Assembly (NCBI GenBank): GCA_016194905.1 | Contig: JACQAP010000028.1 | Span: forward strand, 124,001 to 188,000 | Source of the DNA: Betaproteobacteria bacterium | GTDB taxonomy: Bacteria > Pseudomonadota > Gammaproteobacteria > Burkholderiales > JACQAP01 | Reading direction: 5' to 3' | DNA length: 64,000 bases | Made by a program: the position numbers and the translations under genes | The notes under the pieces: generated by a model | What the model saw: only the letters and a program-made list of their open reading frames with translations | Databases searched by the model: none | What the model was told of the DNA's origin: nothing | Shown: piece by piece, positions 1-64,000 of the stretch | Layout of the letters: each line of letters begins with the position of its first letter | How positions within the stretch are numbered: the first letter of the stretch is position 1

Positions 1-736
1 CCTTGGTCAATGCCCAGACGATGTCGAACATGCGGAACAGGTCGAGTCCGCGAATCAGGATCGCGATTGCCATGACCGGCCAGATCGCAGGCAACACGAT
101 CCGGAAGAATGTGCGCCACCAGCTTGCGCCGTCGATGGCGGCCGCCTCGAGCTGCGATTTGTCGACGTTCGCGAGCGCCGCGAGCAGCAGCAGAAACATA
201 AATGGCGTCCACTGCCAGATTTCCGCTGCGATTATCGCGGGATATACGAGATTCGGATTGATGGTCCACAGGATCGCCGAATCGTTGCCAGTGAACCAGC
301 CGATGACCTGGTTGATCGGACCGAATCGATGGTCGAACAGCAAAGCCCAGGTCGCGCCGGAAACGATCGGCGACACGACCACCGGCAGCACCAGCAGCGC
401 AATGAAAACCTGTCGCCCGGGGATCCGCTCGAGGAACAACTGCGCCATCGCCAGCCCGAGCAACAATTCGATCGGCAGGGAGATTGCAGTAAAAATCACC
501 GTGTGCAGCAACGCCTCCCACATGCGGGCATCGTCGAACAGTTGCGCGTAGTTGCGGCCGCCTACAAAGGCGGTGTTGGTTTCGGTCATGGTGAGGCCCT
601 GGAAGCTCACCAAGAGCAGGTAGACCAGCGGAAAGATGCCGATCAGGAGCAGCACGAAGATCGCCGGTCCGACTAGCAGATATTTGAAATTGCGGTCCGC
701 AAAGGCCGCGCGGTTTGGTATCGAATCTGAAGCCAC
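1..736 (-). CDS. ABC transporter permease, sugar type (MalF/UgpA-like), 3' part cut off
   Basis: Inner-membrane permease subunit of a carbohydrate-type ABC importer; 245 codons are visible and the rest runs off the window. The N-terminus has a hydrophobic segment (about residues 14-34), then the usual periplasmic loop and further membrane helices. Near residues 205-220 lies the EAA cytoplasmic loop (EAAAIDGASWWRTFFRIVLP), which contacts the ATPase. I take the GTG at 736 as start because it precedes the first helix by a normal distance, an AGG lies about ten bases upstream, and no in-frame ATG occurs before it. The binding-protein gene lies directly upstream on the same strand, so both probably belong to one operon, with ATPase and second permease expected outside the window. 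The family is clear; the sugar or polyol transported cannot be told. Confidence 0.9.
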   Translation of the reverse strand, partial: MASDSIPNRAAFADRNFKYLLVGPAIFVLLLIGIFPLVYLLLVSFQGLTMTETNTAFVGGRNYAQLFDDARMWEALLHTVIFTAISLPIELLLGLAMAQLFLERIPGRQVFIALLVLPVVVSPIVSGATWALLFDHRFGPINQVIGWFTGNDSAILWTINPNLVYPAIIAAEIWQWTPFMFLLLLAALANVDKSQLEAAAIDGASWWRTFFRIVLPAIWPVMAIAILIRGLDLFRMFDIVWALTK

Positions 737-762
737 AAGAAAACCTGTGCAATGTAGCCGAC

Positions 763-793
763 AAAAAAGGGAGCGCCGTGTTCCAGCGCTCCC
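763..793 (-). terminator. Rho-independent terminator or attenuating hairpin between binding protein and permease
   Basis: On the minus strand GGGAGCGC (786-793), a nine-base loop and GCGCTCCC (769-776) are followed by six T (763-768). It lies between the binding-protein stop and the permease start. Such intra-operon hairpins commonly raise the binding protein to permease ratio by partial termination or by protecting the upstream mRNA; that role is inferred here. Confidence 0.8.
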
Positions 794-856
794 ACCTTTT
801 GTTTTGCTCCGGGTTCCTACTGGAAGCGCCGGAGCAATCCGCGTCGTTTGTGCTGC

Positions 857-2332
857 TTACTTCGGGTAGGCACCGGACTTCGCAGCCCAGGCGTTGTAAA
901 CCGTCTTTTGTTTGTCCACGCCGACCTGCTTGGTTACTTCGTCCCAGTCCGCAGCCACCTTGCCGAGAATCTTCTGCGGATCTTCGCCGGCCCACAACTT
1001 GCTGATGCCCTGGCGAAGAGCTTCCTCGTACTTGTCGGTCTGGATCAGCGACAGGTCGAGCAGACCGGTCTGTGCGCCGGCGTGCAGTGCCGCGAGATAG
1101 TCCTTGGCGTCAGGCCACAGCTTCAGGTAGCCCGGATTCGTATAGTGCGAATCGCGGAACGGATCGCGCAGAGTGTACGGAAGCTGCACGCGCTGGTTGC
1201 TGATCTCTTCGCTGTTAAGCCATTGGATGAAGAGATACGCAGCTTCCTTCTGCTTGCTGGTGGAGGCGACCGACAGCGCGAAACCCGCCGCCAGTTCGGG
1301 ATGGCCGCCAGGGGGCAGCGCATACCCGACCTTGCCGGCGATCGTCGACTTCGGCACCCAGTCCAGCGCCTTTTCGCTGCCCAGATAACCGGCAGCGAAG
1401 CGGCCGTATGGCGGCCAGGAGATCGTCATTGCGCTTTGTCCCTTCAGGAACAGTGCGAGGTTTTCGACGAAGCCGAACTTTTCCACGCCTGGCGGCATGA
1501 ATCGGTTTTCATTGCGCATGTCAGCGAACACTTTGACGCCGATCGGGCTGTTCACCGTTGCCTTCATGGTGCCGGCGTCGAAGAATTTGCCGCCTTCCAC
1601 GCGGAAGCGCTCCTGGAACATGAACATCGTATACGGTGGCTCGCGGAAGAACGCGGCGCCGTAAATGCCTTCTTTCTTCAACGCCTCGGTCAGGAAGTTG
1701 CCAATCTCGTCGAATTGCTTCCAGGTCTTCGGCGGCGCCAGATCGTATTTGTATTTGTCCTTGAACGCCTTCTTCAGGTCGGCGCGTGCAAAGATGTCCT
1801 TGCGGTAATAGAACAAGAATACGTCGCCGTCATCGGGAAAGCCGTAGATCTTGCCGTTGACCGTCATCTGATTGTCGCGATACGTCGGCGCGATCTTCTT
1901 CAACTCGTCGCGAAAGCCGTACTTGTCGACGTAAGGATCGAGCACTTCCAGTGCGCCGGCCTGCGCGAGGTCGGGCATCCACGCCGGGATTACGTTCAGC
2001 GCGTCGTACGCGCCAGTGCCCGCGCGGAACTCCTGCATGATCTTCGTGAACATTTCCGCGGTCGGGACTTCGACGACCTTGACCTTGCAACCGGTCTCCT
2101 TTTCCCACAGCGGACCGGAGAATTGGGTTGGATCGAGCGACTGCAGTCCCGCTTCCCAGACGATGGTGATGGTCTTGCCATTGCAGATTTTCTTGGCGGC
2201 TTCGACGGCGGTCTTTGCGGCGTTTTGCGCGCTGGCGACGCCCGTCCAGGCCAAGGCCGTGGCGGTAGCAATCGTCAGGAGCAAACCTCGGGACAGACCT
2301 AGCCGGCGAAGGACGGATGAATAATCCTTCAT
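857..2332 (-). CDS. ABC transporter extracellular solute-binding protein (family 1)
   Basis: Periplasmic binding protein of 491 residues that captures the substrate for the sugar-type importer whose permease follows. The N-terminus is basic and hydrophobic and ends in an Ala-x-Ala-type signal peptidase site near ASAQ (about residue 36). The body has features of the family-1 fold: TITIVWEAG near the start, FPDDGDVFLFYYRKDIFA in the middle, and a C-terminal region with repeated Trp and Tyr. It is somewhat longer than the usual 400-450 residues. The start chosen is the ATG at 2332, preceded at seven bases by GGAGG; an ATG six codons upstream has no such site. Ligand unknown. Confidence 0.9.
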   Translation of the reverse strand: MKDYSSVLRRLGLSRGLLLTIATATALAWTGVASAQNAAKTAVEAAKKICNGKTITIVWEAGLQSLDPTQFSGPLWEKETGCKVKVVEVPTAEMFTKIMQEFRAGTGAYDALNVIPAWMPDLAQAGALEVLDPYVDKYGFRDELKKIAPTYRDNQMTVNGKIYGFPDDGDVFLFYYRKDIFARADLKKAFKDKYKYDLAPPKTWKQFDEIGNFLTEALKKEGIYGAAFFREPPYTMFMFQERFRVEGGKFFDAGTMKATVNSPIGVKVFADMRNENRFMPPGVEKFGFVENLALFLKGQSAMTISWPPYGRFAAGYLGSEKALDWVPKSTIAGKVGYALPPGGHPELAAGFALSVASTSKQKEAAYLFIQWLNSEEISNQRVQLPYTLRDPFRDSHYTNPGYLKLWPDAKDYLAALHAGAQTGLLDLSLIQTDKYEEALRQGISKLWAGEDPQKILGKVAADWDEVTKQVGVDKQKTVYNAWAAKSGAYPK

Positions 2333-2598
2333 GATGCGTCCTCCGTACATAAGTTTTTGATTGTTCGCTCTTTATGTGGAGCGACTCCGTGCAGCGTCTG
2401 GATTATGTTGAAGCCCCTCTGGGGTGTCAAGCAAACTGAGGATGCTTTTTTCATGCGGCGCGGCAGCAAAACTTCACGGCGCTTCCGGGGATGATTTCAT
2501 GGCCTGTGAATATTACGTCCAGGTTCGCGTGTTGCCGGTTTGTGTGGTGCAATTGCGTCATTGCATCCTGGCGAACTGATTTTTTGGGAGAAACGCTG

Positions 2599-3393
2599 TT
2601 GAGCGCACCAACCCTGCAAGCGGCAACCCGTCTGCTCGATCAGCGGCTGTCGCTTGAGCCGATCACCGATCTTCCCGAGGCAATGCGACCGCAGACCGAG
2701 GCGGAGGGTTACGCATTGCAACGCGTGCTCAATGGGCTGCTTACGATAGCCGGGTTGGGACGACAGGTCGGTCACAAGATCGGCTGCACAACATCGGTCA
2801 TGCAGAATTTCCTGGGTATCCCGAATCCCTGCGCTGGTGTGATATTCGAGAAAACCGTGCTGCACCGCTCCGGACGCATTCCGCGCTCTGGTTTCGTCAG
2901 GCTCGGCATCGAGTGCGAAATTGCAGTGGAGCTCGCGCGTGATCTCGCGCCGGCGGGAGCACCGGTCGACCGCGAGTTGGCGGGCAGGGCGGTCGGTGCG
3001 GTGATGGCGTCGATCGAGCTTGTGGACGAACGCTACAAGAACTTTCGTACACTCGGTGTGCCGACGCTGATCGCCGACGACTTCTTCGACTCCGGATGCG
3101 TGCTCGGCGATCCGGTGCGCGACTGGGACAAGCTCGACCTTGGCAAGCTTTCGGGCGCGACGTACGTCAATGGTGTCGAAGTCGGGCGCGGCACCGGCGC
3201 GCTGGTGATGGGGCATCCGTTCGAGGCGCTGGCATGGCTGGCGAACTCGCGGGCAAAACATGGTCTCGCCCCCCTCGGGGCGGGCGAATTCGTGCTGCTC
3301 GGCAGCGTGGTCGAGACCAAGTGGCTCAACGCCGGTGACAAAGTGCGAATCGAGATCGAGGAACTCGGCGAGCTCGCGCTCGCCGTGATCTGA
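2599..3393 (+). CDS. 2-oxopent-4-enoate hydratase / fumarylacetoacetate hydrolase-fold enzyme (MhpD family)
   Basis: A 264-residue enzyme of the MhpD/HpcG family, which adds water to 2-oxo-4-enoates (or decarboxylates relatives) in meta-cleavage degradation of aromatic compounds, using a divalent metal. Seen in the sequence: HKIGCTTSVMQ, the acidic metal-binding stretch GIECEIAVELARDL, the conserved ASIELVDERY, and the C-terminal glycine-rich region ending in ETKWLNAGDKVRIEIEELG. I choose the TTG at 2599 because GGGAG lies eight bases before it and it gives the family's usual length; an upstream reading to 2491 adds Cys/Trp-rich sequence unlike the family. It is divergent from the binding-protein gene. 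No other meta-cleavage gene is adjacent, so the substrate is uncertain. Confidence 0.85.
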   Translation: MSAPTLQAATRLLDQRLSLEPITDLPEAMRPQTEAEGYALQRVLNGLLTIAGLGRQVGHKIGCTTSVMQNFLGIPNPCAGVIFEKTVLHRSGRIPRSGFVRLGIECEIAVELARDLAPAGAPVDRELAGRAVGAVMASIELVDERYKNFRTLGVPTLIADDFFDSGCVLGDPVRDWDKLDLGKLSGATYVNGVEVGRGTGALVMGHPFEALAWLANSRAKHGLAPLGAGEFVLLGSVVETKWLNAGDKVRIEIEELGELALAVI

Positions 3394-3413
3394 GCCGGCC
3401 GGAGGCCGGCATC

Positions 3414-3470
3414 ATTGGCGTTGACGCAAATGATGCAAAGATGAAAAGAAAGGACGCAAAGAAGGGCGAA
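3414..3470. repeat. Solitary arm of the CGCAAAGG repeat family (family B)
   Basis: An A/G-rich stretch made of degenerate GCAAAG and GACGC units follows the hydratase stop codon. It closely matches 63711-63765 in unit order (GCGTTGACGCAAA, GCAAAG, TGAAAAGA, GGACGC, AAG). No complementary right arm is visible, so this is a half element. It lies just upstream of the ABC ATPase gene. Confidence 0.7.
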
Positions 3471-3518
3471 ATCGCATTCACCATGGGGTAAACAGAGAAA
3501 GAAAGATTGAAATTCTGA

Positions 3519-4328
3519 ATGTGCGCGGCACCCAGTTCTGGCCAGTCGACAGTCACGACGCAAACATCGCCGGAGAAAAGCGACGTATCGCCCGAAGCCG
3601 TCGTCGACCTCTCGGGCGTGCGCTTCTCGTGGTCCGGCACAGCCCCGGTCGTGGTCGACATCGAGAGCCTGCGCGTCGCGAACGCAGAGCGCATCTTTTT
3701 GCGCGGACCGAGCGGCAGCGGAAAGTCCACGCTGCTCAGCCTGCTGGCAGGGGTGGTCACGCCGCGGGAAGGCACGGTCCGGGTTCTCGGACAGGACATC
3801 GGCAGGCTCGGCAGCACGGCGCGCGACCGTTTCCGCGCCGACCACATCGGCTTCATCTTCCAGATGTTCAACCTCATTCCCTATCTTTCCGTCGTGGAAA
3901 ACGTCTGCCTTCCGTGCGGCTTCTCCGATCGGCGGAGGCTCCGCGCCACTCGTGCCGGCGCAAGCGTCGAGGCCGAGGCGGTCAGGCTGCTCGAGCACCT
4001 CGATATGGCGGAAACCGGTGTTCTGCGCCGACCGGTTACGGACCTGAGCGTCGGTCAACAGCAGCGCGTGGCCGCGGCCCGCGCGTTGATCGGCGCGCCG
4101 GAGCTGGTGATCGCCGACGAACCGACCTCGGCGCTCGATAGCGACCGGCGTTCGGCGTTTCTCGACCTGCTGTTCCGCGAGTGCGCCCGCGAGCAGGCCG
4201 CGCTGATATTCGTCAGCCACGACGCGTCTCTCGCATCGCGGTTCGATCGCGCCATTGTTTTTGGCGAGATCAACCGCGCGCTGCTACCCTCCCCGGCGCG
4301 GAACGCTTCCGGAGATCGCCACCCATGA
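3519..4328 (+). CDS. ABC transporter ATP-binding protein (LolD/MacB type)
   Basis: A 269-residue ATPase that powers the FtsX-like permease encoded immediately downstream. Walker A GPSGSGKST lies at residues 63-71, the Q-loop glutamine in FIFQMFN near 115, the signature LSVGQ at 176-180 and Walker B LVIADEPT around 196-203. This is the class of LolD, MacB and FtsE: ATPases driving mechanotransmission or extraction rather than solute import. The ATG at 3519 has only a weak purine stretch upstream and the first 28 residues are not family-like, so a later start is possible. The 3' end overlaps the permease ATG (ATGA), implying coupled translation. With the DUF3299 gene this gives a three-gene exporter-like operon. 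Confidence 0.9.
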   Translation: MCAAPSSGQSTVTTQTSPEKSDVSPEAVVDLSGVRFSWSGTAPVVVDIESLRVANAERIFLRGPSGSGKSTLLSLLAGVVTPREGTVRVLGQDIGRLGSTARDRFRADHIGFIFQMFNLIPYLSVVENVCLPCGFSDRRRLRATRAGASVEAEAVRLLEHLDMAETGVLRRPVTDLSVGQQQRVAAARALIGAPELVIADEPTSALDSDRRSAFLDLLFRECAREQAALIFVSHDASLASRFDRAIVFGEINRALLPSPARNASGDRHP

Positions 4329-5593
4329 TCCTCGCGCTTGCCCTCAAGAGCCTGCGCAACCGCAAATTCACCGCGGGGCTGACGGTGCTGTCGATCGCGC
4401 TTGCGGTCATGCTGCTGCTGGGCGTGGAACGCATCCGCCACGAATCGCGCCAGAGTTTCGCCGCCACGATTTCCGGCACGGATCTGATCGTCGGCGCGCG
4501 CAGCAGCCCCGTGCACTTGTTGCTCTACTCGGTATTCCATATCGGCAATGCCGCCAACAACCTGCGCTGGGACAGCTACCGCGCGATCGCGGCGAACCCC
4601 GCAGTGGCGTGGACCATTCCGCTGTCGCTGGGCGATTCGCATCGCGGTTACCGCGTGCTCGGCACGACGCCTGATTACTTCGAGCACTTTCGCTTCGCAC
4701 GCGATCGCCGGCTGGTGTTGACACAGGGCAAGGGCTTCGGCGATGAGCGCGATGCGGTGCTGGGTGCCGACGTCGCCGACACTTTGAAGTATCGGCCGGG
4801 CGACTCGATAGTCATCGCCCACGGCGCCGGCGACGTCAGTTTTTCGCTGCACGAGCATCATCCGTTCAAGGTCGCCGGCATCCTGGCGAGGACCGGCACG
4901 CCAGTCGACCGCACGGTGCACGTGTCCCTGGCGGGCCTGGATGCCGTGCACGAAGACACCGATAAAGGCGGTGCGGCCGATCCGCTCGCTGCGATCGTCC
5001 GCGAGGAACGCCACGCGGCCACAAAGATACCGTCAACCCCGCGTGCGATCACCGCGTTTCTGGTTGGACTGAAATCGCGCAGTACCGCGCTTTCGATGCA
5101 GCGTTGGGTGAACGAATATTCCGGGGAACCTCTGACGGCGGTGCTACCCGGGGTCGCATTGCAGGAAGTATGGGAAATTACGAGCGCGGTCGAGAAGACA
5201 TTGTTCGCAGTGTCCGGGCTGGTGGTGGTCGTGGGCCTGGCCGGCATGCTGGTCGCGCTGCTCACCAGTCTGAGCGAGCGGCGCCGGGAAATGGCGATCT
5301 TGCGATCGGTCGGCGCCCGGCCGATGCATGTATTCGCGCTCATCCTCGGCGAGGCGGCGTTCCTCACAGCCGCGGGAATCGCGCTCGGTGTGGCGGCGCT
5401 TTACATCGGATTGCTGGCCGGGCAGCCATGGTTCGAGTCGCGCCTCGGCTTGTTCATCGCCGTGGGCCGGCCTTCAGCTTACGAATTCGGGCTGATCGTT
5501 CTGGTGGGAACGGCAGGTCTGCTGATCGGCCTGATTCCGGCCTATCGCATCTATCGTTATTCGCTGGCCGACGGCATGACCCTTAGACTCTGA
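4325..5593 (+). CDS. FtsX/MacB-like ABC permease
   Basis: A 422-residue inner-membrane protein of the FtsX/MacB/LolCE class. One membrane helix lies near the N-terminus (about 16-34), followed by a periplasmic domain of roughly 230 residues (MacB-PCD-like, with ISGTDLIVGARSSP), then three helices in the C-terminal third (about 305-330, 345-375, 390-415) and the cytoplasmic coupling motif SERRREMAILRSVGA. The start overlaps the ATPase stop codon by four bases. Together they form a half-transporter pair that would work as a dimer on a periplasmic or lipoprotein substrate. A LolD/FtsX pair with a DUF3299 gene resembles the zinc-regulated zrg-type clusters, which is only a weak functional hint. 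Confidence 0.88.
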   Translation: MILALALKSLRNRKFTAGLTVLSIALAVMLLLGVERIRHESRQSFAATISGTDLIVGARSSPVHLLLYSVFHIGNAANNLRWDSYRAIAANPAVAWTIPLSLGDSHRGYRVLGTTPDYFEHFRFARDRRLVLTQGKGFGDERDAVLGADVADTLKYRPGDSIVIAHGAGDVSFSLHEHHPFKVAGILARTGTPVDRTVHVSLAGLDAVHEDTDKGGAADPLAAIVREERHAATKIPSTPRAITAFLVGLKSRSTALSMQRWVNEYSGEPLTAVLPGVALQEVWEITSAVEKTLFAVSGLVVVVGLAGMLVALLTSLSERRREMAILRSVGARPMHVFALILGEAAFLTAAGIALGVAALYIGLLAGQPWFESRLGLFIAVGRPSAYEFGLIVLVGTAGLLIGLIPAYRIYRYSLADGMTLRL

Positions 5594-5612
5594 ACGAGAA
5601 GGCAATGCAAAG

Positions 5613-6266
5613 ATGATCGCACGCCCACGCTGTTTGTTGCTCCTGATCGGGGCGCTGCTGACGGTGACCGTCTTTGCCGAAGAACCCCGCCAGGTGATGT
5701 GGGCGGACTTGGTACCGAAGGCCGCAGCGTTCGACAACCCTTTCCTCAAACTCACCCCGGAACAACTCGCGCGGGTCAGCGATGTCGCCGCGATCCGCGA
5801 CCGCAGGGAGCGCGGCGACAAGAACCTTTCACGGGCGGAAATCGAAAGCGAGCCAGGGCTCGTTCGCAAGCTCGAACAGGCGGGCGTCGACGTCGACGGA
5901 CTGCTGGCGAAGCGCAAGGAGATCATCGAGCGCGGCCGTACGGTGAATCCGCTGCTGAACGGGCAGACCGTGCGCCTGCCCGGCTATCTGTTGCCGCTGG
6001 AGTTCTCGGGCAAACAGGTCAGCGAGTTTCTGCTGGTGCCGTGGGTCGGAGCCTGCATTCATACCCCGCCGCCGCCGCCGAACCAGATCGTGCACGTCAA
6101 ACCGGAAAAGCCGGTCGAAATGAGCGGGATATTCGCGCCGGTATGGGTTACCGGGCAGATGACTACCGGCTCGATCAGGAAAAGCCTGTCGCTGGTCGAC
6201 GGGAGCGCCGACATCGACGTGGGATACTCGTTGCAGGCGAGCCGGGTGGAGCCGTACAAGGAATAG
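5613..6266 (+). CDS. DUF3299-domain periplasmic protein
   Basis: A 217-residue exported protein with a classical signal peptide (hydrophobic residues 8-20, cleavage after VFAEE-like Ala). The C-terminal half carries the DUF3299 signature: VRLPGYLLPLEF, then FLLVPWVGACIHTPPPPPNQIVHV with a conserved Cys-x-His and proline run, then MSGIFAPVWVTG. The Cys, the His and the proline-rich loop suggest a metal- or haem-related site, but the function of this domain is not established. It starts 19 bases after the permease stop and is probably the third gene of the operon. Its stop lies next to palindromic element D, which separates it from the convergent gene. Confidence 0.85.
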   Translation: MIARPRCLLLLIGALLTVTVFAEEPRQVMWADLVPKAAAFDNPFLKLTPEQLARVSDVAAIRDRRERGDKNLSRAEIESEPGLVRKLEQAGVDVDGLLAKRKEIIERGRTVNPLLNGQTVRLPGYLLPLEFSGKQVSEFLLVPWVGACIHTPPPPPNQIVHVKPEKPVEMSGIFAPVWVTGQMTTGSIRKSLSLVDGSADIDVGYSLQASRVEPYKE

Positions 6267-6442
6267 CCCCCTCTCCCCAGCCCTCTCCCGCGAGGGGAGA
6301 GGGAGCCCTGAAGCCAGATACAGGCGACCGATTGTCCGCCTTAATTCTTTTCCAAATATATTCGCCGCTGATGGCTCAGGCGTTGTTTTCGTTTCTGACG
6401 TTACTCCCTCTCCCCTCGCGGGAGAGGGTTGGGGAGAGGGGG
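6267..6442. repeat. Palindromic intergenic element, family D (CCCTCTCCCC type)
   Basis: The left arm (6267-6304) contains CCCTCTCCCC, CAGCCCTCTCCC and GCGAGGGGAGAGGG, itself partly self-complementary. The right arm (6403-6442) is its reverse complement. They enclose about 98 bases of unrelated sequence. The element fills the gap between two convergent genes: it begins right after one stop codon and ends five bases before the other. It could act as a bidirectional transcription barrier. Similar sequences are known as dispersed repeats in many proteobacteria. Confidence 0.85.
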
Positions 6443-6446
6443 GGAT

Positions 6447-6989
6447 TTACTTGAACGCCGGCAAGGCGGCCGTGGTGCCGATCTGTTGTCCGGCGATATG
6501 TTCGTGCGGCGCGGGCTTGTTCATGACCGTGCGCATCTTCAGACTGTCGACGCCTTCTTCCCGCACCTCGATGCGTAACTCCGCCATGGCTCGGAACTTC
6601 AGTTCCGGCGCATACCAGATGGTCATCGTGCTGGTGTCTCCCACGGTGCGCACGTTGACGATGATGAACGGCGTGTTGATTTCCATCCAGGGATTCTTCA
6701 GGTCGGCAAACGAGGTGGTGATGACCGGCTCGCCGTCGAGCTCGAGGGTGACGGTGGTGTTGTCGCTGCTGCCACCGCGCTTCACGATCTCCGCGGCGTG
6801 AAACCAGCCGGCGCCGAGCACGTGAAAGGTTGCGGCTTCGCCGGAGTGCGTAGCGCCGACTTCACGTTCGGCCGTCACCATGTCACCCCGGAAGACTTCT
6901 CCGCATGCAATCGCGGCCGTTGCCCCAACCCACAACACGGCGGCGGCAACCATGAGAGTCATCGGGTGCAACGAGCGTTGCGCTTTCAT
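6447..6989 (-). CDS. Secreted hypothetical protein
   Basis: A 180-residue protein with a clear signal peptide (about residues 10-27, site near TAAIACGE). The Cys within the A-I-A-C-G context could be a lipobox, though it lacks the usual Leu. The mature part is predicted to be mostly beta strand (DNTTVTLELDGEPVITTSFADL, then NTPFIIVNVRTVGDTSTMTIWYAP) and contains a few His. I do not recognise the family. The ATG at 6989 is preceded by AGGAAGG at five bases, which decides the start over an in-frame ATG 16 codons upstream. It converges on the ABC/DUF3299 operon across element D; a shared function cannot be claimed. Confidence 0.75.
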   Translation of the reverse strand: MKAQRSLHPMTLMVAAAVLWVGATAAIACGEVFRGDMVTAEREVGATHSGEAATFHVLGAGWFHAAEIVKRGGSSDNTTVTLELDGEPVITTSFADLKNPWMEINTPFIIVNVRTVGDTSTMTIWYAPELKFRAMAELRIEVREEGVDSLKMRTVMNKPAPHEHIAGQQIGTTAALPAFK

Positions 6990-7114
6990 GCAGGCCTTCC
7001 TGTCGAATGACAGACAGTCTAACACCGCGACTTCCAAAGCGTAACGGTCGCAATGACGCGATCCACGCCACGGGTAAAATGTGGATTCACAAATCGTTCA
7101 GTCACCCATCGCAG

Positions 7115-7870
7115 ATGTCAGAAACCTACACTCCCGGCTACAGCGAGGCCGCAGCCGCGTTCATGGCGCGCCGCCGGCTCGACCCCAACGGCGCGTTTTT
7201 TCTTCCCCACCTCAGGCCCGGCATCAGCGTGCTGGATTGCGGTTGCGGTCCGGGCACCATTACGCGTGATATCGCGCAGTGCATTGCGCCGGGCCGGGTG
7301 GTAGGACTGGATTTCAATGCGGATCAAGTTGCCGTCGCGATGGCAGACGCCAAGGCACAGGGCATCGCCAACGTCGAATTCAGGCAGGGCAGCGTTTATG
7401 CGCTGCCGTTCGCGGACAATAGTTTCGATGCCGTGTTTTCGCATGCTCTGATTGAGCATCTGAAGGAACCGGTCAAGGCGGCAATGGAGTTCGGGCGTGT
7501 GCTCAAGCCGGGCGGCATGCTCGGCGTGTGCACCCCGGACTGGGGAGGCTTTCTGCTGGCGCCGCCTTCGGAAAAGCTGCTGGTTGCTTTCGAGGCTTAC
7601 AAGGAATTGCAGAACCGTAACGGCGGTGACGTGTACTGCGGACACAAGCTGGGAATGTATCTCGAGAGCGCCGGGTTCGAAGGGATCGTGATGCGGTCGC
7701 GTTACGAGAACTACGACCCGCTCACCGTCATCGGCGATTTCCTTGCGGTGAACCACGAGGAAGCGGGCGATGCAAGGAACGCCGTAATCTGGCGCGAGTG
7801 GGGGCGCCGTCCCAACGGCATGTTCTCGCAGGCGTGGGTGTCTTGCATAGGGAGAAAACCAGGCCCCTGA
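7115..7870 (+). CDS. SAM-dependent methyltransferase (class I)
   Basis: A 251-residue class I methyltransferase. Motif I is VLDCGCGPGTIT, the acidic residue binding the ribose lies in VVGLDFNADQV, and motif IV follows in FDAVFSHALIEHLKEP, then the post-motif VLKPGGMLGVCTPDWGG. The arrangement is that of UbiE/Methyltransf_11 enzymes, which act on small molecules; the acceptor is unknown. I prefer the ATG at 7115 (MSETYTPGYS) because similarity to the family begins there. An ATG at 7079 with GGGTAA just upstream would add 12 residues and cannot be excluded. The gene stands alone, and its stop touches the terminator of the convergent cyclase gene. Confidence 0.85.
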   Translation: MSETYTPGYSEAAAAFMARRRLDPNGAFFLPHLRPGISVLDCGCGPGTITRDIAQCIAPGRVVGLDFNADQVAVAMADAKAQGIANVEFRQGSVYALPFADNSFDAVFSHALIEHLKEPVKAAMEFGRVLKPGGMLGVCTPDWGGFLLAPPSEKLLVAFEAYKELQNRNGGDVYCGHKLGMYLESAGFEGIVMRSRYENYDPLTVIGDFLAVNHEEAGDARNAVIWREWGRRPNGMFSQAWVSCIGRKPGP

Positions 7871-7902
7871 AAAAAACCGGCAGGCGCTTGCGCGACTGCC
7901 GG
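7870..7902 (-). terminator. Rho-independent terminator of the cyclase-family gene
   Basis: On the minus strand CCGGCAG, a short GC-rich loop and CTGCCGG (7896-7902 and 7877-7883) are followed by seven T (7870-7876). It lies 38 bases beyond the cyclase stop codon and overlaps the last base of the methyltransferase stop codon. Confidence 0.85.
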
Positions 7903-7939
7903 CTCAACTTTGAGGGGTAGAACTTTTTTTGTTGGCTTA

Positions 7940-9037
7940 TTAGTACAGCACGACCGGGTTGCCGGGGGAACCGGTCGCACCGATGATGCGCAGCGGCGCC
8001 CAGACGAATGCGGCTTCCTTGATGCCGGATGCAACCAGCGATTCGGTATCGACGTTTTCCAGGTTCCAGATGCCGTAGCGGGTCTGAATCTGTGTATGGC
8101 AGGGAACAGCCCAGCCTTCGACTTCGTTGCCGGGTTGCGCGTCGTTCGCCGAAGTGTCACCCATGGTCAGGGCGATATCCCGAGAGGCAAAGTACTCGCA
8201 TGCGCTCAAGCCGAAACCGGGCTCGCCTTGCGCGAAAATCGCGCGGGCAGCCGCACGTTGCTCGGCGGTCATGGTCGCATAATGGGCATTACCCCAGGTG
8301 TTGCCCTGGCCGGTATGCAGCGCCACGCAGTCACCGGAACTGATCTCTCCGAGGCCTTCCGCCTTCATCATGCCTTTGACGTCGTCGACGGTAACGATGC
8401 CGACGTCACCCGGCTTTTTGGGAATCGGCAACATTTCGGCGCTAGCCGGGATCTGACCTTTGGATTTCTTGTAGGCCACGGCATCCAGTACTACCAGGCG
8501 ACATACAAAACCGCCGGCGGTATTTTCCACACCCATCGGACCCATGCCGAGAACACGACCGCCAGGGCCGCGCTCGTAGTTGTCCCAGGTGATGCGGCCG
8601 TTGTACATCATCGGACCCTGAGAGGTGTTCACGCCAATGTGGCCGGGACCGTCGAACTGAGTCTGGATCTGGCCGATTTCGGTGGTGACCAGTTCATCGT
8701 GATAAATCAGCGCGTTCTTCCCGAACGGGCCGCCGGTCGGCGTACCGGGGATGCTCATTTGCCAGCCGCGTGCACCGAACGCCGGCGCCTCACGGTGGTA
8801 GACCTTCCCGATGGTGAGGGCCTTGAATTGCTTGATGGTCGACAGAGCACGCTTGATGTTGGCCGAATTCTTTACGTGATTCGCGCTGCCGGCTTTGTCA
8901 TCCGCGCCCCACTTGGTTGGGAACCATTTTTCCGTGATGGGCGCATCGTTGACCGGGCCCTTCAAGGTCTGAGCAGACGCCGATCCAGCAAAGCACAAGG
9001 CTCCGACTGCCGCGGCAATGACGGTAAGTTTGTTCAT
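7940..9037 (-). CDS. Cyclase-family (kynurenine formamidase-like) exported hydrolase
   Basis: A 365-residue protein of the metal-dependent cyclase/amidohydrolase fold (PF04199), which includes kynurenine formamidase and isatin hydrolase. A signal peptide covers residues 1-22 (cleavage after SASA). The metal motif, usually HxGTHxDxPxH, appears as IGQIQTQFDGPGHIG, so the Asp and last His are kept while the earlier His positions are replaced, as in some relatives. Further family stretches are SSGDCVALHTGQGN and the late GWAVPCHTQI region. The ATG at 9037 follows GGAGGAG at about nine bases; in-frame sequence upstream is not protein-like. It has its own terminator. A periplasmic amidase or lactonase role is inferred; substrate unknown. 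Confidence 0.85.
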   Translation of the reverse strand: MNKLTVIAAAVGALCFAGSASAQTLKGPVNDAPITEKWFPTKWGADDKAGSANHVKNSANIKRALSTIKQFKALTIGKVYHREAPAFGARGWQMSIPGTPTGGPFGKNALIYHDELVTTEIGQIQTQFDGPGHIGVNTSQGPMMYNGRITWDNYERGPGGRVLGMGPMGVENTAGGFVCRLVVLDAVAYKKSKGQIPASAEMLPIPKKPGDVGIVTVDDVKGMMKAEGLGEISSGDCVALHTGQGNTWGNAHYATMTAEQRAAARAIFAQGEPGFGLSACEYFASRDIALTMGDTSANDAQPGNEVEGWAVPCHTQIQTRYGIWNLENVDTESLVASGIKEAAFVWAPLRIIGATGSPGNPVVLY

Positions 9038-9343
9038 TCGGGATTCTCCTCCGTAAGTTGTAGTTAGCTTTTTGGTCTGACTGCTTTGCTGTTTTCTGTC
9101 CGGCACCCCCGAACATCGTCGGGATCCCCGTGCCGCGCAGCGACAAGTACACTGACACAACTTTTCTGACATTTCAACTCGTAGTCATTCGGTTTCAGAC
9201 TGCAACAATCCACTGCTGTTCGGATCGAAAAGCGTCGCCGACAGCCTTCGGGTCCGCTGCTGCATAGCAGCGCGGATTGCATCCCGGCCCAGTGCCGGAC
9301 GGCGTAAAATCACGCCAAGTCCGCAATTCCACGGAGGAAAGAA

Positions 9344-10225
9344 GTGCTCAAGGCAAAAGACGTAGAGTTCTATCGCGAGAACGGCTACCTGCTGGTCGAG
9401 AACGTGCTCGACGCGACAACCCTTGCAAAAATACGCAAGGTGATCGCCGACCTGGTGGCCAAGGCCGCCGGCGTCAAGACCCACAACGACATCTATGACC
9501 TGGAACCGACGCATACGCCCGAAAATCCTCGTGTGCGTCGCATCAAAACACCGCACAAGGTCGACCCGTTCTTCATGGAGGTCGTCAAACAGCCGGTCAT
9601 GACCTCGATCCTCAAGGCGCTGCTCGGCAAGGACATCCGCCTGCATGGATCGAAGCTCAATGTGAAGGCGCCGAAGTACGGCTCCCCGGTCGAATGGCAT
9701 CAGGACTGGGCGTTCTATCCGCATACCAACGACGACATCCTCGCCATCGGCGTCATGCTCGACGACGTGGAGATGGAAAACGGTCCGCTGCTGTTGATGC
9801 CGGGCACGCATCGCATAAACAAGGTCTGGGACCATCATCTCGACGGCCGTTTCTGCGGCGCGATGGATCCCACGAAAACCCCGGAGCTGGATTATTCGAA
9901 GGCTGTGCCGTGTGTCGGAAAAGCCGGATCGTGTTCCTTTCACCATGTGCGGCTGGTGCATGGCTCGGCGCAAAACACCTCGGAAAGACCACGGCAGCTG
10001 CTGCTCTACGAATGCACCGCTGCGGATGCCTGGCCGCTGGTCAACTTCAAGGACCTCGATGAATTCAACAGCCGCATGGTTTGCGGCGAACCGACGCTGG
10101 AACCGAGGACCGAAAAAGTGCCGATTCGCATGCCGTTACCCCCGGCGCTCGCGCAAGGTTCGATCTATGAGAACCAGACGGCGTTGCGCAACCGCTTCTT
10201 CGACGTCAAAGCGGCAGCGACCTGA
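9344..10225 (+). CDS. Phytanoyl-CoA dioxygenase (PhyH) family protein
   Basis: A 293-residue Fe(II)/2-oxoglutarate dioxygenase of the PhyH family, which hydroxylates small molecules. The iron ligands are visible as H119-x-D121 in VEWHQDWAF and the distal His in RLVHGSAQNTSERPR (H206), with the arginine a few residues later holding 2-oxoglutarate. GPLLLMPGTHR is the usual strand between them. The start is GTG at 9344, eight bases after GGAGG. The gene is followed by a good terminator, so it is probably monocistronic. A second PhyH gene lies at 30539; they are not close copies. Confidence 0.88.
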   Translation: MLKAKDVEFYRENGYLLVENVLDATTLAKIRKVIADLVAKAAGVKTHNDIYDLEPTHTPENPRVRRIKTPHKVDPFFMEVVKQPVMTSILKALLGKDIRLHGSKLNVKAPKYGSPVEWHQDWAFYPHTNDDILAIGVMLDDVEMENGPLLLMPGTHRINKVWDHHLDGRFCGAMDPTKTPELDYSKAVPCVGKAGSCSFHHVRLVHGSAQNTSERPRQLLLYECTAADAWPLVNFKDLDEFNSRMVCGEPTLEPRTEKVPIRMPLPPALAQGSIYENQTALRNRFFDVKAAAT

Positions 10226-10242
10226 GGGGCCATCATTCACCG

Positions 10243-10273
10243 ACGGCGGGCTAGTCCCGCCGTTTGTTTTTTT
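10243..10273 (+). terminator. Rho-independent terminator after the PhyH gene
   Basis: ACGGCGGG (10243-10250), a five-base loop and CCCGCCGT (10256-10263) are followed by TTG and seven T. A second GC-rich hairpin (10274-10298) follows directly and has no T run. Confidence 0.88.
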
Positions 10274-10329
10274 CGGGGCTGCGGGCCGCAGGCCCCGGGC
10301 AATCCACGCAGTCAGAACATAACAATTAA

Positions 10330-11454
<1,125 letters not shown>

Positions 11455-11462
11455 TGCATACA

Positions 11463-11661
11463 CCCAACGCAGCAGCTTCAGCCGTAAGTGTTTCACCTTA
11501 AGGCGCAGAGGGCACAGAGTACGCAGAGTAAAGGCAAGAAAAGTTACCAAATGAAAACGGCATATGGCACCCATTTGGCGGCACCCGCAATTTTGATGAA
11601 GAATTTCCGTGTTCGTATTTCTCTGCGTTCTCTGTGCCCTCTGCGCCTCTGCGTTGGGTTT
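11463..11661. repeat. Palindromic intergenic element, family A, copy 1
   Basis: The left arm (11463-11530) begins CCCAACGCAGCAGCTTCAGC, runs through GTGTTTCACCTTAAGG and ends in degenerate GCAGAG/GCACAGAG units. The right arm (about 11620-11660) is the reverse complement of the GCAGAG part and closes with GCGTTGGG. The left arm's TTCAGC-CCTTAAG portion is missing from the right arm. The spacer (about 90 bases) is unique. The element sits between the frmA stop codon (eight bases) and the frmB start codon (nine bases). Confidence 0.85.
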
Positions 11662-11669
11662 TGACCTAG

Positions 11670-12506
11670 ATGAAAACAATCAGCGAACATAAATGCTTTG
11701 AAGGCGTGCAGGGTTACTACTCGCACGCTTCGAAGGAGATCGGGCTGGACATGAAGTTCTCGGTGTTCCAGCCGCCGCGGGCGAAGTCGGCCAAGCTGCC
11801 GGTGCTGTACTACCTCGCGGGACTGACCTGTACCGAAGAGACCTTCGCCATCAAGGGGGGCGCACAGCGCATCGCGGCGGAACTGGGTCTGATGCTGGTC
11901 GCGCCCGACACCAGCCCGCGCGGTGCGAACCTACTGGGGGAGTCCGACTCCTGGGATTTCGGCGTCGGCGCCGGCTTCTATGTCGATGCCGCTCGCGAAC
12001 CGTGGTCCAGGCATTACCGGATGTACAGTTATGTCACGCGTGAACTGCCGGCGCTGATTGCAGAGAAATTCCCCGCGGATGCAGATCGGCAGGGCATCTT
12101 CGGCCACTCCATGGGCGGACACGGCGCGCTGGTGTGCGCGCTGCGCAATCCCGGACAGTACAAATCGCTTTCCGCATTCGCGCCGATCGCCGCGCCGATG
12201 CGCTGCCCTTGGGGGAACAAGGCGTTCACGGGGTATCTAGGTGACGACCATGCCGCGTGGCGGGAATACGATGCCAGCGAACTGGTGAAGCGTGCGCGGT
12301 TTGCAGGCCCGATTCTGGTGGATCAGGGACTGGCAGATAAATTCCTCTCCGACCAGCTCTATCCCGAAATCCTCGAGGCGGCGTGCCGTGATGTCGGCCA
12401 ACCGCTGACGTTGCGCCGTCATGAAGGCTACGATCACGGCTACTTCTTCATCTCGACCTTCATGGAAGATCATCTGCGGCATCATGCTTCGCAGTTGAAC
12501 CCCTAA
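11670..12506 (+). CDS. frmB: S-formylglutathione hydrolase
   Basis: A 278-residue serine esterase of the esterase D family that hydrolyses S-formylglutathione to formate and glutathione, the second step after FrmA. The nucleophile is S147 in GHSMGG; the oxyanion region is YYLAGLTCTEE with the conserved Cys; the late DQGLADKF and GYDHGYFFI contain the catalytic Asp and His. The start ATG lies nine bases after the right arm of element A. I see no Shine-Dalgarno sequence before it, so initiation may depend on read-through from frmA or on mRNA structure. The stop codon merges with the next palindromic element. Confidence 0.93.
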   Translation: MKTISEHKCFEGVQGYYSHASKEIGLDMKFSVFQPPRAKSAKLPVLYYLAGLTCTEETFAIKGGAQRIAAELGLMLVAPDTSPRGANLLGESDSWDFGVGAGFYVDAAREPWSRHYRMYSYVTRELPALIAEKFPADADRQGIFGHSMGGHGALVCALRNPGQYKSLSAFAPIAAPMRCPWGNKAFTGYLGDDHAAWREYDASELVKRARFAGPILVDQGLADKFLSDQLYPEILEAACRDVGQPLTLRRHEGYDHGYFFISTFMEDHLRHHASQLNP

Positions 12507-12682
12507 CCGCAAAGGCGCAAAGACGCAAAGGGTTCGCAAAGGAAAACAAAGTTCGCAAAGGAAAACAAAAGCAGAGTAAAAGCGGACCAGAGTTTGACCG
12601 GTCCTGTCGAGTAGGTGCGATATCCAGTTTCTTGAACGCTATTCTTTGCGTTTCCTTGGCGCCTTCGCGTCTTGGCGGTTCC
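12504..12682. repeat. Palindromic intergenic element, family B, copy 1
   Basis: The left arm (12504-12553) starts with the frmB stop codon itself (TAACCGCAAAGGCGC) and has GCAAAG units plus a duplicated TTCGCAAAGGAAAACAAA. The right arm (12644-12682) is complementary (CTTTGCG, TTTCCTTGG, CGCCTTCGCGTCTTGGCGG). The spacer is about 90 bases. The next gene's AAGGAG starts directly after the right arm. Confidence 0.85.
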
Positions 12683-12698
12683 AGTTAAGGAGCTTTAT

Positions 12699-13562
12699 AT
12701 GCAAAAGCTGCTTGTTTACCAGTCGTTGTGGGCCATGGAGCGCCGCCGTCCCGACGGCAAGGAGTGGACGCTCGACGAGAAGCTCACCATGATCCACGGC
12801 GCCGGTTTCGATGGTTGCGGCGTGCGCTTTTTCGACTACCAGTACGCCAGGGAAATTACCGACTTCCTGCGTGCGCACAACATGACGTGGCAGGCGCAGT
12901 GCTATCCACAGAAGGTCGACGATCTCAAACCCATTCTGGAACACGTCAAGGAACTCGGCGCGGATCACATCAACCTGCAACCTGACGTGCGGCCTTACTC
13001 GATCCAGGAATGCATTCCGTATATCGAGGGTTGGCGCCGGCTCGCGCACGACGCGAAGATTCCGGTCCATATAGAGACGCACCGAGACCGGATGACCACC
13101 GATCTGTTCTTCACCATGCAGTTGCTCGACTGCTTTCCCGACCTGCACCTGACCGGCGACCTATCGCACTACGTGGTCGGCCGCGAGTTCGCATGGCCGA
13201 TCAGCGACGTGAACCACGGCTATATGCACCGCATTATCGACAACTGCTGGGGTTTCCATGGCCGAGTTGCCAGCCGGGAACAGGTCCAGGTGCAGATCAG
13301 CTTTCCCCACCACAAGGACTGGCTGGACTTGTTCATGGGCTGGTGGGAATACGGCTTCCGCAACTGGCGTAGGCGCGCGCCCCTAGACGCGACACTGACG
13401 TTTCTGTGCGAACTGGGGCCTAGGGAATACGCCATGACCGGTCCCGACGGCTATGAACTGTCCGATCGCTGGCAGGAAGCACTGATGCTGAAGGATATGA
13501 TCCGCGGCCTGTGGAACCGGATCGAAAAGGAAGAATCGCCCGGCACCGCCCGGGCAGCCTAG
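12699..13562 (+). CDS. Sugar phosphate isomerase/epimerase (xylose isomerase-like TIM barrel)
   Basis: A 287-residue AP-endonuclease-2-like TIM-barrel protein, a family that isomerises or epimerises sugars and inositols with a divalent metal. Characteristic stretches are MIHGAGFDGCGVRFFDYQY, the strand HINLQPDVRPYS, metal-binding HIETHRDRMT, LHLTGDLSHY and the late LCELGPREYAMTG. The ATG at 12699 is chosen because AAGGAG lies six bases before it. It follows frmB through element B and may be cotranscribed with it, but a role in formaldehyde metabolism does not follow from the sequence. Substrate unknown. Confidence 0.85.
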   Translation: MQKLLVYQSLWAMERRRPDGKEWTLDEKLTMIHGAGFDGCGVRFFDYQYAREITDFLRAHNMTWQAQCYPQKVDDLKPILEHVKELGADHINLQPDVRPYSIQECIPYIEGWRRLAHDAKIPVHIETHRDRMTTDLFFTMQLLDCFPDLHLTGDLSHYVVGREFAWPISDVNHGYMHRIIDNCWGFHGRVASREQVQVQISFPHHKDWLDLFMGWWEYGFRNWRRRAPLDATLTFLCELGPREYAMTGPDGYELSDRWQEALMLKDMIRGLWNRIEKEESPGTARAA

Positions 13563-13773
13563 AAAGCACTGCCGGCGCCGCCCTCGAGGGACTTTGGACG
13601 GGAGGGGTGGGGATCACGCAGGGCCAGGCCACCCCCGACGGGCCTTTCGGAATTGTCGGGAAATGGATACATTAGGCAGGTCACCCGCCACGGGTGCGGC
13701 GTTTTCCGGGTCAACCGGGCCGCAAAAACCCCGCAAGGCGCAAAAGAAGTTTTATAAAAGGTGAACTGCGTTC

Positions 13774-14709
13774 ATGCGATCCAAGGGAGCGGTCCCGCGC
13801 AATCCTGCGCGGCAAGGGGTGTTTTCTGGCGTTTCGCGCCGGTTTCTCACGGCCGCGATGGCTTGCGCTGCGCTCTGGGCGCCCTCGGCGTTTGCTGACC
13901 TGAACGACATCCGCTTCCGGTTCACCTCGGATGCCACCTACGACGACAACATTTCCCGCGCCCGCAAGGACGACAAGCTCTATGATTCCTTCGGCACGCT
14001 GAACCTGGGCGCGAGCCTCCCCTGGCAACTGTCGGGAACCTCCCGTCTGGTGCTCAACGCGAACGTCGGCGGGGAAAAATTCAAACGCTACTCCGGCCTC
14101 GACCGGCTCTACGCCAATCTCCAGGGCGAACTCCAGTACCGCAACTCCGGGCGATTCAGCGAGCCGATCTGGGGAATATTCGTGCGGCAGGGCGAGGACT
14201 GGTACGACTCCAATCTTCGCGATGGTTACCGTACCTCTGCCGGTTTGTCGGTCAGGAAGCCGGTGACCGACAGGATTTTCTTCTTCAGCGCCCTGGCCTA
14301 CAACCAGCGCGACGGCCGCAGCGCGGTCTTCGATACCAAGGAAGTTTCCGTGCGCGCCAACGTGGATTATTCGCTGTCGCAACGACAGACCCTGTATTTC
14401 GGATTCGAGGCCCGGGACGGTGACATCGTCTCCACGGCCCGCTCCAACCTGGCGTACTTCGATATTGCAAAGGCAGTTATCCAGGACGACGTTTTCACCG
14501 ACACCACCCGATTTTCCTACCGGCTCAAGGCTTATACGGGCATCGCGACGATTGGCTACAACTTCGCGCTTGGCGAGCATGCTGCGCTGGATCTCGCCTA
14601 TCGAGCCGCGTATTCACGCCCGCACGACCAGCCACCGAGCGTGGTGACGACCGAAAAGATCGACTACGTGGACAATCAGGTGACGTTGTCGATTCTGATC
14701 CGGTTCTAG
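13774..14709 (+). CDS. Outer-membrane beta-barrel protein, unknown function
   Basis: A 311-residue exported protein with an N-terminal signal (hydrophobic residues about 25-41, cleavage at SAFA). The rest alternates polar and hydrophobic residues in strand-like runs and ends SILIRF, the C-terminal Phe signature of outer-membrane barrels. I count about 12-14 possible strands. No haem motif is present. AAAGGTG lies upstream of the ATG. The gene is 11 bases from the four-haem lipoprotein gene, so the two are almost certainly one operon; a barrel holding or exporting the lipoprotein is a reasonable inference, by loose analogy with porin-cytochrome conduits. I do not recognise a named family. Confidence 0.75.
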   Translation: MRSKGAVPRNPARQGVFSGVSRRFLTAAMACAALWAPSAFADLNDIRFRFTSDATYDDNISRARKDDKLYDSFGTLNLGASLPWQLSGTSRLVLNANVGGEKFKRYSGLDRLYANLQGELQYRNSGRFSEPIWGIFVRQGEDWYDSNLRDGYRTSAGLSVRKPVTDRIFFFSALAYNQRDGRSAVFDTKEVSVRANVDYSLSQRQTLYFGFEARDGDIVSTARSNLAYFDIAKAVIQDDVFTDTTRFSYRLKAYTGIATIGYNFALGEHAALDLAYRAAYSRPHDQPPSVVTTEKIDYVDNQVTLSILIRF

Positions 14710-14720
14710 GAGCCCGAGCC

Positions 14721-17700
14721 ATGAACCATTTGCGCTTTGCGATCTTTCTTCTGCTGGTTTCTTGCGGCGCGCTGCTCGGCGGCTGTACTCAGGGAAACTC
14801 GGGAGATGAAGCCGCCGCGGGTACGGCGGCCGTCCCGCTGGGGCTTGATCGCTTCCTGCTGTTCCCGAATCCGATCGTCGAACCCAGCGGTAACTTTCAA
14901 ACGGACACCAACGCCTTTGCGCAGGCTTATTACGCGGCAGTGGACCCCTTTAGCGAAAGAAATACGCTTGCCTCCTGGAAGAACAAGAACCAGTTTGGCA
15001 CGGGCGCTCAGGAGTTTGTGGCGGTATTCCGCGACGTTCGGGATTTGGGATACGGCCGGCGCATGACCGGTCGCCGGAACTCGGACGGCAGCATCGCGTT
15101 CTTCGTCGAGAACTATAACGTCAGCAACGTGCCGGGTGGCTATTCGCAGGTGAATGTGGATGCGGCCGTCGTGCGGGACCCGACGTGGCATGTCGGTACC
15201 AACGCCATCGAATGGAGCCCGGCTCAATGCACGGCTTCGGACTCGTCGGATTGTGATATCACCGTCAATTTCACGAAATACTTCAACTTCGATCCCACCA
15301 CCGGCCAGCGACAGAACACGTTGAATCTCGATGGCCGGGGCCTGAAGTCCATGCCGGGCATCTGCATAAGCTGTCACGGGGGGCGTGCCGATCCGCTGAC
15401 GCCGCAATCGACCTACGCCCTCGTGGAAAATGCGCTGTCGCGCAAGCGCGGCGACGTGCAGGCCAGGCTGCAGGCATTCAATGTGGACAGCTTCGAATGG
15501 GCCACGACGCCCGGATTCACGCGCGCGGACCAGGAGTCCGTTCTCAAGATCTTCAACGAGTGGGTGCTGTGCTCCTACCCGGGCGGAGGCACGGTCAACG
15601 TGCCCGGGGGCACTTGCACGCGGCCCACCGCGGGCGCCAACGAGTGGCAGGGCACGGCTGCCGCGCTGATCCAGAACTGGTATGGCGGTGCCGCCCTGCC
15701 GAATGCACAGTTCTCCGACACTTATTTGCCCGCGGGCTGGAACACCGGCGCCACCAATGTGCAGTTGTACCAGCAGGTCGTGGCGCCGTTTTGTCGCACT
15801 TGCCATCTCTTGCGCGGCACGGCGAATCAGAGCGACATCGATTTCGACAGCGAAGCGAAATTCCGGAGTTACGCAAGCCGCATCAAGGCCCATGTCTTCG
15901 ACCGCGGCAACATGCCGTTGGCGTTTCTGGTTTACCAGGATTTCTGGAAATCCAATGGACCGTCAATTCTGGCGAGCTACATCGATTCGATCCTCGGCGT
16001 GGGAACCGCGACGACTTCGAGCGGTGCCGCCAAGCAGCCGGGCCGACCGATCGCCGAACCGGGCCCGAACCGGATGGTGCGTACCGGATTCAACGCGAGG
16101 CTCTACGGCGGCGACAGTCTTTTCGCGACTAGCTACAGCTGGACTCTGGATGCCTCGACTCCTGGCGCAGCCATTACCAATCCCAACTCGCAGACGGCCA
16201 CCTTCCTTTCAGCTTTCCCGAATACCTACATTGTGCATCTGACCGTAAGCAACGGCGCACAGTCCGATTCGAAGACGGTCAATGTCGTGGTCAACGACAC
16301 TTTCCGCGATCCGGCCAATCTCAGGTTCGCCCATGTGAAGGATGTGCTGCAGAACGGGTCGACTTGCACCACGTGCCACCTTCCAAGCGCGCTGCCACAA
16401 CCTGCAGCGACGCCGCCAATCTGGTACACCGATTTCGACCGCAATTTCAGCGGCGGTGCAGGCAATTCAATCGACGATGACTGGTTCTACAGCGAAATCA
16501 TGGGGCGCGTTAATTTGACGGAGTTCGGTGAAAGCCCGCTGTTGCGCAAGCCTACCGGCAAACATCACAACGGCGGCACCTTGTTCGATCTTGCCACGGC
16601 GGGCGGGTTGTCGAACTTCTCCATCATTTACAACTGGATTCTCTACGGTGCGCAATCGGGTGGAGCGGTGGCTAATGCGTCGGCAACCAGCAGCACGACA
16701 GTCACCTTCTCGGGCTCGCCGCTATCGGCCAATATTTCCCTGAGTGGTACGCAAAGCGTTGGAACCGGGCTGACCTACCTGTGGTCGATCGTGTCGGCGC
16801 CGGTTTCGGTTTTCCCTGCTCCGAGCATCAGCAATTCAACTACCGCGACGCCGACCCTGGTTGTACATGACGTCGGCAACTATGTCGTGCAACTTCAGGT
16901 TACCGGCGGCGGCTTCACTGACACCGTACAACTTCCGATCACCGTGACCGAGAATCCGATCACGGCTGGTTTTACGCCAACGAACGGAAGCACCGTGCCC
17001 ATCGCTGCGCTGCCCACAGGTATTGTGCTTACCAACACCAGCACCGGTAGCCCGACTACTTGTCAGTGGCAGATCGTCTCTGGTGCCGGTGCCTCGCTTA
17101 CATCGACGACTTCGTGCACGACCACGACGCTCAACGTCTCTGCGCTCGGAACGTATCAGATCATGCTCACGGTTTCCAACATCGGATCGAGCAATACGAC
17201 GCACTCGATCATCGTTACCAGCGGGACGCCGGTTGCGGCGAATATCGTTGTCAGCGGTGGCGCGTCGCAGACGCGAAGCTTTAGCGGGGGTACACCTTCC
17301 TCCGGCACGCCGTCCACCGCCACCGTCCCGGTTTCATTGAACAGTACGGGAAGCAACGGACTGCTGCCATTGACCTTTGCCTGGTCGATTACCAGCCAGC
17401 CGGACGGGACCAATGGAGCCGCATCGTTTTCGAATGCTTCCTCTTCCGCGCCGACATTGACTATCAGGGCGACTGGAAGTTATACGGTGCGACTCGATGT
17501 CACGGACGCGGCTTCGAATACGACATTCACTACGAGCACATTCAGCATTGCGCCCAGCAACGGCATTACATTTAGCACGGTGGCCGGAACATTCCCCTCT
17601 GTGTCACCAGCGTGTACCGGGTGCCATTCTGGATCCGGAGCGGATCCGGGCGTGGGCGGCGGTGCGCCGTCTTGGCAGAACGTTACCGGTTCTGACGGGA

Positions 17701-17888
17701 GGACGCTCTGGGGCCGTGTCATCCGCCGGGTGAATTTGGGGACGGCATCGTCCAGCCTGCTGCTGGTGTGTCCGAACGCAGGGTGCGGCGCCATGGGTGC
17801 GCAGACGCCCTTCAGCAGCACAGCATCGGGGTCGAATTACGACAACTTCCTGAAGTGGATTCAGGACGGTGCGCCGCCTGGAAATTGA
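14721..17888 (+). CDS. Large lipoprotein with four haem c-binding motifs and PKD-like repeats
   Basis: A 1055-residue lipoprotein: the signal ends at LLGGC with C22 as lipid anchor. Four CxxCH motifs are visible: C215-C218-H219, C358-C361-H362, C549-C552-H553 and C965-C968-H969. Between the second and third, and across about 660-960, lie Ig/PKD-like repeats rich in Ser, Thr and Gly (SYSWTLDASTPGA and TYLWSIVSAP followed by TYIVHLTVSNG or YVVQLQVTGGG). Covalent haem c places it in the periplasm or on the outer-membrane surface. The haems are far apart in sequence, unlike dense electron conduits, so each may sit in a small separate module. It follows the barrel gene by 11 bases. Function unknown; cell-surface electron transfer or an oxidase role is speculative. 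Confidence 0.85.
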   Translation: MNHLRFAIFLLLVSCGALLGGCTQGNSGDEAAAGTAAVPLGLDRFLLFPNPIVEPSGNFQTDTNAFAQAYYAAVDPFSERNTLASWKNKNQFGTGAQEFVAVFRDVRDLGYGRRMTGRRNSDGSIAFFVENYNVSNVPGGYSQVNVDAAVVRDPTWHVGTNAIEWSPAQCTASDSSDCDITVNFTKYFNFDPTTGQRQNTLNLDGRGLKSMPGICISCHGGRADPLTPQSTYALVENALSRKRGDVQARLQAFNVDSFEWATTPGFTRADQESVLKIFNEWVLCSYPGGGTVNVPGGTCTRPTAGANEWQGTAAALIQNWYGGAALPNAQFSDTYLPAGWNTGATNVQLYQQVVAPFCRTCHLLRGTANQSDIDFDSEAKFRSYASRIKAHVFDRGNMPLAFLVYQDFWKSNGPSILASYIDSILGVGTATTSSGAAKQPGRPIAEPGPNRMVRTGFNARLYGGDSLFATSYSWTLDASTPGAAITNPNSQTATFLSAFPNTYIVHLTVSNGAQSDSKTVNVVVNDTFRDPANLRFAHVKDVLQNGSTCTTCHLPSALPQPAATPPIWYTDFDRNFSGGAGNSIDDDWFYSEIMGRVNLTEFGESPLLRKPTGKHHNGGTLFDLATAGGLSNFSIIYNWILYGAQSGGAVANASATSSTTVTFSGSPLSANISLSGTQSVGTGLTYLWSIVSAPVSVFPAPSISNSTTATPTLVVHDVGNYVVQLQVTGGGFTDTVQLPITVTENPITAGFTPTNGSTVPIAALPTGIVLTNTSTGSPTTCQWQIVSGAGASLTSTTSCTTTTLNVSALGTYQIMLTVSNIGSSNTTHSIIVTSGTPVAANIVVSGGASQTRSFSGGTPSSGTPSTATVPVSLNSTGSNGLLPLTFAWSITSQPDGTNGAASFSNASSSAPTLTIRATGSYTVRLDVTDAASNTTFTTSTFSIAPSNGITFSTVAGTFPSVSPACTGCHSGSGADPGVGGGAPSWQNVTGSDGRTLWGRVIRRVNLGTASSSLLLVCPNAGCGAMGAQTPFSSTASGSNYDNFLKWIQDGAPPGN

Positions 17889-17900
17889 GGCAAAAAGATG

Positions 17901-17940
17901 AAAAAAGGTCGGCTGAGTGTCCTCGGCCGGCCTTTTTGTT
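17901..17940. terminator. Bidirectional Rho-independent terminator
   Basis: Six A, GGTCGGC (17907-17913), a 12-base loop, GCCGGCC (17926-17932) and five T. It lies between two converging genes (haem lipoprotein and FecR protein) and can serve both strands. Confidence 0.88.
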
Positions 17941-17954
17941 TTCCTACGGTGCGC

Positions 17955-18683
17955 TCAATAGTCTTTGCGCGGTCCGCCGTAATCCTCCGACGGAAACACG
18001 AAAGGCGGGCTGCGGCCGACGAGGGTTTCGATCAGCATCAGCTCCTGGTCAGTGTGATTGATGAAGGGGGCTTTGCGAATGGTCTTGCCGTCCTTCGGCT
18101 TCGCCAGGATGTACACCGGCTCGTCGTGGTGCTTCGACGTCACCGTCTTGCGGCTGTTGGGATCGCTGTTGGCGTTGATATCCGTGATCCCGTAGCACGT
18201 ACAGAAGTAGGTCTGTTCGGGATCGGTTTCCGCATACACACCGGTGCCGCGAACGCCGATGGTGGCGGTGATGGTGGCGATCCGCTGGGGATTGTTCGGA
18301 CCGAATACTGCCAACACCTTGCCAGTGACCAGACGCAGCGCATTGACCACGGCGTTGGTCGCTGACTGCTGTCCGAGACTCATGCGGCTCGACTCGCGCA
18401 GGATGAAGGCGCTGACGCCGCTGACGAACACCACTTCCGAACTCTTGCCGGTTTCAATCGTGTCGTTGAGGCCGATCCGGCTTTTCAGCGTAGCAGGTGT
18501 TCCATTGACGCTGACCTGACCGCTGAGCCGGTAGATGGAACGGTCGGGCGGCAGCTTGCCTGGCGTCTCGCCGAGCACGTCGGCAAGGACGCGGCCCATG
18601 GGCAGGGACGAGAATGCACCGGCGGCAAGCAGCTTGACCAGCAGGCGCCGTCGAGGATCATCGGGATTACGTAGCAGGTACAC
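17955..18683 (-). CDS. FecR-domain protein, probably exported
   Basis: A 242-residue protein with a FecR-type domain (about 75-180: GQVSVNGTPATLKSRIGLNDTIETG and FVSGVSAFILRESSRMSL). The N-terminus has PRRRLLVKLLAAGAF, a basic pair followed by a hydrophobic run that could be a Tat or Sec signal. No iron-starvation sigma factor gene is near, so it is not an evident anti-sigma factor; it belongs to the stand-alone FecR proteins, often periplasmic. The unusual motif YFCTCYG follows the domain. I choose the GTG at 18683 because AGGGAGG lies just upstream; longer readings add Arg-rich non-family sequence. It converges on the haem lipoprotein gene. Confidence 0.82.
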   Translation of the reverse strand: MYLLRNPDDPRRRLLVKLLAAGAFSSLPMGRVLADVLGETPGKLPPDRSIYRLSGQVSVNGTPATLKSRIGLNDTIETGKSSEVVFVSGVSAFILRESSRMSLGQQSATNAVVNALRLVTGKVLAVFGPNNPQRIATITATIGVRGTGVYAETDPEQTYFCTCYGITDINANSDPNSRKTVTSKHHDEPVYILAKPKDGKTIRKAPFINHTDQELMLIETLVGRSPPFVFPSEDYGGPRKDY

Positions 18684-18888
18684 AAAGCCTCCCTTCAAGG
18701 TTTGCGGGTGCGGGGAATTATTCTGTTTCAACTTGTATTCCGGCGCCAGTGTACCGTCGGCGCGCCGGCGCTGGAAGCGCCGGCAAGAGCGGGGACCAGG
18801 GAAAAACAAATTCCTTCTTTTACGTCTTGTCTTGAATCCTGATCAAACTGGTCCTAGAGTTCCTCTATATCCTTCGTCCCTGAGTGCA

Positions 18889-19581
18889 ATGAGCGAAGAC
18901 CACATGGTGATGGCGGGCAGGTTGTTCGCCGCCGTTCTGGCAGGCGGATTGATCGGCCTTGAGCGCAGCTTCCGCGGTCGTCCCGCCGGTTTCCGCACAC
19001 ATACGCTGGTGTGCCTGGCCTCGACGGTGTTGATGCTGGTCACCGTCTACGAGTGGCAATGGATCCAGTCCCACGTTCCGGACAGCATCCGCATGGATCC
19101 GACGCGCATGGCGCAGGGCATCATGACCGGCATCGGCTTTCTCGGCGCGGGCGTCATCTTCAAGGAAGGCATCACGGTCAGGGGGCTGACGACCGCCGCG
19201 TCGATCTGGATCACCGCCGCGCTCGGTATTCTGATCGGCATCGGCTTCTACTTTCCCGCGGCCGTGACCACGGCACTGGTGATTTTCGTATTGTCGATAT
19301 TTCGCTGGGTCGAATCGCATATGCGCACGCAGAACTATGCGCGACTCGACGTTGCATTCCGCCGCGAGGAGACGCTGGACGAGGCTGATTTGCGAACCGA
19401 ACTCGCCGGGCATGGATTCGATGCGGCGCATATGAATTATCGGGTCACCGAAACCGGTGACCGCTTCGAATACCGCATGATGATCCAGACCACGCACCCG
19501 GAGAACTTCGGCAAGCTGGCGCGCAGCCTTTCAGCCAACCAGATGGTGAAGGAATTCCGCATAGCCCCCGCCGGCGACTGA
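18889..19581 (+). CDS. MgtC/SapB family membrane protein
   Basis: A 230-residue protein. The N-terminal MgtC domain has about four membrane helices and the family signatures GLERSFRGRPAGFRTHTLVCLAS and GFLGAGVIFKEG-TVRGLTTAASIW. The C-terminal cytoplasmic domain (about 150-230) resembles the small regulatory domain of longer MgtC proteins. MgtC-like proteins modulate ATP synthase and survival in low magnesium or inside hosts; the role here is not known. The ATG at 18889 gives the usual N-terminus; an ATG five codons later is an alternative. Divergent from the FecR gene. Confidence 0.88.
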   Translation: MSEDHMVMAGRLFAAVLAGGLIGLERSFRGRPAGFRTHTLVCLASTVLMLVTVYEWQWIQSHVPDSIRMDPTRMAQGIMTGIGFLGAGVIFKEGITVRGLTTAASIWITAALGILIGIGFYFPAAVTTALVIFVLSIFRWVESHMRTQNYARLDVAFRREETLDEADLRTELAGHGFDAAHMNYRVTETGDRFEYRMMIQTTHPENFGKLARSLSANQMVKEFRIAPAGD

Positions 19582-19610
19582 GGGCGATTTGAAGTGTGGT
19601 TGCAGGCCGT

Positions 19611-20168
19611 TTACTTCGCAAGCACTCCGCCGGCCACCGATTCCCATTCCTGACCGACGAAGCGCGACATCAGAATCACGTCCTGGTGTCCATCCAACGT
19701 CATGTACTGGGCCGTGTCTTCAGGGTTGTGCGCGCCGAAGCGCACGCCGAGCACGGGCTGTGCGTCCGCGAACAGCGTGAAGGTCAGGCGCGGCTGGTCA
19801 AGCCCGAAGTCGCGCGGGTTCGTACCGTCCAATTCGGCCGGTTCCATGACGCGAATCGGACCGGCCGTGTTCATGAATTGCACAGCGAGCGAGAGTTTCT
19901 TTCCCATTTCTGCAGACAGCGCGCTGCCGCCTTGAACGGCCCAGTTGCCGTCGGACGTGCGCAGCAGGACCGCCTTGCGCTCGCCTTGGTGAAGCTCCAC
20001 GCGCGAGATGCGGTCCGGTTCGAGCTTCATGATGCCTTTGGCTTCGAACTTCACCAATTGGCGCTGCTCGGGCAGTGCGCCGCTAATCACCATCGCGACC
20101 AGAAATGCGAAAGCGGCCGCGGCGGCCAGCGCCGTCCAGAGGGTGCGATTTTTCAACGCCGGCGCCAC
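19611..20168 (-). CDS. DUF4340-domain protein of a Gld-type ABC module
   Basis: A 185-residue protein with one N-terminal membrane helix (about 12-31) and a DUF4340 domain outside (RISRVELHQGERKAVLLRTSDGNWAVQGG, then FMNTAGPIRVMEP and DFGLDQPRLTFTL). DUF4340 proteins regularly accompany the GldA-GldF-GldG type ABC genes, as here. It is the last gene of that operon and its start overlaps the GldG-like gene by 16 bases. Length is shorter than many DUF4340 proteins, which often carry the domain twice. Confidence 0.85.
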   Translation of the reverse strand: MAPALKNRTLWTALAAAAAFAFLVAMVISGALPEQRQLVKFEAKGIMKLEPDRISRVELHQGERKAVLLRTSDGNWAVQGGSALSAEMGKKLSLAVQFMNTAGPIRVMEPAELDGTNPRDFGLDQPRLTFTLFADAQPVLGVRFGAHNPEDTAQYMTLDGHQDVILMSRFVGQEWESVAGGVLAK

Positions 20169-21691
20169 CAGACCATCACTCCGAGTGCAATTACCGAGAG
20201 CGGCAGGAGTACCTCGACCAGAAGGAAGATCGCCTTCATCTGGGCGCTGGAGAGCAGGATCATCGGTGGCACCGGGATGCGGTTTGCCACCGCGGTGGAG
20301 CGCTCCTCGCGCACCAGCCAGCGCACCATCGCCATCGCCAGATCGCCGTTCGACAGATACGGAAGAAAGGAATTGCTGGCAAAGTCGCCGTCGCCCACGA
20401 TGACCGCCCGGAAACGGGGCGACTCGCTAGCTGCCCCGGGTAGCTGGCCCTCTGCGGCCACCGCGAGCAGGCGCGGACCTACTTCGTCGGTGCGAGAACG
20501 AGGAGCAGAACTGCTTTCCCCGGCTTCGCGAACCCCCACAGGCTGCACCGGTCGCGTATAGCTGTCGCGGCTGCTCGAGAACAGAGGCGCCACCCTGATT
20601 CCCTGCTTGGGTTGCACCGGAATTAGCGGCCGGATCCCGGGGTAGAAGGTCATCGAAACGTTTGCCGTCATCGGGTTCTGATCGTAAACGGTGACGGCAA
20701 CCATCTCCGCGTCGGTGGAATAGTGACTGAGCGGATCGACGACGGCTTCCTGCGCCAGCCGCACGCCCAGCTTCTCGATCAGGGCCGCGAGGCGCGGTTC
20801 CGGCACGAAGCCGAGATCGAACATTGCAAACAGCGAGCCCCCGCTCTGCAAGTACGCTTCCAGGGCGGCGCTCTCCGCCGGCAGGAAAGTGGTGCGCGGA
20901 TTCGCGACAATCAGCACTTGGCAGATCTCCGGCACGCTCGGTGAGGTGGCGAGAATCACCTTGCGCGTCTCGTAGCCCTGAGCCTCCAGCGCGCGCCGCA
21001 GCCGGCCGATACCGTGACCGGCCGTCTGGATCAGCTTCGAAGAAGCGTCGCCGTGACTATGCCCGGCGATGCCTTCGACGTGCGTGTGGAACTCGAAGTT
21101 GTCCATCGGAAACTCGTTGTGGCCTTCGAGGAAGCAAGCGGTGATCACCTTTTCTCTCAGAACCCGCTGGATGCCGATGGCAATGTCGCGTTCGTCGGTC
21201 GTCTGGATCAGGAGCTTGCGCCCCTCCGCTTCGAGGATTCCGACGTTGGACATTCGCACGCCGTAGGACAGCGCGAGCGAGGGCTCGCGGTCGGGATCCA
21301 CGGTGCGTACCTCAAGCCGGGAGTTGCGCCGGCCCATCACTTCCAGCACGTCTTTGATGCGCCGGCCCTCGGGATCCTGGCCGTGATAGAAGTAGGTCAG
21401 CCGCACCGGGCGCTGCAACTGGTCTACCACGGCCATGGCCTGGCTGGAGGGGGTGAAGATCTTTTCCCGGGTGAGGTCGATGTGGATGTCGTGCAGAATG
21501 ATCGCGGTAGTCGCCAGCGCGGCAACGACCAGCGCCGCTGCCACGACGCCAATGTTGTAGAAGAGGGACTTTACGCTGGTGAAGCGGGTCTGCAGCGGCA
21601 GACGCAGCCCGGCGAAGAATAGCGCTCCCACAGCGAACGCCCAGCCGAGGAACCACAGCAGCGGAGCCAATTCGATGTCGCCATGTTCCAT
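20153..21691 (-). CDS. GldG-like auxiliary protein of an ABC transporter
   Basis: A 512-residue protein of the Gldg family (auxiliary component of Gld-type ABC systems). Two helices near the N-terminus (about 10-28 and 42-66) precede a large extracytoplasmic domain beginning VDQLQRPVRLTYFYHGQDPEGRRIKDVLE, with the conserved PDREPSLALSYGV and a C-terminal membrane anchor (about 480-508). The middle has VLIVANPRTTFLPAESAALEAYLQSGGSLFAMFD, a typical stretch of the family. It lies six bases downstream of the permease gene. The substrate of such systems is not established outside the gliding Bacteroidota. Confidence 0.88.
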   Translation of the reverse strand: MEHGDIELAPLLWFLGWAFAVGALFFAGLRLPLQTRFTSVKSLFYNIGVVAAALVVAALATTAIILHDIHIDLTREKIFTPSSQAMAVVDQLQRPVRLTYFYHGQDPEGRRIKDVLEVMGRRNSRLEVRTVDPDREPSLALSYGVRMSNVGILEAEGRKLLIQTTDERDIAIGIQRVLREKVITACFLEGHNEFPMDNFEFHTHVEGIAGHSHGDASSKLIQTAGHGIGRLRRALEAQGYETRKVILATSPSVPEICQVLIVANPRTTFLPAESAALEAYLQSGGSLFAMFDLGFVPEPRLAALIEKLGVRLAQEAVVDPLSHYSTDAEMVAVTVYDQNPMTANVSMTFYPGIRPLIPVQPKQGIRVAPLFSSSRDSYTRPVQPVGVREAGESSSAPRSRTDEVGPRLLAVAAEGQLPGAASESPRFRAVIVGDGDFASNSFLPYLSNGDLAMAMVRWLVREERSTAVANRIPVPPMILLSSAQMKAIFLLVEVLLPLSVIALGVMVWWRRR

Positions 21692-21697
21692 GGCGGC

Positions 21698-22399
21698 TTA
21701 CCGTCGCGCCAGTGCGCGCATGGCGAGGAACAAAGCCAGCAACGTGGTGCTCACGAAGAACCCGAGATCAGACGTGTACATCGCCCCGGTCGCAAACGGT
21801 GTGAAGTGCGCGAGCAGCGAAAGGCTGATCAGAACGCGCTCGAGCCCCTCGGGCATCATCGCCGCCAGCGTGTCGATCGTCCACATCAGGAACGAAATCC
21901 CGATGGTGACGATGGCGGCTGCCACTTGGTTGGAGGTGAGCGCGGAGATGGTCAGACCCAGCGCCACCAAGGTGCTCGCGAGCAGCACGAGGCCGACATA
22001 TCCGCTGTAGATCGGGCCCCAATCGGGGGATCCGAACATTCCAAGCACGATGCCATAGGCGCCGGTGAGCGCGATCATCGCGAGCACCACCGCCATACTG
22101 GCAAGGTACTTCGCCAGCACGACGTGGCTCTCGCGCACCGGGGCGGTGAGCAGCAGCTCCAGCGTGCCTGCCTTGCGTTCCTCGGCGAAGAGCCGCATGG
22201 TGATGATGGGGATGAGGAGGAGCAGCAGCCCGGCGGACTGAAAAAAGATGTGGATCAGCGTGGCGAACTTGTTCAGGAACAAGGTCAATGTGAACGAGTA
22301 GCCCATCAGGAGCAGGAACACCGCGATGATGATGTAGGCAATCGGCGAGTAGAACAGTGCCCGAAGTTCTTTGCCGAGCAGGGGAAGGAAGTTCCTCAT
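21698..22399 (-). CDS. ABC-2 type permease (GldF-like)
   Basis: A 233-residue inner-membrane permease with six predicted helices. LLGKELRALFYSPIAYIIIAVFLLLMGYSF at the N-terminus and EERKAGTLELLLTAPVRESHVVLAKYLA in the first cytoplasmic loop are hallmarks of this ABC-2 subfamily. It overlaps the upstream ATPase gene by four bases and would form the membrane channel of the module together with the GldG-like protein. Confidence 0.9.
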   Translation of the reverse strand: MRNFLPLLGKELRALFYSPIAYIIIAVFLLLMGYSFTLTLFLNKFATLIHIFFQSAGLLLLLIPIITMRLFAEERKAGTLELLLTAPVRESHVVLAKYLASMAVVLAMIALTGAYGIVLGMFGSPDWGPIYSGYVGLVLLASTLVALGLTISALTSNQVAAAIVTIGISFLMWTIDTLAAMMPEGLERVLISLSLLAHFTPFATGAMYTSDLGFFVSTTLLALFLAMRALARR

Positions 22400-23316
22400 T
22401 TCCCTGCCGCCTCTGTCAGCCGCAGAAACAGCTCCTCCAGTCCGCTGCCGGTCGCACTCACTTCCTCCACCGCGAAGCCGCCCTGCACCAGCGCGCGAAT
22501 CGCATCCGCCGTGCCGTTGGCGCTATCCAGAATGTAGATACCCAAGGTGGGCACGGCTTCGGTAATGCTCACATCCGGCACCGAGTTCAGGTGGGAACGC
22601 ACAGTGGCTTCGTCTGCGGAGCGCAGGCGCACGCGCAACCGCGTGTTCGCGCCGTGAGCGCCGAGCGCATGCACGCTCAGCAGCTTGCCGTCGAGCAGAA
22701 TGGCGACTCGGTGCGCCACGCGCTCGATCTCAGCCAGGATGTGGGAGGTCACGATGATGGAGAGCTCGCGGGATAAAGTGCGGATCAACTCGCGCACTTC
22801 GATGATCTGGCGTGGATCGAGCCCGTTGGTGGGCTCGTCGAGCACGAGCAGCTTCGGTTTTCCGAGCAGTGCCTGAGCAATGGCGACTCGTTGGCGATAC
22901 CCGTGCGAGAGCTTGGAAATAAGCAGGCTGCGCACGTTTCCCAGTGACAATCGCTCGACCACCTCATCGATCGCGGCGGGAAGCCTCGCGCCATCGAGTC
23001 CACGTATACGGCCCATGAATTCCAGGAACTCTCTCACCCGCATCTGCGTATAGAGCGGGACGTCCTCCGGTACGTAGCCGAGGTGTTTGCGTGCATCGAG
23101 TCCGTGCGTGACCACGTCGTACCCCGCGACACTGGCCGTGCCGGAGGTCGGGCGCAGGTACCCGGTGAGGATTCTTAGTATGGTGCTCTTGCCCGAGCCG
23201 TTTGGCCCGAGTAACCCCATGACCTCGTTGGGCCTGACGTCGAAGGAGACCCGGTCTACGGCCAGACGTGCTCCGTAGTACTTGGTGAGGCTTTCCGCGA
23301 CGATAACGGGAGTCAA
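22396..23316 (-). CDS. ABC transporter ATP-binding protein (GldA/CcmA-like)
   Basis: A 306-residue ATPase: Walker A GLLGPNGSGKST (about 35-46), signature LSHGYRQRV, Walker B LLVLDEPTNGLDP, then an H-loop in IIVTSHILAEIE. The C-terminal 90 residues form the extra domain of this subfamily. The reading frame starts at TTG 23316; no good ribosome site is seen before it, but the N-terminus (VIVAESLTKYYG) fits the family exactly. It is the first gene of the four-gene minus-strand operon ending at 19611. Confidence 0.9.
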   Translation of the reverse strand: MTPVIVAESLTKYYGARLAVDRVSFDVRPNEVMGLLGPNGSGKSTILRILTGYLRPTSGTASVAGYDVVTHGLDARKHLGYVPEDVPLYTQMRVREFLEFMGRIRGLDGARLPAAIDEVVERLSLGNVRSLLISKLSHGYRQRVAIAQALLGKPKLLVLDEPTNGLDPRQIIEVRELIRTLSRELSIIVTSHILAEIERVAHRVAILLDGKLLSVHALGAHGANTRLRVRLRSADEATVRSHLNSVPDVSITEAVPTLGIYILDSANGTADAIRALVQGGFAVEEVSATGSGLEELFLRLTEAAGK

Positions 23317-23337
23317 GAGGAGCTGGGACGAGAATAC

Positions 23338-23366
23338 AAAAAAACTGGGGCGAAGTTTCGCCCCAG
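23338..23366 (-). terminator. Rho-independent terminator of the MBL hydrolase gene
   Basis: A perfect ten-base-pair stem CTGGGGCGAA/TTCGCCCCAG (23345-23354, 23357-23366) with a two-base centre, followed on the minus strand by seven T (23338-23344). It insulates the ABC operon that starts 22 bases further on. Confidence 0.9.
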
Positions 23367-23407
23367 CGCTGTGTCTTAAACTTAGCAGCGGATGATTCGC
23401 AAGCTGC

Positions 23408-24325
23408 TCAGTCGTAGTAGCCAGGTGGCTTCTTCATCGCTTTGTACGCGTCGGGATCATGGGCGGTGAAGTAGTCCGCCTTTTGGGTCGCCATCATCAT
23501 GCGTATCCACTCATAGGCGCTATAGATCCCATCCGGTTTGTAGGCCAGGACGATGTTGGGCGGTATGCTCTTCTCGACGTTCTCGCGGAAGTAGACGTTG
23601 TCGCCGGTCAGGATGATGAGGCCGGTGTTCTTGAGCTTGACGGTCATCATCTGGCTGCCAGGCGTGTGCCCCACCCAGCGCTTCACCACCACCGAACCGT
23701 CCCCGAAGATATCGAGGTCGCCTTGCAGTTGAATCATCTTCTGGGCGTTGGGGTAGTTGCTGTTCGGCGCCCGCAGGGGCATGACGTCACCAAGGATGTA
23801 CGGGCCGCCGGTGCCGGGCTCGGGCCAGAAGGCGTTCTGGATCTCCTCCTTCTGCACCACGATGGTGGAGTTGGGGAACTTGCCGACGTTGCCGCCATGA
23901 TCCAAGTGCAGATGGCTCGCCACCACGTACTTGATGTCGTCGGGGGTCAAGCCGATCTTCTTCAATTGGGCTTCCATGGCAAGATCGGGGGTCATCATCG
24001 GCTTGAGCGACTGCAACCCGGCGGGCCACCAGTTGGGATCGTTGATCAGCTTGTCGTTGCAGCCCGTGTCGAACAAGATGTTGCCCTTTGGATGCCTGAC
24101 CACGTAAAACCCGACCGGAATCACGATCGGCGGATCGTTCGGCGCGAGGTTCTGGAGAATGCCCTTGCCGATGGTCAGAGGCGTGGAGCTGAACGCGTAA
24201 AGCCGGGTGTCTTGCGCCTGGGCCGTTGCGGCGGCGCTCAGCAATGAAAATGCGGCGGCGCTCAGCAATGAAAATGCGGCGGCGACGGCGAGCCGGCGTT
24301 TCCACCCTTTTTCTGGATTCTTCAT
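23408..24325 (-). CDS. Exported MBL-fold hydrolase, N-acyl homoserine lactonase-like
   Basis: A 305-residue metallo-beta-lactamase-fold protein. The zinc motif is ASHLHLDHGGN (HxHxDH), followed by further ligands in VGHTPGSQ and TGDNVYF. Relatives include AHL lactonases and other lactone hydrolases. Unlike the cytoplasmic quorum-quenching enzymes it has a signal peptide. That signal contains a duplicated 24-base unit giving AAAFSLLS twice (residues about 16-31), so its hydrophobic core is longer than usual. Start ATG at 24325 follows GAGGAG at nine bases. Substrate unknown; quorum quenching is only one option. Confidence 0.88.
   Translation of the reverse strand: MKNPEKGWKRRLAVAAAFSLLSAAAFSLLSAAATAQAQDTRLYAFSSTPLTIGKGILQNLAPNDPPIVIPVGFYVVRHPKGNILFDTGCNDKLINDPNWWPAGLQSLKPMMTPDLAMEAQLKKIGLTPDDIKYVVASHLHLDHGGNVGKFPNSTIVVQKEEIQNAFWPEPGTGGPYILGDVMPLRAPNSNYPNAQKMIQLQGDLDIFGDGSVVVKRWVGHTPGSQMMTVKLKNTGLIILTGDNVYFRENVEKSIPPNIVLAYKPDGIYSAYEWIRMMMATQKADYFTAHDPDAYKAMKKPPGYYD
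24228..24275. repeat. 24-bp perfect tandem duplication inside a signal-peptide coding region
   Basis: The unit GCGGCGGCGCTCAGCAATG plus AAAAT occurs twice without mismatch (24228-24251, 24252-24275), followed by a third start of the unit (GCGGCGGCG). It keeps the reading frame and adds eight residues to the signal of the MBL hydrolase. Confidence 0.95.
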
Positions 24326-24492
24326 GACTGGTTTCTCCTCGGGTTTGTCGGATTTTTTTAAGTGACGACGAGAGCGAATAGGACGCCCGCGCCACATGTC
24401 ACGCACGCAAGTGTCGCCTCTGGGCGTTGCGACGCTATTTCATGATGCGGTCGCGCATTACGATCTGTAACTGATGCGCCGGCGCGAGCGCG

Positions 24493-27051
24493 TCAGCGCA
24501 CGAATTCGCGCGCGAGGACTTTCGATATTGCGTCGGCGATCTGCCGCAGATCCAGCGGCTTGGTGAGGATGTGGTCGATGCCCGCGGAAAGCGCCTGCTG
24601 GGTCAGCACGGGTCCGGTGTAGCCGCTGATCAGAACCACCGGAACATCGGCGCGCAACTGCCGCATCTGCCGCGCCAGTTCGGTGCCGGTCATTCCCGGC
24701 ATGAGATGGTCGAGCACGACGGCATCGAAGCGTGAGGGATCGGTGCGGAACTCCTCGAGCGCTTCGGACGGACGCGTGAATCCGGCCGGTTCGTAGTTGA
24801 GCGCCGCGAGCATTTCCTCGGTCAACAACATCAGCGGTTTCTCGTCTTCCACAAGCAGCACACGTTCGCCATGTCCACGCGGTAGCGGGGCGGCATGGTC
24901 CGCCTTTTCTATCGCCTCGGCGTCCGAGCGCGGCAGGTAGATATCGAACGTGCTGCCTTGCCGCGGCCGGCTGGCGACATCGATCGCGCCGCCAAGATCG
25001 GTGACGATGCCCTGCACCAGCGCCAGTCCGAGTCCGGTGCCGGTGCCCGACTCGCGCGTCGTGAAAAAAGGTTCGAAGATGCGCGCGGCGACTTCGGGCG
25101 TCATGCCGCAGCCGGTGTCTTCGACCCGTAAGCGGACGTAGCGGCCCGCCGGCAACAGCCCGTGGGACAACGTCGCGTCTTCGTGCTCATCGATCACGTC
25201 CAGTGCGACCGTCAGCCGGCCGCCGGCGCCCATGGCGTGCACGGCATTGCGGCACAGGTTCATGATCAACTGGTGGATGTGGGTCGGGTCCGCGATCACC
25301 GCCGCCCGGCGCGCGACCGGCGGTGCACTCAGCTCGATATCTTTCGGCAACGATACCCGCACGAGTTCCAGCGTTTCCTCCACGACTTCGTCCACGTTCA
25401 CCACGGTGCGCTGGCCGCGCGTGCTGCGGCTATAGGTGAGGATCTGGTCGATCAACGCTTTGGCGCGATGTGCGGCAGCAAGCACATTGCCGACATAGCG
25501 CTTGAGTATGCTGCCTTCGGGCGCGGCATTTTTCGCCATGTCGCCGTAGCCGAGGATGGCGGCGAGGATGTTGTTGAAGTCGTGCGCGATGCCGCCCGCC
25601 ATGGTGCCGATCGCCTCCAGTTTCACCGCCTGGCGCAGCCGCGTTTCCAGCTTGTCGCGCTCGGCGTCCGCGAGCCGTCTTTCCGAGATGTCGCGGTAGA
25701 TCGCATAACTGGCGATCTGGCCGGTCGCGACCAGAATCGGTGCGCCGAGTTCGGAAACGTGCAACCGCAGGCCGTCGTTGCGGATGCGCTCGGTTTCCAT
25801 GCTGGTATGCCGGCCATGCCGCACCGAGCGCGCCAGGCGCTGCCATTCCGGCCGCAGTTCCTCGGGGACGATCAGCGTATCGAGCGCCCGGCCGCGTACT
25901 TGTTCGGCCGTATAGCCGAACATGCGGGTGAATTCGCGGTTGACGCGCGTCACGCGTTGGTCGAGATCGAGCATGACGATCGCCTCCGGCGCGCTCTCGA
26001 ACAGTTCGTCGAGCAGGGCCGTCTGCACGCGCAACTGCTCTTCGGCGCGCTCGCTGCGGCGCAGATGGCGCAAGACCAACCAGACCAGCGCGATGACGCT
26101 GAGGCAAAGCAGTGTGGTGCGCACCGTGCTGTGTATGACCTGGACGTGCCAGGCATCGAGCACCGCGGTCTTCTTCACGCTGACGCCGACCGCGAGCGGA
26201 TAACCGCCGACGGCCTGGGCCGCGTAGATGCGCTCCTGGCCGTCCGCTGGGCTTTGCAGCAGCGTGGCGGTCTTGTGTTGCCCGGCCAGCAGACTTCGGA
26301 ACAGGGCTTCTTCCGCGAACGGGCGGCTGAGCTCGTCGCCCGCCGACGGGTAGCGCGCCAGCAGCCCGCCGCCCTGGCGAAACAGGACGACCTCGCTGCC
26401 CTCGCCGAGATCGATTGCCTGGTAGAAACGCCGGAAGTAGTCCAGGTCTACCCAGGCAACCGCCACACCCTGGAAACGGCCGCCGGCGTCATTGATACGG
26501 CGGCTCAGCGCGATGGCCCAGTTTGCCGCCCCTTCGCTGCGAAACGCTTGTGAGATGAACAGTCCCGAGCCGGTTTGTTGCCGGTGCGCCAGGAAAAACG
26601 GCTGCAGGGCGACCCATTCGCGAGGCAGTGTCGCGTCGGCGCCAGTGGCGAGTACGCGGCCGTCTCTGCCGGCGACGAACAGGTTTTCGATATGGGGAAT
26701 CAATCGCATGCGACCGCGCAGGCGCTCGTGAATTTGCGGGTCGTCGGCGCGCAACCGCGTCATCTGCATGACGGTCGCGGTGTCCTGCACGACGACGTCG
26801 ACAGCCTGCGCCGCGCTGCGCGTCTGTTCGGCCAGGGTTCGCGAAAGACTGGCGTAGCTCTGCTCGGCCGTTTCGACAACGATGTCCAGCCTGCGCAGGA
26901 TGTCGTAGAGCTGAACGCTTGCCGTCACGACGACCATCAGCGTCCCCGCAATGCGCAGCGCGAGATGGAAATCGATGCGCGAACCTGCGCTCGGTTTGCC
27001 TGGTTGCAACCGCGGATCCTGCGCGTCGGGCGCAATGGAGAGATCGTTCAC
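24493..27051 (-). CDS. Hybrid sensor histidine kinase (Cache-like sensor, PAS, HisKA, HATPase, receiver)
   Basis: An 852-residue membrane kinase. One helix lies at about 30-48 and a second near 305-325; between them is an extracytoplasmic sensor of PDC/Cache type (NLFVAGRDGRVLATG, then WAIALSRRINDAGGRFQGVAVAWVDLDYF). A PAS domain follows (about 350-460). The phosphoacceptor His is H490 in GGIAHDFNN, the ATP lid has DTGCGMTPEVAARIFEPFFTT and GTGLGLALVQGI, and the C-terminal receiver has D781 in VVLDHLMPG with KPLD later. Its start overlaps the receiver gene by four bases, so the receiver and kinase are cotranslated. The ligand is unknown. Confidence 0.93.
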   Translation of the reverse strand: MNDLSIAPDAQDPRLQPGKPSAGSRIDFHLALRIAGTLMVVVTASVQLYDILRRLDIVVETAEQSYASLSRTLAEQTRSAAQAVDVVVQDTATVMQMTRLRADDPQIHERLRGRMRLIPHIENLFVAGRDGRVLATGADATLPREWVALQPFFLAHRQQTGSGLFISQAFRSEGAANWAIALSRRINDAGGRFQGVAVAWVDLDYFRRFYQAIDLGEGSEVVLFRQGGGLLARYPSAGDELSRPFAEEALFRSLLAGQHKTATLLQSPADGQERIYAAQAVGGYPLAVGVSVKKTAVLDAWHVQVIHSTVRTTLLCLSVIALVWLVLRHLRRSERAEEQLRVQTALLDELFESAPEAIVMLDLDQRVTRVNREFTRMFGYTAEQVRGRALDTLIVPEELRPEWQRLARSVRHGRHTSMETERIRNDGLRLHVSELGAPILVATGQIASYAIYRDISERRLADAERDKLETRLRQAVKLEAIGTMAGGIAHDFNNILAAILGYGDMAKNAAPEGSILKRYVGNVLAAAHRAKALIDQILTYSRSTRGQRTVVNVDEVVEETLELVRVSLPKDIELSAPPVARRAAVIADPTHIHQLIMNLCRNAVHAMGAGGRLTVALDVIDEHEDATLSHGLLPAGRYVRLRVEDTGCGMTPEVAARIFEPFFTTRESGTGTGLGLALVQGIVTDLGGAIDVASRPRQGSTFDIYLPRSDAEAIEKADHAAPLPRGHGERVLLVEDEKPLMLLTEEMLAALNYEPAGFTRPSEALEEFRTDPSRFDAVVLDHLMPGMTGTELARQMRQLRADVPVVLISGYTGPVLTQQALSAGIDHILTKPLDLRQIADAISKVLAREFVR

Positions 27052-27440
27052 ATGTGCACCGCGCCGGATTTGTCCCGCGGCAGGACTTCCTCGACGGCCG
27101 CCAGCAGGTCCCGCCGTTCGAATGGCTTGGCAAGAGCCTTCGCCGCGCCGAGCTTCAGTGCGGTCGCGGCCCAGTTCTGCCTTCCGTCGCGGGCACCGCC
27201 TGAAATGGCGATGACCGGCAGTCCTGGCAGCATGCGGCGCGCTTCGTCCAGGGTCTGGGCGCCATCGCGGCCGGGCATGTCCATGTCGGTAATCAGCAGG
27301 CCGGCGGGCCGGCTGTGCAGTATCTGCAGCGCGTTTGCGCCGTTTTCGGCCTGGCGCACGCGATAGCCCGCATCACTCAGCCATTCGGCGAGCAGTCCAC
27401 GCATCAGCGCGTCGTCGTCTACCACCAGAACTTCGATCAT
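27048..27440 (-). CDS. Stand-alone response regulator receiver protein
   Basis: A 130-residue CheY-like receiver without an output domain. Acidic pocket VVDDD at residues 7-10, phosphoacceptor D52 in LLITDMDMPG, the Thr/Ser switch at AISGGA and Lys in AKALAKPFERRD. Without an output domain it may shuttle phosphate to or from the adjacent hybrid kinase, or act by protein contact. The ATG at 27440 is chosen since the domain begins there; upstream sequence is intergenic. Divergent from the OmpR-type regulator. Confidence 0.88.
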   Translation of the reverse strand: MIEVLVVDDDALMRGLLAEWLSDAGYRVRQAENGANALQILHSRPAGLLITDMDMPGRDGAQTLDEARRMLPGLPVIAISGGARDGRQNWAATALKLGAAKALAKPFERRDLLAAVEEVLPRDKSGAVHM

Positions 27441-27592
27441 GTCTGCAGTTTTCGGCCGTCCGGTGGGTTTGGTCGCCCGCCCGACGAGCCGCCAATATTT
27501 CAATTTGAAACTCCGCCCGGCCCGCACGTCGCTATACTAATCTTGCCTGTCGTTGCAGGCCGCAAGCACTACAAAGAACCTATTCTTCAGGC
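27441..27592. promoter_or_regulatory. Divergent promoter region of the phosphorelay genes with an inverted repeat
   Basis: The 152 bases between the divergent genes contain TTTCAA-T-TTGAAA (27498-27510), a 6-1-6 inverted repeat that is a possible binding site, and a TATACT hexamer (27533-27538) that could be the -10 box of the plus-strand gene. No well spaced -35 box is evident. Binding by the neighbouring OmpR-type regulator is inferred. Confidence 0.4.
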
Positions 27593-28318
27593 ATGAGTAT
27601 CCCCCGACACATCCTGGTAGTCGATGACGATGCCGACCTGCGTCAGATGGTCGCCGACTATCTGAACGATTACGACATGCGCGTGACCGGCGCGGCCGAC
27701 GGTGCCGCCATGCGCGATGCCATGGCGCACGAGGTCGTCGACCTGATCCTGCTCGACCTGAAGCTGCCGTCCGAGGACGGCATGCACCTCGCGCGCGAAC
27801 TGCGCGAGACGTCGAGCGTCCCCATCATCATTGTCACCGGCCGCAAGGACGACGTCGACCGCATCATGAGCCTGGAGCTCGGCGCGGACGACTATCTGAC
27901 CAAACCGTTCAATCTGCGCGAACTGCTCGCACGCATCCGTGCGATCCTGCGCCGAACGCAGGCGCATCCGTTTCCATACATGGAAGGGCGTGCCCCGCAG
28001 GCTTTCCGCTTCGGCGGCTGGGAGCTCGATTTGCGTTCGCGACGGCTCACCTCGAACGAGGGCGAGCGCGTCGAACTGACCCATGCGGAATTTGCATTGC
28101 TGGCGGCTTTTCTGGGCGCTCCCGAACGCATCCTCAGCCGCGAGCAACTCCTCGAACTGAGCCGCGGCAACGACGAGAACGTGTTCGACCGCAGCATCGA
28201 CGTGCAGATCCTGCGGCTGCGCCGCAAGATCGAATCCGACCCCAGCCGTCCGAATCTGATCCGCACCGAACGCGGCGCCGGCTATTTCTTCAACGCCCAG
28301 GTGGAAGTCGTCGGGTAG
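27593..28318 (+). CDS. OmpR/PhoB-family response regulator
   Basis: A 241-residue regulator. Receiver residues: D-D in VVDDDAD near 10-12, phosphoacceptor D55 in LILLDLKLP, switch T in IIIVTGRKDD, Lys in GADDYLTKPFN. A winged helix follows from about 135 (RLTSNEGERVELTHAEFALLAAFLG, LSREQLLEL, and the wing GAGYFF). It is transcribed away from the receiver/hybrid kinase pair and is the natural DNA-binding output of that relay. Its last 29 bases overlap the convergent IclR-type gene. Confidence 0.93.
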   Translation: MSIPRHILVVDDDADLRQMVADYLNDYDMRVTGAADGAAMRDAMAHEVVDLILLDLKLPSEDGMHLARELRETSSVPIIIVTGRKDDVDRIMSLELGADDYLTKPFNLRELLARIRAILRRTQAHPFPYMEGRAPQAFRFGGWELDLRSRRLTSNEGERVELTHAEFALLAAFLGAPERILSREQLLELSRGNDENVFDRSIDVQILRLRRKIESDPSRPNLIRTERGAGYFFNAQVEVVG

Positions 28319-29144
28319 CGGCGGTACTCAGCAAAACCCGAATATCGTCGGCGTCCCTGTCCTTCGACCCCGCCCATCCGAGTGACTTCGAAATTGTGTG
28401 AGTGCTCTGGCGCAGCTTCTCGCGCGCTACCGGCACCGACAGCTTGGTATCGCGATGGCGCATGTAGACGATGTTGAGCGACGCGACCGCGCCGAAGTGA
28501 TCGAAGATCGGAAAGCAGATGTCCACCACACCGCTGACGGTGTCGCTCGGACCCTCGTCGTAGCCGCGTTTACGGATTTCCTCCAGGCGCTTGTCCAGGC
28601 TGCGTCGGCGCGCATCGCGGTTGCGACCCGTGCCAACCAGCTCGCCGAGGAACTGTTCGCGCCGGGCGCCTTGCTGGAAGGCTGTGATCACGCGAGCCGA
28701 GACGCGATCGTCGTGAAATGGAAAATGCGAACCTTGGCGCACCGAATAACTCATCGGCTCCGGCGATTCGGCCCGCGCAAGAACCACGAGCCGCGCATCG
28801 TGATGCACGCACAAATGGTTCGACTGGCCCGTGCCGCGGGCGAGTTCCTGCATGTGCGGCATCGCACAATCTAGCAGACGATCCACCGGTGGATGCAGGT
28901 GGGCCAGCTCGAACAATCGCAGCGTGAGCAAATAAGTCGCGTCGGGCTGGCGGGCCAGGAAGCCGCGACGCACCAGCACGTCGAGCATGCGGAACAACTC
29001 GTTCGGCGAGCGACCGAGGCGGCGCGCGATGTCCTGCAGGTTCAGCCCATGCGGTTCGGCCGCCAGCAGTTCGAGCACGTCCAGGCCCTTCTCAAGGGCG
29101 GGGGCGGAGTAGCGCGCTTCTTCCGGCGATTTTCGTATTGACAA
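28290..29144 (-). CDS. IclR-family transcriptional regulator
   Basis: A 284-residue repressor/activator: N-terminal winged helix (about 15-75: ALEKGLDVLELLAAEPHGLNLQDIARRLGRSPNELFRMLDVLVRRGFL) and a C-terminal IclR ligand domain (about 85-255). It starts at TTG 29144 with AGGAGG five bases upstream. It is divergent from the SMP-30/PhyH catabolic genes, so it is the likely local regulator of that cluster, responding to a small aromatic or organic acid ligand as is usual in the family. The last residues overlap the convergent OmpR-type regulator gene. Confidence 0.9.
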   Translation of the reverse strand: MSIRKSPEEARYSAPALEKGLDVLELLAAEPHGLNLQDIARRLGRSPNELFRMLDVLVRRGFLARQPDATYLLTLRLFELAHLHPPVDRLLDCAMPHMQELARGTGQSNHLCVHHDARLVVLARAESPEPMSYSVRQGSHFPFHDDRVSARVITAFQQGARREQFLGELVGTGRNRDARRRSLDKRLEEIRKRGYDEGPSDTVSGVVDICFPIFDHFGAVASLNIVYMRHRDTKLSVPVAREKLRQSTHTISKSLGWAGSKDRDADDIRVLLSTAATRRLPPGR

Positions 29145-29156
29145 GCGGACCTCCTG

Positions 29157-29190
29157 TTTTTATATTTGAAACCTGATTTTATATATGAAC
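29157..29190. promoter_or_regulatory. AT-rich imperfect direct repeats, possible IclR operator
   Basis: Two near copies of TTTTATAT(a)TTGAAC-type sequence (about 29158-29172 and 29177-29190) stand out as AT-rich in GC-rich DNA, directly upstream of the IclR-type start and within the divergent promoter region of the catabolic cluster. Spacing is near two helical turns. The operator role is inferred. Confidence 0.4.
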
Positions 29191-29365
29191 AAGGGCCGCG
29201 AAGGTTAGTGTGCGGCCGCACATATGTTACCGGTTGAAATCTTGCCGGGAGGTCTGCGCCGACGGTCCGCATGCTTCGCGTCGGGTGAGGGGGCATACGA
29301 GGCAGCACCGTCCGTCATACACATAAACGAGTGGCAAACACTCGGGAATCTCTTGGAGGAGATGC

Positions 29366-30466
29366 ATGGAAACCCTGAATGTGTTCAAACGCGATTCAAT
29401 TAAACGCGGCGCGGCCGTTCTCGGCACGTTTCTCGCGATGTCCACGGCGGCGTATGCGGCCGATCCGGCTACGTTCCCGGCCCCGACCGGCGATCCCGCC
29501 TTGGTTCCCGCCGGCGCCAGACTCGAACTCATATTCGACGGCGGTTGCGCGCTGACCGAAGGGGTCGCGGCGGGTCACGACGGGATGATCTATTTCAGCG
29601 ACATCACGTTCACCAAGTTCTGCAAGGACCCGTCCGGCAAGTATCTGCAGGCCGGCAATATCTGGAAGTACAACCCGAAGAACGGCGAATCCTCGATTTT
29701 CCGTTCGCCGAGCGGCATGTCGAACGGCATCAAGTTCGACCGCGAGGGCAACATGATCGCAGCGCTGGGTGCGGACTATGGCGGCCGCATGCTGGTCAAG
29801 ACCGACATGAAGACAGGCAAGACCTATATCCTCTCCGGGTTATACAACGGTCGACCCTACAATGCGCTGAACGACATTACCATCGACGAAAAGGGCCGCA
29901 TCTATTTCTCCGATCCGCGTTATCTCGGTCACGAGCCGATTTATCAGGACGGCTTCGCGGTATACCGCCTGGATCCGGATGGCACGGTGACGCGCGTGGC
30001 GACCGACTGCGGCAAGTGCAACGGAGTGCTGATTTCACCCGACCAGAAGACGCTGTATATCATCGGCAACGACAACGGCTGGTTCGAGTTCCAGAACCTG
30101 AAGGAAGGCGAGAAGCCGCTGCAGGGCCATCATCAGTTGCAGGCCTATGACGTGGCCGCCGACGGCAGCCTGAGCAACCGCCGCGTGCTGATCGACTACA
30201 CGGCGCGCGACAAGCCGTGCAGCGGTCCGGATGGCATGGTTGCCGATTCCGAAGGCAACATCTGGCTGGCTTCGCGCTGCGAGTATCGTCCGGGCGTGCA
30301 GGTGCTGGACGCGCAAGGCAAGGAGCTGGCTTATATTTCCACCGGCAAAGAGCTGCCCACCAATGTCGGCTTCGGCCGTGGGGCGGACTCCAATCTGTTG
30401 TATCTGACCTCGGGCAAGAGCCTCTACAAGATCCGGGTGGGGAAGAAGGGTTATCAACTTCCCTGA
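29366..30466 (+). CDS. SMP-30/gluconolactonase-like exported protein
   Basis: A 366-residue beta-propeller of the SMP-30/gluconolactonase/LRE family, many of which are Ca2+-dependent lactonases. A signal peptide ends at AAYAAD (about residue 32). Propeller stretches include GVAAGHDGMIYFSDITF, the metal-ligand region NALNDITIDEKGRIYFSDPRY, NGVLISPDQKTLYI and DGMVADSEGNIWLAS. GGAGGAG precedes the ATG. It is the first gene after the IclR promoter region and is closed by a good terminator, so the PhyH gene that follows may have reduced read-through. Periplasmic lactone hydrolysis is the likely role. Confidence 0.9.
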   Translation: METLNVFKRDSIKRGAAVLGTFLAMSTAAYAADPATFPAPTGDPALVPAGARLELIFDGGCALTEGVAAGHDGMIYFSDITFTKFCKDPSGKYLQAGNIWKYNPKNGESSIFRSPSGMSNGIKFDREGNMIAALGADYGGRMLVKTDMKTGKTYILSGLYNGRPYNALNDITIDEKGRIYFSDPRYLGHEPIYQDGFAVYRLDPDGTVTRVATDCGKCNGVLISPDQKTLYIIGNDNGWFEFQNLKEGEKPLQGHHQLQAYDVAADGSLSNRRVLIDYTARDKPCSGPDGMVADSEGNIWLASRCEYRPGVQVLDAQGKELAYISTGKELPTNVGFGRGADSNLLYLTSGKSLYKIRVGKKGYQLP

Positions 30467-30487
30467 GCTTCGCGCAGTAGCAAGTCG

Positions 30488-30520
30488 GTCGCGGAGGCTT
30501 AAGGCCTCTGCGACTTTTTT
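30488..30520 (+). terminator. Rho-independent terminator after the SMP-30 gene
   Basis: GTCGCGGAGGC (30488-30498), loop TTAAG, GCCTCTGCGAC (30504-30514) with one G-U pair, then six T (30515-30520). Confidence 0.92.
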
Positions 30521-30538
30521 CCTGAACGGGAGAAATTC

Positions 30539-31396
30539 ATGAGCACCGCGCAGCAAGCCGCCGCCGGCGAGGTTTACAAGGTCCTGACGGAGGCGCAGGT
30601 GGAAGCGTTCAGACGCAACGGTTACCACTTTCCTGTGCGTGTGATTTCCAAGGCGGAGGCCGGTGCGTACCGGGAGAAGATCGAGACGTTCGAATTCGAT
30701 CGCGGCCTGATCATGAAGACACCGTATCGCAACAAGCCGCATATGGTGTTCAAGTGGGCCAACCAGTTGATCCGGCATCCACGGATTCTGGATACGGTCG
30801 AAGACATCCTTGGCCCCAATCTGCTCGTCTGGGGAACCAGTTTCTTCATCAAGGAGCCGAATGATCCGGCTTATGTGTCCTGGCATCAGGACTCGACCTA
30901 CTGGGGTCTTTCGCATCCCGACATCGTGACCGCCTGGGTCGCGCTGACGGTGAGCGACCTTCCCAACGGCGCGATGCGCGTCGTGCCCGGTACCCATCTC
31001 AAGGACCAGTTGCCGCACAGGGATACCTTTGCCGAGAACAATCTGCTGACCCGCGGGCAGGAAGTCGCGGTGGAAGTTCAGGGCGACAAAGCCGTGGACC
31101 TGACGCTCGAGCCCGGTGAAATGTCTCTGCATCATGTGCGCATCGTGCATGGCTCGGAGCCGAATCGCGCGCACTACCGCCGCCTGGGCCTCGCCATCCG
31201 TTATGTGCCGACCTATGTGCGCCAGACCGAAGGGCCGAGAGATTACGCCACGCTGGTGCGTGGAAAAGATGAGTATCATCACTTCGACTACGAGCCCGTG
31301 CCGCGCATCGATCTCGGCGCGCAGGAAGTTGCCGAACACAAGCGCATCACCGAGGAAGCGAACAAGATCCTCTACCGCGGAACGGACAAGGTGTAA
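30539..31396 (+). CDS. Phytanoyl-CoA dioxygenase (PhyH) family protein
   Basis: A 285-residue Fe(II)/2-oxoglutarate dioxygenase. Iron ligands H116-x-D118 in VSWHQDSTYWG and H204 in HHVRIVHGSEPN; the following arginine pair (R214/R215) would hold 2-oxoglutarate. The start has GGGAGAAATTC upstream. It lies 19 bases after the terminator of the SMP-30 gene and is followed by a palindromic element of the CTAGCCCC family. Probably part of the catabolic cluster, hydroxylating the cluster's unknown substrate. Confidence 0.88.
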   Translation: MSTAQQAAAGEVYKVLTEAQVEAFRRNGYHFPVRVISKAEAGAYREKIETFEFDRGLIMKTPYRNKPHMVFKWANQLIRHPRILDTVEDILGPNLLVWGTSFFIKEPNDPAYVSWHQDSTYWGLSHPDIVTAWVALTVSDLPNGAMRVVPGTHLKDQLPHRDTFAENNLLTRGQEVAVEVQGDKAVDLTLEPGEMSLHHVRIVHGSEPNRAHYRRLGLAIRYVPTYVRQTEGPRDYATLVRGKDEYHHFDYEPVPRIDLGAQEVAEHKRITEEANKILYRGTDKV

Positions 31397-31398
31397 CA

Positions 31399-31530
31399 AG
31401 GGGCTAGGGGAAATGCAGGGACTAGGGGCTAGGGGTTGATGCTATTTCATTTTGCTTCAGTGAAAAAATCGCAACTTCCCTAACTGCAAGTCTCCAATCC
31501 CTAGCCCCTAGCCCCTAGCCCCTAGCCCCT
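31399..31530. repeat. Palindromic intergenic element, family C (CTAGCCCC type), copy 1
   Basis: The left arm (31399-31436) has GGGGCTAGGGG units; the right arm (31493-31530) has CCAATCC followed by four CTAGCCC repeats, complementary to the left. The spacer is about 56 AT-rich bases. It starts two bases after the PhyH stop codon and ends on the base before the next ATG. Confidence 0.9.
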
Positions 31531-31833
31531 ATGATCCTAGAGGTCGCCATCCTGAACGTGATCCCCGGGCGCGAAGCCGAGTTCGAGGACGCATTTCGCC
31601 AGGCGCAGCGCATCATCTCGACGATGGGCGGCTACCGCTCGCACGAACTGCGCCGTTGCATGGAAGCGGCCAATCGCTACATCCTGCTGGTCAGTTGGGA
31701 CAAGCTGGAGGATCACACAATAGGATTTCGCGGTTCGTCCGGCTACCAGAAATGGAAGCAGTTGCTGCACCATTTCTACGATCCCTTTCCTGCCGTCGAA
31801 CATTACACTGCCGTGCCTGGCGCGCCGGACTGA
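31531..31833 (+). CDS. Antibiotic biosynthesis monooxygenase (ABM) domain protein
   Basis: A 100-residue ferredoxin-like fold protein of the ABM family (cofactor-free monooxygenases, haem-degrading enzymes and relatives). Seen: the first strand LEVAILNVIPGREAEFEDAFRQA, GGYRSHELRRCMEAANRYILLVSWDKLEDHTIGFRGSSGYQKW and the last strand VEHYTAV. The ATG abuts the CTAGCCC repeat, and no ribosome binding site can be seen; initiation may depend on coupling or on a leaderless mRNA. A role in side-chain oxidation within the cluster is possible. Confidence 0.85.
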   Translation: MILEVAILNVIPGREAEFEDAFRQAQRIISTMGGYRSHELRRCMEAANRYILLVSWDKLEDHTIGFRGSSGYQKWKQLLHHFYDPFPAVEHYTAVPGAPD

Positions 31834-31932
31834 CCCATCGAAGGGCAAACCAGCCCGCCGCCGCAACGCCGATAACTAATGTAGGGGCGGTCATGCCTTG
31901 GGAAACATCATAAAAATAGAGGGGGAAAGGAA

Positions 31933-33207
31933 ATGCTCACCGGCATATTGCTCCTGGTCGCGTTCCTGATCGTGGTGGCCGCCATCGTGCGCGGCCAGAG
32001 CCCGATCATCATGCTGCTCTTGCTCGCCATCGTCTGGGCACTGCTGGCAGGCATCGGTATCAACGATATCCAGGCCAAGATCCTGCAAGGCGGCGGAGTG
32101 GCCTATGCCTCTGCAGTCATCATTATCGTATTCGGTGCCTGGTTCGCGCAGGTACTGATCCAGACCGGCATTGCCGAGAGCGTGATCCGCTCGGCGGTGG
32201 AGCTGACCGGCGACCGGCCGATCGTAACGGCGATGACTATCAACCTGGTCACCGCGCTGCTGTTCACTTCGATGTACGGCGTCGGTGCGGCGATCGCCAT
32301 CGGCGTCATTGCGCTGCCGATCATGCTGAGCCAGGGAATTCCCGCGCGCGTCGCCGCGCCGGTGTTCACCATGGGCGTGGGTGCCGGCGCATTCGTGAAC
32401 CTGGTGCAGTTCGGCACGTTCGAGAAGCTGTTTCCCGGCATCAAGTACGAAGCACCCTGGCTGACTTATTTCTTCATCGGCATGGCGGTCTACATCCTCA
32501 TTGCCTGGCTGATGATCTGGATCAACCTGCGCAAGCTGGGCGTTCGCCATGCCGCTTCGGTGGACACGACCGCTCCGGTGGCGCGCAAGCGCACGCCTTA
32601 CTACACCTACCTGGTGCCGGTGTTCCCGGTGTTCATGATCATGGTGTTCAAGTGGCAGATCATCCCGACTTTCCTGTTATCTATCGTGCTCGCCCTCGCA
32701 CTCACCGCCAGAGGCCGCAGCTTCCAGGGCACGCTGAACCTGTTCAACAAGACTTTCTACGACGCCTTTCCCGACATCGCCACCATCGCCGCGCTGTGGA
32801 CGATCTGCGGCATGATCATCGTGGCCGGACAGATGCCCCAGATCGCGGGCGCCTTGCGGCCGATCTTCGATCCGATCCTGCCCCATACCACATTGCACGC
32901 CGCAATCTTCTTCGCGGTGCTGGGCGGCATTGGCAGCATCTACCGCGGCCCGCTGGTCGTGGTGGGCACCGGCGCGGCGCTGCTGGCGATCATCCTGTCC
33001 AACAACGAGATCCCCGTGTTGTATCTGTACGCGCTATGGCTTGGTCCGACGGTCATGCAGGGCAGTTGCGACCCGACCAATTCCTGGACGCTGTGGACCA
33101 TCGGTTATACCAAGGTACCTCACGGCCAGTTCCTGAAAACGGCGCTGCCCTTTGGATGCCTGATGGTCGTCATCACTTCGGCGATCTGCTACTACATGTT
33201 CGGCTGA
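31933..33207 (+). CDS. Ion-transporter-superfamily permease (GntP/CitMHS/DcuC-like)
   Basis: A 424-residue protein with about 11-12 membrane helices and two hairpin-like re-entrant regions containing VGVGAGAFVNLVQFG-type small-residue loops and MQGSCDPTNSWT. This fits the ion transporter superfamily carrying organic acids in symport with protons or sodium; I cannot assign the exact family. GGGGGAAAGGA precedes the ATG. The hydantoinase/oxoprolinase gene begins 13 bases after its stop, so the permease probably imports the substrate of that enzyme. Confidence 0.75.
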   Translation: MLTGILLLVAFLIVVAAIVRGQSPIIMLLLLAIVWALLAGIGINDIQAKILQGGGVAYASAVIIIVFGAWFAQVLIQTGIAESVIRSAVELTGDRPIVTAMTINLVTALLFTSMYGVGAAIAIGVIALPIMLSQGIPARVAAPVFTMGVGAGAFVNLVQFGTFEKLFPGIKYEAPWLTYFFIGMAVYILIAWLMIWINLRKLGVRHAASVDTTAPVARKRTPYYTYLVPVFPVFMIMVFKWQIIPTFLLSIVLALALTARGRSFQGTLNLFNKTFYDAFPDIATIAALWTICGMIIVAGQMPQIAGALRPIFDPILPHTTLHAAIFFAVLGGIGSIYRGPLVVVGTGAALLAIILSNNEIPVLYLYALWLGPTVMQGSCDPTNSWTLWTIGYTKVPHGQFLKTALPFGCLMVVITSAICYYMFG

Positions 33208-33220
33208 GTGGACTCGATAG

Positions 33221-35380
33221 ATGAGTGAACGTAAAACCTACCGCATCGGCATCGACGTCGGCGGGACTTTCACCAAGGCGGTGCTGATCGATAACGCCGG
33301 CTTCGAAGTCGTCGGGCGTTATTCCGTGCTGACCACACACAGCGACGTGCGCGGTGTCGCGGCCGGCGTGGTGGAAGTCTTCCGCAACGTGCTCGAGCGC
33401 TCGCAGGTGGACCCGAAGGACGTGGTGTTCCTGGCGCACTCGACCACGCAGGCGACCAACGCCTTGCTGGAGGGCGATGTTGCCGCCGTCGGCGTCATCG
33501 GCATGGCGAGCCGTGTCGAATCGGTGCTGGCACGCGGGCAAAGCAACGTCAAGGACATCGAACTCGCGCCGGGACGCTTCCTGCGGCCTTCGCATCGTTT
33601 CATCACCACCGACAAGCTGGATGAAGCGCTGGTGCGCCAGACGCTGGAGGCCCTGCGAGATGAAGGCATGCAGGTCGTCGTGGCCAGCAGCGCGTTCGGC
33701 GTGGATGACCAGAGCGCCGAAGAACTGGTGATACGCATTGCCACGGAACTCGGCCTGGCCGTGACCGGCGGCCACGAAATCACCAAACTCTACGGCCTGA
33801 CCACGCGCACTCGCACCGCGGTCATCAACGCGAGCATCCTGCCGAAGATGATCGGCACGGCGAACATGACCGAAGAGGCCGTGCGCGAAGCTGGCATCGC
33901 CGCCCCGCTGATGATCATGCGCGGCGACGGCGGCGTGATGGACGTGCAGGAAATGCGCCGGCGTCCGGTGGTGACCATGTTGTCCGGGCCGGCAGCGAGC
34001 GTGGCCGGCGCGCTGATGTATTTGCGCGTTTCCGATGGTATCTATTTCGAGGTCGGCGGCACCAGCACCAACATCGGGGTAATCCGCAACGGCAGGCCGA
34101 CCATCAAGCACGCGCGCGTCGGTGGCCACGACACCTACGTCAATTCGCTGGACGTGCGCGTGATCGGCATCGCCGGCGGCAGCATGGTGCGCGTGCGCGG
34201 CAACGACATCCATGACGTCGGTCCGCGCAGCGCGCATATCGCCGGCCTGCACTACGCCGCGTTCGCGAAGGCGGAAGACATCGTCGATCCGCGGATCGAA
34301 CTGTTCCGGCCGAAGGACGGCGATCCGGACGATTACCTCGCGATCCGCTGTTCGAACGGCGAGCGTTATGCGCTCACCAACACCTGCGCGGCCAATATTC
34401 TCGGCTACGCGAAGCCCGGCTGGCACGCGCACGGCAATGCCGAATCGGCGCGCCGCGCGTTTGCACCCCTGGCACAACGCATCGGATCGACCATCGAGGA
34501 AGCGGCGCGTCGTGTGCTGGTGAAAGCGGCGGCCAAGGTCACTGGCGTCGTCGAAGACCTGGTCGAAGAATACAAGCTCGACCGCGACCAGGCCGTGCTG
34601 GTCGGCGAGGGCGGCGGCGCGGCATCGCTGATCCCCTTCGTCGCCGAAACCATGAAGCTCGACTTCAACATTTCGCGAGACGCCGAAGTGATTTCTTCCA
34701 TCGGCGTGGCGCTCGCACTGGTGCGCGAGACCATCGAGCGCGTGATTCCCAATCCAGGCCCGGAAGATCTTCAGCGCATCAAGCGCGAAGCCTTCGATGC
34801 CGCGGTCAAGCTCGGCGCCGCGCCGGAGAACGTCGAAGTCGTCATCGAGGTCGATCCGCAGATGCAGCGCGTGCGTGCCACCGCCATGGGTGCTTCGGAA
34901 ATGCGCGCGCAGGACCTGCGCAAGCAGGTCAGCGAAGAAGAGGCGGCGGGTATTGCGGCCACATCGATGGGGCTGACGACCGAGACCGTCAAGCTTGCCG
35001 CGGCCACCGACGGTGTGCGCGTGTTCCAGGCGGAGGTGAAAGAGCGCAAATGGCACATTTTCACCACGCGCCGCACCCCGGTGCGTGCCGTTGATCGCGA
35101 AGGCGTGATCCGCATCCAGCGCAGCGATGGCGTCGTGAGACAGGCCAGCGCGTCCGATGGCCTGCAGCAACTGCGCAGTCTGTGGGAGTCGGTCACGATC
35201 TACAACGGCGATAGCGTCATTGCGCCGGACATGTTCGTCGTTGCGGGCCGTCGCATCGTCGACCTTTCCGGCATCACCGCACTCGACCAGGCAATCGCGA
35301 TCAGCCGCGGCGAACTCGAAGGCCTGCCGCCGGAGGCGCCGGTCGTGCTGATCAGCATGCAGGGAGCGCGCGGGCTGTGA
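33221..35380 (+). CDS. Hydantoinase/oxoprolinase family protein (HyuA-like)
   Basis: A 719-residue protein of the HyuA family, enzymes that open hydantoins, 5-oxoproline or related lactams, or carboxylate ketones, using ATP. The N-terminal Hydant_A_N domain starts GIDVGGTFTKAVLID (residues 10-24); the central domain has PVVTMLSGPAASVAGA and FEVGGTSTNIGVIRNG; the third domain spans about 500-700. HyuB, the usual partner, is not encoded nearby, so this is the single-subunit type or needs a distant partner. The last codons overlap the GTG of the metalloprotease-like gene (GTGA), implying translational coupling. The permease gene lies directly upstream. Confidence 0.9.
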   Translation: MSERKTYRIGIDVGGTFTKAVLIDNAGFEVVGRYSVLTTHSDVRGVAAGVVEVFRNVLERSQVDPKDVVFLAHSTTQATNALLEGDVAAVGVIGMASRVESVLARGQSNVKDIELAPGRFLRPSHRFITTDKLDEALVRQTLEALRDEGMQVVVASSAFGVDDQSAEELVIRIATELGLAVTGGHEITKLYGLTTRTRTAVINASILPKMIGTANMTEEAVREAGIAAPLMIMRGDGGVMDVQEMRRRPVVTMLSGPAASVAGALMYLRVSDGIYFEVGGTSTNIGVIRNGRPTIKHARVGGHDTYVNSLDVRVIGIAGGSMVRVRGNDIHDVGPRSAHIAGLHYAAFAKAEDIVDPRIELFRPKDGDPDDYLAIRCSNGERYALTNTCAANILGYAKPGWHAHGNAESARRAFAPLAQRIGSTIEEAARRVLVKAAAKVTGVVEDLVEEYKLDRDQAVLVGEGGGAASLIPFVAETMKLDFNISRDAEVISSIGVALALVRETIERVIPNPGPEDLQRIKREAFDAAVKLGAAPENVEVVIEVDPQMQRVRATAMGASEMRAQDLRKQVSEEEAAGIAATSMGLTTETVKLAAATDGVRVFQAEVKERKWHIFTTRRTPVRAVDREGVIRIQRSDGVVRQASASDGLQQLRSLWESVTIYNGDSVIAPDMFVVAGRRIVDLSGITALDQAIAISRGELEGLPPEAPVVLISMQGARGL

Positions 35381-35988
35381 AGGATTCCGGCCCCGGCTGG
35401 AGTGCCGCACCGTGGGCGCTGGGCCTGCTGCAGTTGCGTGAAGATCCGCAGTACCGGCGCATACCAATTGAACGCCGCGCCGCGCTGGTCGAGACCGCTC
35501 TCGAAGACGGGCGCTCGCTGGCCGATCGGACTCGCGATCTATGGGGGTCGGATCCGATGAACATCGCGGCGCGCTGCAATGTGCCGGTGATCCACAGCGA
35601 AAACGAGGCCGGATTCGGCAGCACGATCGTCCATGCCGAGTATCGGACGCGCTCGCCGTCGATCACGCTTTATCTGCCGGCGATCCGGCGGCTCGACCGG
35701 TTGGTCTCGGAACAAGGCGCCCAGGACCGCCTCGGCATTCACCGAACGGCACCGGTATTTCTGGCACACGAGCTCTATCATCACTTCGACTGTACGCACG
35801 GCAGCGCGCCGTTGAGCCGGCGGCATCGGGTACGACTTTTCAGCATCGGTCCGTGGAGTTGGACTTCCGGCCTTTCCAGTCTGTCCGAGATCGCCGCCGG
35901 TGCCTTCGCGCAGCGACTGCTCGGTCTGTCGTTTCATCCAAAGCTGCTCGACCTGCTCCTTGCCCACGACGGGAGCCAGGCCGGTTAG
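35377..35988 (+). CDS. ImmA/IrrE-like putative zinc metalloprotease coupled to HyuA
   Basis: A 203-residue protein, start GTG overlapping the HyuA stop (GTGA). It contains HExxH at residues 131-135 (FLAHELYHHFD) and, 36 residues later, E171 in SLSEIAAGAFAQRLLGL. This spacing and the E-x-x-A-x-x-FA-x-x-LL pattern match the ImmA/IrrE (DUF955) gluzincins, where the Glu is the third zinc ligand. The usual ImmA partner, an HTH repressor, is absent. No signal peptide or membrane helix is seen, so it is cytoplasmic. What it cleaves is unknown; it could process or regulate the coupled hydantoinase or use the zinc site for another hydrolysis. Family assignment is from motif recognition only. Confidence 0.7.
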   Translation: MKDSGPGWSAAPWALGLLQLREDPQYRRIPIERRAALVETALEDGRSLADRTRDLWGSDPMNIAARCNVPVIHSENEAGFGSTIVHAEYRTRSPSITLYLPAIRRLDRLVSEQGAQDRLGIHRTAPVFLAHELYHHFDCTHGSAPLSRRHRVRLFSIGPWSWTSGLSSLSEIAAGAFAQRLLGLSFHPKLLDLLLAHDGSQAG

Positions 35989-36035
35989 CCACAGAATCCC
36001 CCGTGGCTCAAACTAAAGGTGGAGAGCGAGAGAGA

Positions 36036-37139
36036 ATGAAGTTTCGCGCAGCAGTACTGAACAAAGTCAACGAGCCGATGACGCTCGACACGCTCGAGAT
36101 GGCGCCGTTGTCTCCGACCGATGTTCTGGTCAAGGTCAAGGCCAGCGGGCTTTGCCATACCGATCTGGAAGTCATCCAGGGATCGCTGGCTTATCCGTTG
36201 CCGATCGTGCTCGGCCATGAAGGGGCCGGCTTTGTCGAGGCAGTCGGAAGCGATGTGACGCAGGTCAAAATCGGCGATCACGTCATCTGTTCCTGGAATC
36301 CGCATTGCGGACACTGTTTCTACTGTGAACGCGATTTGCCTATCCTGTGCGAGCCCTTCGCACGCAACCAGCCGAAAGGCTTTCTGCTCGACGGACGTTC
36401 GCGCATGAAACGAGACGGCGACCAGGTCCATCATTACTCGGTGACGTCCACGCACGCGGAGTATACGGTCGTGCCCGAATCCGGTGCGATCCCGATCCCG
36501 CGGGAGATCCCGTTCGATCGCGCCTGTATCATCGGCTGCGGGGTGATGACCGGCGTTGGCGCAGCGGTACGCAAGGCGAAAGTCGAGGCCGGAGCCAATG
36601 TGGTCGTGATCGGTTGCGGCGCGGTCGGGTTGAACGTCCTGCAGGGCGCGAAGCTCGCGGATGCCGGCAGGATCATCGCGGTTGACGTGGGCAAAGCCAA
36701 GCTCGATCGTGCCGTGCAGTTCGGCGCCACGCATACCGTCGACGGCTCGGTTGGAAACGCCCTGGACCAGATCAAGGCGCTGACCATCGGTCGCGGTGCG
36801 GACTATGTGTTCGAAGCGGCCGGCAACAAGAGTACTTTCCGATTCTCCGTCGAAGCGGTGCGCCCGGGCGGGCAAGTCGTCTGGCTCGGCAAGATCAACG
36901 TCAACGAGGACGTCAGCTTCCGCTGGGGTGCGCTGATGGGCGAGAAACGCATCGTGCGCTCCAGCTATGGCGACGCGCGCCCCCGCCGCGACTTCCCATG
37001 GATCGCCAATGAATATCTCAAGGGCAGGCTCAAACTGGATGAGCTGATCACGAACCGCATCAGGCTGGATCAGATCAACGACGGCTTCGCCTCTCTCGCC
37101 CGCGGCGAAGGCATTCGCACTGTCGTCATGTTTGACTAA
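36036..37139 (+). CDS. Zn-dependent alcohol dehydrogenase (class III-like)
   Basis: A 367-residue medium-chain dehydrogenase. Catalytic zinc ligands C40, H61 and E62 (GLCHTD, GHEGAG), with the later C in IIGCGVMTG; structural zinc Cys at 91, 94, 97 and 105; NAD fold VIGCGAVGLN at about 191-200. Compared with FrmA it is more distant from true glutathione-formaldehyde dehydrogenases and resembles the aryl- or allyl-alcohol branch. The ATG at 36036 is chosen since GGTGGAGAG precedes it; the frame is open upstream across the metalloprotease gene but unlike protein. It probably oxidises an alcohol formed in the cluster pathway. Element A copy 2 follows the stop codon. Confidence 0.9.
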   Translation: MKFRAAVLNKVNEPMTLDTLEMAPLSPTDVLVKVKASGLCHTDLEVIQGSLAYPLPIVLGHEGAGFVEAVGSDVTQVKIGDHVICSWNPHCGHCFYCERDLPILCEPFARNQPKGFLLDGRSRMKRDGDQVHHYSVTSTHAEYTVVPESGAIPIPREIPFDRACIIGCGVMTGVGAAVRKAKVEAGANVVVIGCGAVGLNVLQGAKLADAGRIIAVDVGKAKLDRAVQFGATHTVDGSVGNALDQIKALTIGRGADYVFEAAGNKSTFRFSVEAVRPGGQVVWLGKINVNEDVSFRWGALMGEKRIVRSSYGDARPRRDFPWIANEYLKGRLKLDELITNRIRLDQINDGFASLARGEGIRTVVMFD

Positions 37140-37146
37140 GTGTAAA

Positions 37147-37327
37147 CCCAACACAGCAGCTTCAGCCGTAAGTGTTTCACCTTAAGAGACAGAGAGCACA
37201 GAGAACACGGAGAAAGAAAGAGCGAATGAAATTGGAAATCCGCAACTCTGAGCAGCTATCGAATTTCGGTGTGACATCGCTCAAATCGATACAGAAATCC
37301 ATTCCTCTGTGCCTCTGTGTTGGGCGT
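37147..37327. repeat. Palindromic intergenic element, family A, copy 2
   Basis: The left arm (37147-37210) begins CCCAACACAGCAGCTTCAGC, continues GTAAGTGTTTCACCTTAAG and ends in ACAGAGAGCACAGAG units. The right arm (about 37304-37326) has CCTCTGTGCCTCTGTGTTGGGCG. The spacer is about 95 bases and unlike that of copy 1. It lies seven bases after the dehydrogenase stop and eight bases before the MetX-like start. Confidence 0.85.
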
Positions 37328-37334
37328 AGACAGC

Positions 37335-38396
37335 ATGATCCGGTTTAACCATCCGCCACTGGCTACTGGGCAGATCGACGCGGAGCACCGCATCGCGGAG
37401 CTTGGCGATTTCGAGCTGGAGTCGGGCGAAACCATATGCGACTACCGGCAATCCTACGTTACCCACGGCGAGCTCAACCGCGAGAAATCGAATGCCGTGC
37501 TGGTCTGCATCTCTCTGACCGGCAACCACCACCGGCTCGATTTCCTGATCGGACCGGGCAAGGCTCTCGATCCCGCGCATTGCTTCATTATCGCAGCCGA
37601 CCCAATCTCCAACGGTCTCTCGACATCTCCATCGAACAGCGAGCACCAGCCGGGGATGCGTTTCCCGCGTTTTACGATCCGCGACATGGTCGAGAGCCAG
37701 TACCGCCTGTTGACTCGGCAGTTCGGAATTTCCCGCCTGCAGGCGGTCATCGGTGCCTCGATGGGCGGCATGCAGGCCCTGCAATGGGCGGTGAGTCACC
37801 CGCTGACCATGCACGCCTGCGTGGCGATGACGCCGATGGCGAGAACATCTCCCTGGGCGGTGCTGGTGACCGAGACGGCGCGTTCCTGCCTGATGGCCGA
37901 TACGGCCTGGACCGGCGACGGTTTCAGCGCCGTACCGGAGAAAGGCTGGCGTGCCTACACCGGTTTGATGACGGTGTTGTTGAGCCGGACACCGGCTGCG
38001 CTTGCGGAATTCCTGCCGGATTGTGCCGAGGCGCATCTGTGGTTCGAAAAAATCCGCGCGCAAAACCGCACAAACGGCTTCGATGCACACGATTACCTGT
38101 ATCAGTCGTGGGCCTACGAAGCGCACGACGTGGGAACAACGACGGGCTTCGAGGGCGACACCGACGCCGCTCTGGCTTCGATCAAGGCAAAGACGCTGGT
38201 TCTCGCCCCGCCGCTCGATCTGTTCAATCCCGCGGAAGCCGCTCGCGCCGCCGCCGCCAAGATACCCGGCGCGCAGTTCATCGAGATTCCCTCGGTACAG
38301 GGACATCAGGCCGCAACCAGTCTGAAGGCGGAAGACGCGGCGTTCCTGAATCGTGTCCTCCGTGGTTCAGGATTTTTCGTAAGGAGAAAACCATGA
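37335..38396 (+). CDS. Alpha/beta hydrolase, homoserine O-acetyltransferase (MetX)-like
   Basis: A 353-residue alpha/beta-hydrolase of the MetX type. Nucleophile region VIGASMGGMQALQWAV with the Ser in GASMG, the lid segments typical of MetX (HLWFEKIRAQNRTNGFDAHDYLYQSWAYEAHDVG), then the acid in LVLAPPLDLFNPAEAA and His in GHQAATS. Relatives outside methionine synthesis act as esterases or acyltransferases in catabolism; the surroundings favour that. The ATG at 37335 directly follows element A and has no recognisable ribosome site. Its stop overlaps the NIPSNAP fragment start (ATGA). Confidence 0.85.
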   Translation: MIRFNHPPLATGQIDAEHRIAELGDFELESGETICDYRQSYVTHGELNREKSNAVLVCISLTGNHHRLDFLIGPGKALDPAHCFIIAADPISNGLSTSPSNSEHQPGMRFPRFTIRDMVESQYRLLTRQFGISRLQAVIGASMGGMQALQWAVSHPLTMHACVAMTPMARTSPWAVLVTETARSCLMADTAWTGDGFSAVPEKGWRAYTGLMTVLLSRTPAALAEFLPDCAEAHLWFEKIRAQNRTNGFDAHDYLYQSWAYEAHDVGTTTGFEGDTDAALASIKAKTLVLAPPLDLFNPAEAARAAAAKIPGAQFIEIPSVQGHQAATSLKAEDAAFLNRVLRGSGFFVRRKP

Positions 38397-38485
38397 TCGT
38401 CGATCACCGCACCTACAATGTGAAGATGGGCAAGCTCAACGAGTTCCTGAAACTTTACGAGACCGAATTTCGAGGAGCCGTATGA
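38393..38485 (+). pseudogene. Truncated NIPSNAP-family gene (30 residues left)
   Basis: An open frame coupled to the preceding gene by ATGA encodes MIVDHRTYNVKMGKLNEFLKL and nine more residues. This is the start of a NIPSNAP domain (RTYxVKxGKLxEFLxLYE), normally about 100 residues. After YETE the sequence ends in FRGAV and stops, the GGAG of the last codons serving as ribosome site for the next gene. It looks like an internal deletion that removed the rest of the domain. It may still be translated. Confidence 0.75.
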
Positions 38486-38895
38486 AAACCGCAATTTTTC
38501 TTGCTGTTGTTTTTGTCATGGCCTCATCTGCGCATGCTGGAGGTGAATCGTCAGACATCGTGGGCAAGTGGACCTGGACCCGGGCCGAGAACGCCTGTAC
38601 GGAAGTCTATGACTACCGGCCCGATGGCACGCTCTATGTGGAGAGCGGCACCGAGAAAACGGATAACACCTATTCGATCGCTTCTTCGCCGGATCAGAAC
38701 GGATTCTTCAAGATGGTGCTGAAGATCGTGAGAGACTACAGCGGAAAGGACTGCGCAGATTCGGATGAAGACAGCACCGGCCAGGAGAATACGGTCTATA
38801 TCCTGTTTCACTCCTCCAGGTCGATACACGCCGTATGTCGGGATCCGAATCTCGATGCATGCTATGGCCCGCTGCATAGAATAAAGGAAGAATGA
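38482..38895 (+). CDS. Small secreted protein, unknown function
   Basis: A 137-residue exported protein: signal peptide residues 1-19 (cleavage at AHAG). The mature part is predicted beta-rich (IVGKWTWTRAENACTEVYDYRPDGTLYVESG), reminiscent of small lipocalin-like repeats, and has four Cys that could form two disulfides. GGAG lies six bases before the ATG, inside the NIPSNAP remnant. I do not recognise the family. Confidence 0.75.
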   Translation: MKTAIFLAVVFVMASSAHAGGESSDIVGKWTWTRAENACTEVYDYRPDGTLYVESGTEKTDNTYSIASSPDQNGFFKMVLKIVRDYSGKDCADSDEDSTGQENTVYILFHSSRSIHAVCRDPNLDACYGPLHRIKEE

Positions 38896-38946
38896 CTTTC
38901 TCCTGCCGTTGGTGTCCTGCCTTGATTGACTGATCGCCGGCAATCG

Positions 38947-39420
38947 ATGTCAAAAACCGAAATCCAGCCATTCCAGTCCACGACCGACGCCGAATGGGCG
39001 GCGAGGATCATGGCCGGGTCCGAGCCGTGGGTTACGCTTGGCACCGGCTATGAACGCAGCCTTCATTTTCTGAGCAACGCTTCGCAAGAGCGTTTTCTGG
39101 CGAAAGTGGCCGGTGAGCCCGCCGGATTCCTGATGATCAGCATGCAGGGCGCGTTCGTCGGCTACATTCAGCTCCTCGGGGTGGCGCGCAATTTTCGTGG
39201 TCGCGGTGTCGGCAGAGCCCTCATCGAACACGCCGAGCAGCGCATTTTCCGCGAGACACCGAATGTATTCATCTGTGTGTCGGACTTCAATCAGGAGGCG
39301 CAGCGCTTTTACGCAAAGACGGGTTACCAGCGGGTCGGCGAATTGACCGACTTCATCATCGCCGGACACTCCGAAATCCTGCTGCGCAAGACCATCGGTC
39401 CGATCCGCGCAAAGGCATGA
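38947..39420 (+). CDS. GNAT-family N-acetyltransferase
   Basis: A 157-residue acetyl-CoA transferase. Motif A is LLGVARNFRGRGVGRALIEHAEQRIF (Q/RxxGxG/A pattern), the beta bulge is FICVSDFNQEAQRFYAKTGYQRVGEL. The acceptor is unknown. ATG at 38947 is preferred; an in-frame TTG seven codons earlier is possible. It lies 51 bases after the secreted-protein gene. Confidence 0.88.
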   Translation: MSKTEIQPFQSTTDAEWAARIMAGSEPWVTLGTGYERSLHFLSNASQERFLAKVAGEPAGFLMISMQGAFVGYIQLLGVARNFRGRGVGRALIEHAEQRIFRETPNVFICVSDFNQEAQRFYAKTGYQRVGELTDFIIAGHSEILLRKTIGPIRAKA

Positions 39421-39464
39421 AAGCGACGCTCTCGGTGTGTCCGGAACGGGGAAAAGGAACGCGA

Positions 39465-39686
39465 ATGAAATTCACAGCTTCACGCTCGAGCTTGGCAATC
39501 CTGGTTTCAGCACTTGTTCTGGCTGCTTGCAGCGGCAGGCAGATATACGAGTCGGCAGCAGGTTGGCGGCAGAACGAGTGCCAGAAGATCCTCGAAAGCG
39601 CTGACCGGGCTTGATGCATGGAGACGGCCAACAAGGATTACGACACGTACAGCAAACAGAAGTCTGCATCGCCGGATCAGCCGTGA
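39465..39686 (+). pseudogene. Small lipoprotein gene interrupted by an in-frame TGA
   Basis: From ATG 39465 (AAGGAA upstream) the frame gives a lipoprotein signal with lipobox LAAC (Cys near residue 22), then SGRQIYESAAGWRQNECQK and stops at TGA 39612-39614 after ADRA. The same frame continues directly as CMETANKDYDTYSKQKSASP and ends at TGA 39684. The continuation looks like the natural C-terminus (Cys-Met-x-x-Ala-Asn, Asp-Tyr), so a CGA-to-TGA change of an arginine codon is the simplest reading. The short 49-residue product could still be made. The family resembles small lipoproteins of proteobacteria but I cannot name it. Confidence 0.7.
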
Positions 39687-39777
39687 GACAGGTTGCGATT
39701 CCCTAAGGGAAATCGGCGGCTGATTTTGATTGCGGCTCGCTATGGGCAGGGATTGCCGATGTCTCTAGAATGCCGGC

Positions 39778-41022
39778 ATGAAAAAAGCCATCCTGACCGG
39801 CGTTGCCTGCCTACTGCTGCCGGGTTGTCAGTCGTTCGACAAGACCCTGGACTCCGCCGATCGTGCCGTCGCGGTCGCCAGGACCCCGACGGCAAGAACC
39901 ATCGCCGACATTGCCAAGTCCGACAATCGCGAGGCCGCCATCCGCGAGGGCCTCAAGCGCCGGGCCGAGCTCTACGAACGCGACCCGCAGGTCATGATCA
40001 GCGACCTCCGCGGGTTGAAGCGCGACTACGACAATCTGGTGTCAGTGCTTACCGGCAACGTCAACCGCAACTGGGGGAAAAAGGAAACGAAACTGCCCAG
40101 CCGTACCAGTTACATCAAGTACACGCAAAACTACAAGAGCCGCGCAATCGTCGACTTCGACGCCGGCACGGTCACCGTGGAAACGGTGGACGACAAGGAC
40201 CCGCGGAGCAGCCTCAAGAACGCAATCGTGACCACGCTGCTGACGCCGGATGATCCGCGGGCAGTCGATCTGTTTTCGGACAAATCCGTCACCCTCAGCG
40301 GTGCCAGGGAACCTTATCTTCTGGGACTGGTGCAGGATCAGCGCGGGAAATCCATCGCGACACCGGCGCAAGCCGAGAGCTTCGCGGACTACCTGCTGGA
40401 GAAGCAGGCAACGACCCGGAAAGTCGATGTGCAGGAGGGCGCGAAGGATGCGCTGTACGTCACGGTCGCGATGGTGGCGAACTTTCAGAACAGACAGGCC
40501 GAGAAGTATCGGGACATCGTGAGCAAGTACGCCGCGCAGTACAAGGTGAGCCCGAGCCTCGTTTACGCGGTGATTCGCACCGAGAGCAATTTCAATCCGT
40601 TCGCCGTGAGTCCGGCGCCGGCGTACGGAATGATGCAACTGGTGCCTTCGAGCGGCGGGCGTGAAGCCTATCGCACCGTCAAGAGTCGCGACGAAATGCC
40701 CACGAAGGACTATCTGTTCGACGCGGAAAACAACATCGAACTCGGCACGGCTTATCTCGGCGTTCTGTCTTCCAAACAACTCGACTACGTGACCAATGCG
40801 ACATCGCGCGAGTACTGCGTGATTTCCGCGTACAACACCGGCCCGTCGAACGTCCTGAAAGCCTTCTCCAGGGACAAGGTTGCGGCCGTCAACAGCATCA
40901 ATGGTCTCGAGCCCCCCGGCGTCTACGAGAAGCTGCGGACCGGCCTGCCCCATGAAGAAACCCGGCAATACCTGGTCCGGGTCGTGGGCTATCGCAAGCA
41001 GTTCCTGAACTTGGGCAAGTAG
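39778..41022 (+). CDS. mltC: Membrane-bound lytic murein transglycosylase C-like
   Basis: A 414-residue lipoprotein (lipobox LLPGC, C17). It has the MltC N-terminal domain (DUF3393; about 60-230, including NWGKKETKLPSRTSYIKYTQNYKSRAIVDFD) followed by a lysozyme-like SLT domain with catalytic E269 in IRTESNFNPFAVSPAPAYGMMQLVP and later YLGVLSS and SAYNTGPSNVLKAF. It cleaves the MurNAc-GlcNAc bond in peptidoglycan with formation of the anhydro sugar, acting from the inner face of the outer membrane. Monocistronic as far as can be seen. Confidence 0.9.
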   Translation: MKKAILTGVACLLLPGCQSFDKTLDSADRAVAVARTPTARTIADIAKSDNREAAIREGLKRRAELYERDPQVMISDLRGLKRDYDNLVSVLTGNVNRNWGKKETKLPSRTSYIKYTQNYKSRAIVDFDAGTVTVETVDDKDPRSSLKNAIVTTLLTPDDPRAVDLFSDKSVTLSGAREPYLLGLVQDQRGKSIATPAQAESFADYLLEKQATTRKVDVQEGAKDALYVTVAMVANFQNRQAEKYRDIVSKYAAQYKVSPSLVYAVIRTESNFNPFAVSPAPAYGMMQLVPSSGGREAYRTVKSRDEMPTKDYLFDAENNIELGTAYLGVLSSKQLDYVTNATSREYCVISAYNTGPSNVLKAFSRDKVAAVNSINGLEPPGVYEKLRTGLPHEETRQYLVRVVGYRKQFLNLGK

Positions 41023-41135
41023 GCCACGCAAGGCCCGCAGGTCCGGGATCCGGGGGGCGCGAAGTTGTCGCGCTTGCCACCGGAGTTGACCTTGGCATAT
41101 CGTGTGCGGCACCGGAACCCGGGAGGAAGCGTCCG

Positions 41136-42197
41136 ATCGCCTCATCGCGCACTATCGAGCATCGCAAGGCGGCCAGCCGTGCCGGACTCAACTACGTGAC
41201 CGACGGCGTGGCCGGCATTACCCGGCGGCGTGCAGGCAAGGGCTGGACTTTCCTCGGGCCCGGCGGTGTGCGCATCAGCGATCCCGACGAGCGCCGCCGC
41301 ATCAACTCTCTGGTCATTCCCCCGGCCTGGACCGACGTCTGGATCAGCCCCGATCCGAAAGGCCACATCCAGGCCACGGCGCGCGACGCCCGCGGCAGAA
41401 AGCAGTACCGTTACCATGCGCGCTATCGCGATGCGCGCGACCAGTCGAAGTTCCGTCACATGCTCGAGTTGAGCGAAGTGCTGCCCGCCATTCGCGAGCG
41501 TGCGGAGCGCGATTTGCGCGCGCCGGAACTCAGCCGGCGCCAGATCCTCGCCACCGTCGTGCAGTTGCTGGACAAGACGCTGATCCGCGTCGGTAACGAC
41601 GAGTACGCGCGCGAGAACCGCTCCTACGGACTGACCACGCTGCGCATGCAGCACGTGCAGGTAAACGGCTCCAGACTGAGCTTCAGCTTCCGTGGCAAGA
41701 GCGGCGTGCAGCACGCGGTATCCGTAACCGACCGGCGCATCGCGCGCGTCGTACAACGCTGCCAGGATTTGCCTGGCCAGGAGCTGTTCCAGTATCTGGA
41801 TGGTGCCGGCAAGCGGGAAACGGTCACATCCGACGACGTGAATGCCTATCTTCGTGAAATCTGCGGTCGCAATATCACCGCGAAAGACTTCCGCACCTGG
41901 GGCGGCACCATGCTCGCCGGCGTGGAACTGCGCGAGATGGGTGCGGCGTCCACGCAACGCGAGGCGAAACGCAACATCATTCGTGCGATCGATGGAGTCG
42001 CGGAGCGACTCGGCAATACGCGCTCAGTGTGCCGCAAGTACTACGTTCATCCCGCGCTGGTCCATGCTTATTTGCAAGGGCTCGTCCCGGGCCCGTCCGC
42101 GAACGTTTCGCCACGCCAGAATCGCCGCCGCCGGCCGATCCCGGCGCTGCGGCGTGACGAGGTGGCGATCCTGCAATTCCTGCAGGAGGTCCTGTGA
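41136..42197 (+). CDS. DNA topoisomerase IB (start codon uncertain)
   Basis: A type IB topoisomerase, poxvirus/bacterial type, that relaxes DNA through a 3'-phosphotyrosine. Catalytic regions are KQYRYHARYR, the helix RTWGGT (Arg of the active site) and VCRKYYVHP with the nucleophilic Tyr. The family N-terminus (A-x-R-A-G-L-x-Y-V) is encoded upstream of the only standard start (GTG 41196), which has no ribosome site. In frame, a strong GGGAGGAAG (41121-41129) precedes ATC at 41136 by about nine bases, and no ATG, GTG or TTG lies between. I therefore place the probable start at the ATC (354 codons including stop), as either a rare AUC start or a mutated ATG. If GTG is used the protein has 333 residues. 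Confidence 0.8.
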   Translation: MASSRTIEHRKAASRAGLNYVTDGVAGITRRRAGKGWTFLGPGGVRISDPDERRRINSLVIPPAWTDVWISPDPKGHIQATARDARGRKQYRYHARYRDARDQSKFRHMLELSEVLPAIRERAERDLRAPELSRRQILATVVQLLDKTLIRVGNDEYARENRSYGLTTLRMQHVQVNGSRLSFSFRGKSGVQHAVSVTDRRIARVVQRCQDLPGQELFQYLDGAGKRETVTSDDVNAYLREICGRNITAKDFRTWGGTMLAGVELREMGAASTQREAKRNIIRAIDGVAERLGNTRSVCRKYYVHPALVHAYLQGLVPGPSANVSPRQNRRRRPIPALRRDEVAILQFLQEVL

Positions 42198-42354
42198 GTC
42201 GCTTGGCGGCTCATTTGTGCATGCGTTGTCGTCGGGTCGCGACAACAGGGAGGCGGACCCTTGATGATTTTGTGATTGCCATGAAGCAGATGAAGTGTCC
42301 GGCGCAATCCTTGCATCGGCAAGCAGAATATTCTAATGCCGTGCGACTATCGCC

Positions 42355-42663
42355 ATGACCCAGGACGTCGGAAATTCCGAACTCACTCCCGCCGACATTC
42401 CCTCGTTCAAGGAAGTCTGGACGCGCATCGAGCCGTTTGCGCTGACTTTCGATGGATTCAAGTATTGGGGATCGGTGGAGAAATGCGCCGAGGTCGCGCA
42501 GGCAAAGCGACCGGGTTCGCTGACTGAACTCAGGACCTGCTTGTTCTACGAGGCGAGGCGTTGGAAGCTTGCCGGGAAATCGCCGGATGCGGCGTCCATG
42601 AAGTATATCCGCGCACTGATCTATGCGATCAGGGAGAAGGTCAACGGCGGGGATACGAGATAG
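42355..42663 (+). CDS. Hypothetical protein
   Basis: A 102-residue soluble protein, mostly helical by composition (FKEVWTRIEPFALTFDGFKYWGSVEKCAEVA, then LTELRTCLFYEARRWKLAGKSPDAASMKYIRALIYAIREKV). Codon use resembles neighbouring genes, supporting that it is real. No motif is recognised and the ribosome site is poor. A family C element follows the stop codon. Confidence 0.6.
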   Translation: MTQDVGNSELTPADIPSFKEVWTRIEPFALTFDGFKYWGSVEKCAEVAQAKRPGSLTELRTCLFYEARRWKLAGKSPDAASMKYIRALIYAIREKVNGGDTR

Positions 42664-42666
42664 GGA

Positions 42667-42850
42667 AGGAACGAGAGGCTAGAGGAGAAGCAGGGACTAA
42701 GGGCTAGGGAGAAACGTAGTTCCTACACGATGCCATGCAATGATTTGTTGAGCAAAACGACAGAAACGAGGTCGAAGTTCTTGAAGCTTCTCGTTTGAGA
42801 CGGTCCAATCCCTAGCCCCTAGCCCCTAGCCCCTAGCCCCTAGCCCCTAG
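42667..42850. repeat. Palindromic intergenic element, family C, copy 2
   Basis: The left arm (about 42674-42710) carries GAGGCTAGAGG, GCAGGGACTA and GGGCTAGGG. The right arm (about 42803-42850) has CCAATCC and seven CTAGCCCC-type units. The spacer (about 90 bases) includes TTTGAGACGG, a short word also found at 59170 and 60256. The last CTAG supplies the stop codon (TAG on the minus strand) of the next gene. Confidence 0.9.
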
Positions 42851-43347
42851 CGCGCAAAGCGCGCGGCCCTGCGCTTGCCGGACGAGTAGGCGGGTCGGCT
42901 GGGTAACTTGTACTGCGGCTTTTTCTCCGGCAGTTGTGGATTGCGTTTTTCCTGCTGCGCTTCAAGTGTTCCCTTGTCTTCCACATCGGCGTCCCCGCTA
43001 GTGAATGCTTCAGCGGCGGATTCGGCCGGCGGCACTATCTCTTCTTCATCCGCGTATTTGCGCGCCGGCCGGTGCTCGTCGCGGCCCGCCATCGAGGGCT
43101 CTTGCCCGGGACGCGTCGAGAATACCGGGTAGTCCGGCCTGACTTCGATGTCCAGCTTGGCTGGCATCCCGGGTTCGATGCTTTTGCTCCACAGCTTGAG
43201 TGGCCCCCCGCTGCTGAGTTTGCCCTGCGCGAAACCCATATCGATGAAGATATGCTCTTCGATCATGTCGGGCTCCGGCGCAGGACGGCGGGCGCGGGCG
43301 GCGAACCAGCCGCGGTAGTAGGCATTGCGAAATTCAACTAGGGTCAT
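42847..43347 (-). CDS. Hypothetical protein whose end lies in a repeat element
   Basis: A 166-residue protein. The N-terminal half is folded-looking (EFRNAYYRGWFAARARRPAPEPDMIEEHIFIDMGF and WSKSIEPGMPAKLDIEVRPDYPVF), while the C-terminal half is charged, low-complexity and rich in Glu, Pro and Lys, ending in an Arg/Ala-rich tail. The stop codon TAG is part of the family C repeat, so the original C-terminus may have been changed by the element. No ribosome site is evident and no family is recognised. Confidence 0.55.
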   Translation of the reverse strand: MTLVEFRNAYYRGWFAARARRPAPEPDMIEEHIFIDMGFAQGKLSSGGPLKLWSKSIEPGMPAKLDIEVRPDYPVFSTRPGQEPSMAGRDEHRPARKYADEEEIVPPAESAAEAFTSGDADVEDKGTLEAQQEKRNPQLPEKKPQYKLPSRPAYSSGKRRAARFAR

Positions 43348-43539
43348 GGCGCCGGAACATCATTGCGGGTTCGATCGGGAATGTAAGGGGGCGGCTCTCC
43401 CTGGTATTTCGGCGCGTCAACTGCCAAGCTTTAGCCGCCGTGTGCGAGTTCGCCGGCCGGGCGTTTCAAGTTGAAAATCCGCCGGTCCGGCCGCACATAA
43501 GCCGGATTGCTGTCAGACCCCTTATTTGCGGAGAATACG

Positions 43540-44382
43540 ATGCGTTACATAGGCAAGAAAGTCGCCGGCATGCCGGCCACGGATGGCGCCGGCGTGAAAC
43601 TCAAGCGCGTGATCGGCAGTCCCGCCCTGGATATGATCGATCCTTTCCTGATGCTCGACGAATTCGGGTCCGACGACCCGGAGTCCTGGATAGCGGGATT
43701 TCCGGAGCATCCGCACCGCGGCTTCGAAACCGTCACGATCATGCTCGAAGGCCGGGTGAAGCACGCGGATTCGGTGGGCAACCAGGGCGTGATCGAAGCC
43801 GGAGATGTCCAATGGATGACCGCGGGCAGCGGTATCATCCATTCCGAAATGCCAGAGCGCGCCGACGGCAGGTTGCGCGGTTTCCAGCTCTGGGTGAACC
43901 TGCCCGGCAAGCTGAAAATGACTTCACCACGCTACCAGGATGTGAGGGCCTCGCGCATTACCTCGGCATCACACAATGGAGCGACCGTGCGGGTGATCGC
44001 CGGCGAAGGCTTCGGCTTGAAGGGTGCGGCGGACACACTGATTCCGGTGCGCCTGCTCGACGTGGCGATCGAGGCGAATGCGGCCTTCGAGATCGAAGTG
44101 CCGGACGAGCATGCCTGCTTCGTGTATGTCTACGAAGGCGAGGTGCGCGGCACCGGTCGAGACGGCAGCCCCGTCGACATCGCGAGCGGATCTCTTGCCG
44201 TGCTGGTGGGTGCCGGTGGGGTCAGACTGGAAGCGGGCGAGTCGGGCGCGAAACTGCTCTTCGCCGACGGCAAGCCGATCCGCGAACCGATCGCGCGCTA
44301 CGGCCCGTTCGTGATGAACACGCGGGAGGAAGTGCAGAAGGCTTTCGAGGACTACTCACGTGGCGAACTCGTCAGCGCCTGA
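43540..44382 (+). CDS. Pirin family protein
   Basis: A 280-residue bicupin. Metal ligands of pirins are visible in the first cupin: PEHPHRGFETVTIMLEGRVKHADS and GSGIIHSEMPE (two His, one His and a Glu). The second cupin (about 165-260) lacks such ligands, as usual. Pirins bind iron; some have quercetinase activity, others act as redox-dependent regulators. GGAG lies seven bases before the ATG at 43540. Gene stands alone. Confidence 0.9.
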   Translation: MRYIGKKVAGMPATDGAGVKLKRVIGSPALDMIDPFLMLDEFGSDDPESWIAGFPEHPHRGFETVTIMLEGRVKHADSVGNQGVIEAGDVQWMTAGSGIIHSEMPERADGRLRGFQLWVNLPGKLKMTSPRYQDVRASRITSASHNGATVRVIAGEGFGLKGAADTLIPVRLLDVAIEANAAFEIEVPDEHACFVYVYEGEVRGTGRDGSPVDIASGSLAVLVGAGGVRLEAGESGAKLLFADGKPIREPIARYGPFVMNTREEVQKAFEDYSRGELVSA

Positions 44383-44399
44383 GGACGGTGGGCGTATAC

Positions 44400-44474
44400 A
44401 TGGCGGATGTCATGCCGGTCATCCAGCAGGAGATGTTCCGCGCTCTGCAGTTGATGCCGGGGCAAAAGCAGTAG
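44400..44474 (+). CDS. Possible 24-residue microprotein
   Basis: A short frame (MADVMPVIQQEMFRALQLMP plus four residues) follows the pirin stop by 17 bases, with GGTGGG about seven bases before its ATG, and precedes a strong terminator. The sequence is amphipathic-helix-like. There is no further support that it is translated. Confidence 0.25.
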   Translation: MADVMPVIQQEMFRALQLMPGQKQ

Positions 44475-44507
44475 CCGCATGACCGGCAAGCAGGAACGCC
44501 AGGAATT

Positions 44508-44537
44508 CGGGCGGGCATCTCCCCGCCCGTTTTTTTT
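44508..44537 (+). terminator. Rho-independent terminator after the pirin gene
   Basis: CGGGCGGG (44508-44515), a six-base loop, CCCGCCCG (44522-44529) and eight T. Very strong. Confidence 0.95.
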
Positions 44538-44652
44538 GACGCCGGCATACAGCTTGCCGTATCCCGCAAGATTTTCTTGCCGCATTGCAGCCGGTCCGGC
44601 ACAGTATCCGGATTCGCAATGTCCAGCGTCGCAAGCGCTATTCGCAGCCGGC

Positions 44653-44684
44653 CATGGATATGCAAGAACATGGATATGCAAGAA
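44653..44684. repeat. 16-bp perfect tandem direct repeat
   Basis: CATGGATATGCAAGAA occurs twice in direct succession, 34 bases before the ATG of the DUF3617 gene. Spacing of the units is about 1.5 helical turns. It could be a regulatory site or a recent slippage duplication. Confidence 0.9.
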
Positions 44685-44717
44685 TCTGCGCAACTTTTTC
44701 GTCCGGGAAACCGCCAA

Positions 44718-45710
44718 ATGAAAACACTGCCCATAGCAACTTTCCTCGCTGCGCTTTGCTGCACCGCCACTACCGTGTTTGCCGAGGGGCCCGATGAACT
44801 TTGGGAAGTCACCATGAAAATGGAGATGCCCGGCATGCCGGCCATGCCGGCGCGCACCTCGCAGGTTTGCAAAGGCAAGGGCGATCGCGATCCTTCCAAA
44901 ACGGTGGCCAGGGACAGGGACAGCGATTGCAAGATGGTCGACTCCAAGCAGTCCGGTAACAAGAGCACCTGGAAAATGGTTTGCACCAAGCCAAACGCCA
45001 TGACTGTCGTGGGGGATGTCACCTACAACGGGGACAGCTACCAAGGCACGATGAAGATGACCGGAGGGGACATGGATATGACGCAGACCATCTCCGGCAA
45101 GAAAATCGGCAATTGCACTTACGAAGATCCGGCCAAGAGGATCGATGCGGTTCAGGCGCAGAGCAAAGCCGCGATCGCCAAGGAATGCGACAAGCAGATC
45201 GAGAGCCTGCAGCCGTTGATGATCTTCGGCGGCGCGAATCTGCCGGAGGAATCCCTTTATTGCAAGGATCGCAAAGCGGATTTCTGTGCGCGCTCCGCCA
45301 AGGTCGCACAGCAGATGCGGGACCTGGCGGGTTTCTCGGAAGCCAGTCGCAAGTATCCGGAATGGCGCGAAGCCATGAAGGCCTGCGGCACGGATCCGGC
45401 GACGCTGAGCGCACCGCTGTGCAAGGCCGCGGTGGACAAGAAAGACTGGCCTTTCGTTTCTGAAAATTGCCCGGCGGAAGGCCGCGCGGTCGCGCAGCAG
45501 AATTGCACCGGCATGGATTACACCGCGGTACTGGCTTCGCCGTACAAAGAGGTCTGCCAGAAGTACGGCGCCGATCTGGCGAAGAAGAAGGTCGCTGACG
45601 ACAAGGCGAAGTCCGAACCGGCAGCCAAACCCGCGGCCGAGTCCAAACCGAGCGTCGGCGACACGGTCAAGGAAGGCGCGAAGTCGCTCAAGAAACTGCT
45701 GAAGTTCTGA
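44718..45710 (+). CDS. DUF3617-like secreted protein
   Basis: A 330-residue exported protein: signal peptide residues 1-22 (cleavage after VFAE-like Ala). The N-terminal part matches the DUF3617 pattern (ELWEVTMKMEMPGMPAMPARTSQVC, then a Cys-rich TWKMVCTKP and GDVTYNGDSYQGTMKM). The C-terminal half (about 140-290) has regularly spaced Cys (ECDKQIESLQ, LYCKDRKADFCAR, KACGTDP, PLCKAAV, NCPAEG, QNCTG, VCQKYG) suggesting several disulfides, and the tail is Lys/Ala-rich. DUF3617 proteins are periplasmic and of unknown role. The next gene begins ten bases after the stop. Confidence 0.8.
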   Translation: MKTLPIATFLAALCCTATTVFAEGPDELWEVTMKMEMPGMPAMPARTSQVCKGKGDRDPSKTVARDRDSDCKMVDSKQSGNKSTWKMVCTKPNAMTVVGDVTYNGDSYQGTMKMTGGDMDMTQTISGKKIGNCTYEDPAKRIDAVQAQSKAAIAKECDKQIESLQPLMIFGGANLPEESLYCKDRKADFCARSAKVAQQMRDLAGFSEASRKYPEWREAMKACGTDPATLSAPLCKAAVDKKDWPFVSENCPAEGRAVAQQNCTGMDYTAVLASPYKEVCQKYGADLAKKKVADDKAKSEPAAKPAAESKPSVGDTVKEGAKSLKKLLKF

Positions 45711-45719
45711 TCTTCGCGC

Positions 45720-46535
45720 GTGCGGGCCGGTCGGCGTTTTGTTGGTATCCTCGCCTGCTGGTTCGCCAGTTTTCCGGCGGCCGCCGCGACCGATCCGTTC
45801 CCGGAACTCGCCGACGCCTATCTGGTGCAGATCGGCGAGCGCGATCTGTGGGCCGGTCAGGCCGACAAGCGTCTCCCCCCGGCCAGCCTGACCAAGGTCA
45901 TGACCGCGCTGCTGGTGCTGGAAGACTACCGGCCGGCACAGATCGTCACCGTCAGCAAATCGGCCGCGCAGGCCACGGGTTCGCGAATCCGACTCAAAAC
46001 CGGCGACAAGCTCTCGGTCGAGGCATTGCTGGCCGCGACCTTGATTGCTTCCGCAAACGACGCCTGTGCGGCACTCGCCGAATTCAAGGCCGGCAGCGTT
46101 GAGGCTTTCGTCGCGAAAATGAACGCGCGTGCGCAAACGCTCGGCCTGGGGAATACCCATTTCTCCAATCCCTGCGGCCTCGATGCCGCGGAGCACTATT
46201 CGAGCGCAAACGATCTTGCCCGGATTGCACACGCAGCGCTGGCGCATCCGGAATTCGCCGAACTTGTTGCAAAGTCCGAGGATGAAATCACGACTGCTGA
46301 CGGCAGACGCCGCTTCCGCTTCAAGAACAAGAACGCCCTGATCGGGAGCTACGCGCCCGCCATCGGCGTAAAGACCGGTTATACCAGCCGTGCCGGCAAA
46401 TGCCTGATCGCGCTGGCGCGCAAAGAGGGCGCGCAAGTCCTGCTGGTCATGCTGAACGCGAAAAGCCGCTGGTGGGATGCAATCGGCATCATCGAGAACG
46501 CTTTCGACGAAGCCGGCACCCATGCCGCGCATTAA
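45720..46535 (+). CDS. D-alanyl-D-alanine carboxypeptidase (PBP5/6 type)
   Basis: A 271-residue serine carboxypeptidase that trims peptidoglycan pentapeptides. Active-site motifs: S56-L-T-K59, S111-A-N113 and K218-T-G220. A signal peptide covers residues 1-23. The protein ends shortly after the catalytic domain and lacks the second beta domain and the amphipathic membrane anchor of DacA, so it may be soluble in the periplasm. It starts with GTG ten bases after the DUF3617 gene and overlaps the next gene by 14 bases. Confidence 0.9.
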   Translation: MRAGRRFVGILACWFASFPAAAATDPFPELADAYLVQIGERDLWAGQADKRLPPASLTKVMTALLVLEDYRPAQIVTVSKSAAQATGSRIRLKTGDKLSVEALLAATLIASANDACAALAEFKAGSVEAFVAKMNARAQTLGLGNTHFSNPCGLDAAEHYSSANDLARIAHAALAHPEFAELVAKSEDEITTADGRRRFRFKNKNALIGSYAPAIGVKTGYTSRAGKCLIALARKEGAQVLLVMLNAKSRWWDAIGIIENAFDEAGTHAAH

Positions 46536-47871
46536 GTCGACCGCACCCGTGGTCGTGGCCGTCGCGGTGCTGCTGGCGTACTTCAACGCGCTGACCGGGA
46601 TCTTCCAGTTCGATGACTACAACGTCATCGTCAACAATCCGGCCGTGCATTCTCTCGCGGCGTGGCGGGATTCCATGCCCGGCATGCGTCCGCTGCTAAA
46701 GATTTCCTATGCACTGAACTGGACGGTCGACGCCGGACCGTTCGGTTTCCATCTCTTCAATGTCCTCGTGCACGCCATCAATGCGGTGCTGGTCTACCGG
46801 TTGCTGCTCGCGTTGCGCGAGGAAAGAGCCGGCACGGACTGGGCGCCGCTTGTGGGCGCGTTGCTGTTCGCGCTGCATCCGGTGCAAACCGAAGCCGCGA
46901 CTTACGTTTCCGGTCGTTCGGTGTCGTTGATGGCGCTGTTCTATCTCGGAGCCGTGCTGGCGTGGTTGCACGCGGACAGGACGCCGAGTCCGCGAGCCTG
47001 GAGAGGACTGTCGGCGGGGTTGTTCGGCGCAGCGCTGCTGGTGAAAGAAACGGCTGTCACGCTGCCGTTCGCTTTGCTGCTGCTGGATGCTGTTCGCGCG
47101 CGGTATCAGTTCACAGCAGGGCGGATGTTGCGCCGCCAGACCTGGCACTGGCTGATGTTGATCGGCGGGTTGCTCGTCATGGCCGCCAGTCCGACCTATC
47201 GCCATTTGCTCGACGTGAGCCTCTCCACCCGGGGCGTGATCGATAATCTGCTGATGCAGGCGAACGCGGTGTGCTATCTCGCCGGGCAACTGCTCCTGCC
47301 GTGGCGCGTGAATATCGATCCGGATCTGCCGATGAGGACTGCACTTTCGCCGACCCAGGCGTTGCAGATACTCGCGATCATCGTCATCGTCGTCGCCGGA
47401 TTGCGCAATCTGCGCCGGCGCGCGTGGCTGGCTTTCGCCGTCCTCTGGTTTTTTCTTCATCTGCTGCCGACAAATTCGCTGCTGCCGAGGCTCGACGTCG
47501 CCAACGACCGCCAGCTCTACATCGCGTCGATCGGCGTGTTCTTCGCGGTCGGCATCGGTGTGGAGAAGTTATCTCTGCGCGCGAATCGTCGCTGGCTGGT
47601 CGGTGCGGTAACGGCCTTGGTGTTGCTCGGGCTCGGTTTCGCCACGGTGCAGCGAAACCGGATCTACGGATCGGCCGTGGCATTCTGGGAAGATGCAGCG
47701 ATGAAATCGCCCGGCAAGCCACGCGTCGCCAACAATCTCGGCTACGCCTACCAGCAGACCGGCCGCTTCGCGGAAGCAAAGCTCGCCTATCGGCACGCCA
47801 TTGAACTCGATCCCGATTATTGGAAAGCGCGTATCAACCTCGATGCGCTCGAGTCCGCCCAGCCGCGTTGA
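46522..47871 (+). CDS. Multispanning membrane protein with TPR motif (TMTC-like)
   Basis: A 449-residue protein with about ten membrane helices and a C-terminal TPR pair (RVANNLGYAYQQTGRFAEAKLAYRHAIELDPDYWKARINL). The first periplasmic loop has FQFDDYNVIVNNPAVHSL and RPLLKISYALN, with Asp-Asp near the N-terminus as in glycosyltransferases of the GT-C/TMTC group, and the helices include HAINAVLVYRLL and LHPVQTEAATYVSGR. A protein or lipid O-glycosyltransferase is plausible but unproven. It overlaps the carboxypeptidase gene by 14 bases and ends four bases from a convergent transporter gene. Confidence 0.8.
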   Translation: MPRIKSTAPVVVAVAVLLAYFNALTGIFQFDDYNVIVNNPAVHSLAAWRDSMPGMRPLLKISYALNWTVDAGPFGFHLFNVLVHAINAVLVYRLLLALREERAGTDWAPLVGALLFALHPVQTEAATYVSGRSVSLMALFYLGAVLAWLHADRTPSPRAWRGLSAGLFGAALLVKETAVTLPFALLLLDAVRARYQFTAGRMLRRQTWHWLMLIGGLLVMAASPTYRHLLDVSLSTRGVIDNLLMQANAVCYLAGQLLLPWRVNIDPDLPMRTALSPTQALQILAIIVIVVAGLRNLRRRAWLAFAVLWFFLHLLPTNSLLPRLDVANDRQLYIASIGVFFAVGIGVEKLSLRANRRWLVGAVTALVLLGLGFATVQRNRIYGSAVAFWEDAAMKSPGKPRVANNLGYAYQQTGRFAEAKLAYRHAIELDPDYWKARINLDALESAQPR

Positions 47872-47875
47872 ATGG

Positions 47876-49177
47876 TCAGGCCGGCTGCCCGGCGGTGCGC
47901 AGCCGGGCGACCCTGCGGCCCACAATCACCGCCACGATCGAGCCTGTCAGCAGGCACAGCGAGAGGAAGATCAGGCCGGCCTGGAAGCCGCCGAAGTGAT
48001 CCTTGAGCCAGCCCACCGCGAACGGCCCGACGAAGCCGCCCAGGTTGCCTACGGAGTTGATGAAGGCGATTCCGCCCGCCGCCGCAACGCCTGAAAGATA
48101 GCTGGTCGGCATCGACCAGAACACGGGTTGCGAGCAATAGAGGCCGATCGCCGCCACGGTCATAGCGGCCATTGCGAGCACCGGATCGCCGGCGTATGCG
48201 CTGCAGATCAACCCGACGCTCGCCAGCGCCAGCGGCCCCGCGCAATGCCAGACACGTTCCCCGGTCTTGTCCGAATGGCGCGACCACAGGACCATGCAGA
48301 CGGTCGCAACCAGATAAGGGATGGCCATGACGAGGCCGATATCGAGCGGATCCTTCAAGCCCATACCCTTGATGATCTGCGGCATCCACAAGGCCAGGCC
48401 GTAGATGCCGATGGCGAGAGAGGTGTAGACGACCGCGAACAACAGGACCTTCGGATTCGCGAGCGTTTGCCAGATGGTCAGGTGCTTGGTCTCCATGCGC
48501 GTCGCAGCCTCGCGCTCGAGCGTTTCTGACAGATGCTTTTTCTCGCCATCGGTCAGCCAGCGCGCGTTGGCGGGCCGGTCGATCACCACCTTCAGCGTGA
48601 TGAAGCCGAGCAGCACCGAGGGAAGGCCTTCGACGATAAACAGCCACCGCCAGCCGGGGTAGCCCATGGTGCCGTCGAAGAATTTCAGAATCAGGCCGGC
48701 GAGGGGCGCGGCGATGGTGTTGTTGAGCGGGCTGATGATCAGGAAGAGGCCGAAGATGCGCCCGCGGTATTGCGCCGGGAACCATAGCGTCAGGTAATAG
48801 ATCACGCCGGGGAAAAAGCCAGCCTCCGCGACGCCGAGCAGGAAGCGCGTCCACTTGAAACTGGTCTCGCTGCCGATGAAACCCATCGCCATCGCCACGA
48901 TGCCCCAGCTCACCATGATGCGGGCGAACCAGACGCGCGCGCCCACCTTCGAAAGGATCAGGTTGCTCGGTACCTCGCCGAGGAAATAGCCCACGAAGAA
49001 CAAGCCCGCGCCCCAGCCATAGGCCGTCGCCGTGAATCCGAGCTCGGCATTCATCGTCAGCGCCGCGAACCCGACGTTGAGCCGGTCGATGATGCAGATC
49101 AGATAGGTCAACAGCAGGAATGGCAACACGCGCCACGCCATTTTGCGCACGAGCGCCTTTTCTTCGACCTGCGTCAT
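47876..49177 (-). CDS. MFS transporter (anion:cation symporter type)
   Basis: A 433-residue major facilitator with 12 helices. RLNVGFAALTMNAELGFTATAYGWGAGLFFVGYF and GVAEAGFFPGVIYYLTLWFPAQYRGRIFG are typical of the ACS branch (tartrate, phthalate, glucarate and 4-hydroxyphenylacetate carriers), usually proton-coupled uptake of organic anions. AGGAGAG precedes the ATG. A family B element separates it from the dienelactone hydrolase gene upstream on the same strand; both may belong to one catabolic unit. Confidence 0.9.
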   Translation of the reverse strand: MTQVEEKALVRKMAWRVLPFLLLTYLICIIDRLNVGFAALTMNAELGFTATAYGWGAGLFFVGYFLGEVPSNLILSKVGARVWFARIMVSWGIVAMAMGFIGSETSFKWTRFLLGVAEAGFFPGVIYYLTLWFPAQYRGRIFGLFLIISPLNNTIAAPLAGLILKFFDGTMGYPGWRWLFIVEGLPSVLLGFITLKVVIDRPANARWLTDGEKKHLSETLEREAATRMETKHLTIWQTLANPKVLLFAVVYTSLAIGIYGLALWMPQIIKGMGLKDPLDIGLVMAIPYLVATVCMVLWSRHSDKTGERVWHCAGPLALASVGLICSAYAGDPVLAMAAMTVAAIGLYCSQPVFWSMPTSYLSGVAAAGGIAFINSVGNLGGFVGPFAVGWLKDHFGGFQAGLIFLSLCLLTGSIVAVIVGRRVARLRTAGQPA

Positions 49178-49218
49178 GTTCTCTCCTCTTGTTAATTCTT
49201 ACTTCTTGTTAACCCAAC

Positions 49219-49380
49219 TAACCGCAAAGGCGCGAAGGCGCAAAGTAAACGCAAAGAAAAACGAATGAAAACCGGTCAGAAAACAACCCACCTCTGAATT
49301 GGAATGTGTTTGAGTTTATTACCCGTTCGTTGTCAATGCTTCCCTTCGCGTTTCCTTTGCGCCTTCGCGCCTTTGCGGTG
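49219..49380. repeat. Palindromic intergenic element, family B, copy 2
   Basis: The left arm (49219-49257) has AACCGCAAAGGCGCGAAGG and GCAAAG units; the right arm (49340-49379) has CTTCGCGTTTCC, CTTTGCGCC and TTCGCGCCTTTGCGGT. The spacer is about 80 bases. It lies between the MFS gene start and the stop codon of the hydrolase gene upstream. Confidence 0.88.
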
Positions 49381-49399
49381 AAGGGTTATCCGCGGAGGG

Positions 49400-50656
49400 T
49401 CAGCTCTTGCCTTCGCTCTTGGCCCAGTTCTTCATCAGCATGTTGGACGGGAAGTTCTCGTCCACGAGTTTCCGGGCCGTTTCCGCGCCGGAAATCGGCA
49501 GGCCGTTCTTCTTCGGGTCGAGCAGACCGATCTGCACCAGCACCGAAGCCTGGTCCCAGTAGATGTGTTCGTGATAGAGCTTGTCGCCGCGGAAATTGAC
49601 GATCGCCACCAGCGGAATCTCGACGTACTTGCCGGTGGGCGCGACGCCGGGCAGCATCCAGTCGATCTCGATGTCGTGCGTGAAACAGAACAGCATCTCG
49701 TCGACCAGCCGGTCCGCGCCGATGGTGCGCGAGATCGGGATCAGCTTGGTGTCTTTTGGCGTGGTCGGAATGAAGTGATGTTTGTAGAAGCGCTTCAGGT
49801 GATCGTGGCCGACGCCGCCGGTCAGGGTCGGGATGTGATTGACGTAGGGTTGCGCGACCATGGTCTTCATGGTCGCGTCGACATCGCGCGTGCCGAACTC
49901 GTGCATCGTGTGCAGTTCCCACAATGCGGACAAGTCGTAGTGCGGGCCCATGACCCTGCGGAACAGCGCGATCGAGCGCGAATGCGCCATCATCGACGCC
50001 GGCCGGTCGTAATGCATGCCGCCGGTGCGGGCGAAGGCGTGGTCGACGCCGGGGTAGATGTAGATTTCGACGTTGGCGTTGTCCTTGAACGCGTTCTTGA
50101 TCTTTTCCACGGCTTCCGGCGGCGCGTATTTATCCTCGGCGGCGAAGTGCAGCACCATCGGCACCTTGATCCTGGTCGCTTCGTTCAGGTATTTCTCGAT
50201 GGTCACGCCGTAGTAGCCGACCGCGCAATCCACACCGGAGCGCGCTGCCGCCAGATAGGCGAGCCGGCCGCCGAGACAGAAGCCGAGCGCGCCGACCTTG
50301 CCGGCCACTTCCGGCCGGGTGCGCAAGGTGCGCACCGCGGCGGTGATGTCTTCCATTCCCCTGTCGATGTCGAAGCGCTGAAGAAAATCAAAAGCCTTTT
50401 TCCACTCTTCCTCGGTGTAGCCGAGATCGACGTCTTTCTCCAGCCGCCAGAACAGGTCCGGCGCTAGCACCACGTAACCTTCCTCGGCGTAATAATCGGC
50501 GACTTCGCGGATGTAAGCGTTGATGCCGAAGATTTCCTGGCACAGCACGATGCCGGGGCCCTTGCCCGACGCGGGAACGGCGAGGTAACCCCTGAATTTT
50601 CCGCCATCCGCGGCTTTGATCTCGATCCATTGCCCTGTCCTGTTTGGCCCGGCCAT
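49400..50656 (-). CDS. Dienelactone hydrolase fused to a SnoaL-like domain
   Basis: A 418-residue two-domain protein. Residues 1-240 are a dienelactone hydrolase: nucleophile C127 in GFCLGGR, the helper Glu at 41 (CQEIFG), D175 in FAAEDKYAP and H206 in PGVDHAFAR. Residues about 260-410 form a SnoaL/NTF2-like domain (HEFGTRDVDATMKTM, FYKHHFIPTTP and WMLPGVAPTGKYVEIPLVAIVNFRGDKLYHEHIYWDQASVLVQIGL). The first opens enol-lactones from aromatic ring cleavage; the second type often acts as cyclase or isomerase. ATG at 50656 follows GGGAG at seven bases. A fused lactone-handling enzyme is inferred. Confidence 0.88.
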   Translation of the reverse strand: MAGPNRTGQWIEIKAADGGKFRGYLAVPASGKGPGIVLCQEIFGINAYIREVADYYAEEGYVVLAPDLFWRLEKDVDLGYTEEEWKKAFDFLQRFDIDRGMEDITAAVRTLRTRPEVAGKVGALGFCLGGRLAYLAAARSGVDCAVGYYGVTIEKYLNEATRIKVPMVLHFAAEDKYAPPEAVEKIKNAFKDNANVEIYIYPGVDHAFARTGGMHYDRPASMMAHSRSIALFRRVMGPHYDLSALWELHTMHEFGTRDVDATMKTMVAQPYVNHIPTLTGGVGHDHLKRFYKHHFIPTTPKDTKLIPISRTIGADRLVDEMLFCFTHDIEIDWMLPGVAPTGKYVEIPLVAIVNFRGDKLYHEHIYWDQASVLVQIGLLDPKKNGLPISGAETARKLVDENFPSNMLMKNWAKSEGKS

Positions 50657-50922
50657 ATCGTTTCTCCCGGATATCATGTCACTGTGCTTGTTGCAGCGCG
50701 GCGTCCGCGCGTCAAAAACATGCCGCCCCTTGTACCGTGCGAAACAGCGCCGTGTCAAACCGGCCATCCGTCGCGACGGCGGCAGGGCGCGGCTTGACAA
50801 AACACCCCCTGCCACCTAGATTCCGGCGGGTCATTCGCCATAAAAACAACCGGCGAGCCCGCATCCGACCGGACTGCGTCCATCGCATTCAGCCAGTTGC
50901 AACTAACTCGGGGAGAACTACC

Positions 50923-52470
50923 ATGATTCCGTTTACGCGCCGCCGCTTTTTGCAGGCGACCGGTGCCGCGGCCTTGACCGCGCCGCTCGCCAATTCGCTG
51001 CTCGTTCCGACCGAAGCCCACGCACAAGCGGGCGGGGTTCTCAGCATTGCGTACAACGTCGCCCTGCCATCTTGGGATCCGACTACCGGTCCGTCGGCGG
51101 TGAACCCGACCATCCAGTCGCTCTACAAAGCGGTGTTCGATTCCTACATCGATCAGAACCCGGACCTGTCCTTCAAGCCGGGACTGCTCACAAAGTGGGG
51201 CTGGAACAAGGACAAGACCAAGGTCGAGATGGAAGTGCGCAAAGGCGCTTTCTGGCACGACGGCAGCCCGGTCACGCCGGAAGACGTGGTGTGGTCGCTG
51301 GAGCGCGCCGGGGACCCCAACAGCGGCAATCCGATCCAGTTCGTCTGGGGCAAGATCGGCAACTTCGGGATCGACGGCCAGAAGATCACGGCCGACGTCA
51401 AGGAATTCGAGCCGTCTCTGTTCAAGTGGATGGCGTTCCTGACCGGTTACGTGTTGCCCAAGAAGGCCTACACCGCGGCCGGCGCGCAGGGATGGGAAAG
51501 CAAGCCGATCGGCAGCGGCCCTTACATGGTCGAGAAGTTCGAGCGCAATGCCTTCATCCGTCTCAAGGCCTTCCCGAAATACTGGGGACCGAAGCCCGCG
51601 TTCGAGACCGTCGTGTTCAAGCTGGTGGGCGATGCATCCGCGCGCGTGGCGGAGATCGAGAGCGGCTCTTCCGACCTCACCCTGGAAGTGCCTTACGAAG
51701 AATTCGACCGGCTGACGAAGAAGAGCGGGCTGACCGGCGTTGCCCATCCGGTCTCCGACATCGGCATGATCTTCATCACCAATGTCGAGCCGATGCTGGA
51801 CAAGAACGTGCGCCTGGCGATGATTCATTCAATCGACAAGAAATCGATCGTCGGCAAACTGCTGCGCGGTTACGGCACGGTGATCGACACGCTGGAGGCG
51901 CCCCAGTATGCGGCTTTCGATCCTTCGATCAAGGTCAAATACGATCCGGAGCTGGCGAAACAGTTGCTCGCCAGGTCCGGATTTTCAACATCGAAGCCCG
52001 TGAAGTTCACGATCCAGACCACCCGCGGCTTCAAGCCGAAGGATTACGAAATGATCCAGGCGGTGGTCGGCATGTGGCGCAAGGTCGGCATCGAAGCCAG
52101 TATCGAAACCTACGAAATCGCCAAGCACTTCGAACTGCGCATGCGCCACGGCCTGGCGCCGGCGGCGTTCTACAACTGGGGCAACTCGATCGGCGATCCG
52201 TCGACGTCCACCGGCTTCGCCATGTTCAGCCATTCGCCGCATTCCGCGTGGAAGACCGAGGACGTGGACAAGACGATCGGGCCGTTGTGGGGCGAGAAGA
52301 ACGAGAAGAAGCGCATCGAAGGCTACAAGGCTGCAGATCGTTATATCGCCAGGAACGGCTACGTCATCCCGCTGCTGCAATATTCACAGCCGGTGGTGCA
52401 CAAGAGTAGCATCAAGTTCACGCCCCACGTCGCCGGGTTCATCCTGCCCCAGTCCATCAAGCCGGCTTAG
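50923..52470 (+). CDS. ABC transporter substrate-binding protein (peptide/nickel family 5)
   Basis: A 515-residue periplasmic binding protein. The N-terminus RRRFLQATGAAALTAPLA is a twin-arginine signal, unusual but known for this family, with cleavage near AHAQ. Family-5 stretches: KWGWNKDKTKVEMEVRKGAFWHDGSPVTPEDVVWSLER and VRLAMIHSIDKKSIVGKLLRGYG. GGGGAGAAC precedes the ATG. The matching permease and ATPase genes follow only after a palindromic element and an oppositely oriented Omp85 gene (54646-58173). It would bind an oligopeptide or other small organic ligand. Confidence 0.9.
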   Translation: MIPFTRRRFLQATGAAALTAPLANSLLVPTEAHAQAGGVLSIAYNVALPSWDPTTGPSAVNPTIQSLYKAVFDSYIDQNPDLSFKPGLLTKWGWNKDKTKVEMEVRKGAFWHDGSPVTPEDVVWSLERAGDPNSGNPIQFVWGKIGNFGIDGQKITADVKEFEPSLFKWMAFLTGYVLPKKAYTAAGAQGWESKPIGSGPYMVEKFERNAFIRLKAFPKYWGPKPAFETVVFKLVGDASARVAEIESGSSDLTLEVPYEEFDRLTKKSGLTGVAHPVSDIGMIFITNVEPMLDKNVRLAMIHSIDKKSIVGKLLRGYGTVIDTLEAPQYAAFDPSIKVKYDPELAKQLLARSGFSTSKPVKFTIQTTRGFKPKDYEMIQAVVGMWRKVGIEASIETYEIAKHFELRMRHGLAPAAFYNWGNSIGDPSTSTGFAMFSHSPHSAWKTEDVDKTIGPLWGEKNEKKRIEGYKAADRYIARNGYVIPLLQYSQPVVHKSSIKFTPHVAGFILPQSIKPA

Positions 52471-52478
52471 TGCATACA

Positions 52479-52731
52479 CCCAACACAGCAGCTTCAGCTC
52501 CAAGTGTTCCCTTGAGTGTTTCACCTTAAGGCGCAGAGGGCGCGGAGGACGCAGAGGTTAAGCAAGACGAGAAGTGGCGAACAACTGGAAACATGGCCCA
52601 TGCGGAATTATCGGCGGCTGTTTCTCAAGTTATCGTTATCTTTGATTTTCTCTGCGTCCTCTGTGCTCTCCGTGCCTTAAGGTGAAACACTCAAGGGAAC
52701 ACTTGGAGCTGAAGCTGCTGCGTTGGGTTTT
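52479..52731. repeat. Palindromic intergenic element, family A, copy 3 (near complete)
   Basis: The left arm (52479-52557) and right arm (52650-52731) are nearly perfect reverse complements over about 79 bases: CCCAACACAGCAGCTTCAGC, CCAAGTGTTCCCTTGAGTG, TTTCACCTTAAGG, then GCAGAGGGCGCGGAGGACGC. The spacer is about 92 bases. This is the most complete copy of the family. It begins nine bases after the binding-protein stop codon and ends about 13 bases before the Omp85 stop codon. Confidence 0.95.
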
Positions 52732-52744
52732 GATTTAGACAGGA

Positions 52745-54481
52745 CTAAAAATTCGCGCTAGTCTTGACCAGGAACTGCGTGGACCGGATGTTCGGATCGG
52801 GATTGAGCGGAAACGCGATGTCGGCATGCAGCACGTTGCCGAACGCGGAACGGGCACTGAGGATGCGCAAGCCGAAGCCGACATCGCTGAGCCAGCCCGG
52901 ATTCACCGGGTTCTGGAACGGTCCGCCCCAGGCGCGGCCGATGTCGTAGAAGACGGCGCCGCCCACGCGGAACAGCCGAAACGGGTACCAGTCCGTATAG
53001 ACGCGCTCTTCGACGGTGAATAGCGCGCGGTGTTCGCCGCTCTGGTAGCGCAACGGGTAGCCGCGCAAGCCGTTATCGCCCCCAAGCAGCAACAAATCGG
53101 CCGTCTCGGGCTTGCGCACGACGTCGCCGGACACGGCGGCATAAAACAGGGCCCGCTTGCCCTGCGGGACGTAGTAGCGCAGCGAACCGCCAAGCCCCTC
53201 GCGTCGCCCGCGGCCGTCCCCATATTGGCCCGAGAGGTAGGTCGAAATCAGCATGTCGTTGCCGTGTGGTATCTGGAAGCCATCGCTGACGGTGGCCGAG
53301 TAAGTCCATAGGTTGAGCGTCGAGCCCAGAGAGGTGAGCGCGCGATTGACCTGCAGTTTCGAATTGAAGCCCAACGCGAAAAATTCCGGGCGCTGGATCT
53401 TGTCCCTGTTTGTGAGCTTTTCATAGTTGTCTTCGATTAACTCATAGCGCACGAATGGTGACACCAGAGTCTGATCGGCCGGTACGACGGAAGGCGGGAT
53501 CAGCGACGGGTCGACGGTGTAGGTATCGGCCTGATAGCGCAGGCCGGTGGAATAACGTTGTGCCCAACCGTCGATCAGGCCCTTCGACCAGCCGCCGAAT
53601 ACCTCGCCTGCGTCCTGCTTGTGGCGGTACTGGCCGACGACGACGCCGTCCTGGTAGATGGATTCGATGCGCTCGTCGTGAAGAGCCGATACGCCGGCGG
53701 CCCAGCGCGTGTCGAGTGCATAGAAGGGCCGGCCGAACGCAAACGACTGGCGTTTGCCGTCGTCGTAGCTGGCCAACTTCAGGTCGATCTGCGTCCATCC
53801 GCCGAAGGCGTGGTCCTGCGAAATCTGGAACTCGGTGCCTTTGCGATCGGCGTCGGAGCTCTTTGCGTAGCTGAGCTTGGTTCCCGTGCCCAGCAGGTTG
53901 TATTCCTTCACCGTCAGAGCAGTCGAGTTGGAGCCGCCCGCGCGGCTGAAATTGAAGCCGGGCTCCAGAGTCCAGGTGTCGCGGGTCTCGACTTCGATAT
54001 CGACGATGCCGTCGTGATAGGCGATCGGGTGGATGTCGACGTCGTAGATGTAACGATTCCCATGCAGCAGGCGCTCCGTTTCTTCGATCCGCTGCACGGA
54101 AAGCGGCTCGCCGCTATGGAACAGCAGGGAGCGCTGGATGACGCTCTGGCGCGTGCGGATGTGCAGCTTGTTCGCCAGCCGGAACAGAAAATTGTCTTCC
54201 TTGGGATCGTCCAGGTCGAAGATGTTGTCGTTGACGATGCGTATCTCGCCGACTACCGCACCGGCGGCCTGCAGTTCGGCGAAAGAAGGGAGCGCATTTT
54301 CACTTGTGGCTTCGTCCGCCATCGCCGGCAGGCAAAGGCAAAGGAAAGCGGCGCAGCCGCTTAGCCAACGGGCCAGACTGCGCAACACCCGCTTGTGAAA
54401 GGCAACGAGACGGTTTCCCGACCATTCCGGAATCGGGCTGGAAATTAGAAAACGCCCGCGCACGGTTTCGGATGCACGCAT
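52745..54481 (-). CDS. Omp85-family outer-membrane protein with POTRA-like domain
   Basis: A 578-residue protein of the BamA/TamA superfamily. A hydrophobic signal (about 33-54) ends at PAMADE; the N-terminal periplasmic part has a POTRA-like domain (RTRQSVIQRSLLFHSGEPLSVQRIEETERLLHGNRYIYDVDIHP, about 105-165). The barrel contains the conserved substrate-binding loop motif LRGYP (GDNGLRGYPLRYQSGEHRALFTVEERVY) and ends in F. Unlike BamA it has only one or two POTRA domains, so it is more like Toc75/TamA-type or phospholipase-linked relatives. It lies on the strand opposite to the flanking dipeptide transporter genes. The start at 54481 has no ribosome site; a later in-frame start is possible. 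Confidence 0.82.
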   Translation of the reverse strand: MRASETVRGRFLISSPIPEWSGNRLVAFHKRVLRSLARWLSGCAAFLCLCLPAMADEATSENALPSFAELQAAGAVVGEIRIVNDNIFDLDDPKEDNFLFRLANKLHIRTRQSVIQRSLLFHSGEPLSVQRIEETERLLHGNRYIYDVDIHPIAYHDGIVDIEVETRDTWTLEPGFNFSRAGGSNSTALTVKEYNLLGTGTKLSYAKSSDADRKGTEFQISQDHAFGGWTQIDLKLASYDDGKRQSFAFGRPFYALDTRWAAGVSALHDERIESIYQDGVVVGQYRHKQDAGEVFGGWSKGLIDGWAQRYSTGLRYQADTYTVDPSLIPPSVVPADQTLVSPFVRYELIEDNYEKLTNRDKIQRPEFFALGFNSKLQVNRALTSLGSTLNLWTYSATVSDGFQIPHGNDMLISTYLSGQYGDGRGRREGLGGSLRYYVPQGKRALFYAAVSGDVVRKPETADLLLLGGDNGLRGYPLRYQSGEHRALFTVEERVYTDWYPFRLFRVGGAVFYDIGRAWGGPFQNPVNPGWLSDVGFGLRILSARSAFGNVLHADIAFPLNPDPNIRSTQFLVKTSANF

Positions 54482-54645
54482 GTTCGGGAGTTTGCCGCAA
54501 GACGGTCCAACATTGGAATCACAATTTCAACGTGCCGGCTCTGCGCAGAATCGCCGAGCCCGGTCGGGCGATTCCATGGTTGCAGCGGCGCTGGCAGTTG
54601 GTGTACAAGATGCGGCTACTATTGCCTCTGATCACGAACCTTCCA

Positions 54646-55653
54646 ATGTCCGGGAACTACTTGTTGAAACGCCTGCTGTGGGCGTTGCCGACGTTGTTCG
54701 GCGTGGCGGTGGTCGTGTTCGTGCTGGTGCGCGTGGTGCCGGGCGACCCGATCGCCATGATGTTGCCGCCAGGCGCAACCGCGGACGATGTCGGTCGTTT
54801 GCGGGCGCTGTACGGGCTCGACGCGCCGATCGCGAAGCAGTTCGTAGTCTGGATGAGCAAGGTGCTGAGCGGAGATTTCGGCAACTCGATCAGCCTGCGT
54901 GACGGCGTGGCCTCGTTGGTCCTTAGCCGGCTTCCCGCTACCCTCGAGCTCGTTGTCATCGCGGTTACGGGAGCTTGTGCACTCGCGGCAATTGCTGCAG
55001 TGACTGCGGTTTATTTCCGTGGCCGCTGGCCGGAACTGGTGGTCGATGGTGCCAGCGGCTTCGTACTCGCCATTCCAGATTTTCTTTGGGGATTGCTGTT
55101 CATCCTGGTCCTCGGCGTACTCCTGCCGTGGCTGCCGATTTCGGGACGCATCGACCCGACCCTGGATTTCAATCCGGCGACCGGCTTCTATCTCGCCGAA
55201 GCGCTGGTGCGCCTGCGATGGACAACGTTCGTGGATCTGCTGCGGCACATGGTACTGCCGGCTCTCGCGCTGGCGTTGCCGCTCGCCGCGGCGCTCACGC
55301 GCGTGCTGAAGGGTTCGCTCATCGAGGCCATGAACCAGGACTACGTGACGCTCGTGCGCGTGAAAGGCTATTCGAGGGCGCGCACCTTATGGCGAGTGGC
55401 CCTGCGTAATGCGCTCATCCCAACGGTGACGCTCACCGGCGTGCAGTTCTCCTTCCTGATCGGCGGCACGGTGCTGATCGAATACATCTTCTCCTATCCC
55501 GGCATCGGCAACCTCGCCATTGCTGCCGTCAACCAGCGCGATCTGCCGCTGATCCAGGGACTGGTGCTGACGTTTGCCGTGCTGTTCATTCTCACCAACC
55601 TGATCGTGGACATGGCTTATTCGGTCCTCAATCCGAAGGTGCGGCAGGCGTGA
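54646..55653 (+). CDS. ABC transporter permease (DppB type)
   Basis: A 335-residue permease with six helices. N-terminus YLLKRLLWALPTLFGVAVVVFVLVRVVPGDP is characteristic of DppB/OppB; the EAA-loop appears as EAMNQDYVTLVRVKGYSRARTLWRVALRNALIP. It forms the channel with the DppC-type partner. No clear ribosome site precedes ATG 54646; an ATG at 54610 would add 12 residues. The next gene overlaps by four bases. Confidence 0.9.
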   Translation: MSGNYLLKRLLWALPTLFGVAVVVFVLVRVVPGDPIAMMLPPGATADDVGRLRALYGLDAPIAKQFVVWMSKVLSGDFGNSISLRDGVASLVLSRLPATLELVVIAVTGACALAAIAAVTAVYFRGRWPELVVDGASGFVLAIPDFLWGLLFILVLGVLLPWLPISGRIDPTLDFNPATGFYLAEALVRLRWTTFVDLLRHMVLPALALALPLAAALTRVLKGSLIEAMNQDYVTLVRVKGYSRARTLWRVALRNALIPTVTLTGVQFSFLIGGTVLIEYIFSYPGIGNLAIAAVNQRDLPLIQGLVLTFAVLFILTNLIVDMAYSVLNPKVRQA

Positions 55654-56492
55654 ACGCGATTGCGTCGTCGCTGCGCAATCCGCGAGTCGCGTTCGGCGCG
55701 CTGGTGTTGCTCGCCATGGTCGTTGCGGCGGCCGGCGCGCCCTGGCTGTCTGCGCACGATCCGCTCGAACAGGACTTGCTCAATTCGTTCCAGAGTCCCG
55801 GTGTCGCAGGCGGCGATCACGCGCATCCGCTCGGCACCGACAGCCTCGGCCGCGACATTCTTGCGCGGCTGATCTACGGTGCGCGTCCCGCCCTGATCGT
55901 TGCGTTCGTCGCCGCCTTGTTCGCCGGCCTGATCGGCACCGCACTCGGACTCGCCGCGGGCTATTTCGGCGGCAGACTCGATGCGTCAATCTCGCGCCTG
56001 GTCGATGTCTGGATGAGTTTTCCATCGGTGCTGCTATGCATCGTGCTCGCCGCGGTGCTCGGCGCGGGTCTGCATACTGTCGTGATTGCGATCATCGTCA
56101 TCGACTGGACCCGTTTCTGCCGCGTCGTGCGCGCGGAAACGATGGTGCAGAAAAGCCACGACTACGTTGCTTCGGCCGTGACGATCGGCCTCGGACCCGG
56201 GCGCATCCTGGCGAGCGAGATCCTGCCCAATGTCGCGCCTCTGCTGCTGACGCTGTTCACGCTGGAAATGGGCATCGCCATCGTGATCGAGGCGATTCTT
56301 TCCTTCGTGGGACTGTCGGTCTCATCGGGTGTGCCGACCTGGGGCGGCATCATCCAGGAAGGCCGGCTGTACGTGAACCAGGCCTGGTGGCTGATGGCGG
56401 CGCCGATGGCCTGCATCGTCGTCGCGGTACTGGGACTCAATGCGCTCGGCGACGGATTGCGCGACGTAATCGACCCGGTCGAATCCCGTTGA
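55650..56492 (+). CDS. ABC transporter permease (DppC type)
   Basis: A 280-residue permease. The typical region HPLGTDSLGRDILARLIYGARPALIVAF follows the first helix and the EAA loop reads DYVASAVTIGLGPGRILASEILPN; the C-terminus has WGGIIQEGR and a final helix. GTG start overlaps the DppB-type stop codon (GTGA). The stop overlaps the following ATPase start region. Confidence 0.92.
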   Translation: MNAIASSLRNPRVAFGALVLLAMVVAAAGAPWLSAHDPLEQDLLNSFQSPGVAGGDHAHPLGTDSLGRDILARLIYGARPALIVAFVAALFAGLIGTALGLAAGYFGGRLDASISRLVDVWMSFPSVLLCIVLAAVLGAGLHTVVIAIIVIDWTRFCRVVRAETMVQKSHDYVASAVTIGLGPGRILASEILPNVAPLLLTLFTLEMGIAIVIEAILSFVGLSVSSGVPTWGGIIQEGRLYVNQAWWLMAAPMACIVVAVLGLNALGDGLRDVIDPVESR

Positions 56493-56494
56493 GC

Positions 56495-57361
56495 GTGCTG
56501 CTCGACATCCGCGCTCTCGACTTGTGGCTCGAAGCGCGGCCGCCTCAGCGACTGCTCAGACGGGTGTCGTTGCAGGTTGCACCCGGACAAATCGTCGGGC
56601 TGGTCGGCGAATCCGGCGCGGGAAAAACCATGGTCAGCCGCGTCGTGCTCGGCATCGCGCCGGCAAACGCCCGCGTGACGCACGGCACCGTCGTCTTCGA
56701 CGGGCGCGATATCACGCATCTTTCGGAAGCGCAACGCCGCCCTCTGCTCGGACGCGAAATCGCCCTCATCCCGCAGAACCCGATGACCGCCCTGAATCCG
56801 GTGGAGCGCATCGGGCCGCAGATCACCGACGTATTGCGCATGCACCTGAAACTCGAACGGGCCGCCGCGCGCGATCGTGCGCTGGCGCTGCTGCGCGAAG
56901 TGCACTTGCGCGAGCCGGAAAGAATATTGCGCCAGTACCCGCATGAACTTTCCGGCGGCATGCGCCAGCGCGTGTTGATCGCGATCGCGTTTGCCTGCAA
57001 GCCCAAATTGGTGATCGCGGACGAGCCGACCACCGCACTGGACGTCACGGTCCAGAAGCAGATCTTGCAGTTGATCAGGGAACTGCAACGGAATTCGGGA
57101 ACGGCGATCCTGTTCATCACGCACGATTTGGGGGTGGTGGCAAAGCTGTGCGGGCACGTGGCGGTCATGCACGGCGGCCGGGTGCTCGAATCGGCGCCGG
57201 CGTCGCGGTTGTTCGCGAGCCCCGTTCATGACTACACCCGCGCGCTGTTTGCGGCGACGCCCCGCTTCGACCGGCCGGGCGATGAACTGAAACCGATTCC
57301 CGCTGCGCTTACGCAGCGACTTATCGAGGAGGCGCGCGCACTCGACGCGCGCGACGCGTAG
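56495..57361 (+). CDS. ABC transporter ATP-binding protein (DppD type)
   Basis: A 288-residue ATPase: Walker A LVGESGAGKTM, Q-loop IPQNPMTALNPVERIG, signature LSGGMRQRV, Walker B LVIADEPTTALD, H-loop FITHDLG. I give the GTG at 56495 as start; a TTG two codons earlier overlaps the DppC-type stop (TTGA) and may be the real one. Its TAG shares one base with the next GTG. One of the two ATPases of the importer. Confidence 0.9.
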   Translation: MLLDIRALDLWLEARPPQRLLRRVSLQVAPGQIVGLVGESGAGKTMVSRVVLGIAPANARVTHGTVVFDGRDITHLSEAQRRPLLGREIALIPQNPMTALNPVERIGPQITDVLRMHLKLERAAARDRALALLREVHLREPERILRQYPHELSGGMRQRVLIAIAFACKPKLVIADEPTTALDVTVQKQILQLIRELQRNSGTAILFITHDLGVVAKLCGHVAVMHGGRVLESAPASRLFASPVHDYTRALFAATPRFDRPGDELKPIPAALTQRLIEEARALDARDA

Positions 57362-58950
57362 TGGCGTTGCTCGAAGCTCGCGGACTTACGCTGCAATTAC
57401 GCGACCGTTCCGCCACATCGCTGTTCGGCGCCGCGCCGCTGATCACGATCTTTCGCGGCGTCGAATTCGCACTCGAAGCCGGAGAGTCCGTCGGCATTGT
57501 CGGCGAATCCGGATCGGGCAAGACTTCGCTTGCGCGAACGTTGCTGCGGCTTTACGAGCCGACCGCTGGCAGCGTGCGCTTCAAGGGACGCGACATTTCG
57601 CATCTTCCGGAACAGGAACTGCGTCCGCTGCGCGCGCAATTTCAGTCCATCTTCCAGGATCCGCTGTCTTCACTGAACCCGCGTCACCGCATCGGGTCCA
57701 TCCTGGCCCAGCCATTGCTCGCGTACGGACGCGCGCGGGATCGCCGGTCAGGCTGGCGCGAAGCCGGCGCTTTGCTCGAGCGGGTCGGGCTGCCGGCGGC
57801 ATTCACCGATCGCTTTCCGCACGAACTCTCCGGCGGCCAGCGCCAGCGCGTCGGCATCGCGAGGGCGATTGCGCTGAAGCCCGATCTGATCGTGGCCGAC
57901 GAAATCGTGTCCGGCCTGGACGTTTCCACCCAGGCACAGATCCTCATGCTCCTCAAAGAGCTGAAGACCGACGGCTCGCTGATCTTCATCAGCCACGATC
58001 TGTCGGTGGTGCGGGTGTTGTGCGACCGGGTGCTGGTGATGCGCCAGGGCGAGGTGGTCGAATCCGGACCGTGCGCCGAGCTTTTCGCCAGGCCTGCTCA
58101 CGACTACACTCGCAGTCTGCTCGACGCCATTCCGCTGCCCGACCTGGATCCGGACTGGGTCAGTCGCGGCGCGGAAAGCGAACAACATGAAGAGGGAAAG
58201 GAGACGGGGGGAATGAAGATCGAGGGAGCAATAGCGCTGGTGACCGGCAGCAATCGGGGCATCGGCCGGAATTTCGTCAAAGCGCTGATCGCAAAAGGCG
58301 CGAAGAAGATTTACGCCACCGCGCGCGATCCGTCGAAAGCGGCCGACCTGGTGGCGGCGCATCCTGGCAAGGTCGAGACGCTCAGGCTCGACATCACCGA
58401 CGAGGCGCAGGTGGCCGCAACAGCGCAGAAATGCAGGGATGTGACGCTGTTGATCAACAACGCCGGCATCAACCACAAGAAAGCGTTGATCGCTGCCGGA
58501 ACGCTGGAGGATGCGCGGCTGGAGATGCGTACCAATTATTTCGGTCCTCTCAACCTGTGCCGTGCATTCGCGCCGATCCTGAAGGCCAACGGCGGCGGCG
58601 CCATCGTCAACATGCTATCGATCCTGTCGCGGGTCAACCTTCCCGCATACGGTTCACTGTGCGCATCGAAGGCCGCGGCGCTGAGCCTGACGCAGGGCGT
58701 GCGCGCGGAACTCGTCAAGCAGGGGACGCTGGTGATCGGCGTGATGCCCGGCGCTTGCGATACCGATATGGAGCGCGATTTCCCTGGTCACAAGGAGAAT
58801 CCTTACGAAGTGGCGATGGCCGCGCTCGATGCGGTCGAGAAGGGAATTGAAGACGTGTATCCCGGCCAGATGGCGGGCGGGGTTTCGGCGGGACTCGCCG
58901 CCAATCCAAAGGCGGTCGAGAAGGAATTCTCAGCTTACTTGCCCGGCTGA
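57361..58950 (+). CDS. ABC transporter ATPase (DppF type) fused in frame to a short-chain dehydrogenase
   Basis: One open frame of 529 residues. Residues 1-270 are a complete DppF/OppF-type ATPase: Walker A GESGSGKTS, FQSIFQDPLSSLNPRHR, signature LSGGQRQRV, Walker B LIVADEIVSGLD, then the C-terminal SGPCAELFARPAHDYTRSLLDAIP. No stop follows; a hydrophilic linker (about 271-284) leads into an SDR beginning MKIEGAIALVTG (residue 285, nucleotide 58213). AAGGAGACGGGGGG lies before that ATG, so the SDR may also be made on its own. The Glu after Walker B (DEP in the partner) is present as DEI. It ends the five-gene importer operon. Confidence 0.85.
   Translation: MALLEARGLTLQLRDRSATSLFGAAPLITIFRGVEFALEAGESVGIVGESGSGKTSLARTLLRLYEPTAGSVRFKGRDISHLPEQELRPLRAQFQSIFQDPLSSLNPRHRIGSILAQPLLAYGRARDRRSGWREAGALLERVGLPAAFTDRFPHELSGGQRQRVGIARAIALKPDLIVADEIVSGLDVSTQAQILMLLKELKTDGSLIFISHDLSVVRVLCDRVLVMRQGEVVESGPCAELFARPAHDYTRSLLDAIPLPDLDPDWVSRGAESEQHEEGKETGGMKIEGAIALVTGSNRGIGRNFVKALIAKGAKKIYATARDPSKAADLVAAHPGKVETLRLDITDEAQVAATAQKCRDVTLLINNAGINHKKALIAAGTLEDARLEMRTNYFGPLNLCRAFAPILKANGGGAIVNMLSILSRVNLPAYGSLCASKAAALSLTQGVRAELVKQGTLVIGVMPGACDTDMERDFPGHKENPYEVAMAALDAVEKGIEDVYPGQMAGGVSAGLAANPKAVEKEFSAYLPG
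58213..58950 (+). CDS. Short-chain dehydrogenase domain, catalytic Tyr replaced (probable internal start)
   Basis: A 245-residue SDR: cofactor motif TGSNRGIG (11-18), NNAG (82-85), NYFGPL and the active-site region IVNMLSILSRVNLPAYGSLCASKAAALSLTQG. In SDRs of this type the pattern is Y-x-x-x-K; here K153 is preceded at -4 by L149, so the catalytic Tyr is missing, while the Lys and a Ser (136) remain. Y146 lies at -7 and cannot be aligned without gaps. An internal ribosome site (AAGGAG) upstream of the ATG suggests independent synthesis besides the fused product. Catalytic loss or an unusual function should be considered. Confidence 0.75.
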   Translation: MKIEGAIALVTGSNRGIGRNFVKALIAKGAKKIYATARDPSKAADLVAAHPGKVETLRLDITDEAQVAATAQKCRDVTLLINNAGINHKKALIAAGTLEDARLEMRTNYFGPLNLCRAFAPILKANGGGAIVNMLSILSRVNLPAYGSLCASKAAALSLTQGVRAELVKQGTLVIGVMPGACDTDMERDFPGHKENPYEVAMAALDAVEKGIEDVYPGQMAGGVSAGLAANPKAVEKEFSAYLPG

Positions 58951-58964
58951 AAATTCCTCCACCT

Positions 58965-59150
58965 CAACGCAAAGGCGCAAAGGAAAAGCTAGGGGACAGA
59001 GGTGAATGGCTACGGGCAGGTTCTCCCACCAGGTATGTGCGGGCGCTCTGAGATCCCGCCATATCTGCGTCGAACACTCAGACTTTCATCCAGAAGCGTT
59101 CTTATCTTTCCTTCGCGAACCTTTCTCTTCCCTTTGCGTCAACGCTCTTG
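58965..59150. repeat. Palindromic intergenic element, family B, copy 3
   Basis: The left arm (58965-58990) has AACGCAAAGGCGCAAAGGAAAAG. The right arm (about 59106-59145) has CTTTCCTTCGCGAACC, CTTTCTCTTCCCTTTGCG and ends GTCAACGC. The spacer is about 115 bases. The sequence after the right arm (to about 59175: CTTGAACTTTCTTT and TTTGAGACGGATT) recurs at 60227-60265. Confidence 0.8.
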
Positions 59151-59165
59151 AACTTTCTTTAATTA

Positions 59166-59370
59166 TTTTGAGACGGATTGCGACGCGGCGGGGACCGCCG
59201 GCAAGACAATCTCCGTGTGGCCACCGCGCCCGCCAGATCAGAATCTCAAAGATGCCTTCGGGCTTGAACGTTTCGCGGTAGGCGTAGCCGTTATTCTGCA
59301 GGATGCTATAGAGCGGCCAAGGCTGGCGATCTATGATCATCAGTAACTGTTCGTCGGGCCGGTCACCCTA
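59166..59370 (-). pseudogene. Fragment resembling a DUF2249 domain gene
   Basis: On the minus strand a frame reads GDRPDEQLLMIIDRQPWPLYS, then ILQNNGYAYRETFKPEGIFEILIWRAR. The pattern (E-x-L, D-x-x-P-x-PLY, N-GY, FEILI) resembles the core of DUF2249 domains. A TAG precedes it at about 59370 and no start-like N-terminal part is found upstream. Its downstream end runs into the family B arm. It is best read as a gene remnant between repeats. Confidence 0.45.
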
Positions 59371-59640
59371 ACACGATGGCAGTTCGCGACGATCGGCAGT
59401 CGAGCTGCCGCGCGCCGCGTGCACTCGGTGAAATGCGGGCGATCACTATTCTGGAGAAGGTGCAGAAATCCATTGACTTTGACGGAGGAAGGGCGCTCAC
59501 TGGATTCGCTTCCGCGCGCTGGACCGGGGTAGATTCTCAAGCCCAAGGCATGACGATCCGGTTGTTGCCTAAGGCATTCGCTGTTGCGCGCGCCATTTCG
59601 TTCGGGTGTGCCTGATGCGGAGACGGGCGGCGACCACCTT
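59371..59640. other. Non-coding stretch, nothing assigned
   Basis: Open frames exist on both strands (for example 59376-59615 plus) but none has protein-like character, a ribosome site or a recognisable motif. I see no hairpin with a T run. Confidence 0.5.
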
Positions 59641-59674
59641 AAACCCGATGTTTGAGGGTTATCTCGACCAGAGC

Positions 59675-59734
59675 GCCGAAGCAAACCGCAAAGGGCGTGA
59701 CGCGAGTCGCGCCCTTTGTATTTGCCGTTTCGGC
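59675..59734 (+). ncRNA. Strongly structured RNA hairpin capped by a GNRA tetraloop (candidate leader element)
   Basis: GCCGAA (59675-59680), GCAAA (59681-59685), internal CCG, then CAAAGGGCG-T-GAC (59689-59701), loop GCGA, GTC-G-CGCCCTTTG (59706-59718), internal TA, TTTGC (59721-59725), bulge CGT and TTCGGC (59729-59734). The inner helix is 13 continuous pairs with one U-G, closed by a GNRA loop; two outer helices of 5 and 6 pairs stack below. No T run follows, so it is not a usual terminator. It ends 43 bases before the ATG of the Cys-rich gene and could be its 5' leader or a separate small RNA. Confidence 0.6.
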
Positions 59735-59777
59735 AAAGACGTGCCGGCCGGCCGCGGATTTATTTGGGAGACTTATC

Positions 59778-59912
59778 ATGACGCTTTGCCCAGTTGCGTT
59801 GGCAGTGGGCTGCATCAAGTGCCCCGTATTCAACATCTGCCCCGTCAAGGGGATTATCGGCGACTACAAAAAAGACGCACCGCCGCCGGCGGACCTAAAG
59901 AAAAAGCAGTAA
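59778..59912 (+). CDS. Small Cys-rich protein (44 residues)
   Basis: A short frame with GGGAG eight bases before its ATG. The sequence begins MTLCPVALAVGCIKCPVFNI and has Cys at 4, 12, 15 and 21 (C-x7-C-x2-C-x5-C), then CPVKGIIGDYKKD and a charged tail. The Cys arrangement suggests a metal (iron-sulfur or zinc) site. I recall similar short conserved proteins in proteobacteria but no function. Too short for many gene finders. The structured hairpin lies just upstream. Confidence 0.75.
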   Translation: MTLCPVALAVGCIKCPVFNICPVKGIIGDYKKDAPPPADLKKKQ

Positions 59913-60180
59913 ACGCAGGTTGTTCCTTTTTGCCAGTCACGCCCACTTTCGCGATGTCCGCTCTCAGGGAAAGTTCGCCTCCCACCTGACCGGCAGGTTT
60001 TGCCCGTTTTAAGGCGTCCGTAAATGCACCACGCCGATTCGCGTACCGAACCGGCATGTCGGGACAATTCAGAGACTCTGCGAACAAAGATCGGCGCCGG
60101 GTTTCTTGCCCCGATTTCCTTTGCGCCCTCCCTTGCTTTTCGTAAAAGGGTACTCCACGCTATTGCGAGGGTATCTGCGA
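59913..60180. other. Intergenic stretch without recognised features
   Basis: No convincing frame, terminator or promoter is seen between the Cys-rich gene and the family A half element. Confidence 0.5.
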
Positions 60181-60265
60181 CCTTAAGGTGAAACACTCAA
60201 GGGAACACTTGGAGCTGAAGCTGTTGCGTCAACGCCCTTGATCTTTTTCTTCTTTGAGACGGATT
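60181..60265. repeat. Solitary right arm of family A joined to a family B tail
   Basis: 60181-60228 repeats the right arm of copy 3 (CCTTAAGGTGAAACACTCAA and onward to GGAGCTGAAGCTG), with one base changed, but no left arm is near. It passes directly into GCGTCAACGC-CTTGA-CTTTTTCTT-TTTGAGACGGATTAC, which matches the sequence after the family B right arm at 59137-59175. This looks like a hybrid or recombined element next to the end of the zinc-ribbon gene. Confidence 0.8.
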
Positions 60266-61217
60266 ACTGCGCAGCAGGGCGGAAATAGACCTGCTTGTCG
60301 CGCTCGACCACGTCGTAGTTCTGGTTGGGGACGACGATGAATTGCTCCACGCGGCTGCGCACCGACAGCCCGCGCTCGGAGTAGCCCTGTCCGCGTTTCC
60401 ACAAGTTGTCGAGGAACCATTTCTCGATGCCGGCGTGTTTTATTTCCAGCCGTTCCGAGCCGAGGAAAGCGAGCGGAATCACCCGGTGGTAACCGAGCAG
60501 TTCGTGATCGACCTGCAGGTACTCGAAACCGATCATGCCCTGCGGCAGCGCGAGCGCCTGGTTATCGATGCGGGCGATCGCGCCCTCGCCGACCGGAATG
60601 CGCCACATCACCGTCTCCTCTGCCGGTTTCGATTCGGCCGCGAACAGCAGCGAAACCGCGAGCACACCGGCAACGGCGAATGCGAACACCGTGTCGCGCA
60701 GCCGTGCGATCGGACCAGTCCCGCCAAGATGGAACACACGCGCAACCAGCCAACTGATCGCAACCCAGCACGCCAGCGCCAGGCCGAAGAACAGCTTCTG
60801 CAACGGCCCGGCCGGCGCCCAGACATGAAGAGCGATGAACCCGGCAACGGTCAACACCACGAACGCCGTGAGCCCCAGACTGTCCCAGGTCCAGCGCGTC
60901 CAGCGCCACCACATCGGCTGGCGCCGCAGGCGGATGAAATGCCACGCGCGCATGATGAAAGGCAGTTCCAGGCTCTTGCGGCAGAACGCGCACTGGGCAT
61001 CGTGAACGACGGTTTCGCGATGGCAGTACGGGCATTCCATCACGACGCTTTCTTGCATCTTCAGGCGCGCCGAGATCATTTCCATGTACAGCCGGAACAC
61101 CGGCGAGAATATGCGGTGGGCAAGCAGGACGATACTCAACCAATAGACCGCGGTTGCGACCGTATCGAGCGATGGGCCCAGAGATTGTTCGATGGCTTGA
61201 AACAGACTTCGCAACAT
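60264..61217 (-). CDS. Membrane protein with N-terminal zinc ribbon
   Basis: A 317-residue protein. One helix lies at about 20-38, then a cytoplasmic zinc ribbon with C62-x-x-C65 and C76-x-x-C79 (MECPYCHRE and AQCAFCRKS), then three helices (about 112-132, 140-160 and 172-192) and a C-terminal domain of about 110 residues (WRIPVGEGAIARIDNQALALPQGMIGFEYLQVDHELLGYHRVIPLAFLG). ATG at 61217 is preceded by GGAG at nine bases. Unknown function; the layout suggests a membrane-quality or assembly factor but this is a guess. Confidence 0.75.
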   Translation of the reverse strand: MLRSLFQAIEQSLGPSLDTVATAVYWLSIVLLAHRIFSPVFRLYMEMISARLKMQESVVMECPYCHRETVVHDAQCAFCRKSLELPFIMRAWHFIRLRRQPMWWRWTRWTWDSLGLTAFVVLTVAGFIALHVWAPAGPLQKLFFGLALACWVAISWLVARVFHLGGTGPIARLRDTVFAFAVAGVLAVSLLFAAESKPAEETVMWRIPVGEGAIARIDNQALALPQGMIGFEYLQVDHELLGYHRVIPLAFLGSERLEIKHAGIEKWFLDNLWKRGQGYSERGLSVRSRVEQFIVVPNQNYDVVERDKQVYFRPAAQ

Positions 61218-61488
61218 GAGACAGCGCTCCGTATCGTCAGTCCGGAACCCATTATAGGGGGCGATTCCGTCGGCATGCATGACGCCAATCGGCGACAGCG
61301 TACCGGGCCGTGGTAATTTATGGTCATGCCCAGTGTCTTGTTCCGCCGATTTCGCGGGTTTTCCGAACGATGTAGGATTGCTGTCAAATGTGTATAAAGG
61401 ACCGACTTCCAAGGTTCGCGAGTTATTCCACGAATCAGCGGAACAGGACACTAGACCGCCTTACGGCAGGTGTTTACAGGAGCGCACC

Positions 61489-62463
61489 ATGAATCTGCTC
61501 GAATCCCTGAAAAAATACTCCGTCATCGTCGCTGACACCGGCGATATCGATGCCATTGCGCGGCTGCGGCCGCAGGATGCGACCACCAATCCGTCGCTGC
61601 TTTACCAGTCGGCGCAGAACCCGAAGTACCGCGCGCTGGTTGAAGACGCGCTCGCCTTCGGCATGCGCGCCAAGGGCGATCGAAAGACGAAGGCCGAGGC
61701 AACGATGGAAAAGCTTGCGGTGAATTTCGGCTGCGAGATCCTCAAGCACGTCAAAGGCCGCGTTTCGACCGAGGTCGATGCGAATCTGTCGTTCGACGTC
61801 GATGGCAGCCTGGCCAAGGCGCACCACCTGATCGCGCTCTACGGGCAGGCCGGGGTCGCGCACGAGCGCGTGCTGATCAAGCTGGCCAGCACCTGGGAGG
61901 GTATCCGCGCCGCGGAGAAGCTCGAGCGCGAAGGCATCCACTGCAATCTCACCTTGCTGTTCAGCTTCGCGCAGGCGGTCGCCTGTGCAGACGCGGGGGT
62001 GACGCTGATCTCGCCGTTCGTGGGCCGCATCTACGACTGGTACAAGAAGGAACGCAAGGTCGACGACATCGCAGCGGAGGACGATCCCGGCGTGCAATCG
62101 GTGACGCGCATCTACAACTACTACAAGAAATTCGCTTACCGCACGCAGGTCATGGGGGCGAGCTTCCGCAAGGTCGAACAGATCACCGGACTCGCCGGCT
62201 GCGACTTGCTGACCATCAGCCCGGATCTGCTCGACAAGCTGGAAGGCAGCCCCGGCGAACTCGGGCGCTGCCTGTCGGTGGAGGCGGCGAAAGCGAGTGC
62301 GGCGGAAAAATTGGCGATGGACGAAAAGACCTTCCGCTGGATGCACAACGAGGACGCGATGGCCACCGACAAGCTGGCGGACGGCATCCGGCGTTTCCAC
62401 GTCGATGCCCGCAAGCTCGAAGAACACGTGCTGGGGCTGGTGGCGAACAGCCAGGCTGCCTGA
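61489..62463 (+). CDS. tal: Transaldolase
   Basis: A 324-residue class I aldolase of the pentose phosphate pathway, transferring dihydroxyacetone between sugar phosphates. Signatures: DATTNPSLL near the N-terminus, the active-site Lys region [16 protein letters not shown] and [37 protein letters not shown], then [14 protein letters not shown] lies seven bases before the ATG. Monocistronic as seen here; it would link sugar and formaldehyde-derived carbon metabolism, which is only context. Confidence 0.95.
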
Positions 62464-62501
62464 GTGGTGCGCGTGCGAGAAATGGATTGCGATCATTGCC
62501 G

Positions 62502-63236
62502 ATGCGCTGGTTGAGCAACACCACGCCGCGCCCGACCGCACCGTCCACCATGCTGTCGCGGCCTATGCTCGCGACGATGCTGCTGACGGTGATTGTCGGA
62601 CTGCCGGTGGACGGATTCGGCGGCATTCCCGGCCAGATCGCCGTCAGCGTCTGGACCTGGGCGCTGTTCCTGGTTCTGCTCACGCGCATCAACCAGCAAC
62701 TGCGTTTTCCCCTGATGCTTTGCCTCGTGATTTCGACCTTAGGGGAATGCGGCTTGTCGTTGCTCTGGGGCCTGTACGTCTACTGGCTGCACAATGTTCC
62801 CTTCTTCGTTCCGCCGGGGCACGTGCTGCTGTTCGCGCTGGGCCTGACTCTCGCGCCGCGTCTGCCGCAATGGGCGATCGGGCTGGTGGCCTTTTCCGCC
62901 GCCGGCTATGGGGCGGCGGCGTTCCTGACTTCCACCGACACCCTCAGCGTAGCGCTGGCGATCCTTTTCCTGGCCTTCATGACGTTCGGCAGCAACCGGC
63001 GGTTGTACGCGACGATGTTCGTCATCTCGCTGCTGATGGAGTTGTACGGCACCTGGATCGGAAACTGGATGTGGGTGCCGGAAGTCCCCGGCTTGCCGCT
63101 GTCGAGCGCGAATCCGCCGCTGTGCGTCGGCGGGCTCTACTGCGCTCTCGACCTGTGCGTGGTGAATGCGGACCGCGCATTGCGCAGATGGCGGCGCTCC
63201 TCGGGACGCGTCGTGGAGGCGGGCTCCGCCGCGTGA
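62502..63236 (+). CDS. Hypothetical multispanning membrane protein
   Basis: A 244-residue protein with about six to seven predicted helices (MLATMLLTVIVGLP, WTWALFLVLLTRI, FPLMLCLVISTLGECGLSLLWGLYVYWLHN, VLLFALGLTLAPRL and others) and a basic Arg-rich tail. I do not recognise the family. ATG 62502 has no clear ribosome site; an in-frame TTG at 62487 is possible. It lies 38 bases after the transaldolase gene and 65 bases before the RidA gene. Confidence 0.65.
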   Translation: MRWLSNTTPRPTAPSTMLSRPMLATMLLTVIVGLPVDGFGGIPGQIAVSVWTWALFLVLLTRINQQLRFPLMLCLVISTLGECGLSLLWGLYVYWLHNVPFFVPPGHVLLFALGLTLAPRLPQWAIGLVAFSAAGYGAAAFLTSTDTLSVALAILFLAFMTFGSNRRLYATMFVISLLMELYGTWIGNWMWVPEVPGLPLSSANPPLCVGGLYCALDLCVVNADRALRRWRRSSGRVVEAGSAA

Positions 63237-63301
63237 CGCGGGTCTGAGCGGGCATACTGGAAATAGTCCGTAAAACGGCAGCATCGCCAGGAGGAGAGAA
63301 A

Positions 63302-63700
63302 ATGGCAAAGAAGTTCGTCAATCCGCCGGGAATGAAACCCCTGGGCATGTACTCGCAGGTCACCGTTGCGCAGGGCGGCAGCATCGCCTTCATCAGCGGC
63401 CAGGTCGCCGTCGACAGTCAGGGGAAAGTCGTCGGCACCGGAGACATCCAGGCGCAGGCGGTGCAGGTGTTCGAGAACCTGAAGCTCGCGTTGGGTGGCG
63501 TCGGTGCGACGTTCGAGGACGTGATCAAGTTCACCATCTACATCGTCGGACTGACGCAGGAGAAGCGCAAGGCCGTGATGGACGTGCGCGGCCGCTACAT
63601 TTCGCACAAGAATCCACCCGCCGCGACCATGGTCGGCATCGACCAGCTCGTGCAACCGGAATTGCTGGTGGAAATCGAGGCCGTTGTGGCTTTTGACTAG
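63302..63700 (+). CDS. RidA (YjgF/YER057c/UK114) family protein
   Basis: A 132-residue trimeric protein of the Rid family, which hydrolyse reactive enamine/imine intermediates. Signatures: SGQVAVDSQGKVVGTGDIQAQAVQVFENLKLAL and the region FTIYIVGLTQEKRKAVM. The Arg that marks true RidA (about residue 105 in a GRYI context) is present as RGRYIS, but detailed subfamily assignment needs alignment. GGAGGAG lies six bases before the ATG. Confidence 0.9.
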   Translation: MAKKFVNPPGMKPLGMYSQVTVAQGGSIAFISGQVAVDSQGKVVGTGDIQAQAVQVFENLKLALGGVGATFEDVIKFTIYIVGLTQEKRKAVMDVRGRYISHKNPPAATMVGIDQLVQPELLVEIEAVVAFD

Positions 63701-63710
63701 GGCGAAAGAG

Positions 63711-63765
63711 CGTTGACGCAAAGGACGCAAAGGTGAAAAGAGAGGACGCGAAGGAAACAAAGGAG
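63711..63765. repeat. Solitary arm of the CGCAAAGG repeat family (family B)
   Basis: GCGTTGACGCAAAGGACGCAAAGGTG and the following AGAGAGGACGC-GAAGG units match 3414-3470. No right arm is visible before the next gene. Just after it, ATTCACGG, ATTCACGA and TTTCACGG (63806-63832) form three short direct repeats before the ATG. Confidence 0.7.
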
Positions 63766-63833
63766 TGGGACGTCCGAACGCGCGGGTATTGTGAAGCCGC
63801 GATATTCACGGCATTCACGACTTTCACGGATTC

Positions 63834-64000
63834 ATGAATCGACGCAGGGTATTGAAGTTCGCAGGCGCGACTGTGGTCATGGCGGGCAGCGCACTCGCCT
63901 GGCGTGCTTTCGATCAGGGCGTTTTCAGTGCCGGCAGCGGCGCGGCGTATGAACCCTGGAAGAACTGGCAGGCGGACGGTTCCCTGCGGCCCTTGCGACT
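63834..64000 (+). CDS. Nitroreductase family protein (Acg type), 5' part only
   Basis: The first 55 codons of a protein with an N-terminal twin-arginine-like signal (MNRRRVLKFAGATVVMAGSA) and the stretch AWRAFDQGVFSAGSGAAYEPW, typical of the Acg-type FMN-binding nitroreductases, which continue with a flavin domain beyond the window. It starts at ATG 63834. Confidence 0.75.
   Translation, partial: MNRRRVLKFAGATVVMAGSALAWRAFDQGVFSAGSGAAYEPWKNWQADGSLRPLR

Follow-up and report, generated by a model that had tools for sequence, protein, structure and literature searches.

The GNRA-capped hairpin at positions 59675-59734 of the window, the 64,000-nucleotide stretch of betaproteobacterial DNA analysed here, very probably marks the end of the gene of an additional, diverged 6S RNA; a role as switch of the Cys-rich gene that follows it is not supported. 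6S RNA acts as a promoter mimic that captures RNA polymerase. In many proteobacteria its ordinary gene adjoins zapA.

Hairpin and upstream RNA

Folding of positions 59665-59744 gave an outer helix of 6 bp, a middle helix of 5 bp and an inner helix of 14 bp closed by a GCGA loop, with a free energy of -39.9 kcal/mol against a mean of -24.5 for shuffled sequences (z -5.2; 0 of 200 shuffles equal). The three-helix stack given in a preliminary description of this DNA is thus real, with an inner helix of 14 bp and not 13, and its distance of 43 bases to the ATG is confirmed (hairpin 3' end at 59734, ORF of 44 aa at 59778-59912). In the fold of the longer RNA 59508-59734, the pairing probability of the reported outer and middle helices falls to 0-0.05, since the partner of 59675-59682 is then 59508-59515 (seven pairs at 1.0). 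The inner stem at 59688-59719 has a pairing probability of 0.95-1.0 in the same fold. Most likely, the reported hairpin is composed of two parts, an inner terminator stem and the 3' arm of a stem that closes a longer RNA, as modelled in the following features.

59426-59747, + strand: genus-conserved segment (RNA gene with promoter and terminator), from BLASTN in the genus
59473-59478, + strand: putative -35 element TTGACT, a consensus match only; TTGAC is conserved here in the genus and many relatives
59496-59501, + strand: putative -10 element CTCACT, spacer 17, a weak TATAAT match
59508-59682, + strand: 6S-like RNA domain of ~175 nt (closing stem, bubble, apical arm), from covariance-model match, covariation and identity to the 6S gene of the same genome
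59508-59515, + strand: 5' strand of the closing stem, pairing with 59675-59682 (P=1.0 for 7 pairs), in covarying columns
59675-59682, + strand: closing stem, 3' strand, identical with the left outer arm of the hairpin as first described; from pairing and covariation
59688-59719, + strand: putative terminator hairpin of 14 bp, loop GCGA at 59702-59705, then ATTTG; covariation, and T tracts in some relatives
59778-59912, + strand: 44-aa Cys-rich ORF with four Cys, a neighbour outside the RNA gene

BLASTN matched the segment 59426-59747 in every one of the four genus genomes; outside the window's own genome the identities are 86% over 323 nt (G003:C8), 78% over 262 nt (G001:C15, match ending at 59723) and 84% over 237 nt (G002:C345, match ending at 59720). 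Copies of the window RNA are termed A-type. Of 36 non-redundant copies, L151 and L159 were dropped as ordinary 6S genes, and the other 34 were aligned with the window core. This first alignment of 35 sequences contains 35 pairs, 15 of which show two-sided changes, mostly in the closing stem and the lower apical arm. A wider alignment of 22 sequences, the window and 21 copies chosen by the authors, has 44 predicted pairs, and two-sided compensatory changes occur in 19 of them, including the closing stem with its 3' strand at 59675-59682. The collecting pattern fixed the core letters, leaving the upper apical stem invariant by selection, so invariance of these letters proves nothing. The consensus folds show a rod with a closing stem, a large central bubble and an apical arm; in the single-sequence fold of the window copy, part of the bubble appears as short helices. 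The 6S-like domain alone has a z of -3.2 against mononucleotide shuffles. The preliminary description had raised the possibility of a small RNA in its own right. This comes close: a conserved, covarying small-RNA gene is predicted, and the hairpin, as terminator plus closing-stem arm, forms its 3' end.

The inner stem at 59688-59719 looks like the intrinsic terminator of the 6S-like RNA gene. The GC-rich, stable stem-loop of such a terminator is present in the window, where the transcript itself is a prediction. The GC part of the inner stem is followed by TTTGTATTTG, whose first five letters are paired in the fold. The claim that no T run follows holds only for a long one, since this tract is present and is short and broken. 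Some homologous hairpins have T-rich ends with long T tracts (CCCTTTTTTTG in L104, CCCTTTCTTTTTT in L157 and CCCTTTGTTTTTT in L181), which makes doubtful the further claim that the hairpin is not a usual terminator. A GC-rich 14-bp stem, a GNRA loop and, in some homologues, a T tract are shared with known rho-independent terminators, whereas the window hairpin differs from them in having just TTTGTATTTG as its T tract.

Measured from the first letter of the core word CGCTGTTG, the inner stem begins ~104-112 nt downstream, both within the genus and in several families beyond it. Only 6 of 53 copies fit a strict text pattern for the window-type hairpin, and the terminator alignment therefore consists of 15 hand-picked carriers, with L189 and L217 left out because their hairpins differ. 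In these carriers 92.9% of 210 cells are paired, and sliding the partner strand brings the pairing down to 32-59%. The covariation score of the hand-picked set is 0.245 compared with 0.178 for shuffled alignments (0 of 500). Two-sided changes in 4 of 14 pairs are weak evidence alone, because 60 of 500 shuffles reach the same count. The loop is of the GNRA type in 14 of the 15 carriers, the exception being GGTA in L112. The computation shows that these terminator hairpins are homologous among relatives. Compensatory changes, which the preliminary description had proposed to look for, were found both in the terminator hairpin and in the closing stem and lower apical arm of the 6S-like RNA. Many 6S-like copies are without the window-type terminator hairpin and have different 3' ends.

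A second conserved element was seen by eye 3' of the 6S-like RNA in L101, L106, L110, L111, L117, L120, L123, L128, L135, L140, L145, L168 and L171. It comprises GGAG, a tiny ORF often starting ATGAAANTTCCGACA or similar (degenerate in some copies) and hairpins such as GCCGGC..GCCGGC, CGTCACGGTNACGTGACG and GCCAC..GTGGC, followed by a terminator. Rfam gave no convincing match to this element in L120 (RsmY at E 4.1).

Homology to ordinary 6S RNA and distribution

Searches with Rfam at gathering thresholds found no family match in the whole window, and at E≤5 over 59100-60100 nothing relevant was found. The 6S family RF00013 matched none of the 6S-like copies in L031-L033 at E≤1. In 12 genomes carrying the 6S-like RNA, RF00013 at E≤10 left the A-type copies unmatched and gave two weak extra matches, neither of them A-type. 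The window RNA lies below the RF00013 gathering threshold of 46.4 bits and is therefore not filed as a member of that family. Each of these 12 genomes has one ordinary 6S match, in seven of them above the RF00013 cut-off, and each of the four genus genomes likewise has one, with one of the four under the Rfam cut-off. The ordinary 6S gene of the window's own genome is at G000:C19:211801-211977 (60.3 bits with RF00013). BLASTN aligned it (subject G000:C19:211836-211922) to window positions 59560-59652 with 71% identity over 93 nt (E 0.0027), the sole other match with E<0.1 in the own genome for the upper part of the segment.

A covariance model, R1, was built from 35 A-type copies only, without ordinary 6S genes. 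R1 matches ordinary 6S genes in register at 39 of 41 loci with E values of 1.8e-17 to 0.031, missing L061 and L205; the match to the ordinary 6S gene of the own genome has 72 bits (E 1.8e-17). The 41 loci were chosen by RF00013, and since neither set was chosen with the other's model, this comparison is the main evidence of homology. Computation thus shows homology to the ordinary 6S genes, and the reading of the window RNA as a diverged 6S RNA is well supported by these alignments. On the window, R1 matches 59519-59675 with 140.9 bits (E 2.9e-36), where the window copy, like many others, is a training sequence scored by its own model. The R1 scores fall into two groups, with A-type copies at 99.6-158.5 bits and the others at no more than 72.4 bits in one run and 77.5 bits in a run over the order.

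Comparisons of the window family with 6S RNA (SsrS, RF00013) showed similar lengths (~175 nt against 177 nt for the own 6S match), the same rod fold and end-to-end alignment. A 6S RNA of 177 nt is also reported in Herbaspirillum (PMC7011215). The window family is unlike RF00013 6S RNA in being unmatched by that model in the 12 genomes, in forming a separate group in the tree, in coexisting with the ordinary gene in the checked genomes and in having two types of promoter among its copies.

Of 200 genomes searched by BLASTN, 15 have a match at E≤0.001. A-type RNA was matched in the four genus genomes and, reaching into further families, in G156, G148, G118, G091, G061, G131, G025 and G005. The match in G035 is an RF00013 6S gene, and that in G064 resembles ordinary 6S on the basis of its R1 score only (76 bits). 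The match in G129 (L089, G129:C76 1501-1539) was dropped, being only a similar terminator (GGGCGCGACGCGAGTCGCGCCC) past the end of a gene that looks porin-like by eye. A pattern derived from the window RNA and scanned over the genome contigs gave 99 stretches. A script rule sorted the copies into 53 A-type and 48 ordinary 6S, but two of the 53 are not A-type by the model: L185 has an R1 score of 72.4 bits and sits with ordinary 6S in the tree, and L194 has no R1 match. L151, L158 and L159, sorted by script as the new type, are ordinary 6S genes and were removed.

A FastTree phylogeny of 92 rows separates 54 A-type copies and L233 from 37 others with a local support of 0.94. The tree alignment was fitted to R1 (154 model positions), so the tree counts as moderate evidence that the A-type is a single clade, separate from the ordinary 6S genes. 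L233 (G025) has an R1 score of only 71.2 bits, yet it groups with the A-type copies. Among 399 genomes of the order, 184 have any R1 match at E≤0.001 and 20 have a match of at least 99 bits (~21 with G025), indicating a patchy family. A class-level sample of 369 genomes contains a single one with a match at E≤1e-14, the genome of the window itself. Viral contigs, searched with the exact pattern, and plasmids, searched at E 1e-5, gave no match to the 6S-like RNA. Nearly all A-type records are titled metagenome-assembled genomes, under Betaproteobacteria, Burkholderiales, Nitrosomonadales, Sterolibacteriaceae and other names, in the window's order. Several copies may occur in one assembly, as in CANKAJ (L128, L137) and CAISYC (L140, L150, L182). 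Two 6S-like copies stand in tandem, 351 bp apart, in L161 and L171. In L035, a cobalamin riboswitch (2321-2564, 80.4 bits) is located at a distance of ~0.7 kb from the ordinary 6S gene that belongs to the window's genome.

Promoters of the copies

The putative window promoter is weak and sigma70-like. The predicted start, ~7 nt past the -10 element, is 59508, the first base of the closing stem. The counterparts of the -10 element in relatives are CTTACT, CCAACT or TCTACT, and many relatives have TTGAC-17-YYWACT at the corresponding place.

Sigma28-like sites, scoring at least 11 of 16 against TAAAGTTT-11-GCCGATAA in a 46-nt upstream stretch, are present in 21 of 52 copies, a set that includes near-identical copies and two rows that are not A-type; the cut-off was chosen after the sites had been seen. 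The same score is reached by 0.7% of mononucleotide shuffles and by one of 47 ordinary 6S genes. Twenty of the 21 sites are located at -101 to -107 from the core (L101, L111, L137, L141, L143, L145, L146, L148, L150, L153, L157, L160, L167, L169, L172, L175, L177, L181, L182 and L184); the exception, L187, carries a site of the sigma70 type. Several genomes contain copies of both classes. The sigma28-type copies are the deepest A-type branches in the tree as drawn, which suggests, without proof, that this promoter is the older one.

The 20 sigma28-like copies belong to 17 genomes, 16 of which were searched. FliA is above the cut-off in ten of the 16, and FliA or flagellin in 11. Neither was found in G061 (96% complete), G201, G203, G207 and G208, and these five genomes, G061 at its completeness among them, weaken the sigma28 reading. 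FliA is also above the cut-off in 10 of 20 genomes assigned to the sigma70 class, three of which hold both classes. Within the genus, G000 has FliA and flagellin, G003 has FliA only, and G001 and G002 have neither. It is a tentative idea, and a rather doubtful one, that the copies form a new betaproteobacterial 6S subfamily whose ancestral promoter was of the sigma28 (FliA) type, with sigma70-type promoters, as in the window, arising later. If true, a 6S RNA would be made when flagellar genes are on, tying motility to global control of RNA polymerase. Among titles and abstract openings of the open-licence literature, neither a second betaproteobacterial 6S RNA nor a FliA-driven one was found; an earlier mention is possible.

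Function, alternative readings and significance

The gene would be transcribed on the + strand from ~59508 by a sigma70-type promoter. The transcript would take the 6S rod shape outlined above, from closing stem through central bubble to apical arm, and would end at the GNRA-capped hairpin 59688-59719 acting as an intrinsic terminator. The 6S RNA of Escherichia coli is described as a rod that imitates melted promoter DNA, holds the holoenzyme and is released by synthesis of a product RNA (PMC4211561). By homology, the window RNA may likewise imitate an open promoter, bind the RNA polymerase holoenzyme and be freed by serving as template for a product RNA. The likeliest use of a second copy would be a different timing, with the second 6S RNA active under conditions other than those of the ordinary one.

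Second 6S genes beside the ordinary one are shared with Bacillus subtilis (6S-2) and Legionella pneumophila (6S2). According to one report (PMC3048289), the timing of the second 6S RNAs of both species differs from that of the first, and Legionella 6S2 has its own expression pattern and was found with Rfam at an E value of 2.454e-15. As far as these descriptions go, the window family differs from Legionella 6S2, which is detectable by Rfam, in escaping detection by Rfam and in belonging to the window's order. Firmicutes with two 6S copies have been catalogued (PMC8414754).

A 6S-shaped RNA with another job, such as binding the core polymerase or the holoenzyme of another sigma factor, is unlikely but deserves consideration given its divergence past Rfam detection, its own group in the tree and its different promoters. 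Ms1 RNA of actinobacteria is described as structurally related to 6S RNA, with a 6S-like shape, but is said to bind the core polymerase (PMC9130861). However, the window family has retained end-to-end alignment with ordinary 6S genes.

Decay of the segment into a functionless 6S pseudogene is very improbable. The patchy distribution, a sequence outside the Rfam model, the weak -10 element and the short T tract of the window copy would fit such a decay, but the segment is conserved at 78-86% across the genus, compensatory changes extend beyond the letters fixed by the pattern into the closing stem and the lower apical arm, and promoter elements are found at a fixed place. The window copy alone may nevertheless have decayed.

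A cis-acting leader of the 44-aa Cys-rich gene, the role proposed for the hairpin in the preliminary description, has very little left in its favour. Hairpin and gene share a strand, with the hairpin 43 bases ahead of the gene, and the gene belongs to a conserved family: protein matches at E≤0.01 occur in 23 of 200 genomes, counting that of the window. However, in G003 the RNA (59426-59747) and the gene (59740-59911) match separate contigs, C8 and C168. The gene matches the window there only past the hairpin, from 59740 onward (90%, with a protein 98% identical). The G003 assembly is fragmented; yet C168 extends ~1.7 kb upstream of the gene and C8 ~1 kb downstream of the RNA, and the partner is absent from both stretches. 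The order is reversed in G001, where the gene precedes the RNA, and a fragment from the gene's 3' end (window 59856-59908) directly precedes the RNA in G003:C8 as well. A link between hairpin and gene in other genomes, which the preliminary description had suggested checking, was not found either: within 400 nt upstream of 23 other gene matches, the best matches to the 22-nt hairpin core have 11-15 of 22 letters, and L010 has a different strong hairpin upstream of its Cys-rich gene. The hairpin thus does not stay upstream of the gene across species, and the two are independent.

The junction between RNA and gene in the window is at ~59740-59747, past the hairpin, and the hairpin therefore belongs with the RNA piece. 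Judged from these sequence comparisons, the Cys-rich gene is a chance neighbour of the 6S-like RNA. The DNA upstream of the gene in G003:C168 differs from the window, which suggests that the window gene has lost an older upstream region at ~59740. Pfam and NCBIfam gave no family for the 44-aa protein, and RnfB was rejected (E 0.2, far under the cut-off). The small protein has the pattern MTLCPIA..C.KCP.F..CP.K..IGDY and a paralogue in the own genome at G000:C15:109804-109902.

The earlier suggestion that the hairpin derives from one of the dispersed GCAAAGG (family B) repeats came from its inner GCAAAGG word, and inverted repeats of this type do occur elsewhere in the window. It can be set aside, as BLASTN of the own genome found no second copy (only 16-20-nt stretches), a 3-mismatch pattern added to the window copy (both strands) only two loose matches, one on C5 and one elsewhere on C28, whose loops differ, and the hairpin covaries and is at a similar distance from the RNA core in other families. 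Dispersed inverted repeats of the GCAAAGGCGCAAAGG and CTTAAGGTGAAACACT types, with arms of at most 79 nt, are located at 52478-52728, 12498-12680 and 49218-49387 of the window.

6S RNA belongs to the very few RNAs whose known target is RNA polymerase itself, and only in a few lineages is it known to be duplicated. Read as the end of a second 6S RNA gene, the hairpin itself is an ordinary terminator, and the 6S paralogue family outside the Rfam model is the more interesting part. Counts of 6S genes from RF00013 alone are too low in the window's group, and R1 recovers both kinds. The 6S function of the window family and its link to sigma28 are suggested by sequence. A subfamily invisible to RF00013 that coexists with ordinary 6S RNA under mixed promoters would offer a natural experiment in the division of labour between 6S copies.
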